From Candidatus Venteria ishoeyi (lineage in GTDB: Bacteria > Pseudomonadota > Gammaproteobacteria > Beggiatoales > Beggiatoaceae): DNA of 56,406 nt. Every line of letters starts with the position of its first letter. Position 1 is the stretch's first letter. Under the pieces are notes generated by a model. It searched no databases. It was given only the letters and a program-made list of their open reading frames with translations, and was not told the DNA's origin. A program made the translations under genes and the position numbers. This document shows, one piece after another, positions 1 through 56,406 of this stretch. The DNA lies in the NCBI RefSeq assembly GCF_030378065.1, contig NZ_JAUCGJ010000032.1, positions 1-56,406 on the forward strand, written 5' to 3'.

Positions 1-948
1 ACTATTTGGTGGAAGCTGATATAAAAGGCTTTTTCAACAATATAGACCATGACTTGCTGCTGGAAATGCTAAGCAGGCGCATAGATGACAAACCCTTCCT
101 GAATCTGATACGGAAATGGCTCAAAGCGGGCATACTTGATGAAGGGCGAATCACTAACCCGACCACAGGCACACCACAAGGCGGTATTGTTTCGCCCATA
201 TTGGCAAACATTTATCTCCATCATGTGCTTGATGGTTGGTTCCATGAAAAGGTACAAACTCACTGTAGGGGACAGGTATACCTTTGTCGTTATGCAGATG
301 ACTTTGTTTGTGCCTTTGAATATGAAAATGATGCCAGGCGATTCTACCAAACGCTCAAACTCAGACTTAACAAGTTTGGTCTGGAAGTAGCAGAGGATAA
401 GACAAACATGATGACATTCAGTCCGATATATCCAAAACTGAACACCCGTTTTGAATTTCTGGGATTTGAATTTCATTGGGAACTAAGCCAACGCTACAAG
501 CGTAAATGCTGGCGCAAGCCTCTTCTCAAGCGCAGAACCTCACGGAAAAAGCTCAGTGCATCACGCGCGAATTTCACCCAATGGTTCAAGAAAAACTGCC
601 AATTACCAAAGAAAATACTGTTTAAGAAACTCAACAGAAAGTTACGTGGATACTACAATTATTACGGTATCCGGGGAAACTACAAAAGCCTGAACAGTTT
701 TGCATACCACATTACGCAAACCTTCCAGAAATGGCTGAACCGACGCTCACAGCGCAAAAGCTACAACTGGTTGGGTTTTAAGGAAATGGTCAAGCACTTT
801 GGTATAGCCAAACCCTGTATCTGTCATGACTTCTAAGCAACAACAAAAACCGCGTGCAAAGCGAGCAGTTTTGAAAAGCCCTGTGCGGTAATTCCGCACG
901 CAGGGATTTGTGAGGGGGTAACTGGGTAACTGGTTGTTCTACCTCGAT
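1..948 (+). mobile_element. Group II intron, 3' part (5' part outside window)
   Basis: The window opens inside the reverse-transcriptase gene of a group II intron. After the stop codon at 834-836 the RNA continues with a domain V-like hairpin (about 875-912: AGC triad, stem closing on GTGCGG/CCGCAC, two-base CG bulge, CAGGG return strand) and a domain VI-like hairpin (about 912-946). Domain VI ends in CTACCTCGAT, with a candidate branch-point A eight bases from the end, and a terminal AT fits the AY rule for intron 3' ends. The 3' boundary at 948 is supported by comparison with the intron at 49217-49989, whose sequence matches this one up to the same CGAT and then diverges. Confidence 0.85.
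3..836 (+). CDS. ltrA: Group II intron reverse transcriptase/maturase (5'-truncated by window edge)
   Basis: Multifunctional intron-encoded protein that helps the intron RNA fold and splice and copies it into DNA during retrohoming. The visible 277 residues begin inside the fingers/palm region ([15 protein letters not shown]), carry the GTPQGG motif of RT block 4 and the catalytic YADD box at 291-302, and end in a maturase X domain (about residues 165-277; Arg/Lys-rich, LRGYYNYYG and a Trp-rich end). No HNH endonuclease follows domain X, so this is an endonuclease-minus type. The frame is open at the left edge, so the start is outside the window. The apparent TTG start at 6 is an artefact of the edge. 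The frame is intact in the window, so the protein may be functional. Confidence 0.93.
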
Positions 949-1046
949 CCACACAAAGCGGTATAATCAGTGAATTTTTCAATAATTTGACTGGTTGAGA
1001 ACATTGGAACGATAGTGTAGTTTTATTTTTTTATTTTCTTGGTTCT

Positions 1047-1072
1047 CTATATTTTGGGGCTATATTTTGGGG
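1047..1072. repeat. Two 13-bp tandem units in a 177-bp gene-free gap
   Basis: CTATATTTTGGGG occurs twice head to tail, followed by a third partial copy starting near 1077. It lies between the intron end (948) and the methyltransferase start. Nothing else is recognised in this gap apart from T-rich tracts. Confidence 0.7.
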
Positions 1073-1125
1073 CTGTCTATATTTTTGCCATAATCAGACC
1101 TTCCTAAAGGGAATTTCTAAACACC

Positions 1126-1875
1126 ATGACTGAATCTTTACTTAGATTACAAGAAATACTTTATACTTCAAAAAACCCGACAAGACGCTATTTACATTGC
1201 GCTAGACGCGACTGGATTAGCCGCTCTATTCAGGCGGCGGGGCAACTTAAAACGGCTTTAGAAGTAGGGCCGGGTGCAGGGGTTTATTTACCTATCTTAA
1301 AAAAACAAGCCGAGCAAGTCACGGCATCAGATATTGAGCCGCGTTATCTTGATTATGTGAAAGAAAAGTGGAGCCATCTAGCAGGGCTTGTGTATGTGAT
1401 TGATGACATTAGCCATTCGTCTCAAGCGGCTCATTCTTTTAAGCTTATTTTATGTACAGAGGTGATTGAACATATTGCTGATTCTCAAGCTGCTTTGCAT
1501 AGCTTAAAAAAATTGTTGGCGGATCAAGGGCGCTTAATATTATCAACGCCTCAGCGCTATAGTCCTTTGGAGTTGACGGCAAAAATTGCTTTTTTACCCG
1601 GTATTATTCAAATTGTACGCAAAATCTATGATGAGGAAATTATAGAAGCAGGTCATATTAATTTATTAACGGAAAAGCAATTAAAGCAACAGCTTAAGAA
1701 TGCGGGTTTTTTAATTGAAACACAGTATAAATGCGGGCTTTATATTCCTTTTCTTGCCGAATTTACGGGTAATTTTGGCTTGAAATTAGAACGGTATTTG
1801 GAAGATAAAATAAGGGGAACCCGCTTCGATTTTTTGTTGTGGACACAGTGTTATGTTTTGCGTGCTAAAAAATAA
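1126..1875 (+). CDS. Class I SAM-dependent methyltransferase
   Basis: Predicted small-molecule methyltransferase of 249 residues. Motif I (EVGPGAGVY, about residues 41-49) is the SAM-binding glycine loop, and an acidic residue follows at the end of strand 2 (SDIEPRYL). LILCTEVIEHI is the post-motif region typical of the UbiG/type 11 family, and GRLILSTPQ is motif III. It is the first gene of a run that continues with a GtrA-like flippase, a GT2 and a GT-C glycosyltransferase, which suggests a role in making or modifying a lipid-linked sugar. A purine-rich AAAGGGA lies about 13 bases upstream of the ATG. The codon usage is AT-rich, like the next three genes and unlike the region after about 4.7 kb. 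The exact substrate cannot be read from the sequence. Confidence 0.85.
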   Translation: MTESLLRLQEILYTSKNPTRRYLHCARRDWISRSIQAAGQLKTALEVGPGAGVYLPILKKQAEQVTASDIEPRYLDYVKEKWSHLAGLVYVIDDISHSSQAAHSFKLILCTEVIEHIADSQAALHSLKKLLADQGRLILSTPQRYSPLELTAKIAFLPGIIQIVRKIYDEEIIEAGHINLLTEKQLKQQLKNAGFLIETQYKCGLYIPFLAEFTGNFGLKLERYLEDKIRGTRFDFLLWTQCYVLRAKK

Positions 1876-1882
1876 TGATGAT

Positions 1883-2275
1883 ATGTATTTTTTTAAAAAG
1901 CAAAATTTAAAATTTGCAGTCGTTGGTATATTGACGACAATTATTTACTTTTCCATGCTGTATTGTGTGATAGAATATTTAAGGATTTCAATTATTATTG
2001 CCAGTAGTTTTTCTTATATTTTATCAATTATATTTAATTATTTAAGTCATTATCATTGGACGTTTTATACTACATCGTCGCATACAACGGCTCTATCTCG
2101 ATTCTTTATTATGAATATGATAGGGTTTTTAATTAATTTTGTTATTATGCACTATGCTTCTGTTTTTGCTTCTCATTATTATTTATTTATTCAGTTAATA
2201 TCCATTATTATTATTACGATATGGAATTTTATGCTGAGTTCTTTTTGGGTTTATAAAAAAAGAGAAATAGATTGA
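1883..2275 (+). CDS. GtrA-like membrane protein (lipid-linked sugar flippase family)
   Basis: Small integral membrane protein of about 130 residues with four predicted hydrophobic helices. The N-terminal KFAVVGILTTIIYFSMLY and the central FNYLSHYHWTF are typical of GtrA/PF04138, whose members are thought to move undecaprenyl-phosphate-linked sugars across the inner membrane. The frame is open from an ATG at 1853 inside the methyltransferase gene. The ATG at 1883 is preferred because it gives the usual short N-terminus (MYFFKKQ) and begins just after the upstream stop. The next gene, a GT2 transferase, overlaps its stop by four bases, and GtrA-GT2 pairing is the classical arrangement for prenyl-phosphate sugar donors. 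Start choice is moderately certain. Confidence 0.85.
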   Translation: MYFFKKQNLKFAVVGILTTIIYFSMLYCVIEYLRISIIIASSFSYILSIIFNYLSHYHWTFYTTSSHTTALSRFFIMNMIGFLINFVIMHYASVFASHYYLFIQLISIIIITIWNFMLSSFWVYKKREID

Positions 2276-3228
2276 ATCATATATTATCAGTTATTGTACC
2301 TACCTATAATGAGGCGGATGTGATTGCCACATTTCATCAGCGCATAACAAGGGTTATGCAGCAACTCAATTGTGAGTATGAAATTATTTATATTGATGAT
2401 GGCAGTGAAGATGAAACCTTGTTTTTATTAAACCAATTAAGAGAGCAAGACCCTTGCATTAGTATTGTTGATCTAAGTCGGAATTTTGGTAAAGAAATAG
2501 CGATGTCAGCAGGACTTGATCATTGTATTGGTGATGCTGTGATTGTGATTGATGCTGATTTACAAGACCCACCCGAACTAATTCCTGCACTGATTGATGA
2601 GTGGAAAAATGGTTATGATGTGGTTTATGCCCAAAGAAAAAAACGCCATGGAGAAACGTGGTTAAAAACAAAATCAGCCACTTTATTTTATCAGTTACTT
2701 TGGAAAATAAGCCGTGTTAAAATTCCTAAAGACACAGGAGATTTTCGTTTGTTAAGCCGTCGTGCCGTCGATGCGCTTAAAACTTTAAATGAACACCATC
2801 GTTATATGAAGGGTTTATTTGCATGGATAGGTTATCCACAAAAAGCGGTGATGTATGATCGTGATCCCAGAGCCTCTGGTGAAACAAAATGGAGTTATTG
2901 GTATTTGTGGAATTTTGCCATTGAGGGTATTACCTCTTTTTCTGATATGCCTTTAAAAATATCAACTTATATTGGTACTATTGCTGCATCAGGTTCTTTT
3001 TTATATGGGATTTATATGATTATCAGAACCTTAATTTTTGATAACCCAATATCTGGTTATCCCTCTATTATCGTTATTATATTATTTTTAGGTGGGATTC
3101 AGTTAATTAGCTTGGGTGTGATAGGTGAGTACTTGGGCAGAACTTATGATGAATCAAAACGCAGAACCTTATATTTTACCAAGGGGTTTCATCCTTCTTT
3201 AGTTTATAAAGATAAAGATAAAAAGTAA
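2272..3228 (+). CDS. GT2 glycosyltransferase, polyprenyl-phosphate glucosyl/mannosyl transferase type (GtrB-like)
   Basis: Likely transfers a hexose from a nucleotide sugar to undecaprenyl phosphate on the cytoplasmic face of the inner membrane. The N-terminal GT-A domain shows the family marks: VIVPTYNEAD, a D-D pair in YIDDGSEDET, and the metal-binding DADLQDPPE near residues 93-101. DTGDFRLL and the RHGE/KWSYWYL region follow. Two membrane helices close the protein (about residues 235-300), as in DPMS/GtrB proteins. The start is a TTG at 2272 that shares TTGA with the stop of the GtrA gene, so the two are probably translationally coupled. The usual family length is 300-330; this one is 318. 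The donor sugar is unknown. Confidence 0.9.
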   Translation: MNHILSVIVPTYNEADVIATFHQRITRVMQQLNCEYEIIYIDDGSEDETLFLLNQLREQDPCISIVDLSRNFGKEIAMSAGLDHCIGDAVIVIDADLQDPPELIPALIDEWKNGYDVVYAQRKKRHGETWLKTKSATLFYQLLWKISRVKIPKDTGDFRLLSRRAVDALKTLNEHHRYMKGLFAWIGYPQKAVMYDRDPRASGETKWSYWYLWNFAIEGITSFSDMPLKISTYIGTIAASGSFLYGIYMIIRTLIFDNPISGYPSIIVIILFLGGIQLISLGVIGEYLGRTYDESKRRTLYFTKGFHPSLVYKDKDKK

Positions 3229-3371
3229 TGATAACTAATTAAAGTTACACAGTTGCTTTATTTTTGACTATATTGATCTTGGTGGATCAAAAAAAACAAA
3301 TAGAGCCTCCAGGATGATTATTTTCTTTGCCGTGCGTAACTTCGGTAACTAACGCTATGGATTTTTAAAAT

Positions 3372-4781
3372 ATGACTGACTTATCTAAAATAAATATATG
3401 CTATGCTGTTATTATATTTTGTTTAGCTTTATTTATTCGTATTGAGTATTTTAATAATACTCATGTATATCAACCATTAAGTGGTGATGCTTCTAGTTAT
3501 ATGACTTATGCTAAAAATATTGATATATATTATATTTTTTCTAAAGATAGAGAGAACACCCCCCCCATTCCTGATTCATTCTGGGCACCTGCCTATCCTT
3601 TTTTTATTGTACTTATCCATAAAATAGCAAAAATATTAGAAATTGAGTTCTATTTTATTTTAATGATAGCCCAAGCTATTTTGGGTGGATTAATTGCCTT
3701 ACTAACCTTTTTGATGGGGCGCTTATTTTTAAATAAGCATTTGGCGTTTAGTGCTGCATTATTAACGGTATTTAGTCCTCATTTGATTAGTTTAGGTAAT
3801 TATATTTTAACGGAAACATTATTTTCTTTTACTTTAATGTTATCGCTTTATTTATTTATGTTATGGATTAAATATAAAAATCATTATTTATCTATTATAA
3901 CGGGGTTAAGTTTTGGCTTAGCTTATTTAGTCAATCCTGTTATATTTTTTGCACCATTATTTTTGGCAATATTGTTTTATTATTCTTTTATAAAAACGGA
4001 TTATAATAAAAAAATCATCCTTGTTATGTTAATGAGTTTTTTGGTGATTGTATTGTCATGGTCTTTGCGAAATCATCTTAATGTTGATAGCAGCGGAGAA
4101 TCTAGTTCTGGTCGAGTTTTAGCCAATTTGGTTGTGGGCGCACACCATGATTTTTTTGATATTTGGCGTAAAGACCCACGGGATCCCAATAATCCAGCCA
4201 CCTTAGATTTAACTATAGCTCAAGATTCCATCTCTACTTTCTTGCCGTTGTTAATAGACAGAATCATAGAAAACCCCAGTCATTATGCACAGTGGTATTT
4301 TTTGGAAAAACCTTATCTTTTATGGAGTTGGAATATATTAATTGGGCAGGGTGATATTTATGTTTATGCGGTAACACATTCTCTTTATACAGAAAATGTG
4401 GTTGCAATGATGAGCCTTTCAATGATGAAATCTTTGCATTTATGGTTGGTTTTGTTTGCGCTGTTGGGAATATTTTTTGTTTTTAAAAAGGGTGAAGATA
4501 ATAATAAAATAGAGCCTAAAATACTTTATATTGTCTTGGTTTATGTTAGTGCGGTCTATGTTGTGCTACAAGCAGAGCCTCGCTATTCTGTACCTTTGCG
4601 CCCTGAAATGTATTTATGTGCAATGTTTTTTATCAGTGAAATAGTGAAGTTTTATAAAAAATTAAAGGGATCCCAATCATGCAAATGCTTCAGCATATTA
4701 AACCCAAGTCCCCCCAAGCTCATTATTTCCATACAAAATATTTTTTACCGGTTGTCATGCAGGCGTTTTTTCAGAAACTGA
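3372..4781 (+). CDS. GT-C membrane glycosyltransferase (ArnT/PMT-like), C-terminus overlapping the next gene
   Basis: Polytopic protein of 469 residues with about ten hydrophobic helices. It looks like a GT-C enzyme that uses polyprenyl-phosphate sugars on the periplasmic side. The first periplasmic loop contains SGDASSYMTYA, where the Asp would be the expected catalytic residue, and FWAPAYPFF resembles the P/Y-rich stretch of PMT_2 (PF13231) proteins. It follows a GtrA/GT2 pair that could make its donor. The last 35 or so residues (after KKLKGS, about residue 433) run through the start of the 4679 gene and look unlike any GT-C tail; they may be translated foreign sequence after loss of the native stop. 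Like the three genes before it, it is AT-rich. The acceptor is unknown. Confidence 0.78.
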   Translation: MTDLSKINICYAVIIFCLALFIRIEYFNNTHVYQPLSGDASSYMTYAKNIDIYYIFSKDRENTPPIPDSFWAPAYPFFIVLIHKIAKILEIEFYFILMIAQAILGGLIALLTFLMGRLFLNKHLAFSAALLTVFSPHLISLGNYILTETLFSFTLMLSLYLFMLWIKYKNHYLSIITGLSFGLAYLVNPVIFFAPLFLAILFYYSFIKTDYNKKIILVMLMSFLVIVLSWSLRNHLNVDSSGESSSGRVLANLVVGAHHDFFDIWRKDPRDPNNPATLDLTIAQDSISTFLPLLIDRIIENPSHYAQWYFLEKPYLLWSWNILIGQGDIYVYAVTHSLYTENVVAMMSLSMMKSLHLWLVLFALLGIFFVFKKGEDNNKIEPKILYIVLVYVSAVYVVLQAEPRYSVPLRPEMYLCAMFFISEIVKFYKKLKGSQSCKCFSILNPSPPKLIISIQNIFYRLSCRRFFRN

Positions 4782-7700
4782 ATACGACATCGGTATCCGT
4801 TTTATTATGTGCCCCCGGCTCCAATTCATTATTGCACGATACCCTGGAAGACATTAAGGCCACCTGGGATAGTCATGATCAGATGACGCTATCGTATACA
4901 CCTGAAGATTTTAAGGTGGATGATAGTTTGTTGCAGCGCTTAATTAAAACCAGTAAAAAAGTGGATGTCATTTTTGGCATGTTGAGCAACACAGATACTG
5001 CAATTGCCTTGTTCAGCCAATATAAAGAGAGTCTGCCCTTATCTAAATTATTTTTAATCGTTGATGAAGCAATTTTGGAGGATTTGGAAAAACATCCGGC
5101 ATTACTGGCCTTAGTTAACAGCGAGCATTTAATTACCCGTAAACTGGTATTTTCCACGGCCATTGACAATGGTCAGTTTTATACCTTAATTAATCATTAT
5201 ATTGCTGCTTTTCGGGCTACAAAATTTCAGTACAGCGAACGCACCCACCGCCATTTACCTGCCTTATATCAATGTTACCGTGTTCAGGTTAAAGCTTTAA
5301 TGAATCCTGATTGTTTATTTTTAATGGGTTTTTTGAAATATCTGGAAGCGGATAAAAAACCGGTGAGCTTAGGTTTTCTGCGCACCCACCTGGAATTGGA
5401 GCACAGTGATACCTTGGCGTGCCGAAAACGCCTGCTGGTCACAAATTTCCTGAAATTGAAAGATGAGCAAATTAGTTTGACACAGTTTGCCTGCGAGTTT
5501 CTGGAATGTATCAGTTTGGACAATATCCCCCGTTTAAGTGATGTCCATCAACGTTTTCATGCCCGCTGGAAACGCCATATTGAACAAACGATTACTACAC
5601 ATTTTGCTTTAAGAGAGGATGTGCAAAGTTTACACGCTCTGGGTAAAATCATGTATCAGGCGTATGCTGCTTCTGGTTTTTTAATGCGTGTGCGGCAATG
5701 GCTGTCAACCAAATGGTATGGTAGTTGGTTGATTGATAATGACTGGTTGCCTGCTGAGCAGCAAGCCTATTGGGAACACACTTTAGTGAAAAAGCATTTA
5801 TTTCCCATTTGGCAGGAATATATTGGGGAATGGAGTAAGGTGGGTTTTCCAGAGCAACGTGATCGGGCACGTTTTCTACAAACAATTCTGGATGCTTATC
5901 AGGTTTTACGCAAGAAAAAAAATGCAGACATTAGTAAGCGTTTTGATAATCTGGTGTTTTCTTTGAGCATGTTACGCCCGAATAATGTAGCACATATTTA
6001 TATCGGTTATTCTTTTAAGCAGCGCAGGCAGCCAGATTTAATTAAAGATTATTTTCAGATGGCGGTGATCACGGGAAAATATGAGTTATTACTGAACCGT
6101 TATCCCCCCTATCATGTCATGTTGAACTTACATGCGACACCGGGAACCCGCACCTTGTTTGACTCGCGCGGCATTGATTTCACACCGATGACCATTCCGC
6201 TGAACTTTGAATATCACTGTGCAGTCGATTTACCGAAAACCCAGACCCGCCAGCAAGGGCGTTATCTTGAAATCCCCACTTATATCGATAAGGAAAAAGA
6301 AGCGCTGCATCAGGCAGATATCAAAAAACGTAAAACTGACCTGGCAAATATTTTTCCAGCCCCGGATTATATCAGTAATATTCAATTTGACCTGGAACAT
6401 GCCCGTATTCTCTATACTGGCGAAGAAAAACCCATAGAAATCGAACGCTATGGGCAAAATCGATCAAAATATATTCAGGATAAAAGTGCATTTAACCTGC
6501 TCAGTTCCTTACCACCTGTACCTGGTAATGAAAGTGGTCTGGTGGTGCGTTTCAAATTACGCGAGCCTTTGAGTGCCTTGTTAGATGGTCTGAGCATGAA
6601 ACGTCCATTCACCCTGGATGAGGTGTGTGATGTTCTAAAAATACTGGATTTATATAAAGCCAAACGCCATCAATCAGATGATAAACAAGCTTGCCTGGAT
6701 GATATTATCCGGTTGGTAATGACCCAGGCGGAGATTAAAAATCTGTCAGAATCTACTAATGAATTTTTAGATGAAGTCAATCGTATTCGTCAGGTGGATC
6801 CGACTGAAACGTCTGCCTGGCAATATATTATTCATCAGGCAGCAGATGGCAAACGCCCTGAATTACTGCCTGCGTTGTGTAATAAACTCACCAATGAAGG
6901 CTTTGATTTGGTATTCAGTTTAATGCCTGCATTAATAGGACAGGAACTGGAAGTGACTCCAGAAAATCTGGCGCAGGCCTTAGAGGAACTGGAGAAGACT
7001 CAAAATGAAGAAAAACAGAATAAAAAAACCACCAGTCGCCTTTTTATTACAGATATTTTAAAAAGTCGTCTGCAAGAATTGTTACACCAGGTTTTCAGCC
7101 GTTATGTGGATATTTCCGCCGCAACCCGCCGCCAGCGTAGTGAAGCACTGTTAGCGCAAATGATTGTGGAAGAGTGTCTGAAATTCAGAAATGATTTTGG
7201 CACATTTAAAACCAGGCTGTATGAGCACTTGAAAAATCACCATAAAGTTAATAAGGAATTTCTGACCAGCACCTATATTGATAAAAATGCACCCAGTTCC
7301 GTGGTTCACACCAGTTTGCGCTTGAGTTCCAAAGCGGACTGGGAACACACTCTGGAAGATGAAATCAATAATGATATGAATGGCATTATTGAAATTATTC
7401 AAAACACCCGGAAGAAATTATTCAGCCGTGGTCAGTCAAACCGCATTTTATGTTTTATTGATCAAGCCAGTATTGATGTCAGTGTTGGAGAATTTATTTA
7501 TTCAGGAGAAGAAATTGAAGCAGAAATTCAATCTTTATCTGATAGAATAGCAATGGAAAGAAAAGAACATGATAGACAATTTGTATTGAAAGCACAGGTT
7601 GAACGTGCTCGTACAGAAAATGAAAACCATAAAGAAATTTCTAAACATAAAAAAGAACAAAGAGACAGGGAAGCCGATGAAGAAGGTGAAAAACGTGCTT

Positions 7701-8137
7701 TTTCAGAAGAGTCTTTACCCAGACGTATGATTGATGCGATGTCTAGTGGAGATTCTGCACAATTTGCACGTTTATTGGTTACGCAAACCTATCTTAAAGA
7801 AAAAATGGAAGGGGTGTCAAAATTATTAAATGAGAACCCTGAAATGATCAATTTTATTTATCCAGGATCTTATAAACATTGGGAAGCCAGGGCGTTCAGG
7901 GAAAAGGTATTTAAATTACTTGAAAAGGATTCAAGCTACCGCTTTAACCCTCAGGATTTATTATCTCTAAATGCTGATGTGGAACAGCCGAAACTTCCAA
8001 ACATTGAAAAACCTATTGATCACATGATGTCAAAATTTGCTGCCTCTTTACCTCCAGAAGTAACCAGTGAAGTGGAGAAACTTAAAGAGCAAGAGATAGC
8101 AAACAGTAATAAGGATATTAACGATAAAGAACAATAA
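4679..8137 (+). CDS. Large protein of unknown function (1152 residues)
   Basis: Not recognised. The frame is open and uninterrupted for 3.4 kb with the codon bias of a real gene. The protein has no signal peptide or clear membrane helix. Roughly the first 330 residues look globular (alternating strands and helices, e.g. VDVIFGMLS and SKLFLIVDEAILEDLE). The middle is mainly helical. About residues 940-1015 form a highly charged stretch (ERKEHDRQF to EADEEGEKRA) likely to be a long helix or coiled coil. The ATG at 4679 has AAAGGGA about ten bases upstream and lies 103 bases inside the GT-C gene, an unusually long overlap; an in-frame ATG at 4757 is an alternative. A cytoplasmic scaffold or defence protein would fit the shape, but nothing in the sequence fixes a role. 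Confidence 0.75.
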   Translation: MQMLQHIKPKSPQAHYFHTKYFLPVVMQAFFQKLNTTSVSVLLCAPGSNSLLHDTLEDIKATWDSHDQMTLSYTPEDFKVDDSLLQRLIKTSKKVDVIFGMLSNTDTAIALFSQYKESLPLSKLFLIVDEAILEDLEKHPALLALVNSEHLITRKLVFSTAIDNGQFYTLINHYIAAFRATKFQYSERTHRHLPALYQCYRVQVKALMNPDCLFLMGFLKYLEADKKPVSLGFLRTHLELEHSDTLACRKRLLVTNFLKLKDEQISLTQFACEFLECISLDNIPRLSDVHQRFHARWKRHIEQTITTHFALREDVQSLHALGKIMYQAYAASGFLMRVRQWLSTKWYGSWLIDNDWLPAEQQAYWEHTLVKKHLFPIWQEYIGEWSKVGFPEQRDRARFLQTILDAYQVLRKKKNADISKRFDNLVFSLSMLRPNNVAHIYIGYSFKQRRQPDLIKDYFQMAVITGKYELLLNRYPPYHVMLNLHATPGTRTLFDSRGIDFTPMTIPLNFEYHCAVDLPKTQTRQQGRYLEIPTYIDKEKEALHQADIKKRKTDLANIFPAPDYISNIQFDLEHARILYTGEEKPIEIERYGQNRSKYIQDKSAFNLLSSLPPVPGNESGLVVRFKLREPLSALLDGLSMKRPFTLDEVCDVLKILDLYKAKRHQSDDKQACLDDIIRLVMTQAEIKNLSESTNEFLDEVNRIRQVDPTETSAWQYIIHQAADGKRPELLPALCNKLTNEGFDLVFSLMPALIGQELEVTPENLAQALEELEKTQNEEKQNKKTTSRLFITDILKSRLQELLHQVFSRYVDISAATRRQRSEALLAQMIVEECLKFRNDFGTFKTRLYEHLKNHHKVNKEFLTSTYIDKNAPSSVVHTSLRLSSKADWEHTLEDEINNDMNGIIEIIQNTRKKLFSRGQSNRILCFIDQASIDVSVGEFIYSGEEIEAEIQSLSDRIAMERKEHDRQFVLKAQVERARTENENHKEISKHKKEQRDREADEEGEKRAFSEESLPRRMIDAMSSGDSAQFARLLVTQTYLKEKMEGVSKLLNENPEMINFIYPGSYKHWEARAFREKVFKLLEKDSSYRFNPQDLLSLNADVEQPKLPNIEKPIDHMMSKFAASLPPEVTSEVEKLKEQEIANSNKDINDKEQ

Positions 8138-8219
8138 GTGACATGAATTTGACATAAGCTTCATTCTTTTTCTGCAAATATTTCTCCAGTCCTGTTTTCA
8201 TCAATTTCAAAAGGTACTC

Positions 8220-8379
8220 AGGAGTGAGGATGAAATAAGTGCAGGAACTGGGCGCAGGATTTTTATTCATTTTCAAGGCGTGAAAACAGGCGCATAGCAA
8301 GCTATGTAACTGTTTTCATAACACAGAAAATGGAGAAAAAGACCAGCCAAGTTGCTGAAGTTATAAAATTCTCGCTCCT
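8220..8379 (+). repeat. MITE-like repeat family A, copy 1 (full length, 160 bp)
   Basis: Begins AGGAGTGAGGATGAAATAA and ends TTATAAAATTCTCGCTCCT, which are imperfect inverted repeats of each other. The interior holds the palindromic CATAGCAAGCTATG and GAAAATGGAGAAAAAGACC. Other copies are at 11462-11633, 24193-24352 (reverse), 37126-37203 (internally deleted), 43022-43181 and 53859-53935 (one end only). No transposase is encoded. Confidence 0.9.
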
Positions 8380-8754
8380 CATGCATTTTGGCTTTTGTCC
8401 ACACGCACCCAGGCATGTCTTTCCAGCGACATCACCAGCTTGGAAAGCCTGGTTAGTGGTATACACAGGGAGGATCTGCTGTTGCTGTGGATCGCGTTGT
8501 AGTATAAAGGCATTATGCAAAAGCTCCTTTCTTGTGCTTTAAGACACAAAAAGAGTGCAAAAAATACTTTTTGTTTCATACGGATTTAAGATGAAAGATG
8601 CTTGCCAGATGTTGAACAGAGGCTTAGGATATTGCTTTTATTTGAGTTCAACGCAAGCTTCTTGATAATCTGTGCCAGATTCAAGCATTTTTGGATAAAA
8701 AACCTTATATCGAACTCAAGTTATTTTGCTCAAGCCACTTATACAGGTTTTGTT
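8380..8754. other. Gene-free stretch upstream of the TPR protein gene
   Basis: About 375 bases with no convincing gene. The frame of the downstream protein is open back to 8602, but the extra 51 codons have no ribosome site and poor codon usage. CTTTCTTGTGCTTTAAGACA and AAAAAATACTTTTTG are A/T-rich inverted stretches. No clear promoter was identified. Confidence 0.5.
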
Positions 8755-10497
8755 ATGTCAGACTCCAACCCGACGGAAACATCCCAGATCATGGACAAAC
8801 ATCAAGCCCTGATGTTTGATGCCCATATTCTGTCGCATGCACTGCAACAGCAGTCTGCTAATGGTTGTGCTTTGTTATTATTGGCCCACGCGGAAGAAAA
8901 TGCCGTATTGGACACTACATCGCTGATAGCGCAATTACCCGAACCTGATTATGGACACCGGCGGATTATCGCTTTGCCGTTTCATGCACTGCAAAGTGAT
9001 ATTGCAGCGGAAGCACCGCTGCAAACCCTGGCAAATGCACTGTTATTCGGTTTGCCAGCACTTAAAGCCCAAGCCCGTTTACAAGCCACGGATTTATATT
9101 ATTTATTACAACAACACCCGGCAGCTGCGGTTTTATTATTAAAAACCGTAGTGGGACAAATGCAGGATATATTGCCAGGGCATTTTGCAAAAACCGATGA
9201 TATGGATGATACTCGGCAATTATTGTTACATATTACGGCACTGGAAGGCATTTTCTCGCCCAGGGTATCGGAGCAACAACGCGGACAATTCATTGAGCGT
9301 TTGTTGGAATTGGCGGAAACCGGCTGGATTCAGATTATTGCAGAAATTGATATTGCCGCATTAAATGTCATGCAACAATACCCCATGTTGATGGAACTAT
9401 TATATGAGCATGGTATTTATACGCTGGAAAGTGAAGGCTTAAAGCCCTTAGCGGCAGCAGATGTTAGCGTGGCAAGTACTGCCACACCGACAACAACGTC
9501 CAAAACCAAAAAATCAACAACAAAAACCTCGCCTGTGCCAGAAATAGACATAGAGCCACTCACCCCACATCCGTTGTTACAGGCATTTTCCATGTTGTTA
9601 CTACTGATGTTGGTTGGTGCTGCGGTTTTTGTTACTTTACAATTTTCTGAGCAAATTCTGGATTATGAACCAGGAAAATCCTCACCATCACTCTGGCCCC
9701 ATGATGAAAGCAGCAATAATGCATCACTCATTGCCCAGACAGCAGAAGCCGATTCAAAACCGGTGGCGATGATGCAAACACCCGCGCAGCCATCAAAACA
9801 AGCAGAAACACCTGCACCAGTAAAAACCGTGGCAACACCTGTTAAAACTGAAAGTATCCAGGCCAAACCACAGCCAGCCCCCGTTGTCAGCAATAATGAT
9901 TTAAGCACGTTGGAAGCACAGGCTGAATTATGGCGTAAAAAAGATCCGGAAGAAGCCCTGAAAGCCTATCAAAAAGCCTTGGACGCGGGGTTAAACATAA
10001 AAGCTCCTGATGCCCAGATCCAGCGGCGTTTGTCTGTACTCCATGATCGCATGGGTTTATTGCTGCAACAACAGCAAAAAATAGAAGCCGCCAAGACTCA
10101 GTTCTTAAAGGCGTTACAGGTTTCCCGGCAACTCTACGAGCAAAACCCTGAAGCATTTCAATGGCAAAGAGATCTGGCAATCAGTCATGAGCGTCTGGGT
10201 GATTTATATCACAGTAATAAAGAAAGCGATGCTGCACAGGCAGCTTATCAGCAGGCGATTGTTTATTATAAGCAAGCGCTGGAAAGCAAACCGGATTTGA
10301 AACAGCAAAATGCCCTGGCCTATGCCTATGATCGCCTGGGTGACAGCCTGCGCAGCAGCGATACCCGCGCTGCACTTGCAACTTATCAACAGGCGCTGTC
10401 TCTACGCCAAAAAATTACCCAGCGCCAGAATAACCAGGCTGCACAACAGGCGCTGGCAATCAGCTATCAGAAAATTCAGCAGTTGTGGAACAAGTAA
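8755..10497 (+). CDS. Single-pass membrane protein with C-terminal TPR repeats
   Basis: 580 residues when started at the ATG in MSDSNPTETS. The N-terminal 230 residues are cytoplasmic and helical, and resemble the leader of AAA/ExeA-like or signalling proteins only loosely. A Thr/Lys/Pro-rich linker (about 240-270) leads to one membrane helix (LLQAFSMLLLLMLVGAAVFV, about 277-298). A Pro/Ala/Thr-rich periplasmic linker follows, and then four to five tetratricopeptide-like helix pairs (about 385-575: WRKKDPEEALKAYQKAL, LGDLYHSNKESDAAQAAYQ). TPRs normally bind partner proteins, so a scaffold at the inner membrane is likely. It stands alone on the plus strand, facing the folKB genes. Earlier in-frame starts (8602) are less likely. 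Confidence 0.8.
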   Translation: MSDSNPTETSQIMDKHQALMFDAHILSHALQQQSANGCALLLLAHAEENAVLDTTSLIAQLPEPDYGHRRIIALPFHALQSDIAAEAPLQTLANALLFGLPALKAQARLQATDLYYLLQQHPAAAVLLLKTVVGQMQDILPGHFAKTDDMDDTRQLLLHITALEGIFSPRVSEQQRGQFIERLLELAETGWIQIIAEIDIAALNVMQQYPMLMELLYEHGIYTLESEGLKPLAAADVSVASTATPTTTSKTKKSTTKTSPVPEIDIEPLTPHPLLQAFSMLLLLMLVGAAVFVTLQFSEQILDYEPGKSSPSLWPHDESSNNASLIAQTAEADSKPVAMMQTPAQPSKQAETPAPVKTVATPVKTESIQAKPQPAPVVSNNDLSTLEAQAELWRKKDPEEALKAYQKALDAGLNIKAPDAQIQRRLSVLHDRMGLLLQQQQKIEAAKTQFLKALQVSRQLYEQNPEAFQWQRDLAISHERLGDLYHSNKESDAAQAAYQQAIVYYKQALESKPDLKQQNALAYAYDRLGDSLRSSDTRAALATYQQALSLRQKITQRQNNQAAQQALAISYQKIQQLWNK

Positions 10498-10505
10498 CAC
10501 TCTTA

Positions 10506-10991
10506 TTAAAATAAGTGAATTAAATGCAAAGGCTGCGTATCCTGGTCAAAATTTTCCCAGATTTCCGCATAAGTTTGTCCGGTTTCAGGGTGTTTTTGTT
10601 GTGGAATTAAGTCAAATAAAGGCCGTAAGACAAAGGCATATTTAAAGATTTCATCACGCGGCAGGCGCAGTTTGCCCTGTTCGAAAATCAGCTCATCATA
10701 CAATAACAAATCCAAATCCAATGTCCGAGCACTGAATTTTTTATCGGTGCGTACCCGTCCGTTAGCCGCTTCGATGTCTGCCAGCGTCTGATTTACGGTT
10801 AATACATCATCAGTCGTATCAAAAGCCACAACCAGATTATAAAAATCATCCCCCTCAAAGCCAACGGCAGCACTTTCATATACTGGGGACTGTTGTATCA
10901 CGCCATAATGCGCTTCCAAATCCTTAAGACTGGCATGAATGTTTTTTGCTGGCTCAATATTACTGCCGATGCTGATGTAGACTGTTGCCAT
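10506..10991 (-). CDS. folK: HPPK, 2-amino-4-hydroxy-6-hydroxymethyldihydropteridine diphosphokinase
   Basis: Transfers pyrophosphate from ATP to 6-hydroxymethyl-7,8-dihydropterin in folate synthesis, in the cytoplasm. 161 residues, the normal family size. It shows the N-terminal YISIGSNIEPA motif, SPVYES, the FYNLVV pterin-binding region, IEAANGRVRTDKKFSARTLDLDLLLY (the HPPK signature with the two metal-binding Asp residues in DLDLL) and LPRDEI. It lies two bases downstream of folB on the same strand, a classic folB-folK pair acting in successive steps. Confidence 0.97.
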   Translation of the reverse strand: MATVYISIGSNIEPAKNIHASLKDLEAHYGVIQQSPVYESAAVGFEGDDFYNLVVAFDTTDDVLTVNQTLADIEAANGRVRTDKKFSARTLDLDLLLYDELIFEQGKLRLPRDEIFKYAFVLRPLFDLIPQQKHPETGQTYAEIWENFDQDTQPLHLIHLF

Positions 10992-10993
10992 GT

Positions 10994-11350
10994 TTAATTC
11001 CTTTTACCGCGCTCAATCAAAATACCCACATCCCGCGCACCACGCACCGCGCCACGTTTATTTAGACGTACCCGCACCCAGGGCACGGAAAACTCCGTTA
11101 AGATGATGTCAGCGATTTTTTCCGTCAGGGTTTCTACCAGAAAAAACTCGCTGTTGCCGACAAACTCAATTAGCCGCTTAGCCACATCCTTGTAACTCAA
11201 AGTGTCTTCAATCTGATCACTGGCGGCGGCACGGGCAATGTCTGCGCCCATTTCAATATCCAGCACAATGCTTTGGCGGATTTGCCGCTCCCAGGGATAA
11301 ATCCCAATCAGGGCGTCGATTCTAAGGTCGTTTATGTAAATAATATCCAT
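10994..11350 (-). CDS. folB: Dihydroneopterin aldolase
   Basis: Converts 7,8-dihydroneopterin to 6-hydroxymethyl-dihydropterin and glycolaldehyde; FolK uses the product next. 118 residues, typical length. The start MDIIYINDLRIDALIGIYPWE carries the substrate-binding IGIYPWER motif. TLSYKDVAKRLIEFV holds the conserved Tyr, FFLVETLTEKIAD has the conserved Glu, and VRLNKRGAVRGARDVGI supplies the catalytic Lys region. It is upstream of and almost touching folK. No promoter was identified with confidence in the 110 bases before the start, which end in repeat copy 2. Confidence 0.96.
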   Translation of the reverse strand: MDIIYINDLRIDALIGIYPWERQIRQSIVLDIEMGADIARAAASDQIEDTLSYKDVAKRLIEFVGNSEFFLVETLTEKIADIILTEFSVPWVRVRLNKRGAVRGARDVGILIERGKRN

Positions 11351-11461
11351 GTTTTAATCAATACCTTTGCCACTAAGGCGTGAGAATTTTATAACTTCAG
11401 CCTTTTTTATGAGGAGGGTTGTGGTTTGTCCAATATAAAGGCTAAACTCTCCCTTATCCTA

Positions 11462-11633
11462 AGGAGTGAGGATAAAATAAATACAGAAACTGGGCGCAGG
11501 ATTTTTATTCATTTTCAAGGCGTGAAAACAGGCGCATAGCAAGCTATGTAACTGCCTAAGTCCAAACAGGCGGAACGCAGAAAATGGAGAAAAAGACCAG
11601 CCAGGTTGCTGAAGTTATAAAATTCTCGCTCCT
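11462..11633 (+). repeat. MITE-like repeat family A, copy 2 (172 bp, with a small internal insertion)
   Basis: Same ends as copy 1 (AGGAGTGAGG ... CTCGCTCCT). The centre carries about 12 extra bases and a replaced segment (GCCTAAGTCCAAACAGGC). Its right end runs directly into the stop codon of mnmC (11632-11634, minus strand), so the repeat contributes two bases of that stop. Confidence 0.9.
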
Positions 11634-13680
11634 AAGTGCTGGATTTCAATTGCCGCACCCAGAAACGCTGCGGACTCAGTGCGCGTTGCAAATCATCTGC
11701 TAAAGGCAATGGCTCGGCATTCATCTGCGCAGCGATAAGCTCCGCAGCCAAGGGCGCAGATAATAAACCGCGAGAGCCATGTCCCAGACTGGCATATAAG
11801 TTTTGCATCCGGGGTTCCTGCGGGTAAGTATCAAAGCGTCTGCCCAGATGCATTTCTGCATAATCTTCAAAAAAAGCCTGTTTTTCCGGTATCGCACCCA
11901 CTACAGGCAGATGATCCCGGCTGCTGCAACGCACGCTGACGCGCCCCGCCCAGTCATGTATCAGTTCTTCCTGAGTATCCAGGCTGTTTGCCAATGCTGG
12001 CAGGCTTTGTAATTGTTGCAGATTCTGCTGATGTTCTGCGATACTAAGCGTTGTATCTGTATCTCCTGGCGTATAGCTCGCGCCCAGACAATGCAGACCT
12101 GTTGTATTGGTTGGGGTTAAATAAGCAGTTTCGCATACCACGCTGCGCAATTTCGCGCTATCAGGCGTTTGTGGCGGATAACTCACTTGTCCGCGCACGG
12201 CTTGCAGTGGCAGTTCCAGTTCAGGCAAGAGCTTAAGCGCCTCCCAGGCATTCGCCAGTATCAATACTGGTGCTTGAGCAATGCATTGCCCATCACGCCA
12301 AAGCTGCCAGAGGCCATTATGACGGCTTATTTTTTGAATTCTGCAATTCAGGCTGAGTTGTGCTTGCGTCTGTTGCGCTGCTTTGTGCCACTGCGCATGG
12401 CAGAGCGTAGCAGGAGAAAGCCAGCCAGCCTGGCTAAACCACAGTCCGGGGTGATGGAGATTGATACCACAATGCTGTTTTGTTTCACTGGCACTGCAAA
12501 GTTGTACAACCTTTGCTGGTAGTTGCAGATTTTGTATGATTTGTTGTTGTTTTTTTTGCTGTTGCATGGTGCTTGCGGGTAACAGTACGCCACACCAGTT
12601 TCCGGGAATATCAAAACCCGCATCGCGCAAGCTGTCAAGCCGACGCTGGATAAGCAACATGGCTTGCAGGTAGAAACGGGTCGCGGGACTCCAGTCCGCA
12701 GATAACAGGGGGTAAACCGCGCCCTGGGCATTGCCGGAAGCGCCTCTGGCAAGTTGTGCCTGTGCTTCCACTAAGTGTAACGACCAGCCGCGTTGCGCCA
12801 GACTGTATGCAATGCTTGTTCCGGCAACACCACCGCCAAGAATTAATGCTTTTTTATCAGTAAATTTTGGACTGGTATTGCGAAACCAGGGTGGCTGTTT
12901 GCTGCTTGGTTTTTTGCTGGTTTGCTGAGCAGTGTATAACGATTCCGTACCCTCATACACACCGCATAAACGCTCGCGTTTATGTCCGAAACCCGGTTGT
13001 TTATCTACCTTAAAACCTGCTTGCTGCAAGCCACGGCGCACATGACCGGCGGCGGTAAATGTACCAAAAGTCGCGCCAACTTGACTGAGCCGCGCCATGT
13101 GCTGATACAAGTCTGGCGTCCACATATCAGGATTTTTAGCTGGTGCAAAACCATCCAGATACCAGGCATCCACCATTGATGCCTGCGTATCGGGTGTTTG
13201 GTGGTCAAAATAAGCTGACCATTGTGGCAAGATATCGCTGACATCCCCCAGACATAAATCCAGTATCACCCTACCCTGTTCAAAATACAGACGATGAAAA
13301 CCAGGTACTGCCGGGGGGTATTGTTTTATGAGTGCTGTGCTGAGGTCTTGCAGTTCATCCCAGTTTTGCAGACAACGCTGTAAATCCTGTACATGCAGGG
13401 GGAAGCGTTCAATGGCGCGATAAACTAAAGTGACATGGCTTTGCTGTTGTTGCCAGTGCCGCCAGGTTGCCAGAAAGTTCAGTCCCGAGCCAAATCCCGT
13501 TTCTGCAATAATAAAAGCACGCTTTTCTGACCATTGCGACCAGCGTTGTGTCAGTTGGTTGGCTGCAATAAAAATACAGCGACTTTCTTCCAGAGCATTT
13601 TCCGTTGAGAAGTACACATCATTAAAATCACAGGCATATGGCACGCCGTGCTTGTCCCAATTAATTTTTGCGTTGTTCAA
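11632..13680 (-). CDS. mnmC: Bifunctional tRNA mnm5s2U34 biosynthesis protein MnmC
   Basis: Completes the 5-methylaminomethyl-2-thiouridine at the wobble base of certain tRNAs. The C-terminal FAD domain removes the carboxymethyl group (cmnm5U to nm5U) and the N-terminal SAM domain methylates it to mnm5U. The N-terminal part shows DFNDVYFSTENALEE and the SAM loop ETGFGSGLNFL. The C-terminal part opens with the dinucleotide loop LILGGGVAGTSIAYSLAQRG (about residue 275 on) and contains RGASGNAQGAVYP and RVSVRCSSRDHLPVVG. 682 residues from the TTG at 13680, close to the E. coli protein. That start is chosen because GGAGG (13687-13691) lies six bases upstream and MnmC homologues begin here; the upstream frame is the reverse reading of the peroxiredoxin gene. 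Confidence 0.95.
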   Translation of the reverse strand: MNNAKINWDKHGVPYACDFNDVYFSTENALEESRCIFIAANQLTQRWSQWSEKRAFIIAETGFGSGLNFLATWRHWQQQQSHVTLVYRAIERFPLHVQDLQRCLQNWDELQDLSTALIKQYPPAVPGFHRLYFEQGRVILDLCLGDVSDILPQWSAYFDHQTPDTQASMVDAWYLDGFAPAKNPDMWTPDLYQHMARLSQVGATFGTFTAAGHVRRGLQQAGFKVDKQPGFGHKRERLCGVYEGTESLYTAQQTSKKPSSKQPPWFRNTSPKFTDKKALILGGGVAGTSIAYSLAQRGWSLHLVEAQAQLARGASGNAQGAVYPLLSADWSPATRFYLQAMLLIQRRLDSLRDAGFDIPGNWCGVLLPASTMQQQKKQQQIIQNLQLPAKVVQLCSASETKQHCGINLHHPGLWFSQAGWLSPATLCHAQWHKAAQQTQAQLSLNCRIQKISRHNGLWQLWRDGQCIAQAPVLILANAWEALKLLPELELPLQAVRGQVSYPPQTPDSAKLRSVVCETAYLTPTNTTGLHCLGASYTPGDTDTTLSIAEHQQNLQQLQSLPALANSLDTQEELIHDWAGRVSVRCSSRDHLPVVGAIPEKQAFFEDYAEMHLGRRFDTYPQEPRMQNLYASLGHGSRGLLSAPLAAELIAAQMNAEPLPLADDLQRALSPQRFWVRQLKSST

Positions 13681-14407
13681 ACCAAGCCTCCAGGGCTTCA
13701 CTGCCACCAATGTGCAGGCCATTGATATACACCTGTGGCACAGTTTTGGCGTTGGTAATCGTGCGCAGGGCGCGTAATGAATAATCCTCACCCAACACCA
13801 TTTCTTCATAAGCTAAATCATGGGCGCTTAACATGTCCTTCGTCTTAGCGCAGTAAGGGCAGCCTTTTTTGGTGAAAATTGCAATATCAATCGGTTTATG
13901 GGCATTGGGATTGATGTGATTTAGCATGGTTTCAGCATCAGAAACGATGTAAGGATCACTAACATCCTCATCTTCCGTTTCTATAAACATTTTTTCTATG
14001 ATGCCATCTTTCACCAGCATGGAATAGCGCCAGGCGCGTTGTCCAAAGCCCAATTCCTGCTTGTCAGCTAACATGCCCATTGCCTGCGAGAACTCACCAT
14101 TGCCATCAGGAATAAAGCGAATATGATCTGCCTGCTGCTCTAGTTGCCAGGCTTGCATCACAAAACTATCATTCACGGATAAGCAGATAATATCATCGAC
14201 ACCATTTTCAAAAAATACCGGTGCCAATTCATTAAAGCACGGCACATGAAATCCAGAACAGGTTGGGGTAAATGCACCAGGCAAAGAAAACAGGATAACA
14301 GTTTTACCCTGAAATAAATCATCGCTGTTAACATCCTTCCAGGCAACGCCTTCACGTACCTTAAAAACAACAGAAGGAATGCGCTGGCCTTCAAGATTTT
14401 TAAACAT
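13661..14407 (-). CDS. Peroxiredoxin-glutaredoxin hybrid (Prx5/Grx fusion)
   Basis: Glutathione-dependent peroxidase of 248 residues combining a peroxiredoxin-5 domain (about 1-160) with a C-terminal glutaredoxin (about 170-245). The peroxidatic Cys is C50 in PGAFTPTCSGFHVP. The glutaredoxin active site is GCPYC, followed by TVPQVYINGLHIGG with the cis-Pro. The glutaredoxin reduces the peroxidase with glutathione, as in the Haemophilus and Neisseria hybrids, which have a similar length. The start at 14407 is preferred over 14428 because AAGGAG lies seven to eight bases before it. Its last codons overlap the mnmC start by 20 bases, so mnmC is probably co-transcribed. Confidence 0.96.
   Translation of the reverse strand: MFKNLEGQRIPSVVFKVREGVAWKDVNSDDLFQGKTVILFSLPGAFTPTCSGFHVPCFNELAPVFFENGVDDIICLSVNDSFVMQAWQLEQQADHIRFIPDGNGEFSQAMGMLADKQELGFGQRAWRYSMLVKDGIIEKMFIETEDEDVSDPYIVSDAETMLNHINPNAHKPIDIAIFTKKGCPYCAKTKDMLSAHDLAYEEMVLGEDYSLRALRTITNAKTVPQVYINGLHIGGSEALEAWFEQRKN
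13687..13691 (-). promoter_or_regulatory. Shine-Dalgarno of mnmC inside the peroxiredoxin gene
   Basis: GGAGG on the minus strand, six bases before the TTG at 13680. It sits within the codons for LEAW near the end of the peroxiredoxin-glutaredoxin gene and decides the mnmC start. Confidence 0.75.
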
Positions 14408-14552
14408 AAAATGCTCCTTTATTTTCATTTTCCTGTTATCGAACTTGATGTAAGTTTACTGTATGAAGTGGTTTTCAGGTAGAATACAGGGCTTTTATAT
14501 CACCTTTTATCTTACAAAGGTTCTATAGCTGATAGACTCTAAGGAACTATTT

Positions 14553-15089
14553 ATGTTAAAAACAATATCCATTATTTCTTTGCCCTTAATTTTTTCCATG
14601 CTTTTTTCAGTATCTGCATTTGGCGCGCCAGCGAAAGATTCAGCCGATGCAGGCAAGGCTCTGCCTAAAATGATCTTATCCCACACCACCTGGCAAGTAC
14701 CTTTGGAAGAGGGTATTTCTCTGGATGATGCCATTGACTCAATGAAGCTACGCGCCAATAGCTTAAATATGAAACTGGTAGGCCATCAGCCTTTATCCAA
14801 TGAATTAGAGGCGCAAGGTTTAAAAAATATCCGGCGTATGGAGATTTTTCAATTTTGCGATGCCCAGATAGCCAATAAAATGGTCAGAGCCGATATTTCT
14901 TTTGCCGCCTATTTGCCTTGTCGCATCACCGTGGTTGTTGATGAAAATGAAAAGCCCTGGTTAGTGACCTTAAATATGGATATGGTGCTGAGCATGGTTA
15001 ATTTAACCCCGGAATTACAAACATTAGCAAAAAAAGTACGGGATAATATGCACAGTATCATTCATGCAGGTGCGGCAGGCGACTTGTAA
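14553..15089 (+). CDS. DUF302 family exported protein
   Basis: 178 residues with an N-terminal signal peptide (hydrophobic ISIISLPLIFSMLFSVSAFG, likely cleaved after AFGA). The body matches the DUF302 pattern: a short strand-helix fold with SLDDAIDSMKLRANSLNMKLVG, MEIFQFCDAQIANKMVRAD, FAAYLPCRITVV and the closing VTLNMDMVL. The family is small, often periplasmic and of unknown function, and may act on sulfur or redox compounds; the one clear pair of Cys (FCDAQ, LPCRI) fits. It lies 32 bases upstream of a GlcG/HbpS-like gene on the same strand, so they are likely co-transcribed. TTGATG and related AT-rich sequence precede it, but no firm promoter is called. Confidence 0.85.
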   Translation: MLKTISIISLPLIFSMLFSVSAFGAPAKDSADAGKALPKMILSHTTWQVPLEEGISLDDAIDSMKLRANSLNMKLVGHQPLSNELEAQGLKNIRRMEIFQFCDAQIANKMVRADISFAAYLPCRITVVVDENEKPWLVTLNMDMVLSMVNLTPELQTLAKKVRDNMHSIIHAGAAGDL

Positions 15090-15121
15090 GCTTTAACAAC
15101 ATCAATAACGAGAAGAGTTTC

Positions 15122-15628
15122 ATGAAAATAATAAAAAAACTGATTTATACCACCTGTTTTTCCAGCCTTTTTTGTTTATCTGCCCAGGTGCAGGCGACGG
15201 ACATGTTCACTGTTAAAAACATCGGCATGGAACTGGCGCGTGATATTGCCAGTGAAACGGTACTGGCTTGCCGTAAAATGGGCTACCAGGTCAGTGCTGT
15301 GGTGGTTGATAGAAATGGTATCCAGCGTGCGGCGTTGCGTGATGATCTGGCGGCGCAATTTACCTTGCAGATCGCTGAAGAAAAAGCCAACGCCGTGGTC
15401 ATGTCCGGCATGAACTCCGGTGCTTTTCGCAAAAACCGGGAAGACATTCGCATGGATTTAAATCACATTAACGGTATTATTATTATGCAGGGCGGCGTTG
15501 CAATTACTGCGGCGGGTTCACGTCTTGGCGCAGTTGGCGTCAGTGGCGCACCTGGCGGGGAAAAGGACGAAGCCTGCGCGATTCAGGCGCTGGAAAAATT
15601 TGAAGAACGCCTGGAATTTGCAGATTAA
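15122..15628 (+). CDS. GlcG/HbpS-like periplasmic protein
   Basis: 168 residues with a signal peptide (KKLIYTTCFSSLFCLSAQVQA, cleaved before TDMF). The mature part follows the GlcG/HbpS fold: helix MELARDIASETVLACRKMGY, strand VSAVVVDRNGIQRAALRDD, helix AEEKANAVVMSG and the C-terminal GGVAITAAGSRLGAVGVSGAPGGEKDEACA. HbpS-type members bind haem or cobalamin in some bacteria, while others are orphan. It is downstream of the DUF302 gene, and both products would be exported, so they may act together. A hairpin terminator follows at 15646-15670. Confidence 0.88.
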   Translation: MKIIKKLIYTTCFSSLFCLSAQVQATDMFTVKNIGMELARDIASETVLACRKMGYQVSAVVVDRNGIQRAALRDDLAAQFTLQIAEEKANAVVMSGMNSGAFRKNREDIRMDLNHINGIIIMQGGVAITAAGSRLGAVGVSGAPGGEKDEACAIQALEKFEERLEFAD

Positions 15629-15645
15629 AGTGTCATCATTTTATT

Positions 15646-15670
15646 AAATCCTCTATTAAGAGGATTTATT
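15646..15670 (+). terminator. Hairpin terminator after the GlcG/HbpS-like gene
   Basis: AAATCCTC and GAGGATTT form an eight-pair stem with a short loop, followed by ATTT. It lies between the stop at 15628 and the next ATG at 15686. The T run is short, so it may be leaky. Confidence 0.6.
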
Positions 15671-15685
15671 TAAAGGAGCATTCCC

Positions 15686-15937
15686 ATGAGCATGACAAAC
15701 TTGTTTCTTTTTCTGGTTATCGGCGGTGTAGCTGGCTGGCTGGCGGGCAATATCATGAAAGGCGGTGGTTATGGGCTGTTTATCAACATCATATTGGGTA
15801 TTATTGGTTCAATTGCCGGTGGTTTTTTGTTTGGCCTGTTAGGTATCTCATTTAATGGTTTAATCGGTTCAATTGTTACCGCAACCGTGGGTGCAATTGC
15901 CATTTTATTTGCTGTTGGTTTATTTAATAAACGGTAA
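15686..15937 (+). CDS. GlsB/YeaQ/YmgE family small membrane protein
   Basis: 83 residues with three hydrophobic segments: LFLFLVIGGVAGWLAGNIMKG, the Gly-rich INIILGIIGSIAGGFLFGLLG, and LIGSIVTATVGAIAILFAVG. This is the transglycosylase-associated (PF04226) pattern. Such proteins are often induced by stress, and their biochemical role is unknown. AAAGGAG lies about seven to eight bases before the ATG. It is followed after five bases by the gene at 15943 and then by ettA, suggesting one transcript. Confidence 0.92.
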   Translation: MSMTNLFLFLVIGGVAGWLAGNIMKGGGYGLFINIILGIIGSIAGGFLFGLLGISFNGLIGSIVTATVGAIAILFAVGLFNKR

Positions 15938-15942
15938 CGGAT

Positions 15943-16548
15943 ATGGCGAAAGAAGAAGTTGATATTCAATTAAAAGTTGAAACGCCAGAGCAAATAGATT
16001 TTGCCTGTGACGTGTTACGTACGCTGCATTCCGTGATTCGCCGTATGCGCATGGAACAACACAAGACATGGAAAACCACTGATATTCTCGACTTGCTGGA
16101 AACCCTGATATTTGAAATCACGACCGGGGTGACTGAAGAAGATAAGATGCGGGAGTTGCTGCTGGTACAGGGAAGAGTTGCTTTTCAAGCCAATAAACCC
16201 CGCAGCAGTAATCCTTATCAACAAAAACAAGAACCTCAGAATTACAACTGGTGGGATATGGGCTGGCATGATGGCGAACGGGAAGCCACTAAAGCCGCAG
16301 GTGGTGCAGTGGAAATTCATCAGGGGCGTATCAAAGCGAAACCTAAAACCAGCAAAAGCGGAAAATATTACCGCATTCAGCATCATTATAAATCCGTGGT
16401 TACGGAATGGAATGAAACCCTGCACCAATATTCCCCGGAAAATAACGGCACCAAATTCGACGATTACGAAGAAGCTTCCACTATTGCAGAACGTTTGAAA
16501 CAAAGCGCAGACGGCTATATCACCATTATCACCATGGACGCGAACTAA
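15943..16548 (+). CDS. Conserved hypothetical protein upstream of ettA
   Basis: Not recognised. 201 residues, acidic and basic patches, no signal peptide or membrane helix, so cytoplasmic. The N-terminal half is helical (EQIDFACDVLRTLHSVIRRMRMEQ). The centre has YNWWDMGWHDGERE. The C-terminal half (about 125-200) resembles a small alpha/beta domain with SGKYYRIQHHYKSVVTEW. The start GCG-GATATGG has only a weak site, but the gene follows the GlsB-like gene by five bases and its TAA shares an A with the ATG of ettA, so it is almost certainly translated in an operon with the translation factor EttA. Confidence 0.75.
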   Translation: MAKEEVDIQLKVETPEQIDFACDVLRTLHSVIRRMRMEQHKTWKTTDILDLLETLIFEITTGVTEEDKMRELLLVQGRVAFQANKPRSSNPYQQKQEPQNYNWWDMGWHDGEREATKAAGGAVEIHQGRIKAKPKTSKSGKYYRIQHHYKSVVTEWNETLHQYSPENNGTKFDDYEEASTIAERLKQSADGYITIITMDAN

Positions 16549-18215
16549 TGGCACAATATATTTATACAATGAACCGGGTCGGCAAAATTGTGCCGCCCAA
16601 ACGTGAAATTTTAAAGGACATTTCCCTGTCTTTTTTCCCAGGGGCCAAAATTGGCGTTCTGGGACTTAACGGTTCCGGGAAATCCTCACTGCTGCGTATT
16701 ATGGCAGGCGTGGATACGGAAATTATCGGCGAAGCCCGTCCACAACCCGGCATTAACATCGGCTACTTACCTCAGGAACCGCAACTGGATCCGGATAAAG
16801 ACGTGCGTGGTAATGTTGAGCTGGCGCTGGCGGATGTCAAGGATGCCTTAACCCGACTGGACGCGGTATATGCGGCCTATGCCGAGCCTGACGCGGATTT
16901 TGACGCGCTGGCAAAAGAACAGGCAGAACTGGAAAATCTGATTCAGGCTAAAGATGGGCATAATCTGGAGCGGACGCTGGAAGTGGCCGCCGATGCCTTG
17001 CGCTTGCCGCCCTGGGATGCAGACGTTACAACATTATCCGGGGGGGAACGGCGGCGGGTGGCCTTGTGCCGCTTATTGCTGGAAAAGCCAGATATGCTGC
17101 TGCTGGATGAGCCGACTAACCATCTGGACGCAGAATCCGTGGCCTGGCTGGAACGGTTTTTACATGATTATAGCGGCACTGTGGTTGCCGTCACCCATGA
17201 TCGTTATTTTCTGGATAATGTCGCAGGCTGGATTTTGGAGCTGGACCGGGGGCAGGGCATTCCCTGGGAAGGGAATTATTCCAATTGGCTGGAGCAAAAA
17301 GAACAACGTCTGGAAATGGAAGAAAAACAAACCTCCGCACGCGCCCGCTCAATGAAAGAAGAACTGGAATGGGTGCGCAGCAATGCCAAGGGCCGCCGCA
17401 CTAAAAGCAAAGCCAGATTGGCGCGGTTTGAAGAAATGGCATCTCAAGAAGTGCAAAGCCGCAATGAAACCCGCGAGATTTACATTCCCCCCGGCCCACG
17501 CCTGGGTGATTTGGTGATAGAAGTTAATCAGTTGCACAAGCATTTTGGCGATAAACTGCTGGTGGATGATCTCAGTTTTAATCTGCCACCGGGGGGTATC
17601 GTAGGTATTATCGGCCCCAATGGCGCAGGTAAAACCACCCTGTTTCGGATGATAACCGGGCAGGAGCAGCCAGATAGCGGCGAGATACGCAAAGGCTCCA
17701 CTGTTGAAATTGCTTACGTGGATCAAAGCCGGGATTCACTGGAAGGCGATAAAACCGTGTGGGAAGTGATTTCTGATGGTCATGATTTAATCCAGGTGGG
17801 TAAATATGAAACCCCTTCCCGCGCTTATGTCGGGCGTTTTAATTTCAAAGGCACGGACCAGCAAAAACGGGTTAAGGACTTATCCGGCGGTGAGCGTAAC
17901 CGCGTGCATCTGGCGCGTTTATTAAAAAGTGGTGGCAATGTCTTATTATTAGATGAACCCACCAATGATCTGGACGTGGAAACCCTGCGCGCCCTGGAAG
18001 AAGCCCTGTTGGAATTTCCTGGTTGCGCGGTTGTCATCTCACATGATCGCTGGTTCCTGGATCGTATCGCCACCCACATGCTGGCATTTGAAGGTGACAG
18101 TCAGGTGGTCTGGTTTGAAGGCAACTATGAAGAATATGAAGCAGATCGCCACCGCCGTTTAGGCACAGAAGCCGATAAGCCACACCGGATTCATTATAAA
18201 AAGCTGGATGCTTAA
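16548..18215 (+). CDS. ettA: Energy-dependent translational throttle protein EttA
   Basis: ABC-F ATPase that binds the ribosomal E site and gates the first steps of elongation according to the ADP/ATP ratio. 555 residues, the same as the E. coli protein. It has two ABC domains with Walker A GLNGSGKSSLLR (about 40-51) and GPNGAGKTTLFR (about 353-364), signatures TLSGGERRRVALC and DLSGGERNRVHLA, Walker B LLLDEPTNHLDAES and LLLDEPTNDLDVET, and the linker (PtIM) between them with WVRSNAKGRRTKSKARL, characteristic of EttA. It overlaps the preceding hypothetical gene by one base. A long inverted repeat follows the stop. Confidence 0.98.
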   Translation: MAQYIYTMNRVGKIVPPKREILKDISLSFFPGAKIGVLGLNGSGKSSLLRIMAGVDTEIIGEARPQPGINIGYLPQEPQLDPDKDVRGNVELALADVKDALTRLDAVYAAYAEPDADFDALAKEQAELENLIQAKDGHNLERTLEVAADALRLPPWDADVTTLSGGERRRVALCRLLLEKPDMLLLDEPTNHLDAESVAWLERFLHDYSGTVVAVTHDRYFLDNVAGWILELDRGQGIPWEGNYSNWLEQKEQRLEMEEKQTSARARSMKEELEWVRSNAKGRRTKSKARLARFEEMASQEVQSRNETREIYIPPGPRLGDLVIEVNQLHKHFGDKLLVDDLSFNLPPGGIVGIIGPNGAGKTTLFRMITGQEQPDSGEIRKGSTVEIAYVDQSRDSLEGDKTVWEVISDGHDLIQVGKYETPSRAYVGRFNFKGTDQQKRVKDLSGGERNRVHLARLLKSGGNVLLLDEPTNDLDVETLRALEEALLEFPGCAVVISHDRWFLDRIATHMLAFEGDSQVVWFEGNYEEYEADRHRRLGTEADKPHRIHYKKLDA

Positions 18216-18219
18216 ATCA

Positions 18220-18260
18220 TGTGCTCAGTTTCAACAGTTTACCTGCTGAAACTGAGCACA
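18220..18260. terminator. Long inverted repeat after ettA
   Basis: TGTGCTCAGTTTCAACAG and the reverse-complementary CTGCTGAAACTGAGCACA form an 18-pair stem with one mismatch and a five-base loop. There is no T run after it, so it may be an mRNA-stabilising hairpin rather than an intrinsic terminator. Confidence 0.6.
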
Positions 18261-18400
18261 TTCAAAAGTGTGGTTAAAGACTTGTAAGTAATTGATTTTT
18301 AATTCTTTTATAGGAGGCCATAAGAAGCCTGCAATACTGCAAATGGTTTTTTTAAAAATCAAAAAAATATATAAGCCTTTGAAAATAAATGGAAAAAATA

Positions 18401-18417
18401 TTGGCACAATTATCGCT
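18401..18417 (+). promoter_or_regulatory. Sigma54 (RpoN) promoter of pilA
   Basis: TTGGCACAATTATCGCT matches the -24 TGGCAC element and, at the correct spacing, a -12 TCGC (consensus TTGC, one mismatch). It lies about 85 bases upstream of the pilin ATG, as in other pilA genes under PilS/PilR and RpoN control. Confidence 0.7.
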
Positions 18418-18502
18418 AATACTTAAGACACAACAACAATACCATTTATTAACAGATGTATTGATGTTTGATTTTATATTTTTATCTTAGGAGATAAAGC
18501 TC

Positions 18503-18982
18503 ATGAAAAAACAACAAGGTTTTACTTTAATCGAACTGATGATCGTTATCGCGATTATCGGTATTCTGGCAGCAGTGGCTATTCCTGCTTACACTGATTA
18601 TCTGAAACGCTCAAAAGTGGCTGAAGCAATTGGTTTAATGGCAGGTCTGAAAACCCCTGTTGAAGAATATATTGGCTCTAAAGGTATTACTAACTGGCCT
18701 GCAAGTGCCGCTGAGATTACAGGTAAACTGGGTGGCAAGGTTACAGGGAAATATACTTCAATGATTACCCCCGCAGGTGGAGCTACTGGGCCTTATGGCT
18801 TCCAGGCAGTTATGAGAGGAACACCAGAGGATTGGGGTGATGCGAGTGCAGGTAGAACTGTTCACTTACAGTATGTTACTGCTGATAAATCATGGGACTG
18901 CAAATCAGGTATAGTTGCTGATCAAGCTAAAGGTACTGATGCTTTAGATGCGGCTTATTTGCCAACTGCTTGTAAACAATAA
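18503..18982 (+). CDS. pilA: Type IV major pilin
   Basis: Structural subunit of type IV pili, made as a prepilin, cleaved and N-methylated by PilD. The leader MKKQQG is short and basic. Cleavage after G6 exposes FTLIELMIVIAIIGILAAVA, with the essential Glu at mature position 5. The C-terminal half holds two Cys (DKSWDCKSG and the terminal TACKQ) that would close the D-region loop. 159 residues, normal for a type IVa pilin. AGGAG lies 9-10 bases before the ATG, a sigma54-like promoter lies upstream and a strong terminator follows, so it is an independent unit. The next genes may encode its glycosylation enzymes. Confidence 0.96.
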   Translation: MKKQQGFTLIELMIVIAIIGILAAVAIPAYTDYLKRSKVAEAIGLMAGLKTPVEEYIGSKGITNWPASAAEITGKLGGKVTGKYTSMITPAGGATGPYGFQAVMRGTPEDWGDASAGRTVHLQYVTADKSWDCKSGIVADQAKGTDALDAAYLPTACKQ

Positions 18983-19008
18983 GTATTTCTTATTATTATA
19001 AGTGTTAA

Positions 19009-19039
19009 AACCTGCCTTTGTAAAAAGGCAGGTTTTTTT
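19009..19039 (+). terminator. Intrinsic terminator of pilA
   Basis: AACCTGCCTTT and AAAGGCAGGTT form an 11-pair stem over a short loop, followed by a run of T. It is positioned 26 bases after the pilA stop. Confidence 0.9.
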
Positions 19040-19063
19040 ATTTTCAGTATAAATTGATAAAAA

Positions 19064-21052
19064 ATGAAATCCAGTATCCGTTTACAGTGGTTATATAGTC
19101 TGCTTTTCCTGTTGCTACTGGGATTTTCCAGTATTTTATATTGGCAGGGGTTGGATGGTTCATTTATTCTGGATGATGAGCATAATATTACTGAAATCAA
19201 AAATTTTGATGATCGCAGTCTTAGCGAGGATATGTCTCGTTATGTATTCAGTGGTGAAGCAGGAGCCTTGGGGCGTCCAATCTCTTTGCTGAGTTTTGCC
19301 CTGCAATTTCATAATATCCACAATGTTTTTGCATTTAAGTATGTCAATCTTTGTATTCATTTACTCATAGCCACTTGTATTTTCTGGCTGCTCATCAAAA
19401 TAACCCGTCTGTTAGCTTGGGATACCCATAAAAGTTTATTCATCGCTTTGTTAAGTACGGCCTTATGGCTGCTCTCCCCGATTCAGGTTTCCACCGTTTT
19501 ATATGTTGTGCAACGCATGGCGCAACTTTCAGTATTATTTACCGTGATTGGACTGTTATGTTTTGTGCAGGGTCGGATGGTCTTAGCGCAGGGAAAACTG
19601 CGACAAGGCTACCTTTGGGCATCTATCGGGATGTTTATTGCAGGTATTTTTGCCATATTCAGTAAAGAAAACGGAATTTTATTAATTTTATATGTATTGG
19701 TATTGGAACTTACCTTATTTCACAAAATACCAGAACCAAAATTGTGGAAATTATGGAAAACAATCTTTGTTTATAGCCCCTTATTAATTATTATTGCTTA
19801 TTTTATGTTTGTAGCCAATGTGCTTAGTGGTTATGAAATACGTCCATTTTCACTGACTGAACGCTTATTAACTGAATCCCGCATTTTACTGGATTATCTC
19901 CGGGACACTTTTTTACCTCAACCCCAGTCCTTTACTATTTTTCATGATGATTATGTCATTTCCAAAAATCTGATTACACCTTTCTCCACCTTACCTGCTG
20001 TCATTATTGTTTGTAGTGCTCTCGTTATTGCCTGGTTATGGCGAAAAAAGATACCTGTTTTATCATTTGCGATTTTATGGTTTTTTGCAGGTCATGCGCT
20101 GGAATCTACCTTTTTAGCCTTAATGCTTTATTTTGAACATCGTAATTATCTTGCCATATTAGGGTTTTTATTTGCTTTCAGTTGCTTGCTGTTTTACCTT
20201 TACAGTATTATTCAAAAGAAAATATTAAAAATATTTATAGTGCTTGCCAGCGGTGTCTGGTTGTTGTTATTGAGTTTTATTAGCTATCTCGAAGTTGGTT
20301 TATGGAATAATCCAGTTTTACAGGCAGTTTATTGGGCAGAAAAACATCCTTATTCCGGTTACGCGCAATCCCACGCTGCGGCATTTATGGGTGATTCAGG
20401 CAGACCGGAAGAAGCCTTAAAATATTATGCGCACATGCTTGAAGTTTTTCCTGAGTCAAGCAGTCATTATATTTTCTGGCTTAATCTACACTGCGCTTAT
20501 CCACGTATTGAACCTCCAGAGCAGAAAGTCATGCTGGCACATTTTAAACAAAGCCAGGATGATTTTGGGCTGGGTAATGGTTTGAATTTACTGGTGAGTT
20601 CACATGTTGAGCAGTTATGCCCACATATTTCCAGACAAAAAATTGAAGAGATTTTAGGGGTATTATTGGATAATCCTAATATCAATATCACACATACCTT
20701 ACTCTATTTACAATTAGGACGTTTGTTTGCTTATCATAGTGAATACCTGAAAGCGGCTGCCATGATAGAAAAAGGAACTGCTTATCCAATGCCTAACCGG
20801 GCGCAGGCGCAAACCATGCAGGTGTACTGGTTAGCACAGGGGCGCGCTTTTGACCAAGCACTTGCTTTGGCAAAAAAATTAAAAAATAGTTTCAATCCTA
20901 AAGAACTGATGATTCATGGTGCGTACCTAGATATAATGATAAAAAAAATGTCTGAGTTAAAACAACTTGATGAGCAGAAAATTGAGGGACGAAGGGTAAA
21001 TAAACAGAACCATAAATCAATAATAGAGACGGATAAAAGTAATTCTCAATGA
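19064..21052 (+). CDS. GT-C membrane glycosyltransferase with C-terminal TPRs (TMTC-like), candidate pilin O-glycosyltransferase
   Basis: 662 residues. About 10-12 hydrophobic helices fill the first 430 residues, and a soluble helical-repeat domain (about 435-640) follows with TPR-like pairs such as GRPEEALKYYAHMLEVFPES and YLKAAAMIEKGTAYP. The first loop has FILDDEHNI with D37-D38, the acidic pair of GT-C enzymes. GRPISLLSFALQFHNIH and FKYVNLCIHLLIA match the RPL/HxxNLxxH pattern of TMTC/O-mannosyltransferase-like proteins. Such proteins transfer a prenyl-linked sugar to Ser/Thr outside the cytoplasm. Position directly after pilA and a four-base overlap with a GT2 gene suggest pilin glycosylation. 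This role is inferred. Confidence 0.75.
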   Translation: MKSSIRLQWLYSLLFLLLLGFSSILYWQGLDGSFILDDEHNITEIKNFDDRSLSEDMSRYVFSGEAGALGRPISLLSFALQFHNIHNVFAFKYVNLCIHLLIATCIFWLLIKITRLLAWDTHKSLFIALLSTALWLLSPIQVSTVLYVVQRMAQLSVLFTVIGLLCFVQGRMVLAQGKLRQGYLWASIGMFIAGIFAIFSKENGILLILYVLVLELTLFHKIPEPKLWKLWKTIFVYSPLLIIIAYFMFVANVLSGYEIRPFSLTERLLTESRILLDYLRDTFLPQPQSFTIFHDDYVISKNLITPFSTLPAVIIVCSALVIAWLWRKKIPVLSFAILWFFAGHALESTFLALMLYFEHRNYLAILGFLFAFSCLLFYLYSIIQKKILKIFIVLASGVWLLLLSFISYLEVGLWNNPVLQAVYWAEKHPYSGYAQSHAAAFMGDSGRPEEALKYYAHMLEVFPESSSHYIFWLNLHCAYPRIEPPEQKVMLAHFKQSQDDFGLGNGLNLLVSSHVEQLCPHISRQKIEEILGVLLDNPNINITHTLLYLQLGRLFAYHSEYLKAAAMIEKGTAYPMPNRAQAQTMQVYWLAQGRAFDQALALAKKLKNSFNPKELMIHGAYLDIMIKKMSELKQLDEQKIEGRRVNKQNHKSIIETDKSNSQ

Positions 21053-21909
21053 AACAAAGCCTCAGTATTATTTTACCCTGTCATAATGAGTCTACCAGTC
21101 TGTCTGTGGTGCTGGAAAAATTAACTTATCTATATCCTGATGCGGAACTGATAGTCGTTGATGACGCTTCCGATGATAACTCAGCAGATATCGCGGAAAC
21201 TACAGGCGCAAAAGTGATTCGCCATCCTTATAACATGGGCAATGGCGCGGCGATTAAAAGTGGCGCGCGCGCTGCCAGCGGCGACATTCTGGTGTTTATG
21301 GATGCCGATGGTCAACATCACCCGGAAGATATTTCACGTTTACTGGCGGAAATTGATGCGGGTTATGATATGGCTATTGGTGCGCGTTCCGCACAGACTC
21401 AGGCCAGTTTTGCCCGCAAGCTGGCTAATGGTTTTTATAATAAACTGGCAAGCTGGGTGGTGGGGCAGAAAATAGCCGATCTGACTTCCGGTTTTCGTGC
21501 TGTCCGCGCCAGTAAATTTAAAGCCTTTCTCTATCTGTTGCCAAATACCTTTTCTTATCCAACCACCATTACCATGGCCTTTTTTCGCGCCGGTTACAGC
21601 TTAAAATATGTGCCGATTCATGCGGGGCAGCGTCAGGGCAAGAGTCATATTAAATTATTCAATGACGGTGTGCGGTTTTTGTTGATTATTTTTAAGATTG
21701 GCACCTTATACGCGCCATTGAAACTTTTTGGCCCTATCAGCCTGCTGAATTTTTTAATGGGGCTTTTTTATTATGCTTACACTTATTTCACCGATGGGCG
21801 CTTTACCAATATGGGCGCGTTGTTATTCACGACAGCACTGCTTATTTTTTTAATTGGTCTGGTTTCCGAGCAAATCACCAGTTTGTTATACAGTGAAAAA
21901 ATGCATTAG
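21049..21909 (+). CDS. GT2 glycosyltransferase (polyprenyl-phosphate sugar synthase type)
   Basis: 286 residues. The N-terminal GT-A domain has SIILPCHNES, VVDDASDDNSAD, NMGNGAAIKSGARAASGD and the metal-binding FMDADGQHHPED. DLTSGFRAVRASKF is the acceptor-side motif seen in dolichol-phosphate mannose synthase-like enzymes. Two membrane helices end the protein (about 215-275). It shares ATGA with the stop of the TMTC-like gene, so the two are coupled. Together they would make a prenyl-phosphate sugar and use it outside. An alternative is a general cell-surface glycosylation role not tied to pili. Confidence 0.9.
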   Translation: MKQSLSIILPCHNESTSLSVVLEKLTYLYPDAELIVVDDASDDNSADIAETTGAKVIRHPYNMGNGAAIKSGARAASGDILVFMDADGQHHPEDISRLLAEIDAGYDMAIGARSAQTQASFARKLANGFYNKLASWVVGQKIADLTSGFRAVRASKFKAFLYLLPNTFSYPTTITMAFFRAGYSLKYVPIHAGQRQGKSHIKLFNDGVRFLLIIFKIGTLYAPLKLFGPISLLNFLMGLFYYAYTYFTDGRFTNMGALLFTTALLIFLIGLVSEQITSLLYSEKMH

Positions 21910-21912
21910 CCT

Positions 21913-21929
21913 TGCACGATTATTGTGCA
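21913..21929. promoter_or_regulatory. NtrC (NR-I) binding site upstream of amtB
   Basis: TGCACGATTATTGTGCA is a 17-base dyad with perfect TGCAC/GTGCA half-sites at NtrC spacing (consensus TGCAC N7 GTGCA). It lies about 95 bases upstream of the sigma54-like promoter at 22023, the normal enhancer position. Confidence 0.75.
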
Positions 21930-22022
21930 TTCATAATATTAAGTTGCCTTAAATGAGTGCGTTAAATTATAGTGTTGTGAGGTAATATGTGCTAACCATT
22001 TGATTTTATTCTATATAAAATC

Positions 22023-22038
22023 TGGCCTATTTATTGCC
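22023..22038 (+). promoter_or_regulatory. Sigma54 promoter of amtB
   Basis: TGGCCTATTTATTGCC has the -24 GG and -12 GC dinucleotides at the right ten-base gap and a full TTGC at -12. With the NtrC dyad upstream it predicts induction of amtB under nitrogen limitation. Confidence 0.65.
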
Positions 22039-22084
22039 CAAAGCTCCACCATTGCAATTTTTTTATGGGGAGTTAAGCACTACG

Positions 22085-23386
22085 ATGTATAAGCAATCCT
22101 GGTCCTATCTTTTTATTTCATCCTTATTTTTGGCGATGCCAACACTGGCTTTTGCAGAAGAAATGAATGCAGCGAATACCGCCTGGATTCTGACTTCGAC
22201 GGCATTGGTGCTATTTATGACCATTCCCGGCTTGTCATTGTTTTACGCAGGCCTGGTACGCTCTAAAAATGTACTTTCCGTACTGATGCAGTGTTTCGCA
22301 ATTACCGGCATGGTTTCTGTGTTATGGCTTATCGGCGTTTACAGTCTGGCATTTGATGTGGGTAATGACTGGATAGGCGGTATGGGCAAGGCTATGTTTG
22401 CTGGCGTTGGTAAGGATGCAATGACCGGTGATATTCCTGAAGTAAGCTTCTCCATGTTTCAGATGACGTTCGCTATTATTACCCCGGCTTTGATTGTTGG
22501 TGGTTTTGCTGAGCGTATGCGTTTTTCAGCAATGTTGATCTTTAGCGCCATCTGGGTGGTTCTGGTGTATGCCCCCGTAACACACTGGGTTTGGGGCGGT
22601 GGCTGGTTGAGCAAAATGGGCTTGCTGGACTTTGCCGGTGGCACTGTGGTGCATATCACTGCGGGCGTTGCTGCTATTGTTGCTGCGATGTGGATGGGTA
22701 ATCGCAAAGGCTTTCCCCATACTGCAATGCCTCCCCATAATTTAACTATGACCGTAACCGGCGCAGGGATGCTTTGGGTAGGCTGGTTTGGCTTTAATGG
22801 TGGCAGTGCATTGGCTGCCAATGCAGATGCCAGCATGGCGATGTTTGTTACACATATTTCAGCCGCTGTGGGTACCATGACCTGGTTGTTTTTAGAGTGG
22901 ATAAAATACGGTAAACCCAGTGTATTAGGTGCTGTTACCGGCATGGTTGCCGGATTAGGCTCGATTACCCCGGCATCTGGTTATGTTGGGCCGGGTGGTG
23001 CTTTAATTATTGGTTTCAGTGCAGGTCTGGTGTGCTTTTTTATGACCATTTTAATTAAACGCAAACTAAAGATTGATGATTCCCTGGATGTATTTCCGGT
23101 GCATGGCGTTGGTGGCATTCTTGGCACCTTATTAGCTGGTGTTTTTGCCTCCACTGAATTAGGTGTATTCAGCGGCATGGGCTTTGCTGATAATATTACT
23201 AGCATGGGGCAGCAGTTGTGGGTGCAGTTTGTCGGCGTGATTGCGACTTTTGTATATACTGCGATTGTCACGGTGGGTATACTGAAACTGGTTGATATGC
23301 TGGTTGGTCTGCGTGTTGAGCATGAAGAAGAAGTGGAAGGCCTGGATATCAGTCAGCATGAAGAAAGGGGTTATGACTATTTATAA
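22085..23386 (+). CDS. amtB: Ammonium transporter
   Basis: Trimeric inner-membrane channel that takes up ammonium when nitrogen is scarce. 433 residues from the ATG at 22085, which has a purine-rich GGGGAG about 12 bases upstream and a signal peptide (SSLFLAMPTLAFA); the ATG at 22034 lies within the sigma54 promoter and is not used. About 11 membrane helices are visible. Family marks: NTAWILTSTALVLFMTIPGLSLFY at the start, VTHWVWGGGW (first pore His), GAGMLWVGWFGFNGGSA, and VFPVHGVGGILGTLL (second pore His). No glnK/glnB gene is next to it, unlike the usual glnK-amtB pair. A terminator lies just after the stop, shared with the opposing gene. Confidence 0.97.
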   Translation: MYKQSWSYLFISSLFLAMPTLAFAEEMNAANTAWILTSTALVLFMTIPGLSLFYAGLVRSKNVLSVLMQCFAITGMVSVLWLIGVYSLAFDVGNDWIGGMGKAMFAGVGKDAMTGDIPEVSFSMFQMTFAIITPALIVGGFAERMRFSAMLIFSAIWVVLVYAPVTHWVWGGGWLSKMGLLDFAGGTVVHITAGVAAIVAAMWMGNRKGFPHTAMPPHNLTMTVTGAGMLWVGWFGFNGGSALAANADASMAMFVTHISAAVGTMTWLFLEWIKYGKPSVLGAVTGMVAGLGSITPASGYVGPGGALIIGFSAGLVCFFMTILIKRKLKIDDSLDVFPVHGVGGILGTLLAGVFASTELGVFSGMGFADNITSMGQQLWVQFVGVIATFVYTAIVTVGILKLVDMLVGLRVEHEEEVEGLDISQHEERGYDYL

Positions 23387-23419
23387 AATGTTGAATATTT
23401 TATAAAAGAGTTAAAATTA

Positions 23420-23448
23420 AAAAAATCCGCTATAAGCGGATTTTTTTT
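23420..23448. terminator. Bidirectional terminator between amtB and bacteriohemerythrin
   Basis: AAAAATCCGCT and AGCGGATTTTT form a perfect stem with a three-base loop. T run on the plus side and A run (T run on the minus strand) on the other, so it can stop both converging transcripts. Confidence 0.9.
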
Positions 23449-23452
23449 AGGC

Positions 23453-23908
23453 TTATGAACCCCAGATGCGTCCCATCCAAGAGCGTTTTGCCCAGGTTTT
23501 TTCCATACCATGTTCAAGAAAACAGGTTACATATTTTCTATCTTCACCCATGATGTGTCTTGTCAGCCATTGGCGTAGGAAATCTAACGTCTCCATGCTA
23601 ATCTGCGTTTTCCCACTTGTTACTTTATTTTTCAGATCGATAACCTGTTGAGTCAATTCGGCGTGTTGTTGTTTATGCTCTTCATAATCAGGATAGTGGA
23701 AAATACGCATCAGGCTTTCTTCAACGGCAAAGTGGATAATTGTATATTGGGTTAACTCTGTCAGCACCTCATGAATCACCGTTTGATCATCTGAGGTAAT
23801 AATAGATGCGTATAGTTTATTGAGCAGAGCAACCAGTATTTTATGCTGTTCGTCAATTTCCTGTATATTGACGCTTAAATCGTTACTCCATTCAATGAGT
23901 TCTTTCAT
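23453..23908 (-). CDS. Bacteriohemerythrin
   Basis: Four-helix di-iron oxygen-binding protein of 151 residues. All iron ligands appear at the family spacing: H22 in IDEQHKILV, the His and Glu of IIHFAVEESLM, the two His of HKQQH, and the His and Asp of RHIMGED. Such proteins carry or sense oxygen, common in microaerophilic and sulfur- or methane-oxidising gammaproteobacteria. It stands alone facing amtB. The C-terminal extension (CFLEHGMEKTWAKRSWMGRIWG) beyond the last ligand is longer than in minimal hemerythrins and basic/Trp-rich; its role is unknown. Confidence 0.95.
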   Translation of the reverse strand: MKELIEWSNDLSVNIQEIDEQHKILVALLNKLYASIITSDDQTVIHEVLTELTQYTIIHFAVEESLMRIFHYPDYEEHKQQHAELTQQVIDLKNKVTSGKTQISMETLDFLRQWLTRHIMGEDRKYVTCFLEHGMEKTWAKRSWMGRIWGS

Positions 23909-24192
23909 CAGCCGGGTTCCCTTCTGTTGATGCTGCCCAAGCGTAATACTGCCTTATCTCTATTTTTACAAGCAACCGAGTCTGATTGTATTAATACTTG
24001 AGGCGGGAAAATGAGTGGCGAGTGCAGCGTAAATGTATTTAGTTTTCAATAAAACACATTGATTTTATCAATGATTTATAAAATACTAACATTATAGCCC
24101 AGCCTGATGAAGTTGCATATCCGTTATAACCTGGCCTGAGCTGAATGTAGTTTTTAGCTGCGTAGCGGCTAAAAGAAGCTGATGCTGAACTT

Positions 24193-24352
24193 AGGAACGA
24201 GGATTTTATAATTCCTGAAACCAAGCTGGCCTTTTTCTCCATTTTCTGCGTTATGAAAACAGTTACATAGCTTGCTATGTGCCTATTTTCATGCCTTGAA
24301 AATGAACAAAAATCCTGCGCCCGGTTTCGGTTCTTATTTCATCCTCATTCCT
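24193..24352 (-). repeat. MITE-like repeat family A, copy 3 (full length, reversed)
   Basis: Read on the minus strand it begins AGGAATGAGGATGAAATAA and ends at CGTTCCT (24193-24199), and is 160 bp long like copies 1 and 5. It fills much of the gap between bacteriohemerythrin and ileS; the remaining flanks (23909-24192 and 24353-24463) show no gene. Two short repeats of TTATTTATCCTC follow near 24358-24390. Confidence 0.88.
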
Positions 24353-24463
24353 TAGATTATTTATCCTCACTTAGGTTATTTATCCTCCATGCGCAGGCTG
24401 TTATAATAAAAAGCTTTTTTAGTTCAATTTATCTCAACATTTTGCTCAACTGTGAGGCACTAC

Positions 24464-27274
24464 GTGGCTGATTACAAACACACCCTGAACTTGCCCAAAA
24501 CTGACTTCCCTATGCGGGGCAATCTTGCCAAGCGGGAGCCTGGGTTTTTAAAAAACTGGCAAGAGAAAAAACTCTATCAACAAATTCGCCAGCAGTTTTC
24601 AGGGTTGCCACAGTTTATATTGCATGATGGCCCACCTTATGCCAATGGTGATATTCATATTGGTCATGCAGTGAATAAGGTGCTCAAGGATATTATTGTT
24701 AAGTCAAAAGGTTTAAGTGGTTTTGACGCACCTTATGTGCCCGGCTGGGATTGTCATGGTTTGCCTATTGAGCTGGCGGTGGAAAAGAAAAAAGGCAAAG
24801 CTGGCTATAAAATTAATGCGCGGGACTTCCGCGATACCTGCCGTCATTATGCGCAGCAGCAAGTAGATCGCCAGCGGGATGATTTTGTGCGTCTGGGGGT
24901 GTTAGGGGACTGGGAAAAGCCTTATCTGACCATGAATTACCAGACCGAAGCGGACACCATTCGCGCTTTGGGTAAAATTATTGACAACGGGCACCTGGAA
25001 AAAGGTTCCAAGCCTGTGCACTGGTGTACCGATTGCGGGTCTGCTTTGGCGGAAGCTGAAGTCGAATACGAAGATAAAAATTCGCTGGCGATTGATGTAC
25101 GCTTTGCTTTACAGGATGAGGCTGCTCTGATGCAGCGCTGCCATCACGCGCCAGAGAAATATGGCAAAGGCCCGATTTCGATTGTTATCTGGACCACAAC
25201 GCCGTGGACCTTACCTGCTAACCAGGCGGTTGCGGTACATCCTGAACTGGAATATGCCGTTGTCGAATGTGAAACCGCGCAAGGCAGCGAGCGCCTGATT
25301 CTTGCTGAGGCGCTGCTGAAAGATGCCATGGCGCGTTATGATGTTGAAAACTACCATGTCGTGGCCTATTGCAAAGGTCAGGAACTGGAAGGTTTGTTGA
25401 CCCAGCACCCGTTTTATGAGCGGGAAGTACCGATTATTTTAGGGGAACACGTCACGCTGGAAGCTGGTACGGGGGCTGTGCATACTGCACCGGGTCATGG
25501 TCAGGAGGATTACCTGGTTGGCCTGAAATATGACCTGGAAGTTTATAACCCCGTTGGCAGTAATGGACGTTTCTTGGAAAATACCCCAATCTTTGCCGGA
25601 GAAATGGTGTTTGATGCCGACCGCAAAGTCATTGAATTGCTGAAAACCCAACATAAACTATTGCGTGAGCAGGGTATCCGTCATAGTTATCCACATTGCT
25701 GGCGACATAAAATCCCGATTATTTTCCGTGCCACGCCACAGTGGTTTATCAGCTTTGATAAGAATGGTTTACGTCAACAAGTGCTCAAAGAAATTGAAAA
25801 AGTCACCTGGCTGCCTGATTGGGGTAAGCAGCGCATTGCGGGCATGGTGGAAAATCGCCCGGATTGGTGTATTTCCAGGCAACGTACTTGGGGCACGCCG
25901 ATTCCTTTGTTTTTGCATAAACAAACCGGGGCTTTACATCCTGATACCCCGGCTTTGATTGAAACGGTTGCTAAAAAAGTGGAAGCCAAAGGCATTGACG
26001 CCTGGTTTGAACTGGATACTAAAGACTTGCTGGGGGATGCCGCTGAAGATTATGACAAGCTCAGCGATACCCTGGATGTCTGGTTTGACTCTGGTGTGAC
26101 CCATGCCACGGTATTGGAAGGCAGTAGTTCAGAACTGGGTTTACCAGCAGATTTATATCTGGAAGGCTCGGATCAACATCGTGGCTGGTTTCAGTCTGCT
26201 TTAGTTACCGCCGTGGCAATGCGCGGCAGCGCGCCTTATAAAGAAGTATTAACCCACGGTTTTACGGTGGATGCACAGGGCATGAAAATGTCCAAATCCA
26301 AAGGCAACGTGGTTGACCCGAAAAAAGTGCTGAAATCCCTGGGTGCGGATATTCTGCGTTTATGGGTTGCGGCCACTGATTACCGGGCAGAAATGAATGT
26401 TTCTGATGAAATCTTAAAACGTATTGCCGATGCTTATCGTCGGCTGCGTAATACCATGCGCTTTTTATTATCCAATCTACATGATTTTGACCCGGAAAAA
26501 GACTTGCTTGCACCGGAACAGATGCTGGTATTGGATCGTTGGGCAGTTGATCGGGCATGGCGTTTGCAGAAAGAAATTTGTACCGCTTATGAGGATTATG
26601 CCTTTCACCAGATTTACCAGAAATTGCACCAATTCTGTGCAGTGGATATGGGGGCTTTGTATCTGGATATTATCAAAGACCGCCAATATACCGTTGCAAC
26701 AGAAGCCTTAGCACGGCGTAGCGCGCAAACTGCAATGTATCATATTGCGCAAGCATTGGTGCGTTGGATGGCTCCTATTCTCAGCTTTACCGCTGATGAA
26801 GCCTGGTCGCATCTGCCTGGAAAACAAAATGAAGACTTTGTTTTTCTCAGCCGTTGGTATGATGGCTTATTCCCGATGGCAGAAAATACTGCGCTGGATG
26901 CAACTTATTGGGCGCAGGTTTTTGAATTGCGCGAAGTGGTCAGTAAAGAATTGGAAGCCCTGCGGGTTTCCGGTGAAATTGGCTCTTCACTGGATGCAGA
27001 AGTGGATATTTTTTGTAATAAAAAATGGTTTGATGCATTGACTCTGCTGGAAGATGAATTACGCTTTGTATTAATTACTTCTGAAGCACGCGTGCATCAG
27101 GAAGACGTGGATACGGAAACAGGTTTTCGCATTCAGGTCAAAGCCTGTGCCGAAGAAAAATGTGTACGTTGCTGGCATCATCGCAAGGATGTCGGTAGTC
27201 ATGCGCAACATCCGCAGCTTTGCGGACGTTGTGTTGAGAATTTGGAAATGGGTGAACAACGACGTTATGTCTAA
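24464..27274 (+). CDS. ileS: Isoleucyl-tRNA synthetase
   Basis: Charges tRNA-Ile and edits misactivated valine. 936 residues from the GTG at 24464, giving [19 protein letters not shown] as in other IleS proteins. The in-frame GTG at 24452 is rejected because TGAGG, the ribosome site, lies inside it, six bases before 24464. HIGH box in [11 protein letters not shown], the CP1 editing domain with [19 protein letters not shown] and [21 protein letters not shown] loop in [13 protein letters not shown], and a C-terminal zinc ribbon (CVRCWHHR ... CGRCVENL). It overlaps lspA by eight bases, the classic ileS-lspA arrangement. Confidence 0.98.
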
Positions 27275-27857
27275 TGAAACACAAGATGAAGCGCAAGAAG
27301 CCTTATTAAAGAAAATGGATGCTGCTGAGCTGGCAAATCATGTCACGCATAAACAGCTACTACCACGGCGGCGTCTGGCAAAAACCAAAGGTAATTATCC
27401 CTGGTTATCCTTATCTGTTGCGGTCTTTTTTATTGATCAGCTGAGCAAAGGCTGGGTGAGCCAGAATATTGAAATGGGTAACCCACTAACAGTAAACGCA
27501 TTTATTAATATTGTTCTGGCCTATAATCCTGGTGCAGCTTTTAGTATCCTGGCAGATGCCGGTGGCTGGCAGCGCTGGTTTTTTATTATTCTGGCATCTA
27601 TCGTGTGTATGGTGCTTATTGTGTGGATAGTAAAAATGCGTCGGGGACACCATACTGTAGCACTGGCACTGGCATTAATTCTCGGTGGTGCGGCAGGTAA
27701 TCTCTGGGATCGGATAGAATTTGGCTATGTCATTGACTTTATTGATATCTATTATCAGCAATATCATTGGCCTGCATTTAATGTGGCGGATGCCGCGATT
27801 ACGCTGGGGGCTGTCATTTTATTGTTGGATGCCTTATTTGCGCACCCTGAGCAATGA
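27267..27857 (+). CDS. lspA: Lipoprotein signal peptidase (signal peptidase II)
   Basis: Inner-membrane aspartyl protease that cleaves the signal peptide from diacylated prolipoproteins. Four membrane helices; catalytic Asp residues in [12 protein letters not shown] and [11 protein letters not shown], with the NLWDR loop and the substrate-side [11 protein letters not shown]. 196 residues from the ATG at 27267, about 30 longer than usual because of an N-terminal charged extension ([23 protein letters not shown]); the conserved part starts near [11 protein letters not shown] later start would give the standard length, so the start is uncertain. It overlaps ileS by eight bases and queE by four. 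Confidence 0.94.
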
Positions 27858-28501
27858 CCTACAGCGTTAAAGAAGTTTTTTATACATTGCAGGGTGAAGG
27901 TATTAATGCTGGACGACCTGCGGTATTTTGCCGCTTCGCGGGTTGTAACCTCTGGTCAGGCCTGGAACAAGACCGACACAAAGCATCCTGTTCGTTTTGT
28001 GACACGGATTTTGTTGGGGTTAATGGCAAGGGAGGAGGAAAGTTTGCCACTGCCAGGCAATTAGCTTTGCATATTAAACACTATTTTCCTGAAACAGAAA
28101 GTATACGGGGATTTGTTGTTTTCACTGGTGGTGAGCCACTCTTGCAACTGGACACTCCGCTGATTGAGGCTTTACATGCGCTGAACTTTGAAATTGCCGT
28201 GGAAACCAACGGTACCATTGCAGTGCCAGATCAGCTTGACTGGATTTGTGTCAGCCCTAAGGCAGGCACGGATTTAGTGCAAACTTCAGGTCATGAACTT
28301 AAATTAATTTATCCACAAAATGGTATTTGCCCTGAAACTTTTGAATCGCTTCCATTCCAATACTTCCTGTTACAGGCTTTAGACGATCCGCTGGATAGCA
28401 ATAAGCAACAACAACATCTACAACAAGCTATCGCCTATTGCAAACAACACCCGCATTGGCGACTCAGCATACAAACCCATAAATGGCTGGATATTCCCTG
28501 A
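27854..28501 (+). CDS. queE: 7-carboxy-7-deazaguanine synthase
   Basis: Radical SAM enzyme that turns 6-carboxytetrahydropterin into 7-carboxy-7-deazaguanine for queuosine in tRNA. 215 residues. The iron-sulfur Cys residues are C31, C46 and C49 (C-x14-C-x2-C), the expanded cluster loop of the proteobacterial QueE type. [16 protein letters not shown] is the N-terminal motif, [11 protein letters not shown] binds SAM, and VETNGT follows. It overlaps lspA (ATGA) and queD (one base), so it is in the ileS-lspA-queE-queD operon. Confidence 0.96.
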
Positions 28502-28857
28502 TGGAAATTTTTAAAGACTTTAGTTTTGACGCGGCGCATCACTTACCCAATGTGCCGGAAGGTCATAAATGCGCACGCTTACATGGACATACCTACCGTA
28601 TACGTATTTATATCTGTGGCGAAGTGGGAGAGGATAGCGGCTGGGTGATGGATTTTGGTGATATTAAACAAATCTTTCAGCCGATTTATCAACAGTTGGA
28701 TCACTATTATCTGAATGAAATTCCTGGCCTTGAAAATCCTACCGCAGAAAACCTGGCGCGTTGGATTTGGCAACACTTAAAGCCCACTTTGCCGCTGTTG
28801 AGTAAAATTATGGTAAAGGAAACCTGTACTGCGGGTTGTGTGTATAGCGGCGATTAG
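28501..28857 (+). CDS. queD: 6-carboxy-5,6,7,8-tetrahydropterin synthase
   Basis: Makes 6-carboxytetrahydropterin from dihydroneopterin triphosphate, the substrate of QueE, for queuosine. 118 residues. The zinc His residues are in AAHHL (H13/H14) and LHGHTY (H28, H30), the catalytic Cys is C24 in [10 protein letters not shown], and the Glu is in VKETCTAGC. The start is the ATG at 28501, which shares its A with the queE stop; an in-frame earlier start at 28483 is less likely. The gene ends seven bases before a decayed group II intron tail (28864). Confidence 0.96.
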
Positions 28858-28863
28858 GATAAT

Positions 28864-28911
28864 GAGGTAGAACAGCCAGTTGCCCGGCTACCCCCTCACA
28901 AATCCCGGTGT
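28864..28911 (-). mobile_element. Decayed group II intron 3' tail
   Basis: On the minus strand GGGATTTGTGAGGGGGTA, then GCAACTGGCTGTTCTACCTC, matches the domain VI end of the introns at 1-948 and 49217-49989 with several substitutions. Only the domain VI hairpin and part of domain V remain recognisable. The 160 bases beyond (to about 29070) contain no gene. Confidence 0.65.
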
Positions 28912-29073
28912 GTAAATACCCAATCAACAGCAATTAGTGGGCAAAATGCCGATAAACATTGTGGCAGTATTTCGCCCACCCTGCTTGCTGTATCAAGCGG
29001 AACTTACAAAGTTAGACATTAGCCAGTAGAATTTGCTAATGAGGGAAAGACGCTTACGTTGAACTCAGGTTGA

Positions 29074-29970
29074 TTACCTTAAGCCATAACCTGTCAACTC
29101 CAGTTCAATACCGCTGCTGCCATTAACCGGGTTGAAATTCAGCCAGTATTGCTCACCTAAGTCCAGGCAGTTTAAGTGCAGTTGACTCTGATTATAGGGA
29201 AATACAGCACAGTCATTACCTGGCACCATGCCTGTAACAGGCTGAAAACTGTTCATATCAATACTAAGGCGCAAACCCGGTTGGTTAGGTAACAAGTTCA
29301 GGTTCAGTCGGTGTACACCTGTATCCAGTTGCAGGCAAGGCATTTCAACCTGTCCGGTGGCACTGTTATATTGACTGCATTGTCCACCGTCTGTACTGGA
29401 GCCGCTATCAAATGTGCTGCTGTCAGCTTGATTACCAAACCACAAAACAGCATATCCATTCAAAATTCCGATACCAACAGCATTCCAGGGCCGTGTCCAG
29501 AATCCCTGGTTAAGCAGCGTGTCATTATGCGCAGAACTGTTTTTCCACTGGTTCATGGCCTCTTGCGCCGTGATAGCGCCAAAAGAAGATGCCGCAGTTT
29601 CATAACCGTCACTTCTATAATCTGTCAGTTCCTTAGGTTTATCCCACATACAGCTTGCCTGGGCATTATCCATCGTATAACAACAAGCGCTCCATTGCCC
29701 ATTTGCCGACCAACTATGCATATTACAGGCACCGGAAGCCGGAAAAGCATTCATATCCTGAACATGGGTCTGCGCAACGTGGGTCAGTGCGGGAGACAAG
29801 GGAATGGCAGGCAGACCATTTTGCCCCCGGTACTCATTAAGCAGTTGATGTAGTTCCGTTTCAGCAGTGGTGGCCGCCGGGTAACTGGCTGCGATTGCAG
29901 TATGCATGGGATACCCTGAAATCAGAATACAAGTCATTAGAAACACAAAAAATCGTTGACTATAAAGCAT
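29074..29970 (-). CDS. Exported CAP (SCP/PR1) domain protein
   Basis: 298 residues with a signal peptide (MLYSQRFFVFLMTCILISG ... AIAA). The CAP domain covers about residues 40-185: ELHQLLNEYRGQNGLPAIPLSPALTHVAQTHVQDM, an acid-His core with NSSAHNDTLLN and AVGIGILNGYAVLWFG. A C-terminal beta-rich domain of about 100 residues follows (VHRLNLNLLPNQPGLRLSIDMN ... LELTGYGLR), which may bind ligands or the cell surface. Several Cys pairs suggest disulfides, so it acts outside the cytoplasm. Function of bacterial CAP proteins is mostly unknown. The ATG at 29970 has AGGAAA six bases upstream; the ATG at 29973 is close to it. Confidence 0.85.
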   Translation of the reverse strand: MLYSQRFFVFLMTCILISGYPMHTAIAASYPAATTAETELHQLLNEYRGQNGLPAIPLSPALTHVAQTHVQDMNAFPASGACNMHSWSANGQWSACCYTMDNAQASCMWDKPKELTDYRSDGYETAASSFGAITAQEAMNQWKNSSAHNDTLLNQGFWTRPWNAVGIGILNGYAVLWFGNQADSSTFDSGSSTDGGQCSQYNSATGQVEMPCLQLDTGVHRLNLNLLPNQPGLRLSIDMNSFQPVTGMVPGNDCAVFPYNQSQLHLNCLDLGEQYWLNFNPVNGSSGIELELTGYGLR

Positions 29971-30172
29971 CATATTTCCTCAAAAAAAAGAAACCATAAT
30001 TTAACAGCAATGCTCACCTTTAGACAGTATAGTTCTGCGGAGCAGCTTTGCCAAAATTTGTCAGACTCACCTTACAAAGCATTTGATATTGAGTTTCTTC
30101 CTGCTTAGGTCTAGGCTTATAGCTATGGATTAATTCCTTAGTATCATACAGATAATTATTGAAGGCGGCCTG

Positions 30173-32668
30173 ATGATGTCCACTCAATTACCCCTGCCAG
30201 AACTTGTCGGGGTGGTGATTACCCTGCTGTTTATCGCTTCAGCCACGCTGGCATTCAGCAAATGGAGTCGTTTACCGTTTACGGTATTGCTGGTGGTGGT
30301 GGGTATTGCCTTATCACAACTGGCACAAAATGGCCCGGTTGTTGTGCAAGCTGCTTTACATCCATTTGCCCATTTTCAGTTTTCTGCTGAATTGATCATG
30401 CTGGTGTTGCTGCCGACCCTGGTGTTTGAATCCGCCTTTAATCTCGACAGCCGTCAGCTTAAACAAAACCTGTTTCCAATTCTGGCACTGGCAGTGCCTG
30501 GGGTGTTGCTATCGACTTTTATCCTCGGTGGATTGATTTCATTGCTGACACCTTTAGAATTTTCCACCGCTTTAATTCTTGGCGCAATACTCAGTGCCAC
30601 TGACCCGGTAGCGGTGATTGCTTTGTTTAAACAACTGGGCGCGCCGGAGCGTTTGACGGTGATTGTTGAGGGTGAAAGCCTGTTTAATGATGCCACTGCC
30701 ATTGTATTGACCCGGATTTTGATTGCGATTGCCTTAAGCGGCGTGTTTACTGCTAATGAAGTGCTCAGCGGCACGTTGAATTTTCTCGGTGTATTTCTTG
30801 GCGGCATATTGGTGGGTTGGCTGGCGGCACGGATTTTTGGCTGGCTGCTGAGCAAAGTTGAAAGTGATCCGCTGATAGAAATCCAACTTACCATTGTGCT
30901 GGCTTATGCCGCGTTTCTGCTGGCGGAAGAACTGTTCCACGTCAGCGGTGTGATGGCAGCGGTTGCTGCCGGAATTACCATGGGCGGCTGGGGGCGCACT
31001 AAAATCTCACCCTCGGTTTCCGAACAACTCAGCCACTTGTGGGAATATTTTGCTTATGTCGCCAATGCACTGATTTTTTTACTGGTCGGCCTGCAAGTCA
31101 ATCTCATCGCGCTGGGGGGGGCTTTGGATATTCTGCTGTGGGTGCTGGTGGGCATGTTACTTTCCCGTGCGGTGGTGGTATACGGTTTATTGCCAATAGT
31201 ACGCTGGATGAAGCAAACCACCGCCATCAGTCGCGGTTATCAGCTTGTGTTGTACTGGGGCGGATTGCGTGGTGCGGTGGCTTTGGCCTTGGTGATGAGC
31301 CTGCCGCAACCGCTATATAATGAAACGCTGGTGGCGGTGGTGACGGGCGCAGTACTGTTTACTTTGCTGGTGCAGGGATTGAGCATAGAGCCACTGGTGA
31401 AAAAACTGGGTTTGAATGAACCACCGTTGGAAGATCGCCTGTCGAAACTGGAAGGCACACTGGAAGCCGTGCGTAATGCCGCAAAACGTATTCCCGAACT
31501 GAAAAGTGGTGGCCTGTTTTCCGCCCGCATCGCCGGACAACTGGAACAGGAATACCAGCAAAATATCGATAAAACCTATCAACAATTACAGGACTTGCGC
31601 AAAGATCATTTAAGCTCGGAAACCGAGCGCCGTTTGCTTTATATTCACTGTTTTGCCACGGAAAAAGTGATTTATTACCGCTTGTTCAGCAAAGGTCATC
31701 TCAGCGAAGAAGTTTACCTCGACCTCGCACACTCCCTGACGCTGCAAACCGACAGTATGCGTCATCAGGGTCAGGTGCCTGCCTATACTTTGCATTCCCA
31801 AACCCGGCAAATGCTGGAACGCAAATTATTAATCTGGCTCAGCCACTTACCGGGTTTTGCCAGACTGGCGGAAGCCAAGCGTATGCGTTATACCACCAGA
31901 ACTTATGAAAAAAACTGGGGCTTATACCAGGGCGGACGTAAGGTACTGCGTGAATTGCGCGAGTTCAAACGCCTGGACCCGGAACGCAGTGCAATTGATG
32001 AAGTCGCACAAAGTTACCAACGCTGGCATGATAATGCCCAACAACGACTGGATGCCGCCGCTGAGCAATTGCCGGAATTTGTCACCGCCATGCAAACCCG
32101 ACTGGCGCGCCGCACCCTGCTGCAAGGACAAAAAGAAGATTTGCAGGCACAGGCAGAAGCCGGTTTTGTACCGGAACATGTCGCGAGTGAGTTAATCGAA
32201 CAATTACAAAATCCACTGCGCAACCTGCGGGGTTACGAAAGCCATGCACTGCGCCTGGATCCAGTGGAACTGTTGCACCAAGTGCCGCTGTTCCAGACCC
32301 TTAGCCATGAAGAGCTTGGGCATTTGGCAAAACAACTGCGCAACCTCACCTTGCCGCCGGGAGAAATCATTATTCACAAAGGTGAAAGCGGCAACTCCAT
32401 GTTTTTAATTGGGCGCGGTGTGGTGCGTATTGTGCGTGAAAGCAGCGAACCTGAATTGCAAGGCCAGGAACAACAGCTCGCCACTTTACTGGCAGGTGAT
32501 TTTTTTGGGGAAATGGCCCTGCTCCATAAAACACCACGTAACGCCACCTGCCGCAGCATCACCCCTTGCGTGATTTACGAACTACAGCGCGATGCCTTTG
32601 AAAAACTGATTGAGCAATATCCCATACTTCAGGAAAAAGTTGAGCAGGTGGCGCAGGCGCGGAAATAA
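30173..32668 (+). CDS. CPA1-type cation:proton antiporter with C-terminal cyclic-nucleotide-binding domain
   Basis: Na+(K+)/H+ exchanger of 831 residues. Twelve to thirteen membrane helices occupy about 1-415; the transport-site ESLFNDATAIVLTRI (near residue 170) is the NhaP/NHE signature, and ATDPVAVIALFK is the preceding helix. A long soluble middle (420-690) is helical. A cyclic-nucleotide-binding fold closes the protein (about 695-825): VPLFQTLSHEEL, PPGEIIIHKGESGNSMFLIGRG, and the binding-loop FFGEMALLHKTPRNATC with the Glu and Arg that contact cNMP. GAAGG lies about eight bases before the ATG. It is a single gene. Confidence 0.93.
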   Translation: MMSTQLPLPELVGVVITLLFIASATLAFSKWSRLPFTVLLVVVGIALSQLAQNGPVVVQAALHPFAHFQFSAELIMLVLLPTLVFESAFNLDSRQLKQNLFPILALAVPGVLLSTFILGGLISLLTPLEFSTALILGAILSATDPVAVIALFKQLGAPERLTVIVEGESLFNDATAIVLTRILIAIALSGVFTANEVLSGTLNFLGVFLGGILVGWLAARIFGWLLSKVESDPLIEIQLTIVLAYAAFLLAEELFHVSGVMAAVAAGITMGGWGRTKISPSVSEQLSHLWEYFAYVANALIFLLVGLQVNLIALGGALDILLWVLVGMLLSRAVVVYGLLPIVRWMKQTTAISRGYQLVLYWGGLRGAVALALVMSLPQPLYNETLVAVVTGAVLFTLLVQGLSIEPLVKKLGLNEPPLEDRLSKLEGTLEAVRNAAKRIPELKSGGLFSARIAGQLEQEYQQNIDKTYQQLQDLRKDHLSSETERRLLYIHCFATEKVIYYRLFSKGHLSEEVYLDLAHSLTLQTDSMRHQGQVPAYTLHSQTRQMLERKLLIWLSHLPGFARLAEAKRMRYTTRTYEKNWGLYQGGRKVLRELREFKRLDPERSAIDEVAQSYQRWHDNAQQRLDAAAEQLPEFVTAMQTRLARRTLLQGQKEDLQAQAEAGFVPEHVASELIEQLQNPLRNLRGYESHALRLDPVELLHQVPLFQTLSHEELGHLAKQLRNLTLPPGEIIIHKGESGNSMFLIGRGVVRIVRESSEPELQGQEQQLATLLAGDFFGEMALLHKTPRNATCRSITPCVIYELQRDAFEKLIEQYPILQEKVEQVAQARK

Positions 32669-32674
32669 TTAACT

Positions 32675-32732
32675 GGAGGCTGTCCAAATTTAGCTTTTCC
32701 GCAGTAGGTTTTGTGTTCTTGGATAGTCTCTT
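32675..32732 (+). repeat. Repeat family B, deleted 58-bp copy
   Basis: GGAGGCTGTCC on the left and GGATAGTCTCT on the right are the two inverted ends of the element at 40921-41083. The inner part (GCTTTTCCGCAGTAGG) matches the reverse strand of that element, so this is a short derivative with most of the interior missing. Confidence 0.65.
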
Positions 32733-32766
32733 AGTGTTACGCAAAAGCTTCTTTTTCGCAGATTAA

Positions 32767-34332
32767 TTACTCACTCACCCGCTTAACCACCACCAGCGTA
32801 ATATCATCCAGTGGTTTTTTCGGCCCCATGTAGTGACGTAAATCATCTAACACTGCTTCCTGAATTTCCTGAGCCGGACGGTGCCACTGCTCGCTGATGA
32901 TCTGGCATAAACGTTCCACGCCATACATCTTTTTGCTTTGTTTATGTTGCGCTTCAGTAATGCCATCGGTATACAGTACAATGCCATCACCCGGTTTCAG
33001 GGACACTGATACACCATCGACAAAACTACTGATGTCATCGACCAGGCCGATCATGAATCCCAGATCGAGGGTATCAATGCGCTCAACCTGGCCCCCTTCA
33101 CGTATGACCAAAAGTTCTTCATGCTGCCCATAAAGATGCAGCTCGCCTTGACGATAATCCAGGGTTGATAAGGTGAGATTTTTATCGGTTCCCATGCGCT
33201 GCACATTGTCGAAAATTGTCTGATTGAGCAGGTTGAGAAACAACACGGGATCATTGATTCTGGCATTGAGCAAGGTACGAATGGCGGTTTGCACCATCAA
33301 CATGACCACGCCGCTTTCCAGGCCATGCCCGGTGACATCACCAATACTGAGTTTCACCATGCCATCATGATATAAGACATCATAATAATCACCACCGATT
33401 TCTTCCGCTGGTTCCATATAGCAGGCGATGTCCAATGCGGTTTCACGACTGATCGCAGTGAGTTCCGCCGTACGTGGCAATAGCATTTTCTGTAAGCGCC
33501 GCGAGACATCCAGTTCTGCACCCATGCGCAGGTTTTCTTGCGTCAGGCGTTGATTGAGGGTATTAATTTCATCATCACGTTCCTCAATCTTGCTTAACAT
33601 ACCATTAAAACCTTCAACTAGACGTCCGACTTCGTCATGGTTGCCCTCAGTGGCGCGCAGGGCGTAGTTGTTTTCCGTTGAAACCTGATTAATGGTAGTG
33701 AGCAAGGTAAATAATGGGCGGGTAATCAGCTGTTGTAAACGGGTTGAAATCAGCAACGCAATAATCAATGCGATAAACATAACACCTGCCAGCATGAAGG
33801 CATAATGGCGCAGGCGAAGATACATTTCATCCAGGTTGGACTGAATATAAACCGTGCCGATGACTTTATCATCCATAAGAATGGACTTGAAAACCTCAAC
33901 ACGATCCCGATGGAAAAATGCTTGCTCCAAAATTTCAGCATTGCCACCGGATTCATTGCTATATTCTGTGTACAAGCTGTCTAATGTGATAGCTGGTATC
34001 GATTCATCACAGGGCGCGACAGCATAATGGGCAAACGCCTTACCCTGCTGATCAAACACCTTGGCTTCAGTCACGTTTGGTTTAGCTTTAAGCGAGGCCA
34101 GGGTATCAGCAGTGGCCTGTACATTACCAAATACCAGACCAATACTGCCATTGCTGCCCATAATGTCGGCTAATGTCAGTAAATCACTGGAAAGGTTGCG
34201 TTTCAAAGAAACAATCTCATTACCGATCAGACCAATAGAAATCACGGAAAGCAATACCATGCTGGTGATCAGCATCACCGCATTGAGTTTTGCTTTGATA
34301 GATAGTTTTGCAAAAAACTTGAAGTGCGTCAT
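32767..34332 (-). CDS. Membrane sensor with CHASE8-like, HAMP and PP2C (SpoIIE) phosphatase domains
   Basis: 521 residues. A helix at about 16-40 and a second at about 178-200 enclose a periplasmic sensor whose pattern (DLLTLADIMGSNGSIGLVFGN, TLASLKAKPNVTEAKVFDQQG) is that of the CHASE8 domain of YfiN/TpbB. HAMP follows (about 200-255), then a coiled coil (ERDDEINTLNQRLTQEN) and a Ser/Thr phosphatase of SpoIIE type (about 285-518). Metal-binding Asp residues are in EIGGDYYDV, IGDVTGHG, LYTDGITE and LDDITLVVV. YfiN ends in GGDEF; here a phosphatase replaces it. It is the last gene of an operon with a TonB receptor and a YfiR-like protein, 11 bases after the receptor. The target of the phosphatase is not in view. 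Confidence 0.9.
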   Translation of the reverse strand: MTHFKFFAKLSIKAKLNAVMLITSMVLLSVISIGLIGNEIVSLKRNLSSDLLTLADIMGSNGSIGLVFGNVQATADTLASLKAKPNVTEAKVFDQQGKAFAHYAVAPCDESIPAITLDSLYTEYSNESGGNAEILEQAFFHRDRVEVFKSILMDDKVIGTVYIQSNLDEMYLRLRHYAFMLAGVMFIALIIALLISTRLQQLITRPLFTLLTTINQVSTENNYALRATEGNHDEVGRLVEGFNGMLSKIEERDDEINTLNQRLTQENLRMGAELDVSRRLQKMLLPRTAELTAISRETALDIACYMEPAEEIGGDYYDVLYHDGMVKLSIGDVTGHGLESGVVMLMVQTAIRTLLNARINDPVLFLNLLNQTIFDNVQRMGTDKNLTLSTLDYRQGELHLYGQHEELLVIREGGQVERIDTLDLGFMIGLVDDISSFVDGVSVSLKPGDGIVLYTDGITEAQHKQSKKMYGVERLCQIISEQWHRPAQEIQEAVLDDLRHYMGPKKPLDDITLVVVKRVSE

Positions 34333-34343
34333 GATGATAACCT

Positions 34344-36530
34344 TTAGAAATGATAACGCGCCTCAGCAAAAAACTGCCGTCCCGCCAGTGGCAGGTCATC
34401 TGGAATATCTGGCAATATGGGTTCACGTCGGTCACTATTGAATACATTACGCACGCCAGTTGCGAGATTCCATTGACCTGCACGGATATCCTTGCGCCGT
34501 AAAGTTAAATCGACTGTGATGTCATCATCCAGTGCTGGACGTGTGTCAGCGGGAGGCCGTTGCCGATCTGCTACAAAATTGGCCTGTATATTCAGATACC
34601 ATTTAGGTTTGAGCAACCAGTCATTACGCAAATAAATTGTATGCCTTGGGTAATCACCCATGTCTTCGCCCTGGTCATTGTCACTGCGTGCATAGGCATA
34701 ATTAAATAACAGACTGGATTTATTATTAATTTTCCAACGCGCTTCCAGTTCCATGCCGTAGCCTTTCTGACCACCTTTATTTTCTGCCTGTAACTGTGCT
34801 GTGTTGGGTATGGGTACAAATAAAATTTTGTCTTTTATCTTATAACGAAACAGATTAAGTGCCAGGTGCAGATTATCCCGTGTGCGGTGATCAAAGGCCA
34901 GTTCCCAGGTACTGATAGTTTCCGCTTTCAAATCGCTGTTACCGCGATAAATATTATTATAAACATAAAGCTCGCGGAATGATGGTGCGCGGAATGCGTG
35001 ACCATAGAGCAATTTTGTTGTTAAGTGCGGTGAGGTCTGCCACACCAGGGCAAAACGTGGATTGATGGTATTACCAAAATCTGAGTAATCATCATAGCGT
35101 ACCCCTGCTGTCATTTCCCAGGCATCAGCCAGCGCCCAGGTATCCTGAATGAAGATATGCGCATTTTTACGGATTTTTTCCGGCATGATGACTCCTGGGG
35201 TATCATCCAGTACCACGCCGCCAGCCCCCGGAGGAATTGGCTTTAAGTCCGCGCCCAGTCCCCGGTTGGTAATATAAGTGGTTTTGTACAGATCTTCATA
35301 GGCATAACCTGCACCCAGGCGAAATACATGATTTTTCAGGCCGGTATATAAACTGTCCAGTTCCAGGCGGGTATAACGCTGATCCATGCTATGTGATTGC
35401 CATACCCCGTCTTCATAAACCACACCAGTAGCTTGCCGGGGAAACGGCAAGCGTGTACCGGGCGGAAATAAGGTGAGGTTTTTCGACTCAAAACGTCGAT
35501 CAAGAAAGCTGATCTGCGCGCTGACATCCCAGTGCTGCGTGAATACTGGATCATGGTAGGTGATATCTGCATTATAGCGAATTTCTACAACATCACCTCT
35601 CGGATCCAGGCTGCGCCCTATGCCTGCACCCACACCTAAATTACTGCGGCTCTGGAAACCGGTGCGCAGCCGCCACAGACCTTTGCTGAGATCAAGACGC
35701 GCATCCACGGTGCGTTGTGAGCGTTCCACTGAACCTGGCGCATAAGAGGCGTTGCTGCCCGTTTTTTTATCCAGTTGTGACTGACGATCAGCACGTATAA
35801 TTTCATCAGGGCCATCGGTGTGTTGTATTTCCAATGCCGCTGCCAGCTCAAAACCACTGAACTTGCCACCATGCAAGGCCCAGACATCGTAAGTATCGTA
35901 AGTGCCTGCACGAACGCCGACTTCAGTGCCTTTAATATCCTCTGCCTGTTTGGTGATAATGTTGATAACCCCGGAAAAGGCATCCGCGCCAAATACCGCA
36001 GAACCCGGCCCCCGAATAATCTCAATGCGAGCGATATTATTGACCGGCATTCCCCCCCAAGCCGTGCCGCGGTTGCCTGCAACCAGATCACGCATGGGAA
36101 TGCCATTGATGAGCAACAGAATTTCAGGGTTGGTAATTGAATACAAGCCGCGCACACTATAAATCGGGTTATAAAAATTATCCCGTCCCACATGCAGCCC
36201 CGGCACACTTTCCAGAATATCATCTAAATCATTGGCACCCGTGGCTTCAATATCCTGGGCGGTAATCACCGTTGTGACGGCGGGTGCGCGTGACATGGAT
36301 TGTTCAACGCCGGAAGCCACTTTTACCTTACGGGCTTTGATTAAGCCATCAAAAATATCAAAGGTATCATCTAAAGTCACTTCAACTTCTTGTAACTGTC
36401 CAAAGTCGAGATTTTTTAAGTATTCAATCATGGCAGCATCATCATCTAGCGGTGCTTGCGCATGAGTTGTCGCATTAACAGTCAGCATTAAACAGGTTGC
36501 TGATAGCATGAAAAATCGATAGGTATTCAT
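34344..36530 (-). CDS. TonB-dependent outer-membrane receptor
   Basis: 728 residues with a signal peptide (FMLSATCLMLTVNATTHA). The plug shows APAVTTVITAQDIEATGANDLDDILESVPGLHV, then RGPGSAVFGADAFSGVINIITK. The beta-barrel ends in the usual aromatic residue (FAEARYHF). An N-terminal acidic stretch before the plug (EVEVTLDDTFDIFDGLIKARKVKVASG) is the place where a TonB box or signalling segment would lie. The start at 36530 is chosen for the signal peptide; 36626 is further upstream in the same frame. The gene follows the YfiR-like gene by 16 bases. It could import a ligand or act as an outer-membrane sensor for the operon. Substrate unknown. Confidence 0.93.
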   Translation of the reverse strand: MNTYRFFMLSATCLMLTVNATTHAQAPLDDDAAMIEYLKNLDFGQLQEVEVTLDDTFDIFDGLIKARKVKVASGVEQSMSRAPAVTTVITAQDIEATGANDLDDILESVPGLHVGRDNFYNPIYSVRGLYSITNPEILLLINGIPMRDLVAGNRGTAWGGMPVNNIARIEIIRGPGSAVFGADAFSGVINIITKQAEDIKGTEVGVRAGTYDTYDVWALHGGKFSGFELAAALEIQHTDGPDEIIRADRQSQLDKKTGSNASYAPGSVERSQRTVDARLDLSKGLWRLRTGFQSRSNLGVGAGIGRSLDPRGDVVEIRYNADITYHDPVFTQHWDVSAQISFLDRRFESKNLTLFPPGTRLPFPRQATGVVYEDGVWQSHSMDQRYTRLELDSLYTGLKNHVFRLGAGYAYEDLYKTTYITNRGLGADLKPIPPGAGGVVLDDTPGVIMPEKIRKNAHIFIQDTWALADAWEMTAGVRYDDYSDFGNTINPRFALVWQTSPHLTTKLLYGHAFRAPSFRELYVYNNIYRGNSDLKAETISTWELAFDHRTRDNLHLALNLFRYKIKDKILFVPIPNTAQLQAENKGGQKGYGMELEARWKINNKSSLLFNYAYARSDNDQGEDMGDYPRHTIYLRNDWLLKPKWYLNIQANFVADRQRPPADTRPALDDDITVDLTLRRKDIRAGQWNLATGVRNVFNSDRREPILPDIPDDLPLAGRQFFAEARYHF

Positions 36531-36546
36531 GAGTATTTTCCCTTTA

Positions 36547-37089
36547 TCAGCGTTTAACAACTTCAGAAATGCGTAGCAGGTTTGCATTGGGTTCCAGACC
36601 TGCCTCGCGTAATGTGGCGGGATCAATCATGAAACTAATATGGTTATTGTGGTTGTAGAACTGAATCATGCCGCCTTTGAACACAAAATTTTTAAGATTG
36701 CCGACGGTAAGAATGGGGTATTGCCGTGTTTTATCCAGAATTGTATTAAGACGAATTTTCTCAGAATCGCTGACATAAAGAATTTGACATTGCGAAACCT
36801 GTTCCAGCACATTCAGATACATGGCCTGAACGGGGCGGTTTTTCACAGTCTCATTAGCTACAGCCAATTCCAGTGAGCGACCAAAGGGGTTTTCACCAAA
36901 TATACAGATACGAAATGGGCTGTTTTTATCACTAAAGGCGGATGCTGGCCAAGCTATGAATTTGGAATAACCATTCAAATAAACGGCTTTGACCTGGGAT
37001 TCACGGGGGGCAGGCGGTGTAGCACCAACATTGTTACATAAGAGCAGGCTTAGAGTAATACTTAGTAGCATCACTTGTATTTTATACAT
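36547..37089 (-). CDS. YfiR-like periplasmic protein (DUF4154)
   Basis: 180 residues with a signal peptide (MYKIQVMLLSITLSLLLCNNVGA). The mature protein follows the YfiR/DUF4154 pattern: QVKAVYLNGYSKFIAWPASAF, FRICIFGENPFGRSLELAV, SQCQILYVSDSEK, PILTVGNLKNFVFKGGMIQFYNHNNHISFMID. In Pseudomonas, YfiR sits in the periplasm and represses the CHASE8-GGDEF protein YfiN. Here the likely partner is the CHASE8-HAMP-PP2C protein two genes downstream. The start at 37089 gives a good signal peptide; the open frame begins at 37161. A MITE-like repeat lies 37 bases upstream and may hold or disturb the promoter. Confidence 0.92.
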   Translation of the reverse strand: MYKIQVMLLSITLSLLLCNNVGATPPAPRESQVKAVYLNGYSKFIAWPASAFSDKNSPFRICIFGENPFGRSLELAVANETVKNRPVQAMYLNVLEQVSQCQILYVSDSEKIRLNTILDKTRQYPILTVGNLKNFVFKGGMIQFYNHNNHISFMIDPATLREAGLEPNANLLRISEVVKR

Positions 37090-37125
37090 TATAATTTTTC
37101 CATCGGTAGCATGACAGACAAGTAA

Positions 37126-37203
37126 AGGAATGAGGATTTTATAACATCCAAAACTGAACAAAAATCCTGCACCCAGTTTAGCTTTTTATTTTATCCTCAT
37201 TCC
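37126..37203 (-). repeat. MITE-like repeat family A, copy 4 (internally deleted, 78 bp)
   Basis: Both ends are recognisable (GGAATGAGGATAAAATAA and TTATAAAATCCTCATTCC on the minus strand), with ACTGGGTGCAGGATTTTTGT from the left arm between them. About 80 bases of the centre, including the CATAGCAAGC palindrome, are gone. It sits immediately upstream of the YfiR-like gene. Confidence 0.85.
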
Positions 37204-37341
37204 AAAGTATTCTTGCCTATCTATTTTTAAATATTACTTCTTTTAAAGTCGTTATTTATTTGTTATTTTGCAGGGGAATGACCATTATACAGCCGCTTTT
37301 AAATCCAACAATGGCTATTTTTATGCTTTATCCCGGATATT

Positions 37342-38703
37342 TTATTTTTTCTTAACCGGGCGCTGCCAGCCCTCCCGGAATTTTTGCGGGCTACGGCTCA
37401 GGCTCAGAGTTTCGGCAGGGGCATCGTGGGTGATGGTGGAACCTGCGCCGATGGTCGCGCCCGCACCGACTGTAACTGGTGCGACTAATTGCGTGTCCGA
37501 GCCAATAAAAGCGCGGTCACCGATAATGGTTTTGTATTTATTGGCGCCGTCATAATTGCAGGTGATGGTGCCTGCACCAATGTTTACATCCTTGCCCATT
37601 TCGGTGTCACCGATATAACTGAGGTGGCTGATCTTGCTGCCGCTGGCAACCTGGGATTTTTTAATTTCCACAAAATTACCCACCTTGACCTGTGCCGCCA
37701 GATGGGTATCGGGGCGAATGCGCGAGAATGGCCCGATTTGGCATTGGTTTTCTATCACCGCATCTTCGATCACGCAGTTGGGTAAAATGATTACGTCATC
37801 ACCAATCACAGCATTTTTAATCACACTGTTCGCGCCGATTTGTACCCTGTCACCAAGCGTAACCTGCCCCTCCAGCACCACGTTGATGTCGATACTCACA
37901 TCCAGCCCGGTTTTAACCTGACCGCGCAAATCAAAACGTGCGGGATCGAGCAGTGTCACCCCCGCCAGCATCAGTTGTTCGGCTTGCTGATATTGATAAA
38001 AACGCTCCAGTTCTGCGAGTTGCTGGCGGTTGTTCACGCCCTGCACTTCTTCTATCTGCTGTGGTTGCAAGGTATTGATGTCACAGCCGTCCGCCACCGC
38101 CATGGCAATAATGTCAGTGAGATAATATTCCTGCTGGGCATTATTATTTTCCAGTTGTTGCAGCCATTGCCGCAATTGCTGCGCAGGGGCGCGCAGCATA
38201 CCGGTATTAGCCTCTTTAATCTTCAGGGTTTGAGTATCCGCGTCTTTTTGTTCAACAATCGCCTGCACCTGTTGCTGTTGATTGCGCACAATACGCCCGT
38301 AACCGCTGGGATCATCCAACATAACAGTAAGCAGACTGAGGTTTTGTCCAGCCTCTGTGGTCATCGCTTGCAGGGTTTCCATTCGGGTCAGTGGCACATC
38401 ACCATATAACACCAGCACCTGATGATCATCGGGAATGCTGGGCATTACCTGGTCAACCGCATGTCCTGTGCCAAGTTGCTGCATCTGGGCAACCATCTGG
38501 ATATTTTTTTCCTGCACGCTGTCACAAACGTGCTCGCCACCGTGACCATAGACCACGTAAATGGTTTCCGGATTGAGTTGCTCCGCCGTTTCCAGCACAT
38601 GATGCAACAGGGGACGTCCTGCCAGTGGATGCAGAACTTTAGGCAGGCTGGAGCGCATCCGGGTGCCTTGACCGGCGGCGAGAATAATAATGGATAATTT
38701 CAT
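37342..38703 (-). CDS. glmU: Bifunctional GlmU (N-acetylglucosamine-1-phosphate uridyltransferase / glucosamine-1-phosphate acetyltransferase)
   Basis: Makes UDP-GlcNAc, the precursor of peptidoglycan and lipopolysaccharide. 453 residues, the usual length. The N-terminal uridyltransferase has [25 protein letters not shown] and VLYGDVPL; the C-terminal half is a left-handed beta-helix with hexapeptide repeats ([29 protein letters not shown]). The acetyltransferase active site is [12 protein letters not shown], and [19 protein letters not shown] holds the catalytic Asn/Tyr region. It is transcribed alone. The start has CATGG context with no strong ribosome site visible. Confidence 0.98.
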
Positions 38704-38924
38704 GGTTCGAGTTTCCAGTTGTTATAGAAGTTGTGCAATAAGTAGTGACTGCGTAACATTAGTTTCTTAACTTGCTGTTAGCCAGTTTTATATAATTATG
38801 ACACCACCTGTCACCACGCCATTACCTTTGGTAATATTTTGTTTTATTTTAGTCTTTTTTAATGAAATCATTCGATTAGAGTTTCCAATGATGAGTTTAT
38901 ACCTTGCAAAATAGATGACTTCGA

Positions 38925-39614
38925 ATGTGCTGTATTTTTTGTATTTATTGTTTCCGCCGAGGATTAATCACTATCCTGCTATTAGGTGCATTAATTTTAA
39001 TGCACCAGGTCAGTGCGGACGCTGCTATGGAAAACAGCACGCACAATGTATTACCTCCCACGTCACAACTTGCCCGAAAACCTGATGCAGAAATTCTTTT
39101 TTTATATCGTCAGGGGAAGCAGATTCACCTGGAAAATGCTTCGCAACAGCGCCTGGTAAGTTATCAAAATACCCAGACAATTAAAATTTCATTTGATTTT
39201 GATGTACTGATCATTAATGCCAGGCAACTGGCAGGACATACTATTATTATTCATAGCCTAAAAAATACAGGGCGCAGCTTGCAGATAGAAGGCCGAGACA
39301 TTGCAAATATCAGCCATATACTCAAGGCTGAAGACAGTGGTTATCTGGAATGGAATCAGGACGGCCTGCCAGAAATTCATTATCAGAATATTAAGCAAGT
39401 AATGTTAAATGTACATCCTCAAGCTGAAATTCATATCGAGCCACCTTACGCCGAAGCGCCCACAGCATTGGGCTTAACCCGCTACCCCGGTTACTTGCAA
39501 CTGCGCAGTAAAACCCAACAATTCCCGGCAACACTTTTTCAATCCGGCAGTAAAGTCACCTTGTTTTCACCATTACAAGCAGAGCATACTGAAACCGTAA
39601 ACCGTAAACCGTAA
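38925..39614 (+). CDS. Hypothetical exported protein ending in a heptamer repeat
   Basis: Not recognised. 229 residues with an N-terminal hydrophobic segment (RRGLITILLLGALILMHQVSA, signal peptide or anchor). The rest is mixed strand and helix with no known motif: ILFLYRQGKQIHLENASQQRLV, FDFDVLIINARQLAGHTIIIHSLKNTGRSLQIEGRDI. The last five or six residues (VNRKP) come from the AAACCGT tandem repeat, in which the stop TAA also lies. The gene faces the DUF3301 gene on the other strand. A later ATG at 38999 could also start the protein. Confidence 0.6.
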   Translation: MCCIFCIYCFRRGLITILLLGALILMHQVSADAAMENSTHNVLPPTSQLARKPDAEILFLYRQGKQIHLENASQQRLVSYQNTQTIKISFDFDVLIINARQLAGHTIIIHSLKNTGRSLQIEGRDIANISHILKAEDSGYLEWNQDGLPEIHYQNIKQVMLNVHPQAEIHIEPPYAEAPTALGLTRYPGYLQLRSKTQQFPATLFQSGSKVTLFSPLQAEHTETVNRKP

Positions 39615-39650
39615 ACCGTAAACCGTAAACCGTAAACCGTAAACCGTAAA
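39592..39650. repeat. Eight tandem AAACCGT heptamers
   Basis: Eight perfect copies of AAACCGT (39592-39647) followed by AAA. Seven is not a multiple of three, so any change in copy number would move the frame. TAA occurs in the repeat in each frame, so the upstream gene would still stop inside it. The repeat lies exactly between the ends of two convergent genes. Confidence 0.95.
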
Positions 39651-39652
39651 TT

Positions 39653-40006
39653 CTATTCAGGCCTTTCAATCACCCGCTCATAATAACCCGGAATATTGAT
39701 AAAAACCGGATTCATGCCATTCATCATCACCGTACCTTGCTGGCGATCCTCCTGGTCAGCACTGAACTCAAAAATATAAGTTCTTTGTAACTGCCATTGC
39801 CAATGGCTGGCGTTTGTCTGTTTCGATGAGGGAAAATTACGCACCACGCGCAGGCGTTTAAAGGCAATGGAACTATCCAGCCATTGCAGGCCGTGATGAC
39901 GGCATAATTGCTGGCATAAACCCTTGGCAATTTCCCGCACACGCAGGGTATCGAGCCAAAACCAGGCCAGTCCAGCCAGCAATACTATGGAAAATAAGCT
40001 GCTCAT
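39653..40006 (-). CDS. DUF3301 family small membrane-anchored protein
   Basis: 117 residues. An N-terminal helix (LFSIVLLAGLAWFWLDTLRVRE) anchors it. The body fits the DUF3301 pattern of gammaproteobacteria: REIAKGLCQQLCRHHGLQWLDSSIAFKRLRVVR, QLQRTYIFEFSADQEDRQQGTVMMNG. Function is unknown. The stop lies three bases after the AAACCGT array. Confidence 0.85.
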   Translation of the reverse strand: MSSLFSIVLLAGLAWFWLDTLRVREIAKGLCQQLCRHHGLQWLDSSIAFKRLRVVRNFPSSKQTNASHWQWQLQRTYIFEFSADQEDRQQGTVMMNGMNPVFINIPGYYERVIERPE

Positions 40007-40680
40007 AATTGGGTGAGTTCTTCATTTGGGGTGAGAATGATATGGAAAATACTGTGAAAACTAGGGTATAGCGGCATTATATAGCCCCTACCAATCGTTT
40101 GAAGTATAAATTATGGGGTGAACTGATTTTTAACATATTTTCTGGAGAACTGTGTAATTGCCCTGGTTTATTTTGGGTAAAACTGGGTTTTTTATTGATA
40201 CTAATATTACGGATACTGATAAAACGACAATCATATTTATCAGGGTCTAAAAAATCGTTTTCTTTCCAGAAAATTTGTCCTATTGAACGACAATAGGCCA
40301 TCACACACTGTGCGCCTTTGAGTTGCTGAATAATGTTTGTTTCTAAATCAGTTTTACCTCGTTTCAGCTCAATAAAAATCATTAAGTTTTTAAGTTTATT
40401 TTTGATAGTTTTCTGGGAAATAATTACAAAATCAGCGCGTTGACGAACGCCTTTATCCTCTATTTTTTTTAAAAAATCTGTTGCTGGCGGAAACTTATCT
40501 GTTTTTATAATCAGGGTATCCTTCGGTACATTTTGAATTTCTACAGTATAAGCATCATTATCAGCAGATTTAGGCTCATGAAGTTTTATTTTCCATGCAC
40601 AAGGTTAAAACCTTCGCCTTTCAGGCGAACAGATTTATCTCTAATGTTTAACGGTAAAACTTAAAATATGGGTTTTAGCG

Positions 40681-40744
40681 TTAACACCCCAAAGGGGTAT
40701 TTTAATATAGCTTGGGGCAGCGCCCCACTACCATTAACTTAAGA
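40681..40744 (-). repeat. Left arm of long inverted repeat in the insertion
   Basis: Reverse complement of the right arm at 41245-41303 with several differences (both arms contain TTAATGGTAGTGGGGCG, then GCTATATTAA). The arms lie about 500 bases apart. Confidence 0.7.
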
Positions 40745-40817
40745 AAGTATTCAAGCCCCAAAGGGGCAAAACATACTAGCCCAGGGCAACGCCCTGGGTT
40801 TGTAATGTGATGATACC

Positions 40818-40880
40818 AGAGCCCTGAAAGGGCGATACATAAATGATGCGCCCTCTGATGTATCGCCCTTTCAGGGCTCT
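40818..40880. repeat. Perfect 23-bp inverted repeat
   Basis: Arms 40818-40840 and 40858-40880 are exact reverse complements (core GCCCTGAAAGGGCGATAC) with a 17-base loop. Each arm also contains the internal hairpin CCCTGAAAGGG. It could form a strong cruciform or RNA hairpin. Confidence 0.92.
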
Positions 40881-40920
40881 AATTCAACAAAATAACCTGC
40901 CTGGGGCGCTGCCCCAGGCT

Positions 40921-41083
40921 AGGAGGCTGTCCGAAAACACAAGACCTACTGCGGAAAAGCTGGATTTGGTCAGATTTCTCCCTTATTTTCGTTAAATATA
41001 CCCAATATTCGCCTCAAATAATGAAAAAATCTGCCTCAAACCAGCCTTCCCTCGCTACGGCCTCTGTTCTCGGACAGCCTCCT
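40921..41083 (+). repeat. Repeat family B, full 163-bp element with terminal inverted repeats
   Basis: Left end AGGAGGCTGTCCGAAAAC; right end GTTCTCGGACAGCCTCCT, the inverted form with one difference over 18 bases. No protein is encoded. A second, deleted copy is at 32675-32732. It is inserted inside the palindrome-rich insertion. Confidence 0.85.
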
Positions 41084-41244
41084 AGTATGTTTATCCCTTT
41101 CAGGGATATACTTGCTCACCCAATGAGAATAAAGCAATAATTTTTAACCAAAAGTCTAAACTTAATACTGGCACAAAAGTTTAAAGGAGGTCAAGCCTTG
41201 GCTTGGGTGTGCTTTTTAGACTCCCAATCCGAGGATTGGGCTCT

Positions 41245-41303
41245 TTAAGTTAATGGTAGTGGGGCGTTGCCCTTGGCTATATTAATGCGCCCCGTTGGGG
41301 CTA
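41245..41303 (+). repeat. Right arm of long inverted repeat in the insertion
   Basis: Partner of 40681-40744, reading TTAATGGTAGTGGGGCG, then GGCTATATTAA. Confidence 0.7.
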
Positions 41304-41464
41304 AACAACAGGGCTTGTCCGCCCTGTATCTCGGCTTTCAGCCGCCAAATGCTCTAACCCACCCGTCTTTTAGCGGGTGGTTGTTTAGTATATTTTTTCC
41401 ATGCTGATCTTTTTCAACTTCAACAACAGCTTCTTTTTTTAATAATTCACACAATATCTCAAAA

Positions 41465-42847
41465 TCAGTCATCATCCCCCCATACAATCGCTTCCTGAAT
41501 ACGATTCATTGTATTGATGGTTGTATCAAAGCTACGCGCTTCAATACCTAATTCTGAATCGATTTTGGCAGGCGTTAATGTTTGATAGGGATATTTACGT
41601 TTTTTTCCATCTAGCTTGATGGAGGCTTTTTCAGCAATATAAACCTTAACCCGCTCTGCTGAAATGAGGTCAGAATCCTTATAACCTTCATCTTCAGCAA
41701 TTCTTTTAAGATAAGCTTTGTCATGATTCAGCATGATTAACGTATTTAATTCTTTAACAAAATAGTCACTATGGGTTGTGATAAAAACTTTAATTCCTAT
41801 TTTCACTAAACGCGAAAATAATCGTGCAACTCGGCGTTGGTTTTCAGGGTGCAGATTTAATTCTGGTTCATCAACCATTAATAAATCCCCTTTTTCAGCG
41901 ACATGGCGCAGATAAAATCCCATATCCAATAAGGAACGTACAGCACTGGAGCTTTCATCCATTGTCAATTTGACTTTACTTCTCTTAGGATTGAAATATA
42001 ACTCATCATTCTCGGTAATATGATATTTACCACCAATAATATCTGTAAAGTCATCCAATATTTCAGAGTGCTTTTCAGAAATAAAGCTATATTTTTTTGA
42101 ATCCTTTTTAAGATTACGAATAAAATCAACATTTTTTTCAACAGGCAATGCATAATCCTGATAATTTTTAAATAGCAATTCCCTGGAATCAATGTCTTTA
42201 TCCAAATTGTGCATTTCTTTTAATAAGCGGTTACGGGAAAAATTAAGCTCATTACTAAAAATAGTGGCTCCCGTCCGCTCTGCACTGGAAATAAAAGGTT
42301 TAGGCAATGATTTTTTAAATAAAATTTCAATGATGGCATTTGAAATAATACGTTTAATAATTTTTTCCGGAAAAATATTTTTTTCCATTCCTGCTAATAA
42401 AGAAACAACCAGTTCTGTAGTATTTTCAGATTTGAATAGTGAAAAAATTTCTGTATTTTCAGATTGAAACTTAGCTTCGTATTCATCAATCAAAGAAGGC
42501 TTGGCTAAAATAATCTGAAAATTTGTTGTATTAAAATGTGTTTCTGGTGCAGCAAAAATTGTTGGTAATGATTGGGTATATTTCTCACAAGCTTTTTCTA
42601 AAATCAGCATATAGTTTTCCAGATATGCTGATAAATCGATTTTGACCACACCATTATTGAGTAGGGTTTCAATATCTGTATCTTTAATTACAACGGTTAA
42701 TAATTCCTGCCAAACATGTAAGAATCCAAATAAAGCATATGTAGCATAGGTTTTACCAGTATTATTATTACCACAAATAATTGTAAAGTCACCCAGTTCA
42801 AACTCTGCCTGTTTGATGGAACCAAGTTCTTTTAACTTGATTTTCAT
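41465..42847 (-). CDS. AAA/ABC-type ATPase (AAA15/OLD-like), likely partner of the nuclease gene
   Basis: 460 residues, cytoplasmic. An N-terminal Walker A (GNNNTGKT, residues 26-33) sits directly behind a short beta-rich start (MKIKLKELGSIKQAEFELGDFTIIC), as in RecF/OLD-type ATPases. The C-terminal half has the signature-like SSSAVRSLLDMGFYLRH, Walker B LLMVDEPELNLHPENQRR (about 320-337) and the His switch VFITTHSDYFVKEL. No Toprim domain is present. The following gene starts inside its last eight bases and encodes a PD-(D/E)XK-type protein, so the ATPase and nuclease would form a two-gene unit, a common plan in anti-phage systems such as Septu and Gabija. Its role here is inferred, and the partner gene is broken. 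Confidence 0.85.
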   Translation of the reverse strand: MKIKLKELGSIKQAEFELGDFTIICGNNNTGKTYATYALFGFLHVWQELLTVVIKDTDIETLLNNGVVKIDLSAYLENYMLILEKACEKYTQSLPTIFAAPETHFNTTNFQIILAKPSLIDEYEAKFQSENTEIFSLFKSENTTELVVSLLAGMEKNIFPEKIIKRIISNAIIEILFKKSLPKPFISSAERTGATIFSNELNFSRNRLLKEMHNLDKDIDSRELLFKNYQDYALPVEKNVDFIRNLKKDSKKYSFISEKHSEILDDFTDIIGGKYHITENDELYFNPKRSKVKLTMDESSSAVRSLLDMGFYLRHVAEKGDLLMVDEPELNLHPENQRRVARLFSRLVKIGIKVFITTHSDYFVKELNTLIMLNHDKAYLKRIAEDEGYKDSDLISAERVKVYIAEKASIKLDGKKRKYPYQTLTPAKIDSELGIEARSFDTTINTMNRIQEAIVWGDDD

Positions 42848-42888
42848 TCAACTACCTCAGCAACCTTTATGCTGCCATTATGTAAGTA

Positions 42889-43011
42889 TGTAATCATTCA
42901 AATTCCATACTTTTACTGTCATTCCTGCACGGGCAGGCACCCAGCCTTTGTCAATAGCGACCGGGTACCCGTCTACACGGGTATGATAGTCATGAAACCT
43001 GAATGATTACA
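42889..43011. repeat. 123-bp palindromic repeat (family C)
   Basis: TGTAATCATTCA at the left and TGAATGATTACA at the right are exact inverted ends. CTGCACGGGCAGG and CCCGTCTACACGGG make further stems inside. It resembles the dispersed small palindromic elements of proteobacteria that carry TGTCATTCCTGCACGGG-type cores. It lies between the ATPase gene start and family A copy 5. Confidence 0.7.
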
Positions 43012-43021
43012 GCATAAATTA

Positions 43022-43181
43022 AGGAGTGAGGATGAAATAAATGCAGAAAATGGGCGCAGGATTTTTATTCATTTTCAAGGCGTGAAAACAAGCGCATAGC
43101 AAGCTATGTAACTGTTTTCACAACGCAGAAAATGGAGAAAAAGACCAGCCAAGTTGCTGAAGTTATAAAATTCTCACTCCT
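43022..43181 (+). repeat. MITE-like repeat family A, copy 5 (full length, 160 bp)
   Basis: Ends AGGAGTGAGGATGAAATAA and TTATAAAATTCTCACTCCT, nearly identical to copy 1. Its right end overlaps the stop codon of rapA (43180-43182, minus strand) by two bases, the same arrangement as copy 2 with mnmC. Confidence 0.92.
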
Positions 43182-46089
43182 AAGTATTCACAATCACCCG
43201 CAAAGCATCCAGATTCAACTGGCTGGCCTGCAAATGCGTGCGCAGGGTTTGCTGGCGGCTGCGGGCAAAGTCGATTTCTTCCGGGCGTACATTGGGATTA
43301 ACCTGATGCAAGGCTTCCAGACGGGTGATTTCGGCATTGAGTTCCTTATCCATTTGCTCCAGGCTGCGCGTAATCAAGTCCGGCAATTGTGTATTGGCCT
43401 GGGTAATCGCATTTTTCACCAATGTTTGTATACGCTCATTGGCTGCCCGCACCAGATTACGCGCCGTATGCACATTCACCGGTTTTTTCTGCTGGATCTG
43501 CTGGCGAATATCAGCGGGGGATAATAAGCTCTGCCATTGTTCGCCTTCCAAATCCAAGACCAGACGTAATACTGTTGCCGGTAAGAAACGCCGCGCTTGC
43601 AGCTCCGGCGGTGCGGCGCAAACCAATACAAACAAAGTCTCTAAAAGCAAAGTGCCGCTGGGCAGGCGGTTATCACGAATCGCCACCACCGAGGTATTGC
43701 CTTGATCGCTGCTCAGCACCCAATCCATGCCGCCACGCACCAGCGGGTGTTCCCAACTTAATAATTGCAGGTCTTCGCGTACCAGCGCCGTGTCCCGCTC
43801 CAGCGTCACTTTCAAGCCATCTTCCGGCAGTTCTGGCAGGCTGGCAGAAACCATGTGATTACCGGGGCGTAATACCCAGGTTTCCCCGTCCTGTTCTTCC
43901 AGGCGAATACCATACACATCACACAGTTGTTCCAGCCAGGGCATGAGTTGCGAATCCTGATCCCAGTCCTCAATCGTTTCACAAAGCTGCTGCGCCTGTT
44001 TAGGGCGATGTGAATTCATTTCCAGCAACAAATCCCGTCCGCACTGTAAATGTGCGCGTAGTTGCGCGTGTTGTGCCTGGGTTTCTTCCAGCAAGGCTTC
44101 CAATATATCCTGATAGTGGCTTTCACTACTGCTGGCTAAAACTTCCAGTAGCGCCGGGCGCATCCGGGTATAGACACTGGGGCAGGCGGGACAGGTTTGG
44201 GTAAAGGCTTCCATGCCTTCGTGATACCAGAGGAATAAACTTTCCTGCGCACTGTTCATGATATGCGGCACATGAATCTGAATCTGCTGTTGCTGACCAA
44301 TACGATCCAGGCGACCAATGCGCTGTTCCAGCAAATCAGGATTCAAAGGCAGATCAAACAAAACCAGATGATGCGCAAACTGGAAGTTACGTCCCTCACT
44401 GCCGATTTCTGAAGAGACCAGCACCCGCGCACCAGCTTCCAAATCTGCAAAATAGGCAGCAGCGCGATCACGTTGGATAATCGTCATGCCTTCGTGGAAC
44501 ACCGTGGCGCGAATCCCGTTTTTAGCTGCCAGCACTTCTTCCAGTTCCAGCGCCGTGCGCGGATGGGCGCAAATCACCAGCACTTTTTCTTCGCTTAAAT
44601 CGTTTAATAAATCAATGAGCCAGCTAACACGCGGGTCCTGCTGCCACCAGATACCTTCCTGCCCATTTTGGAACTCAGGATAAAGCTCCTGTAAAATACG
44701 ATCTTCAGGCTCACCGTCGTAGTCTTCAGGCAAGCGGTAGCTGTCATCTGCTTCCAGGGGATGCGCGTGTAACTTGCGTTCAGGAAAGCCTTTGACAGCA
44801 GCGCGGGTATTACGAAACAACACCCGCCCAGTACCGTGTCTATCTAATAATAAATCTAATAATTGCCGGGATACCTGCTGGCGTTTCTTGGCATCAGTTT
44901 TGGGATCATTAAATTGTGCCAGCCAATCCATGTGCGCGGATTCATGGAGTTTTTCCAATAAAACCTGTGATGCCTGTTGCGGTAATGGCTCATCGTTGAG
45001 CAAATGCTGCACGGCTGCGGCAACCGGTTCATAATGCCGATCTTCTTCCACAAATGCCGCATAATCATAAAAACGTGCGGGATCGAGCAGGCGCAAACGG
45101 GCAAAATGTCCGGTACGGCCTAATTGCTCAGGGGTGGCGGTTAGCAGCAACAGACCACGGGTATTGCTCGCCAATTGCTCCACGGCCTGATATTCCGGGC
45201 TGACTTCCTGTTCCGACCAAGCCAGATGATGGGCCTCATCCACCACCAGCAAATCCCACTCACCATCCACCGCCTGCGCTAAACGCTTGGGATTATCCAG
45301 CAAAAATTCCAGGCTGCACAAAATGCGCTGTTCGCTGTGAAACGGATTATGGGCTTCCTCATCTTCACCTTCGTTACTGCTGGCAATACAGCGCTCTTCA
45401 TCAAATACGCTGAAATTCAGATTAAAGCGCCGCAACATTTCCACCAGCCATTGATGCACCAGCGTTTCCGGCGTTAGCAATAACACCCGGCGCGCACGCT
45501 CAGTGAATAACTGCTGATGCAGAATCAAACCCGCTTCAATGGTTTTGCCCAGCCCCACTTCATCGGCGAGCAACACTCTGGGCGCATGGCGGCTGGCGAC
45601 TTCATGACTGATATAAAGCTGATGCGGTAATAAGCTGACGCGCGCGCCGAGCAAGCCACGCACGGGTGACTGCGCCAGTACATTGTATTTTTCCAGCGTC
45701 GCATGGCGCAGCCCAAACCAATTCTGATTATCGATTTGTCCGGCAAACAAACGATCCTGGGGTTTACTGAACTGGATAAAATGCGATAATTGCAGTTCAG
45801 TTAAAAACCCCGGCATACCATCGGCTTTTTCTCCCAGATAGGTCAACAGACCTTCGTGTTCTTCCACCAGAGTAACCGTTAAAGACCAGCCTTCATGACT
45901 GTGGATTTCATCCCCTTCCTGAAAGCGCACCCGCGTCAAAGGAGCGTTATCGGTCGCATAAATTCGGGTATCGTCACAGGCTGGAAATAAGATGGTGACC
46001 CGGCGTAGTTCGGTTTCTACCACCAAACCCAGACCCAGATCCGCTTCAGTATCACTGATCCAACGTTGTCCGCAAATGAATTCCGGCAT
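43180..46089 (-). CDS. rapA: RNA polymerase-associated helicase-like ATPase RapA
   Basis: SWI2/SNF2-type translocase that binds RNA polymerase and promotes its recycling after transcription. 969 residues, as in E. coli (968). N-terminal Tudor-like region, then the ATPase: LLADEVGLGKTIEAGLI (Walker A), LLVVDEAHHLAW (DEAH box), LLTATPEQLG, and in the second lobe VLVSSEIGSEGRNFQFAHHLVLFDLPLNPDLLEQRIGRLDRIGQ. The C-terminal RapA domain ends at LDALRVIVNT. The final Thr and the TAG lie at the junction with the family A repeat. It stands alone, and the start has AGGAG-like sequence close to the ATG. Confidence 0.98.
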   Translation of the reverse strand: MPEFICGQRWISDTEADLGLGLVVETELRRVTILFPACDDTRIYATDNAPLTRVRFQEGDEIHSHEGWSLTVTLVEEHEGLLTYLGEKADGMPGFLTELQLSHFIQFSKPQDRLFAGQIDNQNWFGLRHATLEKYNVLAQSPVRGLLGARVSLLPHQLYISHEVASRHAPRVLLADEVGLGKTIEAGLILHQQLFTERARRVLLLTPETLVHQWLVEMLRRFNLNFSVFDEERCIASSNEGEDEEAHNPFHSEQRILCSLEFLLDNPKRLAQAVDGEWDLLVVDEAHHLAWSEQEVSPEYQAVEQLASNTRGLLLLTATPEQLGRTGHFARLRLLDPARFYDYAAFVEEDRHYEPVAAAVQHLLNDEPLPQQASQVLLEKLHESAHMDWLAQFNDPKTDAKKRQQVSRQLLDLLLDRHGTGRVLFRNTRAAVKGFPERKLHAHPLEADDSYRLPEDYDGEPEDRILQELYPEFQNGQEGIWWQQDPRVSWLIDLLNDLSEEKVLVICAHPRTALELEEVLAAKNGIRATVFHEGMTIIQRDRAAAYFADLEAGARVLVSSEIGSEGRNFQFAHHLVLFDLPLNPDLLEQRIGRLDRIGQQQQIQIHVPHIMNSAQESLFLWYHEGMEAFTQTCPACPSVYTRMRPALLEVLASSSESHYQDILEALLEETQAQHAQLRAHLQCGRDLLLEMNSHRPKQAQQLCETIEDWDQDSQLMPWLEQLCDVYGIRLEEQDGETWVLRPGNHMVSASLPELPEDGLKVTLERDTALVREDLQLLSWEHPLVRGGMDWVLSSDQGNTSVVAIRDNRLPSGTLLLETLFVLVCAAPPELQARRFLPATVLRLVLDLEGEQWQSLLSPADIRQQIQQKKPVNVHTARNLVRAANERIQTLVKNAITQANTQLPDLITRSLEQMDKELNAEITRLEALHQVNPNVRPEEIDFARSRQQTLRTHLQASQLNLDALRVIVNT

Positions 46090-46125
46090 GAAGGCTCCTG
46101 CTTAAAAGAGAACAAAAACCTGCAA

Positions 46126-46340
46126 TTATAGCGGATTTTGCAGGTGCAGGCGTAGTGCTTGTTTCAGGAATTTCCACAAGGTTTCCCCAAAATACTGAGT
46201 AAAGTCAATATAAGGAATTACCGACGCCTGTTTTTGGCAGCCTTCATATTCACCCAAAAGTAGTGGATAGTTTGAAGCCAAACAAAACCATAAAGCACAA
46301 AATCCTGTTCGGGTTTAAGTTGCCTATAATCCCGATAATT
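46126..46340 (-). pseudogene. Possible gene remnant upstream of rapA
   Basis: Reading on the minus strand gives two protein-like pieces in different frames: NYRDYRQLKPEQDFVLYG continuing to NMKAAKNRR, then YIDFTQYFGETLWKFLKQAL ending at the stop 46126-46128. Neither has a start codon with a ribosome site. This looks like the C-terminal part of a gene with a frameshift. The identity is unknown and the call is weak. Confidence 0.3.
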
Positions 46341-46463
46341 TTACCCTGGATTTTATAAAACTGGGGAAGTATTACGTCTGAGAAACAGTATTAAAAAGCA
46401 ATTGAAGCCAATTTTTCTCAAGTCAATTCATTGTTCACAAATAAGTATAGTAATTTACAGATA

Positions 46464-46499
46464 ATTTACAGATGCCCATGTTTTTGAAGGGTTTAAAAT
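46464..46499 (+). repeat. Dispersed 36-bp repeat D, copy 1, with adjacent GGGTGTCT-type repeats
   Basis: TTTACAGATGCCCATG, then TTTTTGAAGGGTTTAAAATA. Copies of the same sequence are at 49116-49150 and 50127-50162, all on the plus strand. It is followed (46500-46650) by five short units of the form GTCTTCAAATTT or GGGTGTCTCCAAATTT. The rest of the 734-base gap before the next gene is AT-rich and has no gene other than the possible remnant. Confidence 0.8.
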
Positions 46500-46823
46500 A
46501 TGGGAGTCTTCAAATTTTTTTGGATGTCTTCAAATTTTTTTCCGATGGGTGTCTCCAAATTTGTCGCTACCAGGCTAGAATTTTCTGTTTGTATAATTTT
46601 GGTTGGTGTCTAGAATTTTATTCATACATGCCTTCAAATTTGTTTAAATTTGCTTTTTCTTTGATTTTTGCTAAAACAAAGTTCATGGGCGTACCTTTAC
46701 CCATTTTACCGATCTGTAGAACTTTACATAAAATATTTAATTTGCTATTATTGAATTTGAGCTTAGTAACTCATAAGCCTAAGCAAATGACTTGCGGGTC
46801 AACTTAACAATGCAGAGGCTATA

Positions 46824-49112
46824 ATGACTAAACTATCCACTCAAAACACCTATCAAGACTCATTTAATACTTTAATCAAAAAAGGATACTCTGAATCAGA
46901 CGCAATTATTAAACAAACTCATAAATATCTTGATAACAAACCCAGTAAAATTAAAAAGCAAAATATCTCTCATAAAGAACGAGATAATGCTTTTTGGCGC
47001 TCCCAATTTTGGCAGCAAGTAGACAAACAAGTCTTTGATTCAGAAGCTTTCATTTTAGCTTTGACTCGCTTTTTTCAACAAAAAAGTGTTGATTTTCAAT
47101 TCTTGCAAAAAGTTGTTCTAAGTTCCCCCAATTCCTTTAAGCAAGCCATACGGCATTCTAAGGTCTTTATACAGCATCAAGACCATCCCCGCTGGAAAAC
47201 TGTTCAAGAAATTCTTGATACTAGTCCTGATTTTTCTGAGTTTAATAAGGCATGTCATATTATCTCAGATCAGTTTCATACTCGTAAAGATCATTTGAAA
47301 AAATCTGAAGTGGTTTTATCTGAGTTTTCTTTCCTGGAATTTTTGTTCTACACGACTTTGTATGGATTTAAGCATTTAGTTGGTAATGCTCCTGCAATCA
47401 CACATCATAGTAGGCAAATCCATAACTTTCAGGCTTCCACTCAAGCCATAAATCAATTGCTATTAACTAAATTAGAGTTATGCCTGCCAGATGAATTTAA
47501 ACTGAATCAAGAATTTATTTATACAGAGATAAATAAGCATTTTATATGGGGGGAGAAAATATCTAAAAATATAGCAGATAAACTTAGTAAATTTGAAAGT
47601 TTAGTTAAGATTCAAAAAGACTTTATCGTATTTAAAAATAGCTCTTTTGATACATTTTGTTATGACGAAAATTTTGAGTTACATACCCAAAATGGTGAAT
47701 TGGTTTTGTGTGTAGCTGATATAGAGAAGTTTCGTAATTGGAAACGAGATGGAGAAAAGCTTTTGCATTATTCTGAACTTTATTGGAATAATATAGTTGT
47801 TGAAGAGTTTCAAAATTATAAATTAAAAGATAAAATTTTTGGTTCAAAGGAATACCATGAATATAATCAAAATGCTTGGTTACTTGCCAATAAATATCAA
47901 AATATTTTGTATGAACTATATGGTATAGATAAGTTAATTAATACAGAAACTGCTACTGTACGCAATTCAACCTATATCTTAGAAATGATATGTGCAGATT
48001 TTAAATCAAATTTCATTGTGCCTTATTCAGAATTTTTACAAAATACGCAGGACTGGAAACAGGCATTTCAAAAATTTATAGTAGCAAATATCTTAAAAGG
48101 AAAACCTCGCATTCCTTTAGACTTTATAGATCAGCAAGAGCGAGTCCAGCAAATTGCAAAATCAGAAAAAATATTAGAAAAGGATGCTCAAGTAATAGTG
48201 GACTTATGGAGTACAGATATAAAAGCACTATCCAAATCATTACAAAACCCTAAGAATGGACAACGAGAGCCTTTTCGAGAACTATTTGAAAAACCTTTCT
48301 TGAAAGTAGGACGTTGGCTATTTCAGTTTCCTTGGCAATTAGCTCAACAAAATAATGGAACAGCCATTATCAATAACTTACGGCGATTTCACAACAAACG
48401 CCCCTCACTAAAAGACGAAACTGACCGTATCGAAAAAAACTTAGCCCTTTTATTTCAAAAATTTGGATTTAATGTTATTCAGAGTTACCAACCTCCTCGA
48501 ACAAATGAAGGAGAGGTTGGTGATATAGATGTTATTTGTGCTAAAGATGAGCATGTATTTGTTTTTGAGTTAAAATCAACTTATGTGCGGACAACTCTAG
48601 AGACAGCTTGGAAACACAAAACTGACACCTTACGCAAAGCGGGGTTACAACTTAAACGAAAACTTCCCCATGTCATCAGTACCTTGAATACCGATGCTGA
48701 GTTAAAAGAAAAACTAGGTATAATCCAAGTTGATGAAAATAAAATTCATGCTTGGATTATTGATACTTCGTTTGAAAATGACCATGAAAAATTTTCTGGT
48801 TTTTTAAAAGTTTCACTACTAGAAGTTATAATAGCATTATGTAATCATCGTTTTTATGCTAGAGATTTAGCCTCTGCTTTAAAAATAAATGAAGGATTTC
48901 AAACTTGGGATATTAAACAGCAAAACGCTAATGTAGAGGCAATGTTGTCCCCTGAGGCATCTCAAATAATAGAGGATATTATAAAGAAAGATGATTTATA
49001 CCCAAATGGTTTTTCTGTTGGGCGATTTGCTGAAATTATAGAAAAAGAGGAAGTTTGGGAGGTAATTGGAGAGGTTGTTATTACACAACGAGAATTAGTT
49101 CGCCATTTATAA
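46824..49112 (+). CDS. Unknown 762-residue protein with C-terminal PD-(D/E)XK nuclease motif
   Basis: Not recognised as a named family. Cytoplasmic; no signal peptide or membrane helix. The first 540 residues are mostly helical (DSFNTLIKKGYSESDAIIKQTHK ... DFKSNFIVPYSEFLQ). From about 545 a nuclease-like domain is visible: KNLALLFQKFGFNVIQSY, then EVGDIDVICAKDE with D567/D569, and HVFVFELKSTYVR with E582-x-K584, the D...ExK pattern, followed by a helix with TLRKAGLQLKRKL. It could be a restriction or defence nuclease. GAGG lies seven bases before the ATG. The gene is bounded by the D repeats at 46464 and 49116, a sign of movement as a unit. AT-rich codon use sets it apart from rapA. Confidence 0.75.
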   Translation: MTKLSTQNTYQDSFNTLIKKGYSESDAIIKQTHKYLDNKPSKIKKQNISHKERDNAFWRSQFWQQVDKQVFDSEAFILALTRFFQQKSVDFQFLQKVVLSSPNSFKQAIRHSKVFIQHQDHPRWKTVQEILDTSPDFSEFNKACHIISDQFHTRKDHLKKSEVVLSEFSFLEFLFYTTLYGFKHLVGNAPAITHHSRQIHNFQASTQAINQLLLTKLELCLPDEFKLNQEFIYTEINKHFIWGEKISKNIADKLSKFESLVKIQKDFIVFKNSSFDTFCYDENFELHTQNGELVLCVADIEKFRNWKRDGEKLLHYSELYWNNIVVEEFQNYKLKDKIFGSKEYHEYNQNAWLLANKYQNILYELYGIDKLINTETATVRNSTYILEMICADFKSNFIVPYSEFLQNTQDWKQAFQKFIVANILKGKPRIPLDFIDQQERVQQIAKSEKILEKDAQVIVDLWSTDIKALSKSLQNPKNGQREPFRELFEKPFLKVGRWLFQFPWQLAQQNNGTAIINNLRRFHNKRPSLKDETDRIEKNLALLFQKFGFNVIQSYQPPRTNEGEVGDIDVICAKDEHVFVFELKSTYVRTTLETAWKHKTDTLRKAGLQLKRKLPHVISTLNTDAELKEKLGIIQVDENKIHAWIIDTSFENDHEKFSGFLKVSLLEVIIALCNHRFYARDLASALKINEGFQTWDIKQQNANVEAMLSPEASQIIEDIIKKDDLYPNGFSVGRFAEIIEKEEVWEVIGEVVITQRELVRHL

Positions 49113-49115
49113 ACA

Positions 49116-49150
49116 ATTTACAGATACCCATGTTTTTGAAGGGTTTAAAA
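49116..49150 (+). repeat. Dispersed 36-bp repeat D, copy 2
   Basis: ATTTACAGATACCCATG, then TTTTTGAAGGGTTTAAAA, beginning three bases after the stop of the 762-residue gene. Two AAATTTCCAGA units follow, leading into the intron target copy. Confidence 0.8.
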
Positions 49151-49216
49151 AAATTTCCAGATAAAAAAATTTCCAGACACCCACTTAAATACCAGTATAA
49201 AAAACTTGGTTATTTT

Positions 49217-49989
49217 ATCGAGGTAGAACAACCAGTTACCCAGTTGCCCCCTCACAAATCCCTGCGTGCGGAATTACCGCACAGGGCTTTTCAAAACTGC
49301 TCGCTTTGCACGCTTGTTTGCTATTCCCCGCAGTGAGGTTTGCTCCATTAATCCAGTCCTTCATGTCTGGGTGTAGTTTGCCTTTGCGGGCTACGCAGTT
49401 TTGTACATCCCTTCCCCATGTACGTGGCTTTCCCACGCTCAGAGTACTATGAATGTATCTGACTCCCTTACCATCTTCAGCCGCTCTTCTTTTGGTTGAG
49501 TAGACTTACCCGCGTTAACGCTGTTTAGGTTTCGGCTTGCCTCTGTTTCCGGGTTTCCCCTTCTGTGGCTAAATATCCGCATACCTTGCAGTATTCCGGG
49601 AACGGTAAGGGTCTCACACAACCTGCCATTTGTTCTAGAAACACATGTCATGCCCAATCACACCGGCAAATCCTCCAGAATCTCACCTTTGACGATTCCT
49701 TTGTGTTGGCTTCCACTTCCCATCAGAGTGTCGCCATCTGCATTAAATAAGACTAACGATGCTGATTATAGCTTCAGGGATGTGCATATCCCCTGTGACC
49801 TGTATAGTACGCTGTGTACGCTTCACCTTTCTTGTTCACGTTTGCAGCAGACTTAACCGCTTGCAACGCTCCGCCAGAGGCGCAACACTCGCTACTGGTG
49901 GTTGGTTAGACCTTCTTGTAATCAATTACTTGATTACACCAGACAGAGACTTTCACTCTGTAAGAAATGACAAGCTTCGCTTGTCGCAC
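49217..49989 (-). mobile_element. ORF-less group II intron (773 nt)
   Basis: Read on the minus strand, the intron starts GTGCGACAAGCGAAGC at 49989, the normal GUGYG 5' end, and finishes in domain V (AAGCCCTGTGCGG with the CG bulge and CAGGG return) and domain VI with CTACCTCGAT ending at 49217. The length is 773 nt, far too short for an RT gene: only the RNA domains and a short domain IV remain. The boundaries are proved by the empty site at 52038-52119, where the same flanks (ACTTGGTTATTTT and GATGGGTGTCTCC) join directly at 52087/52088. Its 3' 95 bases match the RT-bearing intron at 1-948 with only one visible difference (GGGGGC for GGGGGT). It lies in non-coding repeat DNA. Confidence 0.92.
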
Positions 49990-50230
49990 GATGGGTGTCT
50001 CCAAATTTATCCCCACTTAAATACCAGTATAAAAAACTTGGTTATTTTAGATGGGTGTCTCCAAATTTATCTAATATTTTGGGTGTCTTCAAATTTATCT
50101 TTTCAAATTTATCTTCAAATTTTGTCATTTACAGATGCCCATGTTTTTGAAGGGGTTAAAACATGGATGTCTTCAAATTTTTTTTCAAATTTTTTGCACT
50201 CTGGGTGTCTTCAAATTTTTTCACAAAAAC
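49990..50230 (+). repeat. Field of GGGTGTCT(C/T)CAAATTT short repeats
   Basis: At least five units: GATGGGTGTCTCCAAATTTA at 49990 and 50050, GGGTGTCTTCAAATTT near 50081, ATGTCTTCAAATTT near 50166 and GGGTGTCTTCAAATTT near 50203, mixed with bare TCAAATTTATC pieces. The segment CCCACTTAAATACCAG, then ACTTGGTTATTTT, is repeated near 50011-50050. Units occur in both orientations around the 46-52 kb region. Confidence 0.8.
50127..50162 (+). repeat. Dispersed 36-bp repeat D, copy 3
   Basis: ATTTACAGATGCCCATG, then TTTTTGAAGGGGTTAAAACA, nearly identical to copies 1 and 2. Confidence 0.8.
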
Positions 50231-50329
50231 TACAATATTGAATAGTAATTAGCACAATAATATAACACCCATGAAAACATGAAAACGCTATACTGACAAT
50301 GCTTTATCAGGTATTAATTAACGAAAGGG

Positions 50330-50440
50330 CGTAGTCAGCTATAGAAAAGACAACTCTTTTAGGTCTTCGTAAGTTGTTGTCTTTTCTATAGTCTGACAGT
50401 CTCAGGAATGCTTTGCTTCCTATGACAGGGTGGATAAGCA
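50330..50440 (+). repeat. Large inverted repeat E, left copy, with 16-bp perfect stem
   Basis: About 110 bases that reappear in reverse orientation at 54712-54821 with only a few differences. It carries a perfect hairpin: CTATAGAAAAGACAAC (50339-50354) with GTTGTCTTTTCTATAG (50376-50391) around a 21-base loop. GGAATGCTTTGCTTCC lies next to it. Between 50441 and 50503 nothing else is seen. Confidence 0.88.
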
Positions 50441-50503
50441 CAGTGCCATCCGCCGTTTGCCTATAACAATCAAACATCAACACAAACTTAAAAGAGACAG
50501 GAA

Positions 50504-51337
50504 ATGCTTAAAAACATCGCGCTTTTAATTATTATTCTCATCACGCTAAACGGATGCAATCAATCGTATATCAGGAAAACAAATCTTGATTATGCTCACG
50601 ATGCACTGCAGCGAGGGGACGCAGAAGCCGCATACAGACTGGCTGAAGATTATCTTGATGATGGTAATGAGGCAGCTAAAAAAGCGAGATCAGTTATCAA
50701 TAACCCGCAAATCATCCGGACTGCGCTATCTACATTTTCAAAGTCATCATTGAAAAACAGCACGGACAAGTACGGGCAAGTGCAGGCGGCAAAACTTGAA
50801 AAAGACAGGCTGGCATTATTTGAAACAATTGCAGACTCAATACAAATAAATACAGCCAGGGAAAACTTTGAGTTCACGTTTCCAGGATACCTGTCTAATT
50901 CCGCTCAGCAAGCAATCGTATTTGCCGAAAAGGAAAAAGCAAAAAAGAAATTGGCGGCAACAGAAAAAAAACACAAAGTAGAAGCTGAGGAAAAACGTAT
51001 TGAGAATATACAAATACACTGGCTCGATGCCAGGAATAAAGCTCATGCAATATGCCGTTCAGAAGCTCAATGCAGAAAAATGTTCGCGTTAACGCAAATA
51101 TTTATCAGTCAAAAAGCAGCAATGAAAATTCAACTCGCAACAAACACCATCATTGAAACCTACAAGCCAAGCAGTTCGTATGATGTCGGCGCAAAAGCTA
51201 TAAAGACACCAATGAAAAGAAATAGCGAGGAAATCAGACTACACCTATTCTGTTCTCCAGTACAGTCAGAACTTTGCTATAAACAAGAGCGTGAAATATA
51301 CATTGCTTTTCCAAAGTTTATCTCAGATAAAACCTAA
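50504..51337 (+). CDS. Putative lipoprotein of unknown function
   Basis: 277 residues. The N-terminal lipobox is clear: hydrophobic MLKNIALLIIILITL and then NGC, so cleavage before C18 and lipidation are expected. The mature protein starts with a TPR-like helix pair (NLDYAHDALQRGDAEAAYRLAEDYL, about 28-52). A charged helix follows (EKEKAKKKLAATEKKHKVEAEEKR, about 145-170), and then a Cys-containing domain (HAICRSEAQCRKMF, HLFCSPVQSELCYKQ). AGGAA lies before the ATG. It is the first of the genes enclosed by inverted repeat E. No family is recognised. Confidence 0.7.
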   Translation: MLKNIALLIIILITLNGCNQSYIRKTNLDYAHDALQRGDAEAAYRLAEDYLDDGNEAAKKARSVINNPQIIRTALSTFSKSSLKNSTDKYGQVQAAKLEKDRLALFETIADSIQINTARENFEFTFPGYLSNSAQQAIVFAEKEKAKKKLAATEKKHKVEAEEKRIENIQIHWLDARNKAHAICRSEAQCRKMFALTQIFISQKAAMKIQLATNTIIETYKPSSSYDVGAKAIKTPMKRNSEEIRLHLFCSPVQSELCYKQEREIYIAFPKFISDKT

Positions 51338-51489
51338 CCTGCATAGCGGATAAGTAGCACCATTCATCATTTATCATACTGAAAACTCCGAAGAACTTTT
51401 TTGCCTCTAACAAAATCAATGGCTTACGCGGATGCGTACCACCTAAAGTCAATGGCTTACAGACTTTTCCAGAATTTTCAGTATTATAC

Positions 51490-51516
51490 GGCGCATGACG
51501 CTATCGCTTATGCGCC
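51490..51516. repeat. REP-like palindrome, variant 1
   Basis: GGCGCAT, 13-base loop, ATGCGCC. Same design as the element at 56185-56211 but with a different, compensated stem; both are followed by CTACC. The gap 51338-51489 also holds CAATGGCTTAC twice. Confidence 0.65.
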
Positions 51517-51533
51517 CTACCAAGCGAGTATGT

Positions 51534-52037
51534 ATGAATAAAATAGAAATTATTACAGTAAGTGAACTTTATTATGACGAGAAAATGGCAGAGCGATTAT
51601 GCGAAGATTTTAATAACTCACATAAAGATGCAATAAAAAGTAACCACTTGAGACCTGCTGAATCATCAATGTTTCTGCCACCTAAAAACAGCAATGTAGA
51701 TGGTGTTGGATTCAATCTTGTATCGTGCATGACCAAGGTTATTAAAATAAAAAAATCTGAATTCGCTCACATAGGAACCGGTATTAAGGTCAACTTCCCT
51801 CCTGGAATCTTTGGGTTAATACTCCCTTTTTTTGAGCACTATAGGGCTTTTGATTATAGCGGAATTGGCGTTGTAAAACCTGGAGATGGGGAAATTGTCG
51901 TGCATTTACATAATAATACGAAATACAAGCAAGTTGTATCACTTGGGCAGCAGGTTGCAAAACTAATCCCAATGCCAATGACATCTTTCCCTATAGATGT
52001 CATCTTCCCAAGCAAAAAAACTGATAGAGTATCCTAA
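51534..52037 (+). CDS. dUTPase-fold protein lacking the catalytic motifs
   Basis: 167 residues from the ATG at 51534 (NKIEIITVSELY); an upstream in-frame ATG at 51495 falls in the REP-like palindrome. The second half follows the trimeric dUTPase beta-fold: DGVGFNLVSCMTKVIKIKK, FAHIGTGIKVNFPPGIFGLILP, GIGVVKPGDGEIVVHLHN and VSLGQQVAKLIPMPM. In a working enzyme motif 2 (PRSG) and motif 3 (GxIDxxYxGE) carry the catalytic Asp and Tyr. Here motif 2 is PFFEHY and motif 3 has VKPGDGE, without the Asp-x-x-Tyr, so catalysis is doubtful. It may bind a nucleotide or a protein partner, or be phage-derived. Neighbours give no further clue. Confidence 0.65.
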   Translation: MNKIEIITVSELYYDEKMAERLCEDFNNSHKDAIKSNHLRPAESSMFLPPKNSNVDGVGFNLVSCMTKVIKIKKSEFAHIGTGIKVNFPPGIFGLILPFFEHYRAFDYSGIGVVKPGDGEIVVHLHNNTKYKQVVSLGQQVAKLIPMPMTSFPIDVIFPSKKTDRVS

Positions 52038-52119
52038 AAATTTCCAGACACCCACTTAAATACCAGTATAAAAAACTTGGTTATTTTGATGGGTGTCTCC
52101 AAATTTATCTCCAAATTTG
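52038..52119 (+). repeat. Empty copy of the group II intron target site
   Basis: AAATTTCCAGACACCCACTT, then ACTTGGTTATTTT joined directly to GATGGGTGTCTCCAAATTT. The same sequence at 49168-49216 and 49990-50010 is split by the intron at exactly this point (52087/52088). It shows the uninterrupted state of the site. Confidence 0.9.
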
Positions 52120-52158
52120 CTACCCCACTGTTTCTCTCATCTTTATGTTACATTTTCC

Positions 52159-53127
52159 TCAGCGTTTGATTTTACGTAGGGTTTTTTCAGACCACAGTGA
52201 AGATTTAAAACGGCTGGAATCAAATTCAACAATTGTTGAGGGTATGACCGCCCAGCTTTCATGCCCGGTTTGCAGATTTTTCCCGTACCAATAACCCCAG
52301 GTTAAGGCGCGGGGATCATTGCCTTGATAACCTGGCAGCGTATACCAGTCGCGGTCAATGGTTTTAATATGCGCACCATCTTTGAAAAAATCAGTACGAT
52401 AATCTGCAAAACTCTGTGTATCCACATAACTGATACGATAGTCATACCACCAGTCATTAAATTTTGTTGTACTTTTTAGTTTATAGACTTGTTTGTTTTC
52501 TGGTGCGCAAGAAGCGGCAGGCAGGTTCTGGGTATATTGATTGCGTTGCTCATCTGCAATTTCCATGCGTTGCAGGCAGCCATTAAAGGTTTCCACTCCC
52601 AATACTTCATGTGCTTCATGATAAGGTTTGCGCAGATAAACATCACCAAAAGTAAAATCAGACCCCCCCCAGGCATCTTCATGAGCGGGTTGGGAAAAGC
52701 GGCGAATTTTACGCAAAGCGGGCAGCCAGATGACATAACTCTGACTTTTATTATCATCAACATAATCGGTAATTAACATGCCGGTACCACGCAATTTTCC
52801 AGAGCGGAAAATAGTCAGATCCTTGGCGTTAATTTTACCATTATGATAGTCATTATTCAGATAACGCTCTACCGTATTGGTTGTAATTCTGCCGCCCGTC
52901 GTGCGATTAATCACCACGGTGACCGTTACGCCTTTTTTGGTAATCGCGTAGTTTTTTAGTGCGTAGAAGTGATTAACAAAATAAATTTGCCGTGCAAGCT
53001 CAAGTGCGTCCACTTGTCCAACATCTGCTGTGGGATAGGGCAGGGATTTTGTGACCGTTGCCGGTAATGTTTGTGCAAACAGTGTCAATAGCATACCGCA
53101 GGCAGCAATTAAGGTGGTGTGTTTCAT
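52159..53127 (-). CDS. LolA-like outer-membrane lipoprotein-sorting family protein
   Basis: 322 residues with a signal peptide (HTTLIAACGMLLTLFAQTLPA). The mature protein fits the LolA-like (PF17131) pattern: repeated beta-strands, MLITDYVDDNKSQSYVIWLPALRKIRRFS, then GSDFTFGDVYLRK, and ESWAVIPSTIVEFDSS near the end. Such proteins are usually encoded beside RND-type exporters and may handle lipids or lipoproteins; no exporter is in view. The start at 53127 is chosen because GGAGG lies four bases before it; the frame extends to a TTG at 53142. Transcribed towards the repeat field. Confidence 0.8.
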   Translation of the reverse strand: MKHTTLIAACGMLLTLFAQTLPATVTKSLPYPTADVGQVDALELARQIYFVNHFYALKNYAITKKGVTVTVVINRTTGGRITTNTVERYLNNDYHNGKINAKDLTIFRSGKLRGTGMLITDYVDDNKSQSYVIWLPALRKIRRFSQPAHEDAWGGSDFTFGDVYLRKPYHEAHEVLGVETFNGCLQRMEIADEQRNQYTQNLPAASCAPENKQVYKLKSTTKFNDWWYDYRISYVDTQSFADYRTDFFKDGAHIKTIDRDWYTLPGYQGNDPRALTWGYWYGKNLQTGHESWAVIPSTIVEFDSSRFKSSLWSEKTLRKIKR

Positions 53128-53195
53128 GTGGCCTCCAAGCAATTGTAACCTGGGTTCAATTCAGGCTTTTTTTTATTGTTTTGATGTTTTACCGT

Positions 53196-53756
53196 TTATT
53201 CTATAACAAACTGTTTGTTTAACCACAAGGTTTTTGCAGAGAGTTCTACCGAGCAGACCCATTTATACGCCAGGTTGAGTGATGAAGCTTGGGCGTAAAC
53301 ACCATGCCCCCGCACCACCACCAGTGGTTGCGTTGCCAGCACGGCTGCCACGGCTTGTGGTGCGCGCGCTGCGTATTCCGTATAAGGAATGTTCAAGACC
53401 GGAATTTTCTGAAAATAATATTGGCCTTCCAGATCAATTGGCTCAAAATCCTTGCCATTCATCGTAATGGCTACCGTATGTGGATTATGGCAATGCAAAA
53501 TGGCATGGGCTTCCGGGTTGATGTTATAAACCGCCAGATGTAAAGCCGTATCCTGTGATGCGCCTTGTACGGGCGGGTAATTGAGTGGGGACTGAATGAG
53601 CTGGCGTGAGGTTAAGGTATCAGCACAGGCTCCGGTTGGTGTAATCCAGCAGTTATCACCATCGCGTACTGAGGCGTTGCCGCTGTGCGAGTCGTTCAAT
53701 CCATATTGTCGCAGCCAACGATAATAGGTAATCAATTCTTCTTGTAAAATGGGCAT
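53196..53756 (-). CDS. Class II aldolase/adducin family protein
   Basis: 186 residues, cytoplasmic. The zinc His residues are H88 and H90 in LHCHNPHT and the third in VVRGHGVYA; SHSGNASVRDGDNCWITPTG is the N-terminal phosphate/substrate loop. The catalytic Glu seen in L-fuculose-phosphate aldolase (before the first HL) is replaced by Asp (SQDTALHLA). Candidates are a sugar-phosphate aldolase or the methylthioribulose-phosphate dehydratase MtnB, but the protein is shorter than MtnB and no other mtn genes are near. AAAGGAGAG lies seven bases before the ATG at 53756, so the longer frame upstream is not used. The next gene is a family A repeat copy and the collagen-like gene on the other strand. 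Confidence 0.88.
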   Translation of the reverse strand: MPILQEELITYYRWLRQYGLNDSHSGNASVRDGDNCWITPTGACADTLTSRQLIQSPLNYPPVQGASQDTALHLAVYNINPEAHAILHCHNPHTVAITMNGKDFEPIDLEGQYYFQKIPVLNIPYTEYAARAPQAVAAVLATQPLVVVRGHGVYAQASSLNLAYKWVCSVELSAKTLWLNKQFVIE

Positions 53757-53858
53757 GTTGCTCTCCTTTCCCATGTGACATGATATTGTGGATAACATGT
53801 AGTCATCGTACAGAAATACCGTAAAAAGTAATATATAGTGGATTGAGAGAAGCAATAG

Positions 53859-53935
53859 TATGTAACAGTTTTCACAACGCAGAAAATGGAGAAAAAGACC
53901 AGCCAAGTTGCTGAAGTTATAAAATTCTCATTCTT
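53859..53935 (+). repeat. MITE-like repeat family A, copy 6 (right half only)
   Basis: TATGTAACAGTTTTCACAAC through TTATAAAATTCTCATTCTT matches the right half of copy 5. The left half is missing. The rest of the gap (53757-53858, 53936-54055) has no gene. Confidence 0.88.
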
Positions 53936-54055
53936 ACCCCATTTCTGAATCGGTCATGAGCCGTATTACCCACCCAAAATCTAAAATTCTCTAATAATTG
54001 ATAATATCCGTGCTAGAATTAATTTTTACAACCACGGTTCAGGAGATAAATAAAA

Positions 54056-54655
54056 ATGTCAAAGAAAAAAAACAAAAAGCCCACAAAAAAGCCCACAAAA
54101 AAACCCATTAAAAAAACCACTAAAAAACTGGCGGCAAAAAATAAGCTGGAAAACTTAAAAAAAGTGCTTGAAAAACAAATTAATGCACTGAAAAAACAGC
54201 TGAAAGACCTTGCCAGAGAACCTGGTCCCGTTGGACCCCAAGGTGAACCCGGATTTCAAGGTGAGCAGGGGCATCAAGGTGAACAAGGGTTCCAAGGAAT
54301 ACCAGGGTCGCAGGGTGAACCAGGAGCGCAGGGTGAGGTGGGGCCTCAAGGTGAAGCAGGAGCAGCAGGTAAAGAAGGGCCTCAAGGCAAACCAGGGATT
54401 CAAGGTAAAGCAGGAGCAGCAGGCAAAGAAGGGCCTCAAGGTAAACCAGGGATTCAAGGTAAAGCAGGAGCAGCAGGCAAAGAAGGGCCTCAAGGGAAAC
54501 CAGGGATTCAAGGTGAAGCAGGGGCAGCAGGCAAAGAAGGGCCTCAAGGTAAACCAGGGATTCAAGGTGAAGCAGGGGCAGCAGGCAAAGAAGGGCCTCA
54601 AGGGAAAATGGGTCCCAGAGGGGAAAAAGGCTCTATTGACTCACCAGCTCCATAG
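54056..54655 (+). CDS. Collagen-like protein with a lysine-rich helical head
   Basis: 199 residues. The first 25 or so are strongly basic (repeats of KKPTKKP and KKTTKKL). About 26-52 form an amphipathic helix (KLENLKKVLEKQINALKKQL) suited to trimerisation. From about residue 56 to 195 the protein is an unbroken Gly-X-Y series (GPVGPQGEPGFQGEQG), with 54-bp repeats coding GEAGAAGKEGPQGKPGIQ. No signal peptide or cell-wall anchor is seen, so it may be intracellular, or exported by an unusual route. AGGAG lies 10 bases before the ATG. Bacterial collagen-like proteins occur in surface structures, spores and phage tail fibres; none of these contexts is visible. Confidence 0.9.
   Translation: MSKKKNKKPTKKPTKKPIKKTTKKLAAKNKLENLKKVLEKQINALKKQLKDLAREPGPVGPQGEPGFQGEQGHQGEQGFQGIPGSQGEPGAQGEVGPQGEAGAAGKEGPQGKPGIQGKAGAAGKEGPQGKPGIQGKAGAAGKEGPQGKPGIQGEAGAAGKEGPQGKPGIQGEAGAAGKEGPQGKMGPRGEKGSIDSPAP
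54350..54607 (+). repeat. Tandem 54-bp repeats in the collagen-like gene
   Basis: Four complete units (54350-54403, 54404-54457, 54458-54511, 54512-54565) and a partial fifth (54566-54607). Each codes 18 residues (six Gly-X-Y triplets). The copies differ only at a few bases, including a GAA/AAA (Glu/Lys) alternation at the second codon, so recent duplication is likely. Confidence 0.92.
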
Positions 54656-54675
54656 GCGCATAAATAATAGCGTTA

Positions 54676-54700
54676 GTGCGATAAGCAAAGCTTGTCGCAC
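54676..54700. terminator. Hairpin after the collagen-like gene
   Basis: GTGCGA and TCGCAC with AAGC and GCTT inside make a near-perfect 25-base palindrome, 20 bases after the stop. There is no T run, so it may be a REP-like element. It is followed by TGGCGTTATCACTTATCCGC, half of a REP-like palindrome. Confidence 0.5.
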
Positions 54701-54711
54701 TGGCGTTATCA

Positions 54712-54821
54712 CTTATCCGCCCTGTCATAGGAAGCAAAGCATTCCTGAGACCGTCAGACTATAGAAAAGACAACAACTTACGAAGACCTAAAAGTATTGT
54801 CTTTTCTATAGCTGACTACCG
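54712..54821 (-). repeat. Large inverted repeat E, right copy
   Basis: Reverse complement of 50330-50440 with a few changes. It has the same CTATAGAAAAGACAAC and GTCTTTTCTATAG hairpin and the same GGAAGCAAAGCATTCC end. The two copies enclose about 4.3 kb with five genes. Confidence 0.88.
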
Positions 54822-54868
54822 CGCTCCTGTTTCTGTATGAAGGCAAAGCATCCGTCTGCAACGTCCCG

Positions 54869-55300
54869 TTATGTGCTGCTAAGTTGATATGATGATAAAA
54901 CTGCCTCTTTTCTATCATCATCAACAAGAACATAATCATCCAATGGTTCAAGCCATTGGAGCCATTCCTTTTTTTCTTTTGGAGCTGAAGCTACTAATGC
55001 ATGTGAAGGCTCAAGACTTGGTTTACCCTCATAAATATCTGTTATCTCATGCCTCAGATGGAGTTGAGGTCCATAATAAGGAGGGCCAAATTGAACAATT
55101 AACTCTCCAAACCCTTCATGAAATTCGCCTGGCACATCAATTGTAAGCTGTTGTTGCATAAAACCCCGTTCAACCGGAGCTTTAGTTTTACCAGAAGCGA
55201 AAGAAACTTTTACCCCTCCAGTATTCCAAGGTTTAATAAATAACAGATTGCCATTTTTATCAAGCCACAATCCTAAAAATTCATCTAAAACACTTTGCAT
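54869..55300 (-). CDS. Hypothetical protein upstream of the attC-like site
   Basis: Not recognised. 143 residues, soluble, with no signal peptide. Strands and turns dominate the first half (LWLDKNGNLLFIKPWNTGGVKVSFASGKT, then MQQQLTIDVPGEFHEGFGELIVQFGPP), and a helix with KEKKEWLQWLEPLDDYVLVDDD follows. It lies on the minus strand relative to the toxin-antitoxin genes, between inverted repeat E and the attC-like site at 55348, so it may belong to a neighbouring cassette. The ATG at 55300 has no clear ribosome site. Confidence 0.6.
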   Translation of the reverse strand: MQSVLDEFLGLWLDKNGNLLFIKPWNTGGVKVSFASGKTKAPVERGFMQQQLTIDVPGEFHEGFGELIVQFGPPYYGPQLHLRHEITDIYEGKPSLEPSHALVASAPKEKKEWLQWLEPLDDYVLVDDDRKEAVLSSYQLSST

Positions 55301-55347
55301 ATTATTTGTTCTTCAAAAGAATAACGCAGTGAAGCGGAGCGGCGCAG

Positions 55348-55405
55348 ACCTAACGATTAAATCAGCGGGGCATCTTTTTGCCTCCGCTGGATTTTCTGGT
55401 TAGGC
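55348..55405 (+). other. attC-like integron recombination site 1
   Basis: ACCTAAC (RYYYAAC) at 55348-55354 and GTTAGGC (GTTRRRY) at 55399-55405 are perfect core sites. The interior folds as an imperfect stem (ATCAGCGG with CCGCTGGAT, GGGCA with TGCC) with one or two unpaired bases, as the extrahelical bases of attC. 58 bp, the usual length. It lies 47 bases upstream of the antitoxin ATG. Confidence 0.7.
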
Positions 55406-55452
55406 CACCCTATACTGTGTAATAACATTTGTACTAACAAAAGGCATTAGTT

Positions 55453-55677
55453 ATGTTAAAAGTAAAAGTTACCTCAGTTGGGAACTCTATGGGTATTTTG
55501 CTTCCAAAAGAAGCACTTAGCAAGATGAAAGTATCAAAAGGAGATGCTTTATATCTTGTAGAAAACCCTGAAGGCTTCACTTTAACACCTTATCAAGATG
55601 ATTTCAAAAGCCAAATTGAAGCAGCTGAAGATATAATGAAGCGATATAGAAACACTCTCCACGAGCTAGCTAAATGA
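55453..55677 (+). CDS. AbrB/MazE-type antitoxin
   Basis: 74 residues. The swapped-hairpin AbrB DNA-binding domain covers about 1-48: KVKVTSVGNSMGILLPKEALSKMKVSKGDALYLVE, with the GNS.GI.LPK pattern. The C-terminal tail (SQIEAAEDIMKRYRNTLHELAK) is the helix that would wrap the toxin. It binds its own promoter and neutralises the toxin of the following gene, with which it overlaps by four bases (ATGA). The pair lies between two attC-like sites, as a cassette-borne addiction module. Confidence 0.92.
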   Translation: MLKVKVTSVGNSMGILLPKEALSKMKVSKGDALYLVENPEGFTLTPYQDDFKSQIEAAEDIMKRYRNTLHELAK

Positions 55678-56063
55678 GAGAGCCTATTTGGATACTTGAT
55701 GAAATTGTTGAATCCATACACTCCATGCTATTAGCTGAACATGGTGGTGGATGTGGAATCCGAGATAAGTCTTTATTAGATTCTGCACTTGCTAGACCCA
55801 AACAAAAATTTAGTTATAACTCTAGCGTTTCAATTTTTGATCTTTCTGCTGCTTATAGTTTTGGTATTGCAAAAAATCATCCGTTTGTTGATGGAAACAA
55901 AAGAACAGCATTTACTATTGGTACTTTGTTTCTTGAAATTAATGGTTTTAAACTTAATGCAACAGAAGTTGATGCTACTATTGCCTTTGAAAATTTAGCT
56001 TCTGATGTTCTCAAAGAGAATGAGTTGTCATTATGGTTTAAGGAACATTGCATCAAAGTCTAA
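55674..56063 (+). CDS. doc: Doc/Fic-type toxin
   Basis: 129 residues, the size of Doc (death on curing). Fic motif HPFVDGNKRTAFT around residues 68-80 with the catalytic His and the NKR loop. The N-terminal helix (WILDEIVESIHSMLLAEHGGGCGIRD) and the C-terminal FENLASDVLKENELSLWFKE complete the family pattern. Doc in phage P1 phosphorylates elongation factor Tu, so growth stops unless the antitoxin is present. Its partner is the AbrB-type gene overlapping its start. The stop TAA lies inside the left core of attC-like site 2, as in many cassettes. Confidence 0.93.
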   Translation: MREPIWILDEIVESIHSMLLAEHGGGCGIRDKSLLDSALARPKQKFSYNSSVSIFDLSAAYSFGIAKNHPFVDGNKRTAFTIGTLFLEINGFKLNATEVDATIAFENLASDVLKENELSLWFKEHCIKV

Positions 56064-56113
56064 CGATGAAGCTCACCTGCGGCGAAGCCATCAAGTGCAG
56101 CGCCGTGTTATGC
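56058..56113 (+). other. attC-like integron recombination site 2
   Basis: GTCTAAC at 56058-56064 fits RYYYAAC; GTTATGC at 56107-56113 fits GTTRRRY except one base. The interior can pair (GGCG with CGCC and outer strands). It follows the doc gene directly, where a cassette's attC belongs. 56 bp. Confidence 0.6.
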
Positions 56114-56184
56114 CTTGATTTTACTTGAAATCCCCTGAAAAGGGTAGCGTCCCCTTTATTGGGTGAGTGTGGTGGCACCAAAAT

Positions 56185-56211
56185 GGCGGATGGCGTTATC
56201 ACTTATCCGCC
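56185..56211. repeat. REP-like palindrome, variant 2
   Basis: GGCGGAT, 13-base loop (GGCGTTATCACTT), ATCCGCC, then CTACC. Pairs with the variant at 51490-51516 in design. The remaining DNA to the end of the window is AT-rich with no clear gene. Confidence 0.65.
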
Positions 56212-56396
56212 CTACCGCGCTAGAAAATGCTAAAATAAAAACAAACACAATTTTATTCATAAAAATCTCCATGATGTGTCAGCAATTCCCGCTACATCCT
56301 GACTATTTCAGTCAACAATCATTTTCCATTTTTTTCTTAAGGTAATTTTTCATATCCACAAAAATACCTGTCCCGGCCTAATGCCAAGCAGCTAAA

Positions 56397-56402
56397 AAGG
56401 AG
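56397..56402 (+). promoter_or_regulatory. Ribosome-binding site near the right edge
   Basis: AAAAAGGAGAATT is a strong Shine-Dalgarno close to the end of the window; a gene probably starts just beyond it on the plus strand. Confidence 0.4.
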
Positions 56403-56406
56403 AATT

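Follow-up and report, generated by a model that had tools for sequence, protein, structure and literature searches.

Group II introns without an ORF of their own and group II introns in repeated targets both have precedents in print. In Thermosynechococcus elongatus, the ORF-less TeI3 introns are ORF-deletion derivatives that still carry remnants of the gene, sibling RTs have been shown to mobilise ORF-less introns, and the EBS sequences diverge, so that the intron families retrohome to new sites (PMC2882425). In Sinorhizobium meliloti, RmInt1, the RT of which lacks an endonuclease domain, targets ISRm2011-2, RmInt2 targets the inverted repeats of ISRm17, and a 3'-truncated fragment, FRE652, has been described (PMC5894124). 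Finally, Pseudomonas putida KT2440 has a group II intron that lies in REP palindromes in two of nine copies (PMC1525189).

Here we describe an intron in a 56,406-nt stretch of DNA from Candidatus Venteria ishoeyi (the whole stretch analysed, hereafter the window). Like TeI3, it is an ORF-deletion derivative with a gene remnant, but T. elongatus has 17 ORF-less copies with one deletion, whereas the genome of the window has a single ORF-less copy and mostly truncated ones, and the targets differ (PMC2882425). As with RmInt1, the sibling RT has no endonuclease domain in the 277-aa part present in the window, and as with both S. meliloti introns the target is repeated, being an IS or its terminal inverted repeats in that species; unlike them, the window intron has as its targets palindromic mini-elements and the ends of RAYT-like elements (PMC5894124). 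It resembles the P. putida intron in lying in palindromes (PMC1525189). We regard it as a well-preserved but essentially ordinary case of introns using repeated DNA as landing sites, which adds a case of transposase-linked palindromes serving group II introns as targets and which unites, on one contig, an RT-bearing sibling, the derivative that has lost its ORF and a base-exact empty paralogue of the site.

Identity and boundaries of the intron

The minus strand holds, at 49217-49989, a group II intron that lacks an RT gene, as an earlier note on this DNA had proposed, and the Rfam matches, covariation and junctions all bear this out. It begins with GTGCGAC at 49989 and ends with CTACCTCGAT at 49217, which places the group II termini GTGCG...AT at the exact junctions; bacterial group II introns have the consensus GUGYG at the 5' start and AY at the 3' end. 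When the intron is shifted by a single base, the identity of its flanks to the copy joined at 52087/52088 is lost at either end, and the boundaries are thus unambiguous. The intron is intergenic and antisense to the plus-strand ORFs that flank it. The coordinates of all features are collected in Table 1.

Table 1. Features of the intron, its target repeat and its relatives in the window
Feature	Positions	Strand	Basis
ORF-less group II intron, 773 nt, GTGCGAC...CTACCTCGAT	49217-49989	-	junctions, Rfam, DV/DVI covariation
Part of domain I, RF02005 group-II-D1D4-6 match	49651-49928	-	Rfam model
Domain V	49257-49289	-	RF00029 alignment and covariation
Domain VI	49220-49253	-	helix from covariation
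EBS1 (GATGGG), intron positions 266-271	49719-49724	-	pairing and covariation across copies
IBS1 (CCCATC), last six 5' exon bases	49990-49995	-	pairing with EBS1
Candidate EBS2 (GTCTT), intron positions 237-241	49749-49753	-	weaker covariation with IBS2 region
Candidate IBS2 (GAGAC)	49997-50001	-	weaker covariation; position from sequence
RT gene remnant: first 11 codons including start, then deletion junction at intron 676/677	49314-49348	-	comparison with KS41 ORF
Left half of interrupted palindromic mini-element	49165-49216	+	52/52 identical to 52036-52087
Right half of interrupted mini-element	49990-50015	+	25/26 identical to 52088-52113
Second, partial mini-element copy by the intron, left arm missing	50012-50072	+	sequence comparison
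Uninterrupted mini-element copy, junction 52087/52088	52036-52110	+	sequence comparison
Sibling intron RT/maturase gene, 3' two thirds, 277 aa, cut by contig start	3-836	+	RVT_1, GIIM domains
Sibling RT-bearing intron 3' end (domains V-VI)	852-948	+	96/97 nt identical to intron 677-773
5'-truncated relic of intron family (intron 722-770)	28864-28912	-	86%

Covariance models had been suggested as a check on the fold, and a group II fold was indeed found for domains I, V and VI. RF02005 matched intron positions 62-339 with 97.6 bits (gathering threshold 49, E 2.4e-26), which supports the fold of domain I, and RF00029, which covers domains V and VI (DV-DVI), scored 37.1 bits, below its cut-off of 40 (E 1.8e-05). 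Folded as a single sequence, the intron reached only a z of -2.56 against 20 shuffles, and its MFE structure did not show DV in the expected form; we therefore used covariation as evidence of the fold. Over 22 sequences the DV/DVI structure was 90.9% paired, as compared to 83.1% in shuffles and 42-52% in slid versions, and it held 37 double-changed cells against 10.9 in the shuffles. This structure was drawn by hand after the RF00029 alignment and the usual shape of DVI, and so leans on known group II structure; RNAalifold alone shifted the register of part of DVI and paired the branch region. By analogy with other group II introns, we take the A at 49224 in DVI to be the likely branch point. 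The AGC triad that the earlier note had seen in DV is present, as are the bulge of DV and the bulged A of DVI, although one pair of the triad, usually G-U, is G-A. This pair has letters in 20 sequences and is G-A in 19 of them, so that it is a trait of the family and not decay of the 773-nt copy.

Empty copies of the mini-element

The copy of the mini-element at 52036-52110, 2 kb off, joins the two halves with no base gained or lost, and the claim of a base-exact empty site at 52087/52088 was thus correct. To the right of the intron, identity is unbroken for 22 bases, and given the figures for both halves in Table 1 the homology spans an element of about 70 nt and ends there, reaching past the bases that had been quoted for 52038-52119. 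The empty site is, however, a paralogous copy of the repeat and not an allele of the intron locus, and a nearer copy, at 50012-50072, had been overlooked. In the latter the palindrome has no left arm, and the insertion point holds nothing but a single additional base. The intron itself was inserted in the palindrome loop.

That extra base, and the tandem, variably ended repeat arrays around the intron, would also be compatible with an empty site that is simply a mini-element copy from the repeat's own duplication, with intron and repeat shuffled by recombination. We find this very improbable, as the 52036-52110 copy joins the halves exactly, as an uninserted paralogue would, and its sequence is matched by the complementarity of EBS1. 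Recognisable mini-element copies number only about five; three lie in the window, and two of these, one of them partial, have no intron. Whether the intron had spread with the repeat or into it was left open in the earlier note, and the second is clearly favoured by the two intron-less copies, by intron pieces elsewhere that sit in different repeat variants with mainly an IBS-like motif in common, and by the full match of EBS1 described below. A mobile repeat that carried the intron along was rejected, since none of the other copies seen of the mini-element contains it.

Pairing with the target and the source of the target repeat

EBS1 forms six of six Watson-Crick pairs with its own IBS1. Across 14 copies, 65 of 84 positions pair in this way, against a permutation mean of 31 and at most 33 at slid positions; with one copy per group the count is 34 of 42 against 15 permuted (p 0.00015). 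Within G000 alone, the four copies gave p 0.08 (0.33 counting G-U), which is too thin for us to claim covariation there, and the C105 copy pairs at only three of six positions. For the candidate EBS2-IBS2, a run-length test on seven copies, one per group, gave p 0.0056. Its match fits G000, KS41 and G035 but not G026 or Acetivibrio, and that of G022 falls outside the expected loop. We rejected the reading as a terminator-associated group IIC intron, given the insertion in a palindrome loop and the existence of a candidate EBS2. From the sequence, the ligated exon junction is expected to read GGAGACACCCATC/AAAATAACC, and EBS1 is open to swap testing.

These features bear on whether the intron is a dead relic, a ribozyme that no longer splices and persists as neutral baggage. 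As it lies between plus-strand ORFs and antisense to them, neither ORF depends on its splicing; many other copies are broken, and the DV triad has G-A for the usual G-U. On the other hand, the domain I match is intact, as are the helices of DV and DVI and also EBS1, which pairs fully with the exon, and the G-A belongs to the family. We consider a relic unlikely, and the intron may splice and retrohome.

The intron landed in an end motif that occurs at 50 sites against one in the control, both beside genes for a RAYT-like transposase and in palindromic mini-elements. The RAYT-like ORF has 29 matches, nine of which span all 341 residues without a stop. Directly upstream of these nine, the exact motif is found in four cases (C48, C24, C57, C115), and inverted downstream in three (C48, C24, C60). 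The protein scored 44.4 bits against NF047646 (E 1.5e-11; NCBIfam cut-off 80) and 19.5 against PF01797 (Pfam cut-off 23), both below the curated cut-offs, and had no match among solved structures. The target motif appears to mark the ends of palindromic mini-elements akin to RAYT-like (REP-associated) transposase elements. Among the papers and passages covered on REPs, dispersed repeats, truncated fragments and RAYT (for the last, ten of 23 papers, by title), none describes introns that target the ends of RAYT elements.

Loss of the RT gene

The earlier note was right that the segment has no RT gene; it had been made without the sibling RT, the ORF remnant, the truncated copies or the transposase link of the repeat. 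Only the first 11 RT codons are kept, with the same start as the intron ORF of Methylobacter sp. KS41, and they are followed directly by sequence from beyond the 3' end of the gene. The sibling at the contig start, which reaches its stop codon, has RVT_1 and GIIM, with no HNH or other domain reported in this part; the full RT of the KS41 relative has 428 aa. KS41 RT residues 1-152 had no match in the assembly at a cut-off of E <= 1e-30, and no intact RT gene is visible in the assembly, the contig beginning inside the sibling gene. Four contigs have an end within the intron. Judged by the ORF remnant in domain IV and the resident ORF-bearing sibling, the 773-nt intron is an ORF-deletion derivative of an RT-encoding intron.

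We consider it very probable that this intron lost its ORF by deletion and that it, or a parent still bearing the ORF, reached the repeat end by EBS-guided entry, possibly with supply in trans by a sibling. Deletion of the RT/maturase gene from domain IV would have left a 773-nt ribozyme with its EBS, DV and DVI. Either this intron or the parent from which the ORF had not yet been deleted would have entered by reverse splicing and then reverse transcription, guided by pairing of EBS1, and probably EBS2, with the 5' exon. Each mini-element would offer a target, because the intron enters at the motif that ends these relatives of RAYT-like elements, and maturase and RT functions could come in trans from the RT that the sibling encodes. 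As to the order of deletion and insertion, we give even odds to a full RT-bearing copy having inserted and then lost its gene in place, the ORF-less form never having moved. Only one ORF-less copy was found, which deletion in place explains equally well, the ORF remnant stands at the junction, and the 3' end, identical to that of the RT-bearing sibling at 96 of 97 nt, is as expected of a young deletion. Nothing decisive speaks against it, but an ORF-less copy moved in trans fits the same data.

Related introns and truncated copies

The closest full-length named relative found, the intron of Methylobacter sp. KS41 (L065-L068), has an RT 72% identical over 277 aa, the same ORF start and a DV-DVI 91% identical. 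It differs in its EBS1 (AGTTAT) and in using different, AT-rich sites, which by eye do not look like one repeat family and share no longer flank. One related intron uses another abundant palindrome as its target (376 matches), but two others, KS41 and G035, do not use repeats. The site used in G035 is a single one in that genome, even with up to three mismatches allowed, and although G035 has the highest frequency of the AAGCGTAGGNTGG motif, the one full intron seen there (L077) lies outside it. We thus rejected repeat-targeting as a rule for the whole lineage.

Most other intron copies are broken, with an apparent excess of 3'-truncated ones. This is the opposite of the product expected from incomplete reverse transcription and is worth asking about. 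Part of it goes together with tandem duplications in which the host repeat is anchored on the left, and the repeats around the intron form tandem arrays with variable ends. Insertion of a transposon into the intron was rejected as the cause, as the missing part was absent beyond the break (flanks of up to 1.5 kb, shorter near contig ends). More speculatively, and in our view improbably, the lineage might re-aim its EBS in each genome at abundant host palindromes, which offer many neutral landing sites on both strands, with the 3'-truncated copies recording a process anchored at repeat ends that copies a fixed left edge and a variable right edge into tandem arrays. The relic of the family elsewhere in the window is truncated at its 5' end.

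Structure and boundaries of the 773-nt intron

The 773-nt element is a group II intron. On re-reading the sequence, we found the coordinates and letters of the earlier note correct: on the minus strand, GTGCGAC opens the intron directly after the 5′ exon GGAGACACCCATC, and the intron 3′ end CTACCTCGAT precedes AAAATAACC. A covariance-model check gave 97.6 bits for Rfam RF02005 over intron positions 62–339, and 37.1 bits for RF00029 (domains V–VI; cut-off 40, E 1.8e-05). In an alignment of 22 intron 3′ ends from this genome (G000) and other genomes, the domain V and VI structure was 90.9% paired, compared with 83.1% in shuffles and 42–52% in slid versions, and held 37 double-changed cells, compared with 10.9 in shuffles. 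RNAalifold alone gave 22 pairs, nine of them with double changes, and placed part of domain VI in a different register. The AGC triad reported for domain V is present; one triad pair, usually G-U, is G-A in 19 of the 20 sequences with letters at that pair. The single-sequence MFE of the intron is mildly low (z −2.56).

The junction at 52087/52088 had been proposed as the exact empty site, and indeed the two halves abut there with no base gained or lost. Homology extends beyond the few flanking bases first quoted to 52/52 nt on the left and 25/26 nt on the right, which is the entire mini-element, and a one-base slide breaks the match on both sides, so the boundaries are base-exact.

Target recognition

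EBS1 occupies intron positions 266–271. Over 14 copies from G000, KS41 (Methylobacter sp.), Acetivibrio and three further genomes (G035, G026, G022), it forms 65/84 Watson-Crick pairs with the six bases that close the 5′ exon; the permutation mean is 31, none of 20,000 permutations reached 65, and displacing EBS1 by −5 to +5 gave at most 33 pairs. With one copy per group we counted 34/42 pairs, against 15 in permutations (p 0.00015). The window copy pairs at 6/6; the poorest pairing in G000 is 3/6, on contig C105. The four G000 copies by themselves give a weak test (p 0.08, or 0.33 with G-U). The EBS2 candidate is GTCTT, facing GAGAC or AAGAC, with weaker covariation support than EBS1.

Loss of the RT gene

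Among named full-length relatives, the nearest ones found are four copies in the KS41 genome, where the intron measures 1983 nt and encodes a 428-aa RT. The 773-nt intron lacks an RT gene, as had been noted: only the first 11 KS41-type RT codons remain, to position 676, one of them spelled differently, and the intron then resumes with sequence found 3′ of the RT gene of the sibling, an RT-bearing intron whose 3′ part opens the window. From this comparison, the 773-nt intron has lost its RT gene. Residues 1–152 of the KS41 RT match nothing in the assembly at a cut-off of E 1e-30 and four intron pieces stop exactly at contig ends, so full copies have probably collapsed there.

Published reports describe T. 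elongatus introns that became ORF-less by ORF deletion, an origin shared by ours, and that have sibling RTs acting in trans and EBS sequences drifting towards new sites (PMC2882425); S. meliloti introns that, similarly, use insertion sequences or their ends, together with one 3′-truncated fragment (PMC5894124); a group II intron of P. putida that, per a table, has 2/9 copies in REPs, again a likeness (PMC1525189); and group II introns and MITEs in Thiomargarita (PMC4853749). Since ORF deletion, repeat targets, truncation and REP insertion are already in print, the 773-nt intron belongs among known kinds.

The host repeat

The intron site does lie in a dispersed repeat: AATTNNNAGACANCCA, a pattern composed from sites already seen and therefore giving a descriptive count, occurs at 50 genome places, compared with one for the reversed control. 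ORFs of ~341 aa resemble REP-associated and IS200-like transposase models weakly, under cut-offs, with 29 matches in the genome, nine of them full-length without stops. Exact AATTNNNAGACANCCA lies upstream on the same strand in four of these nine, starting 84–85 nt ahead of the homologous start codon on contigs C48, C57 and C115 and 195 nt ahead on C24, which has an earlier in-frame ATG at 87; the inverted motif lies downstream in three (C48, C24, C60). The remaining full-length copies have motif variants or no exact match nearby. Gene-less miniature palindromes with such ends are also present, and the kind interrupted here has ~5 recognisable copies, three inside the window. Of 16 intron 5′ ends, 10 lie after an exact RGACANCC and 13 after one with at most one mismatch; the motif is absent before three (C17:1808, C83, C39; all by eye).

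Truncated copies and left-anchored arrays

The intron was found at 19 places in the genome. Base 1 is present at 15 of them: one copy is full, contig ends cut four, and ten are 3′-truncated. The other four places, the sibling and three 5′-truncated relics, lack base 1. Counting one 14-nt piece, 11 3′-truncated pieces lie clear of contig ends; three of them, all on C17, cluster within 1 kb. Eleven 3′-truncated against three 5′-truncated pieces would be the opposite of the outcome expected from incomplete reverse transcription. RGACANCC is present between −15 and +60 relative to the break in 7/11 (four lack it), compared with 3.2% of points drawn at random from the fetched loci of this genome.

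Repeat arrays in eight hand-picked stretches have units with a common start and variable ends, 9 to 178 nt past the start in the clean cases; 22/30 successive unit pairs also share sequence to the left of the anchor, 3 nt or more and much of it A-rich. Such arrays may be misassemblies of short-read contigs, although a comparable tandem pair is present in another genome, G017. With fixed starts, and two units extending 14 and 162 nt into a group II intron, the arrays argue that at least some 3′-truncated introns are by-products of left-anchored host-repeat duplication. Speculatively, a transposase nick at the repeat end would account for the fixed left edge.

Features of the window and fetched loci (L numbers)
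Feature	Position	Remarks
Sibling RT, last 277 residues	3-836	RVT_1 and GIIM; Pfam at E 0.001 gave no other domain
Sibling domains V-VI	852-948	96/97 nt identical to 773-nt intron
Acido-Lenti-1 RNA family match	40754-40798 (-)	38 bits, cut-off 37
762-aa ORF beside intron	46824-49112 (+)	no match in Pfam at E 0.001 or NCBIfam at E 1
773-nt intron	49217-49989 (-)	
Third mini-element copy	50012-50072	adjoins intron; without left arm; empty bar one extra base
Weakly dUTPase-like ORF	51495-52037 (+)	under cut-offs; stop codon abuts empty mini-element start, 52038
ORF with collagen-like Gly-X-Y repeats	54056-54655 (+)	by eye
Two neighbouring ORFs	55453-56063 (+)	presumably AbrB-type antitoxin- and Doc/Fic toxin-like (by eye)
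Left-anchored tandem arrays	50012-50240 (-), 46464-46566; L064, L061, L009, L010	
3′-truncated copies away from contig ends	L002, L003, L004, L009, L011, L014, L016, L017, L028	
Shortened same-family introns, G022	L083 705-1597; L093 42-1597	in the 376-hit palindromic repeat

Function and relatives

The intron sits between plus-strand ORFs, antisense to them. As it is intergenic and antisense, neither flanking ORF depends on its splicing. Its most likely role is that of a neutral passenger.

Intron matches of any kind occurred in 14 of the 57 genomes searched. Repeat targeting was rejected as a general rule: the G035 intron site is single-copy, KS41 sites have just an IBS-like end in common, and AAGCGTAGGNTGG is most frequent in G035 (48 vs 1 in the control), whose one full intron seen lies elsewhere. 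AAGCGTAGGNTGG is also repeated in G017 (18 vs 0 in the control), G016 (12) and G031 (4), and in G017 one intron piece is preceded by AAGCGTAGGATGG and a second piece by a close variant of it. Two intron copies in G022 have as their 21-nt 5′ exon a repeated sequence that, when one mismatch is tolerated, gives 376 hits vs 0 for controls, and EBS1 pairs 6/6 in the copy where it can be aligned. The RT remnant of one shortened G022 intron carries stops.
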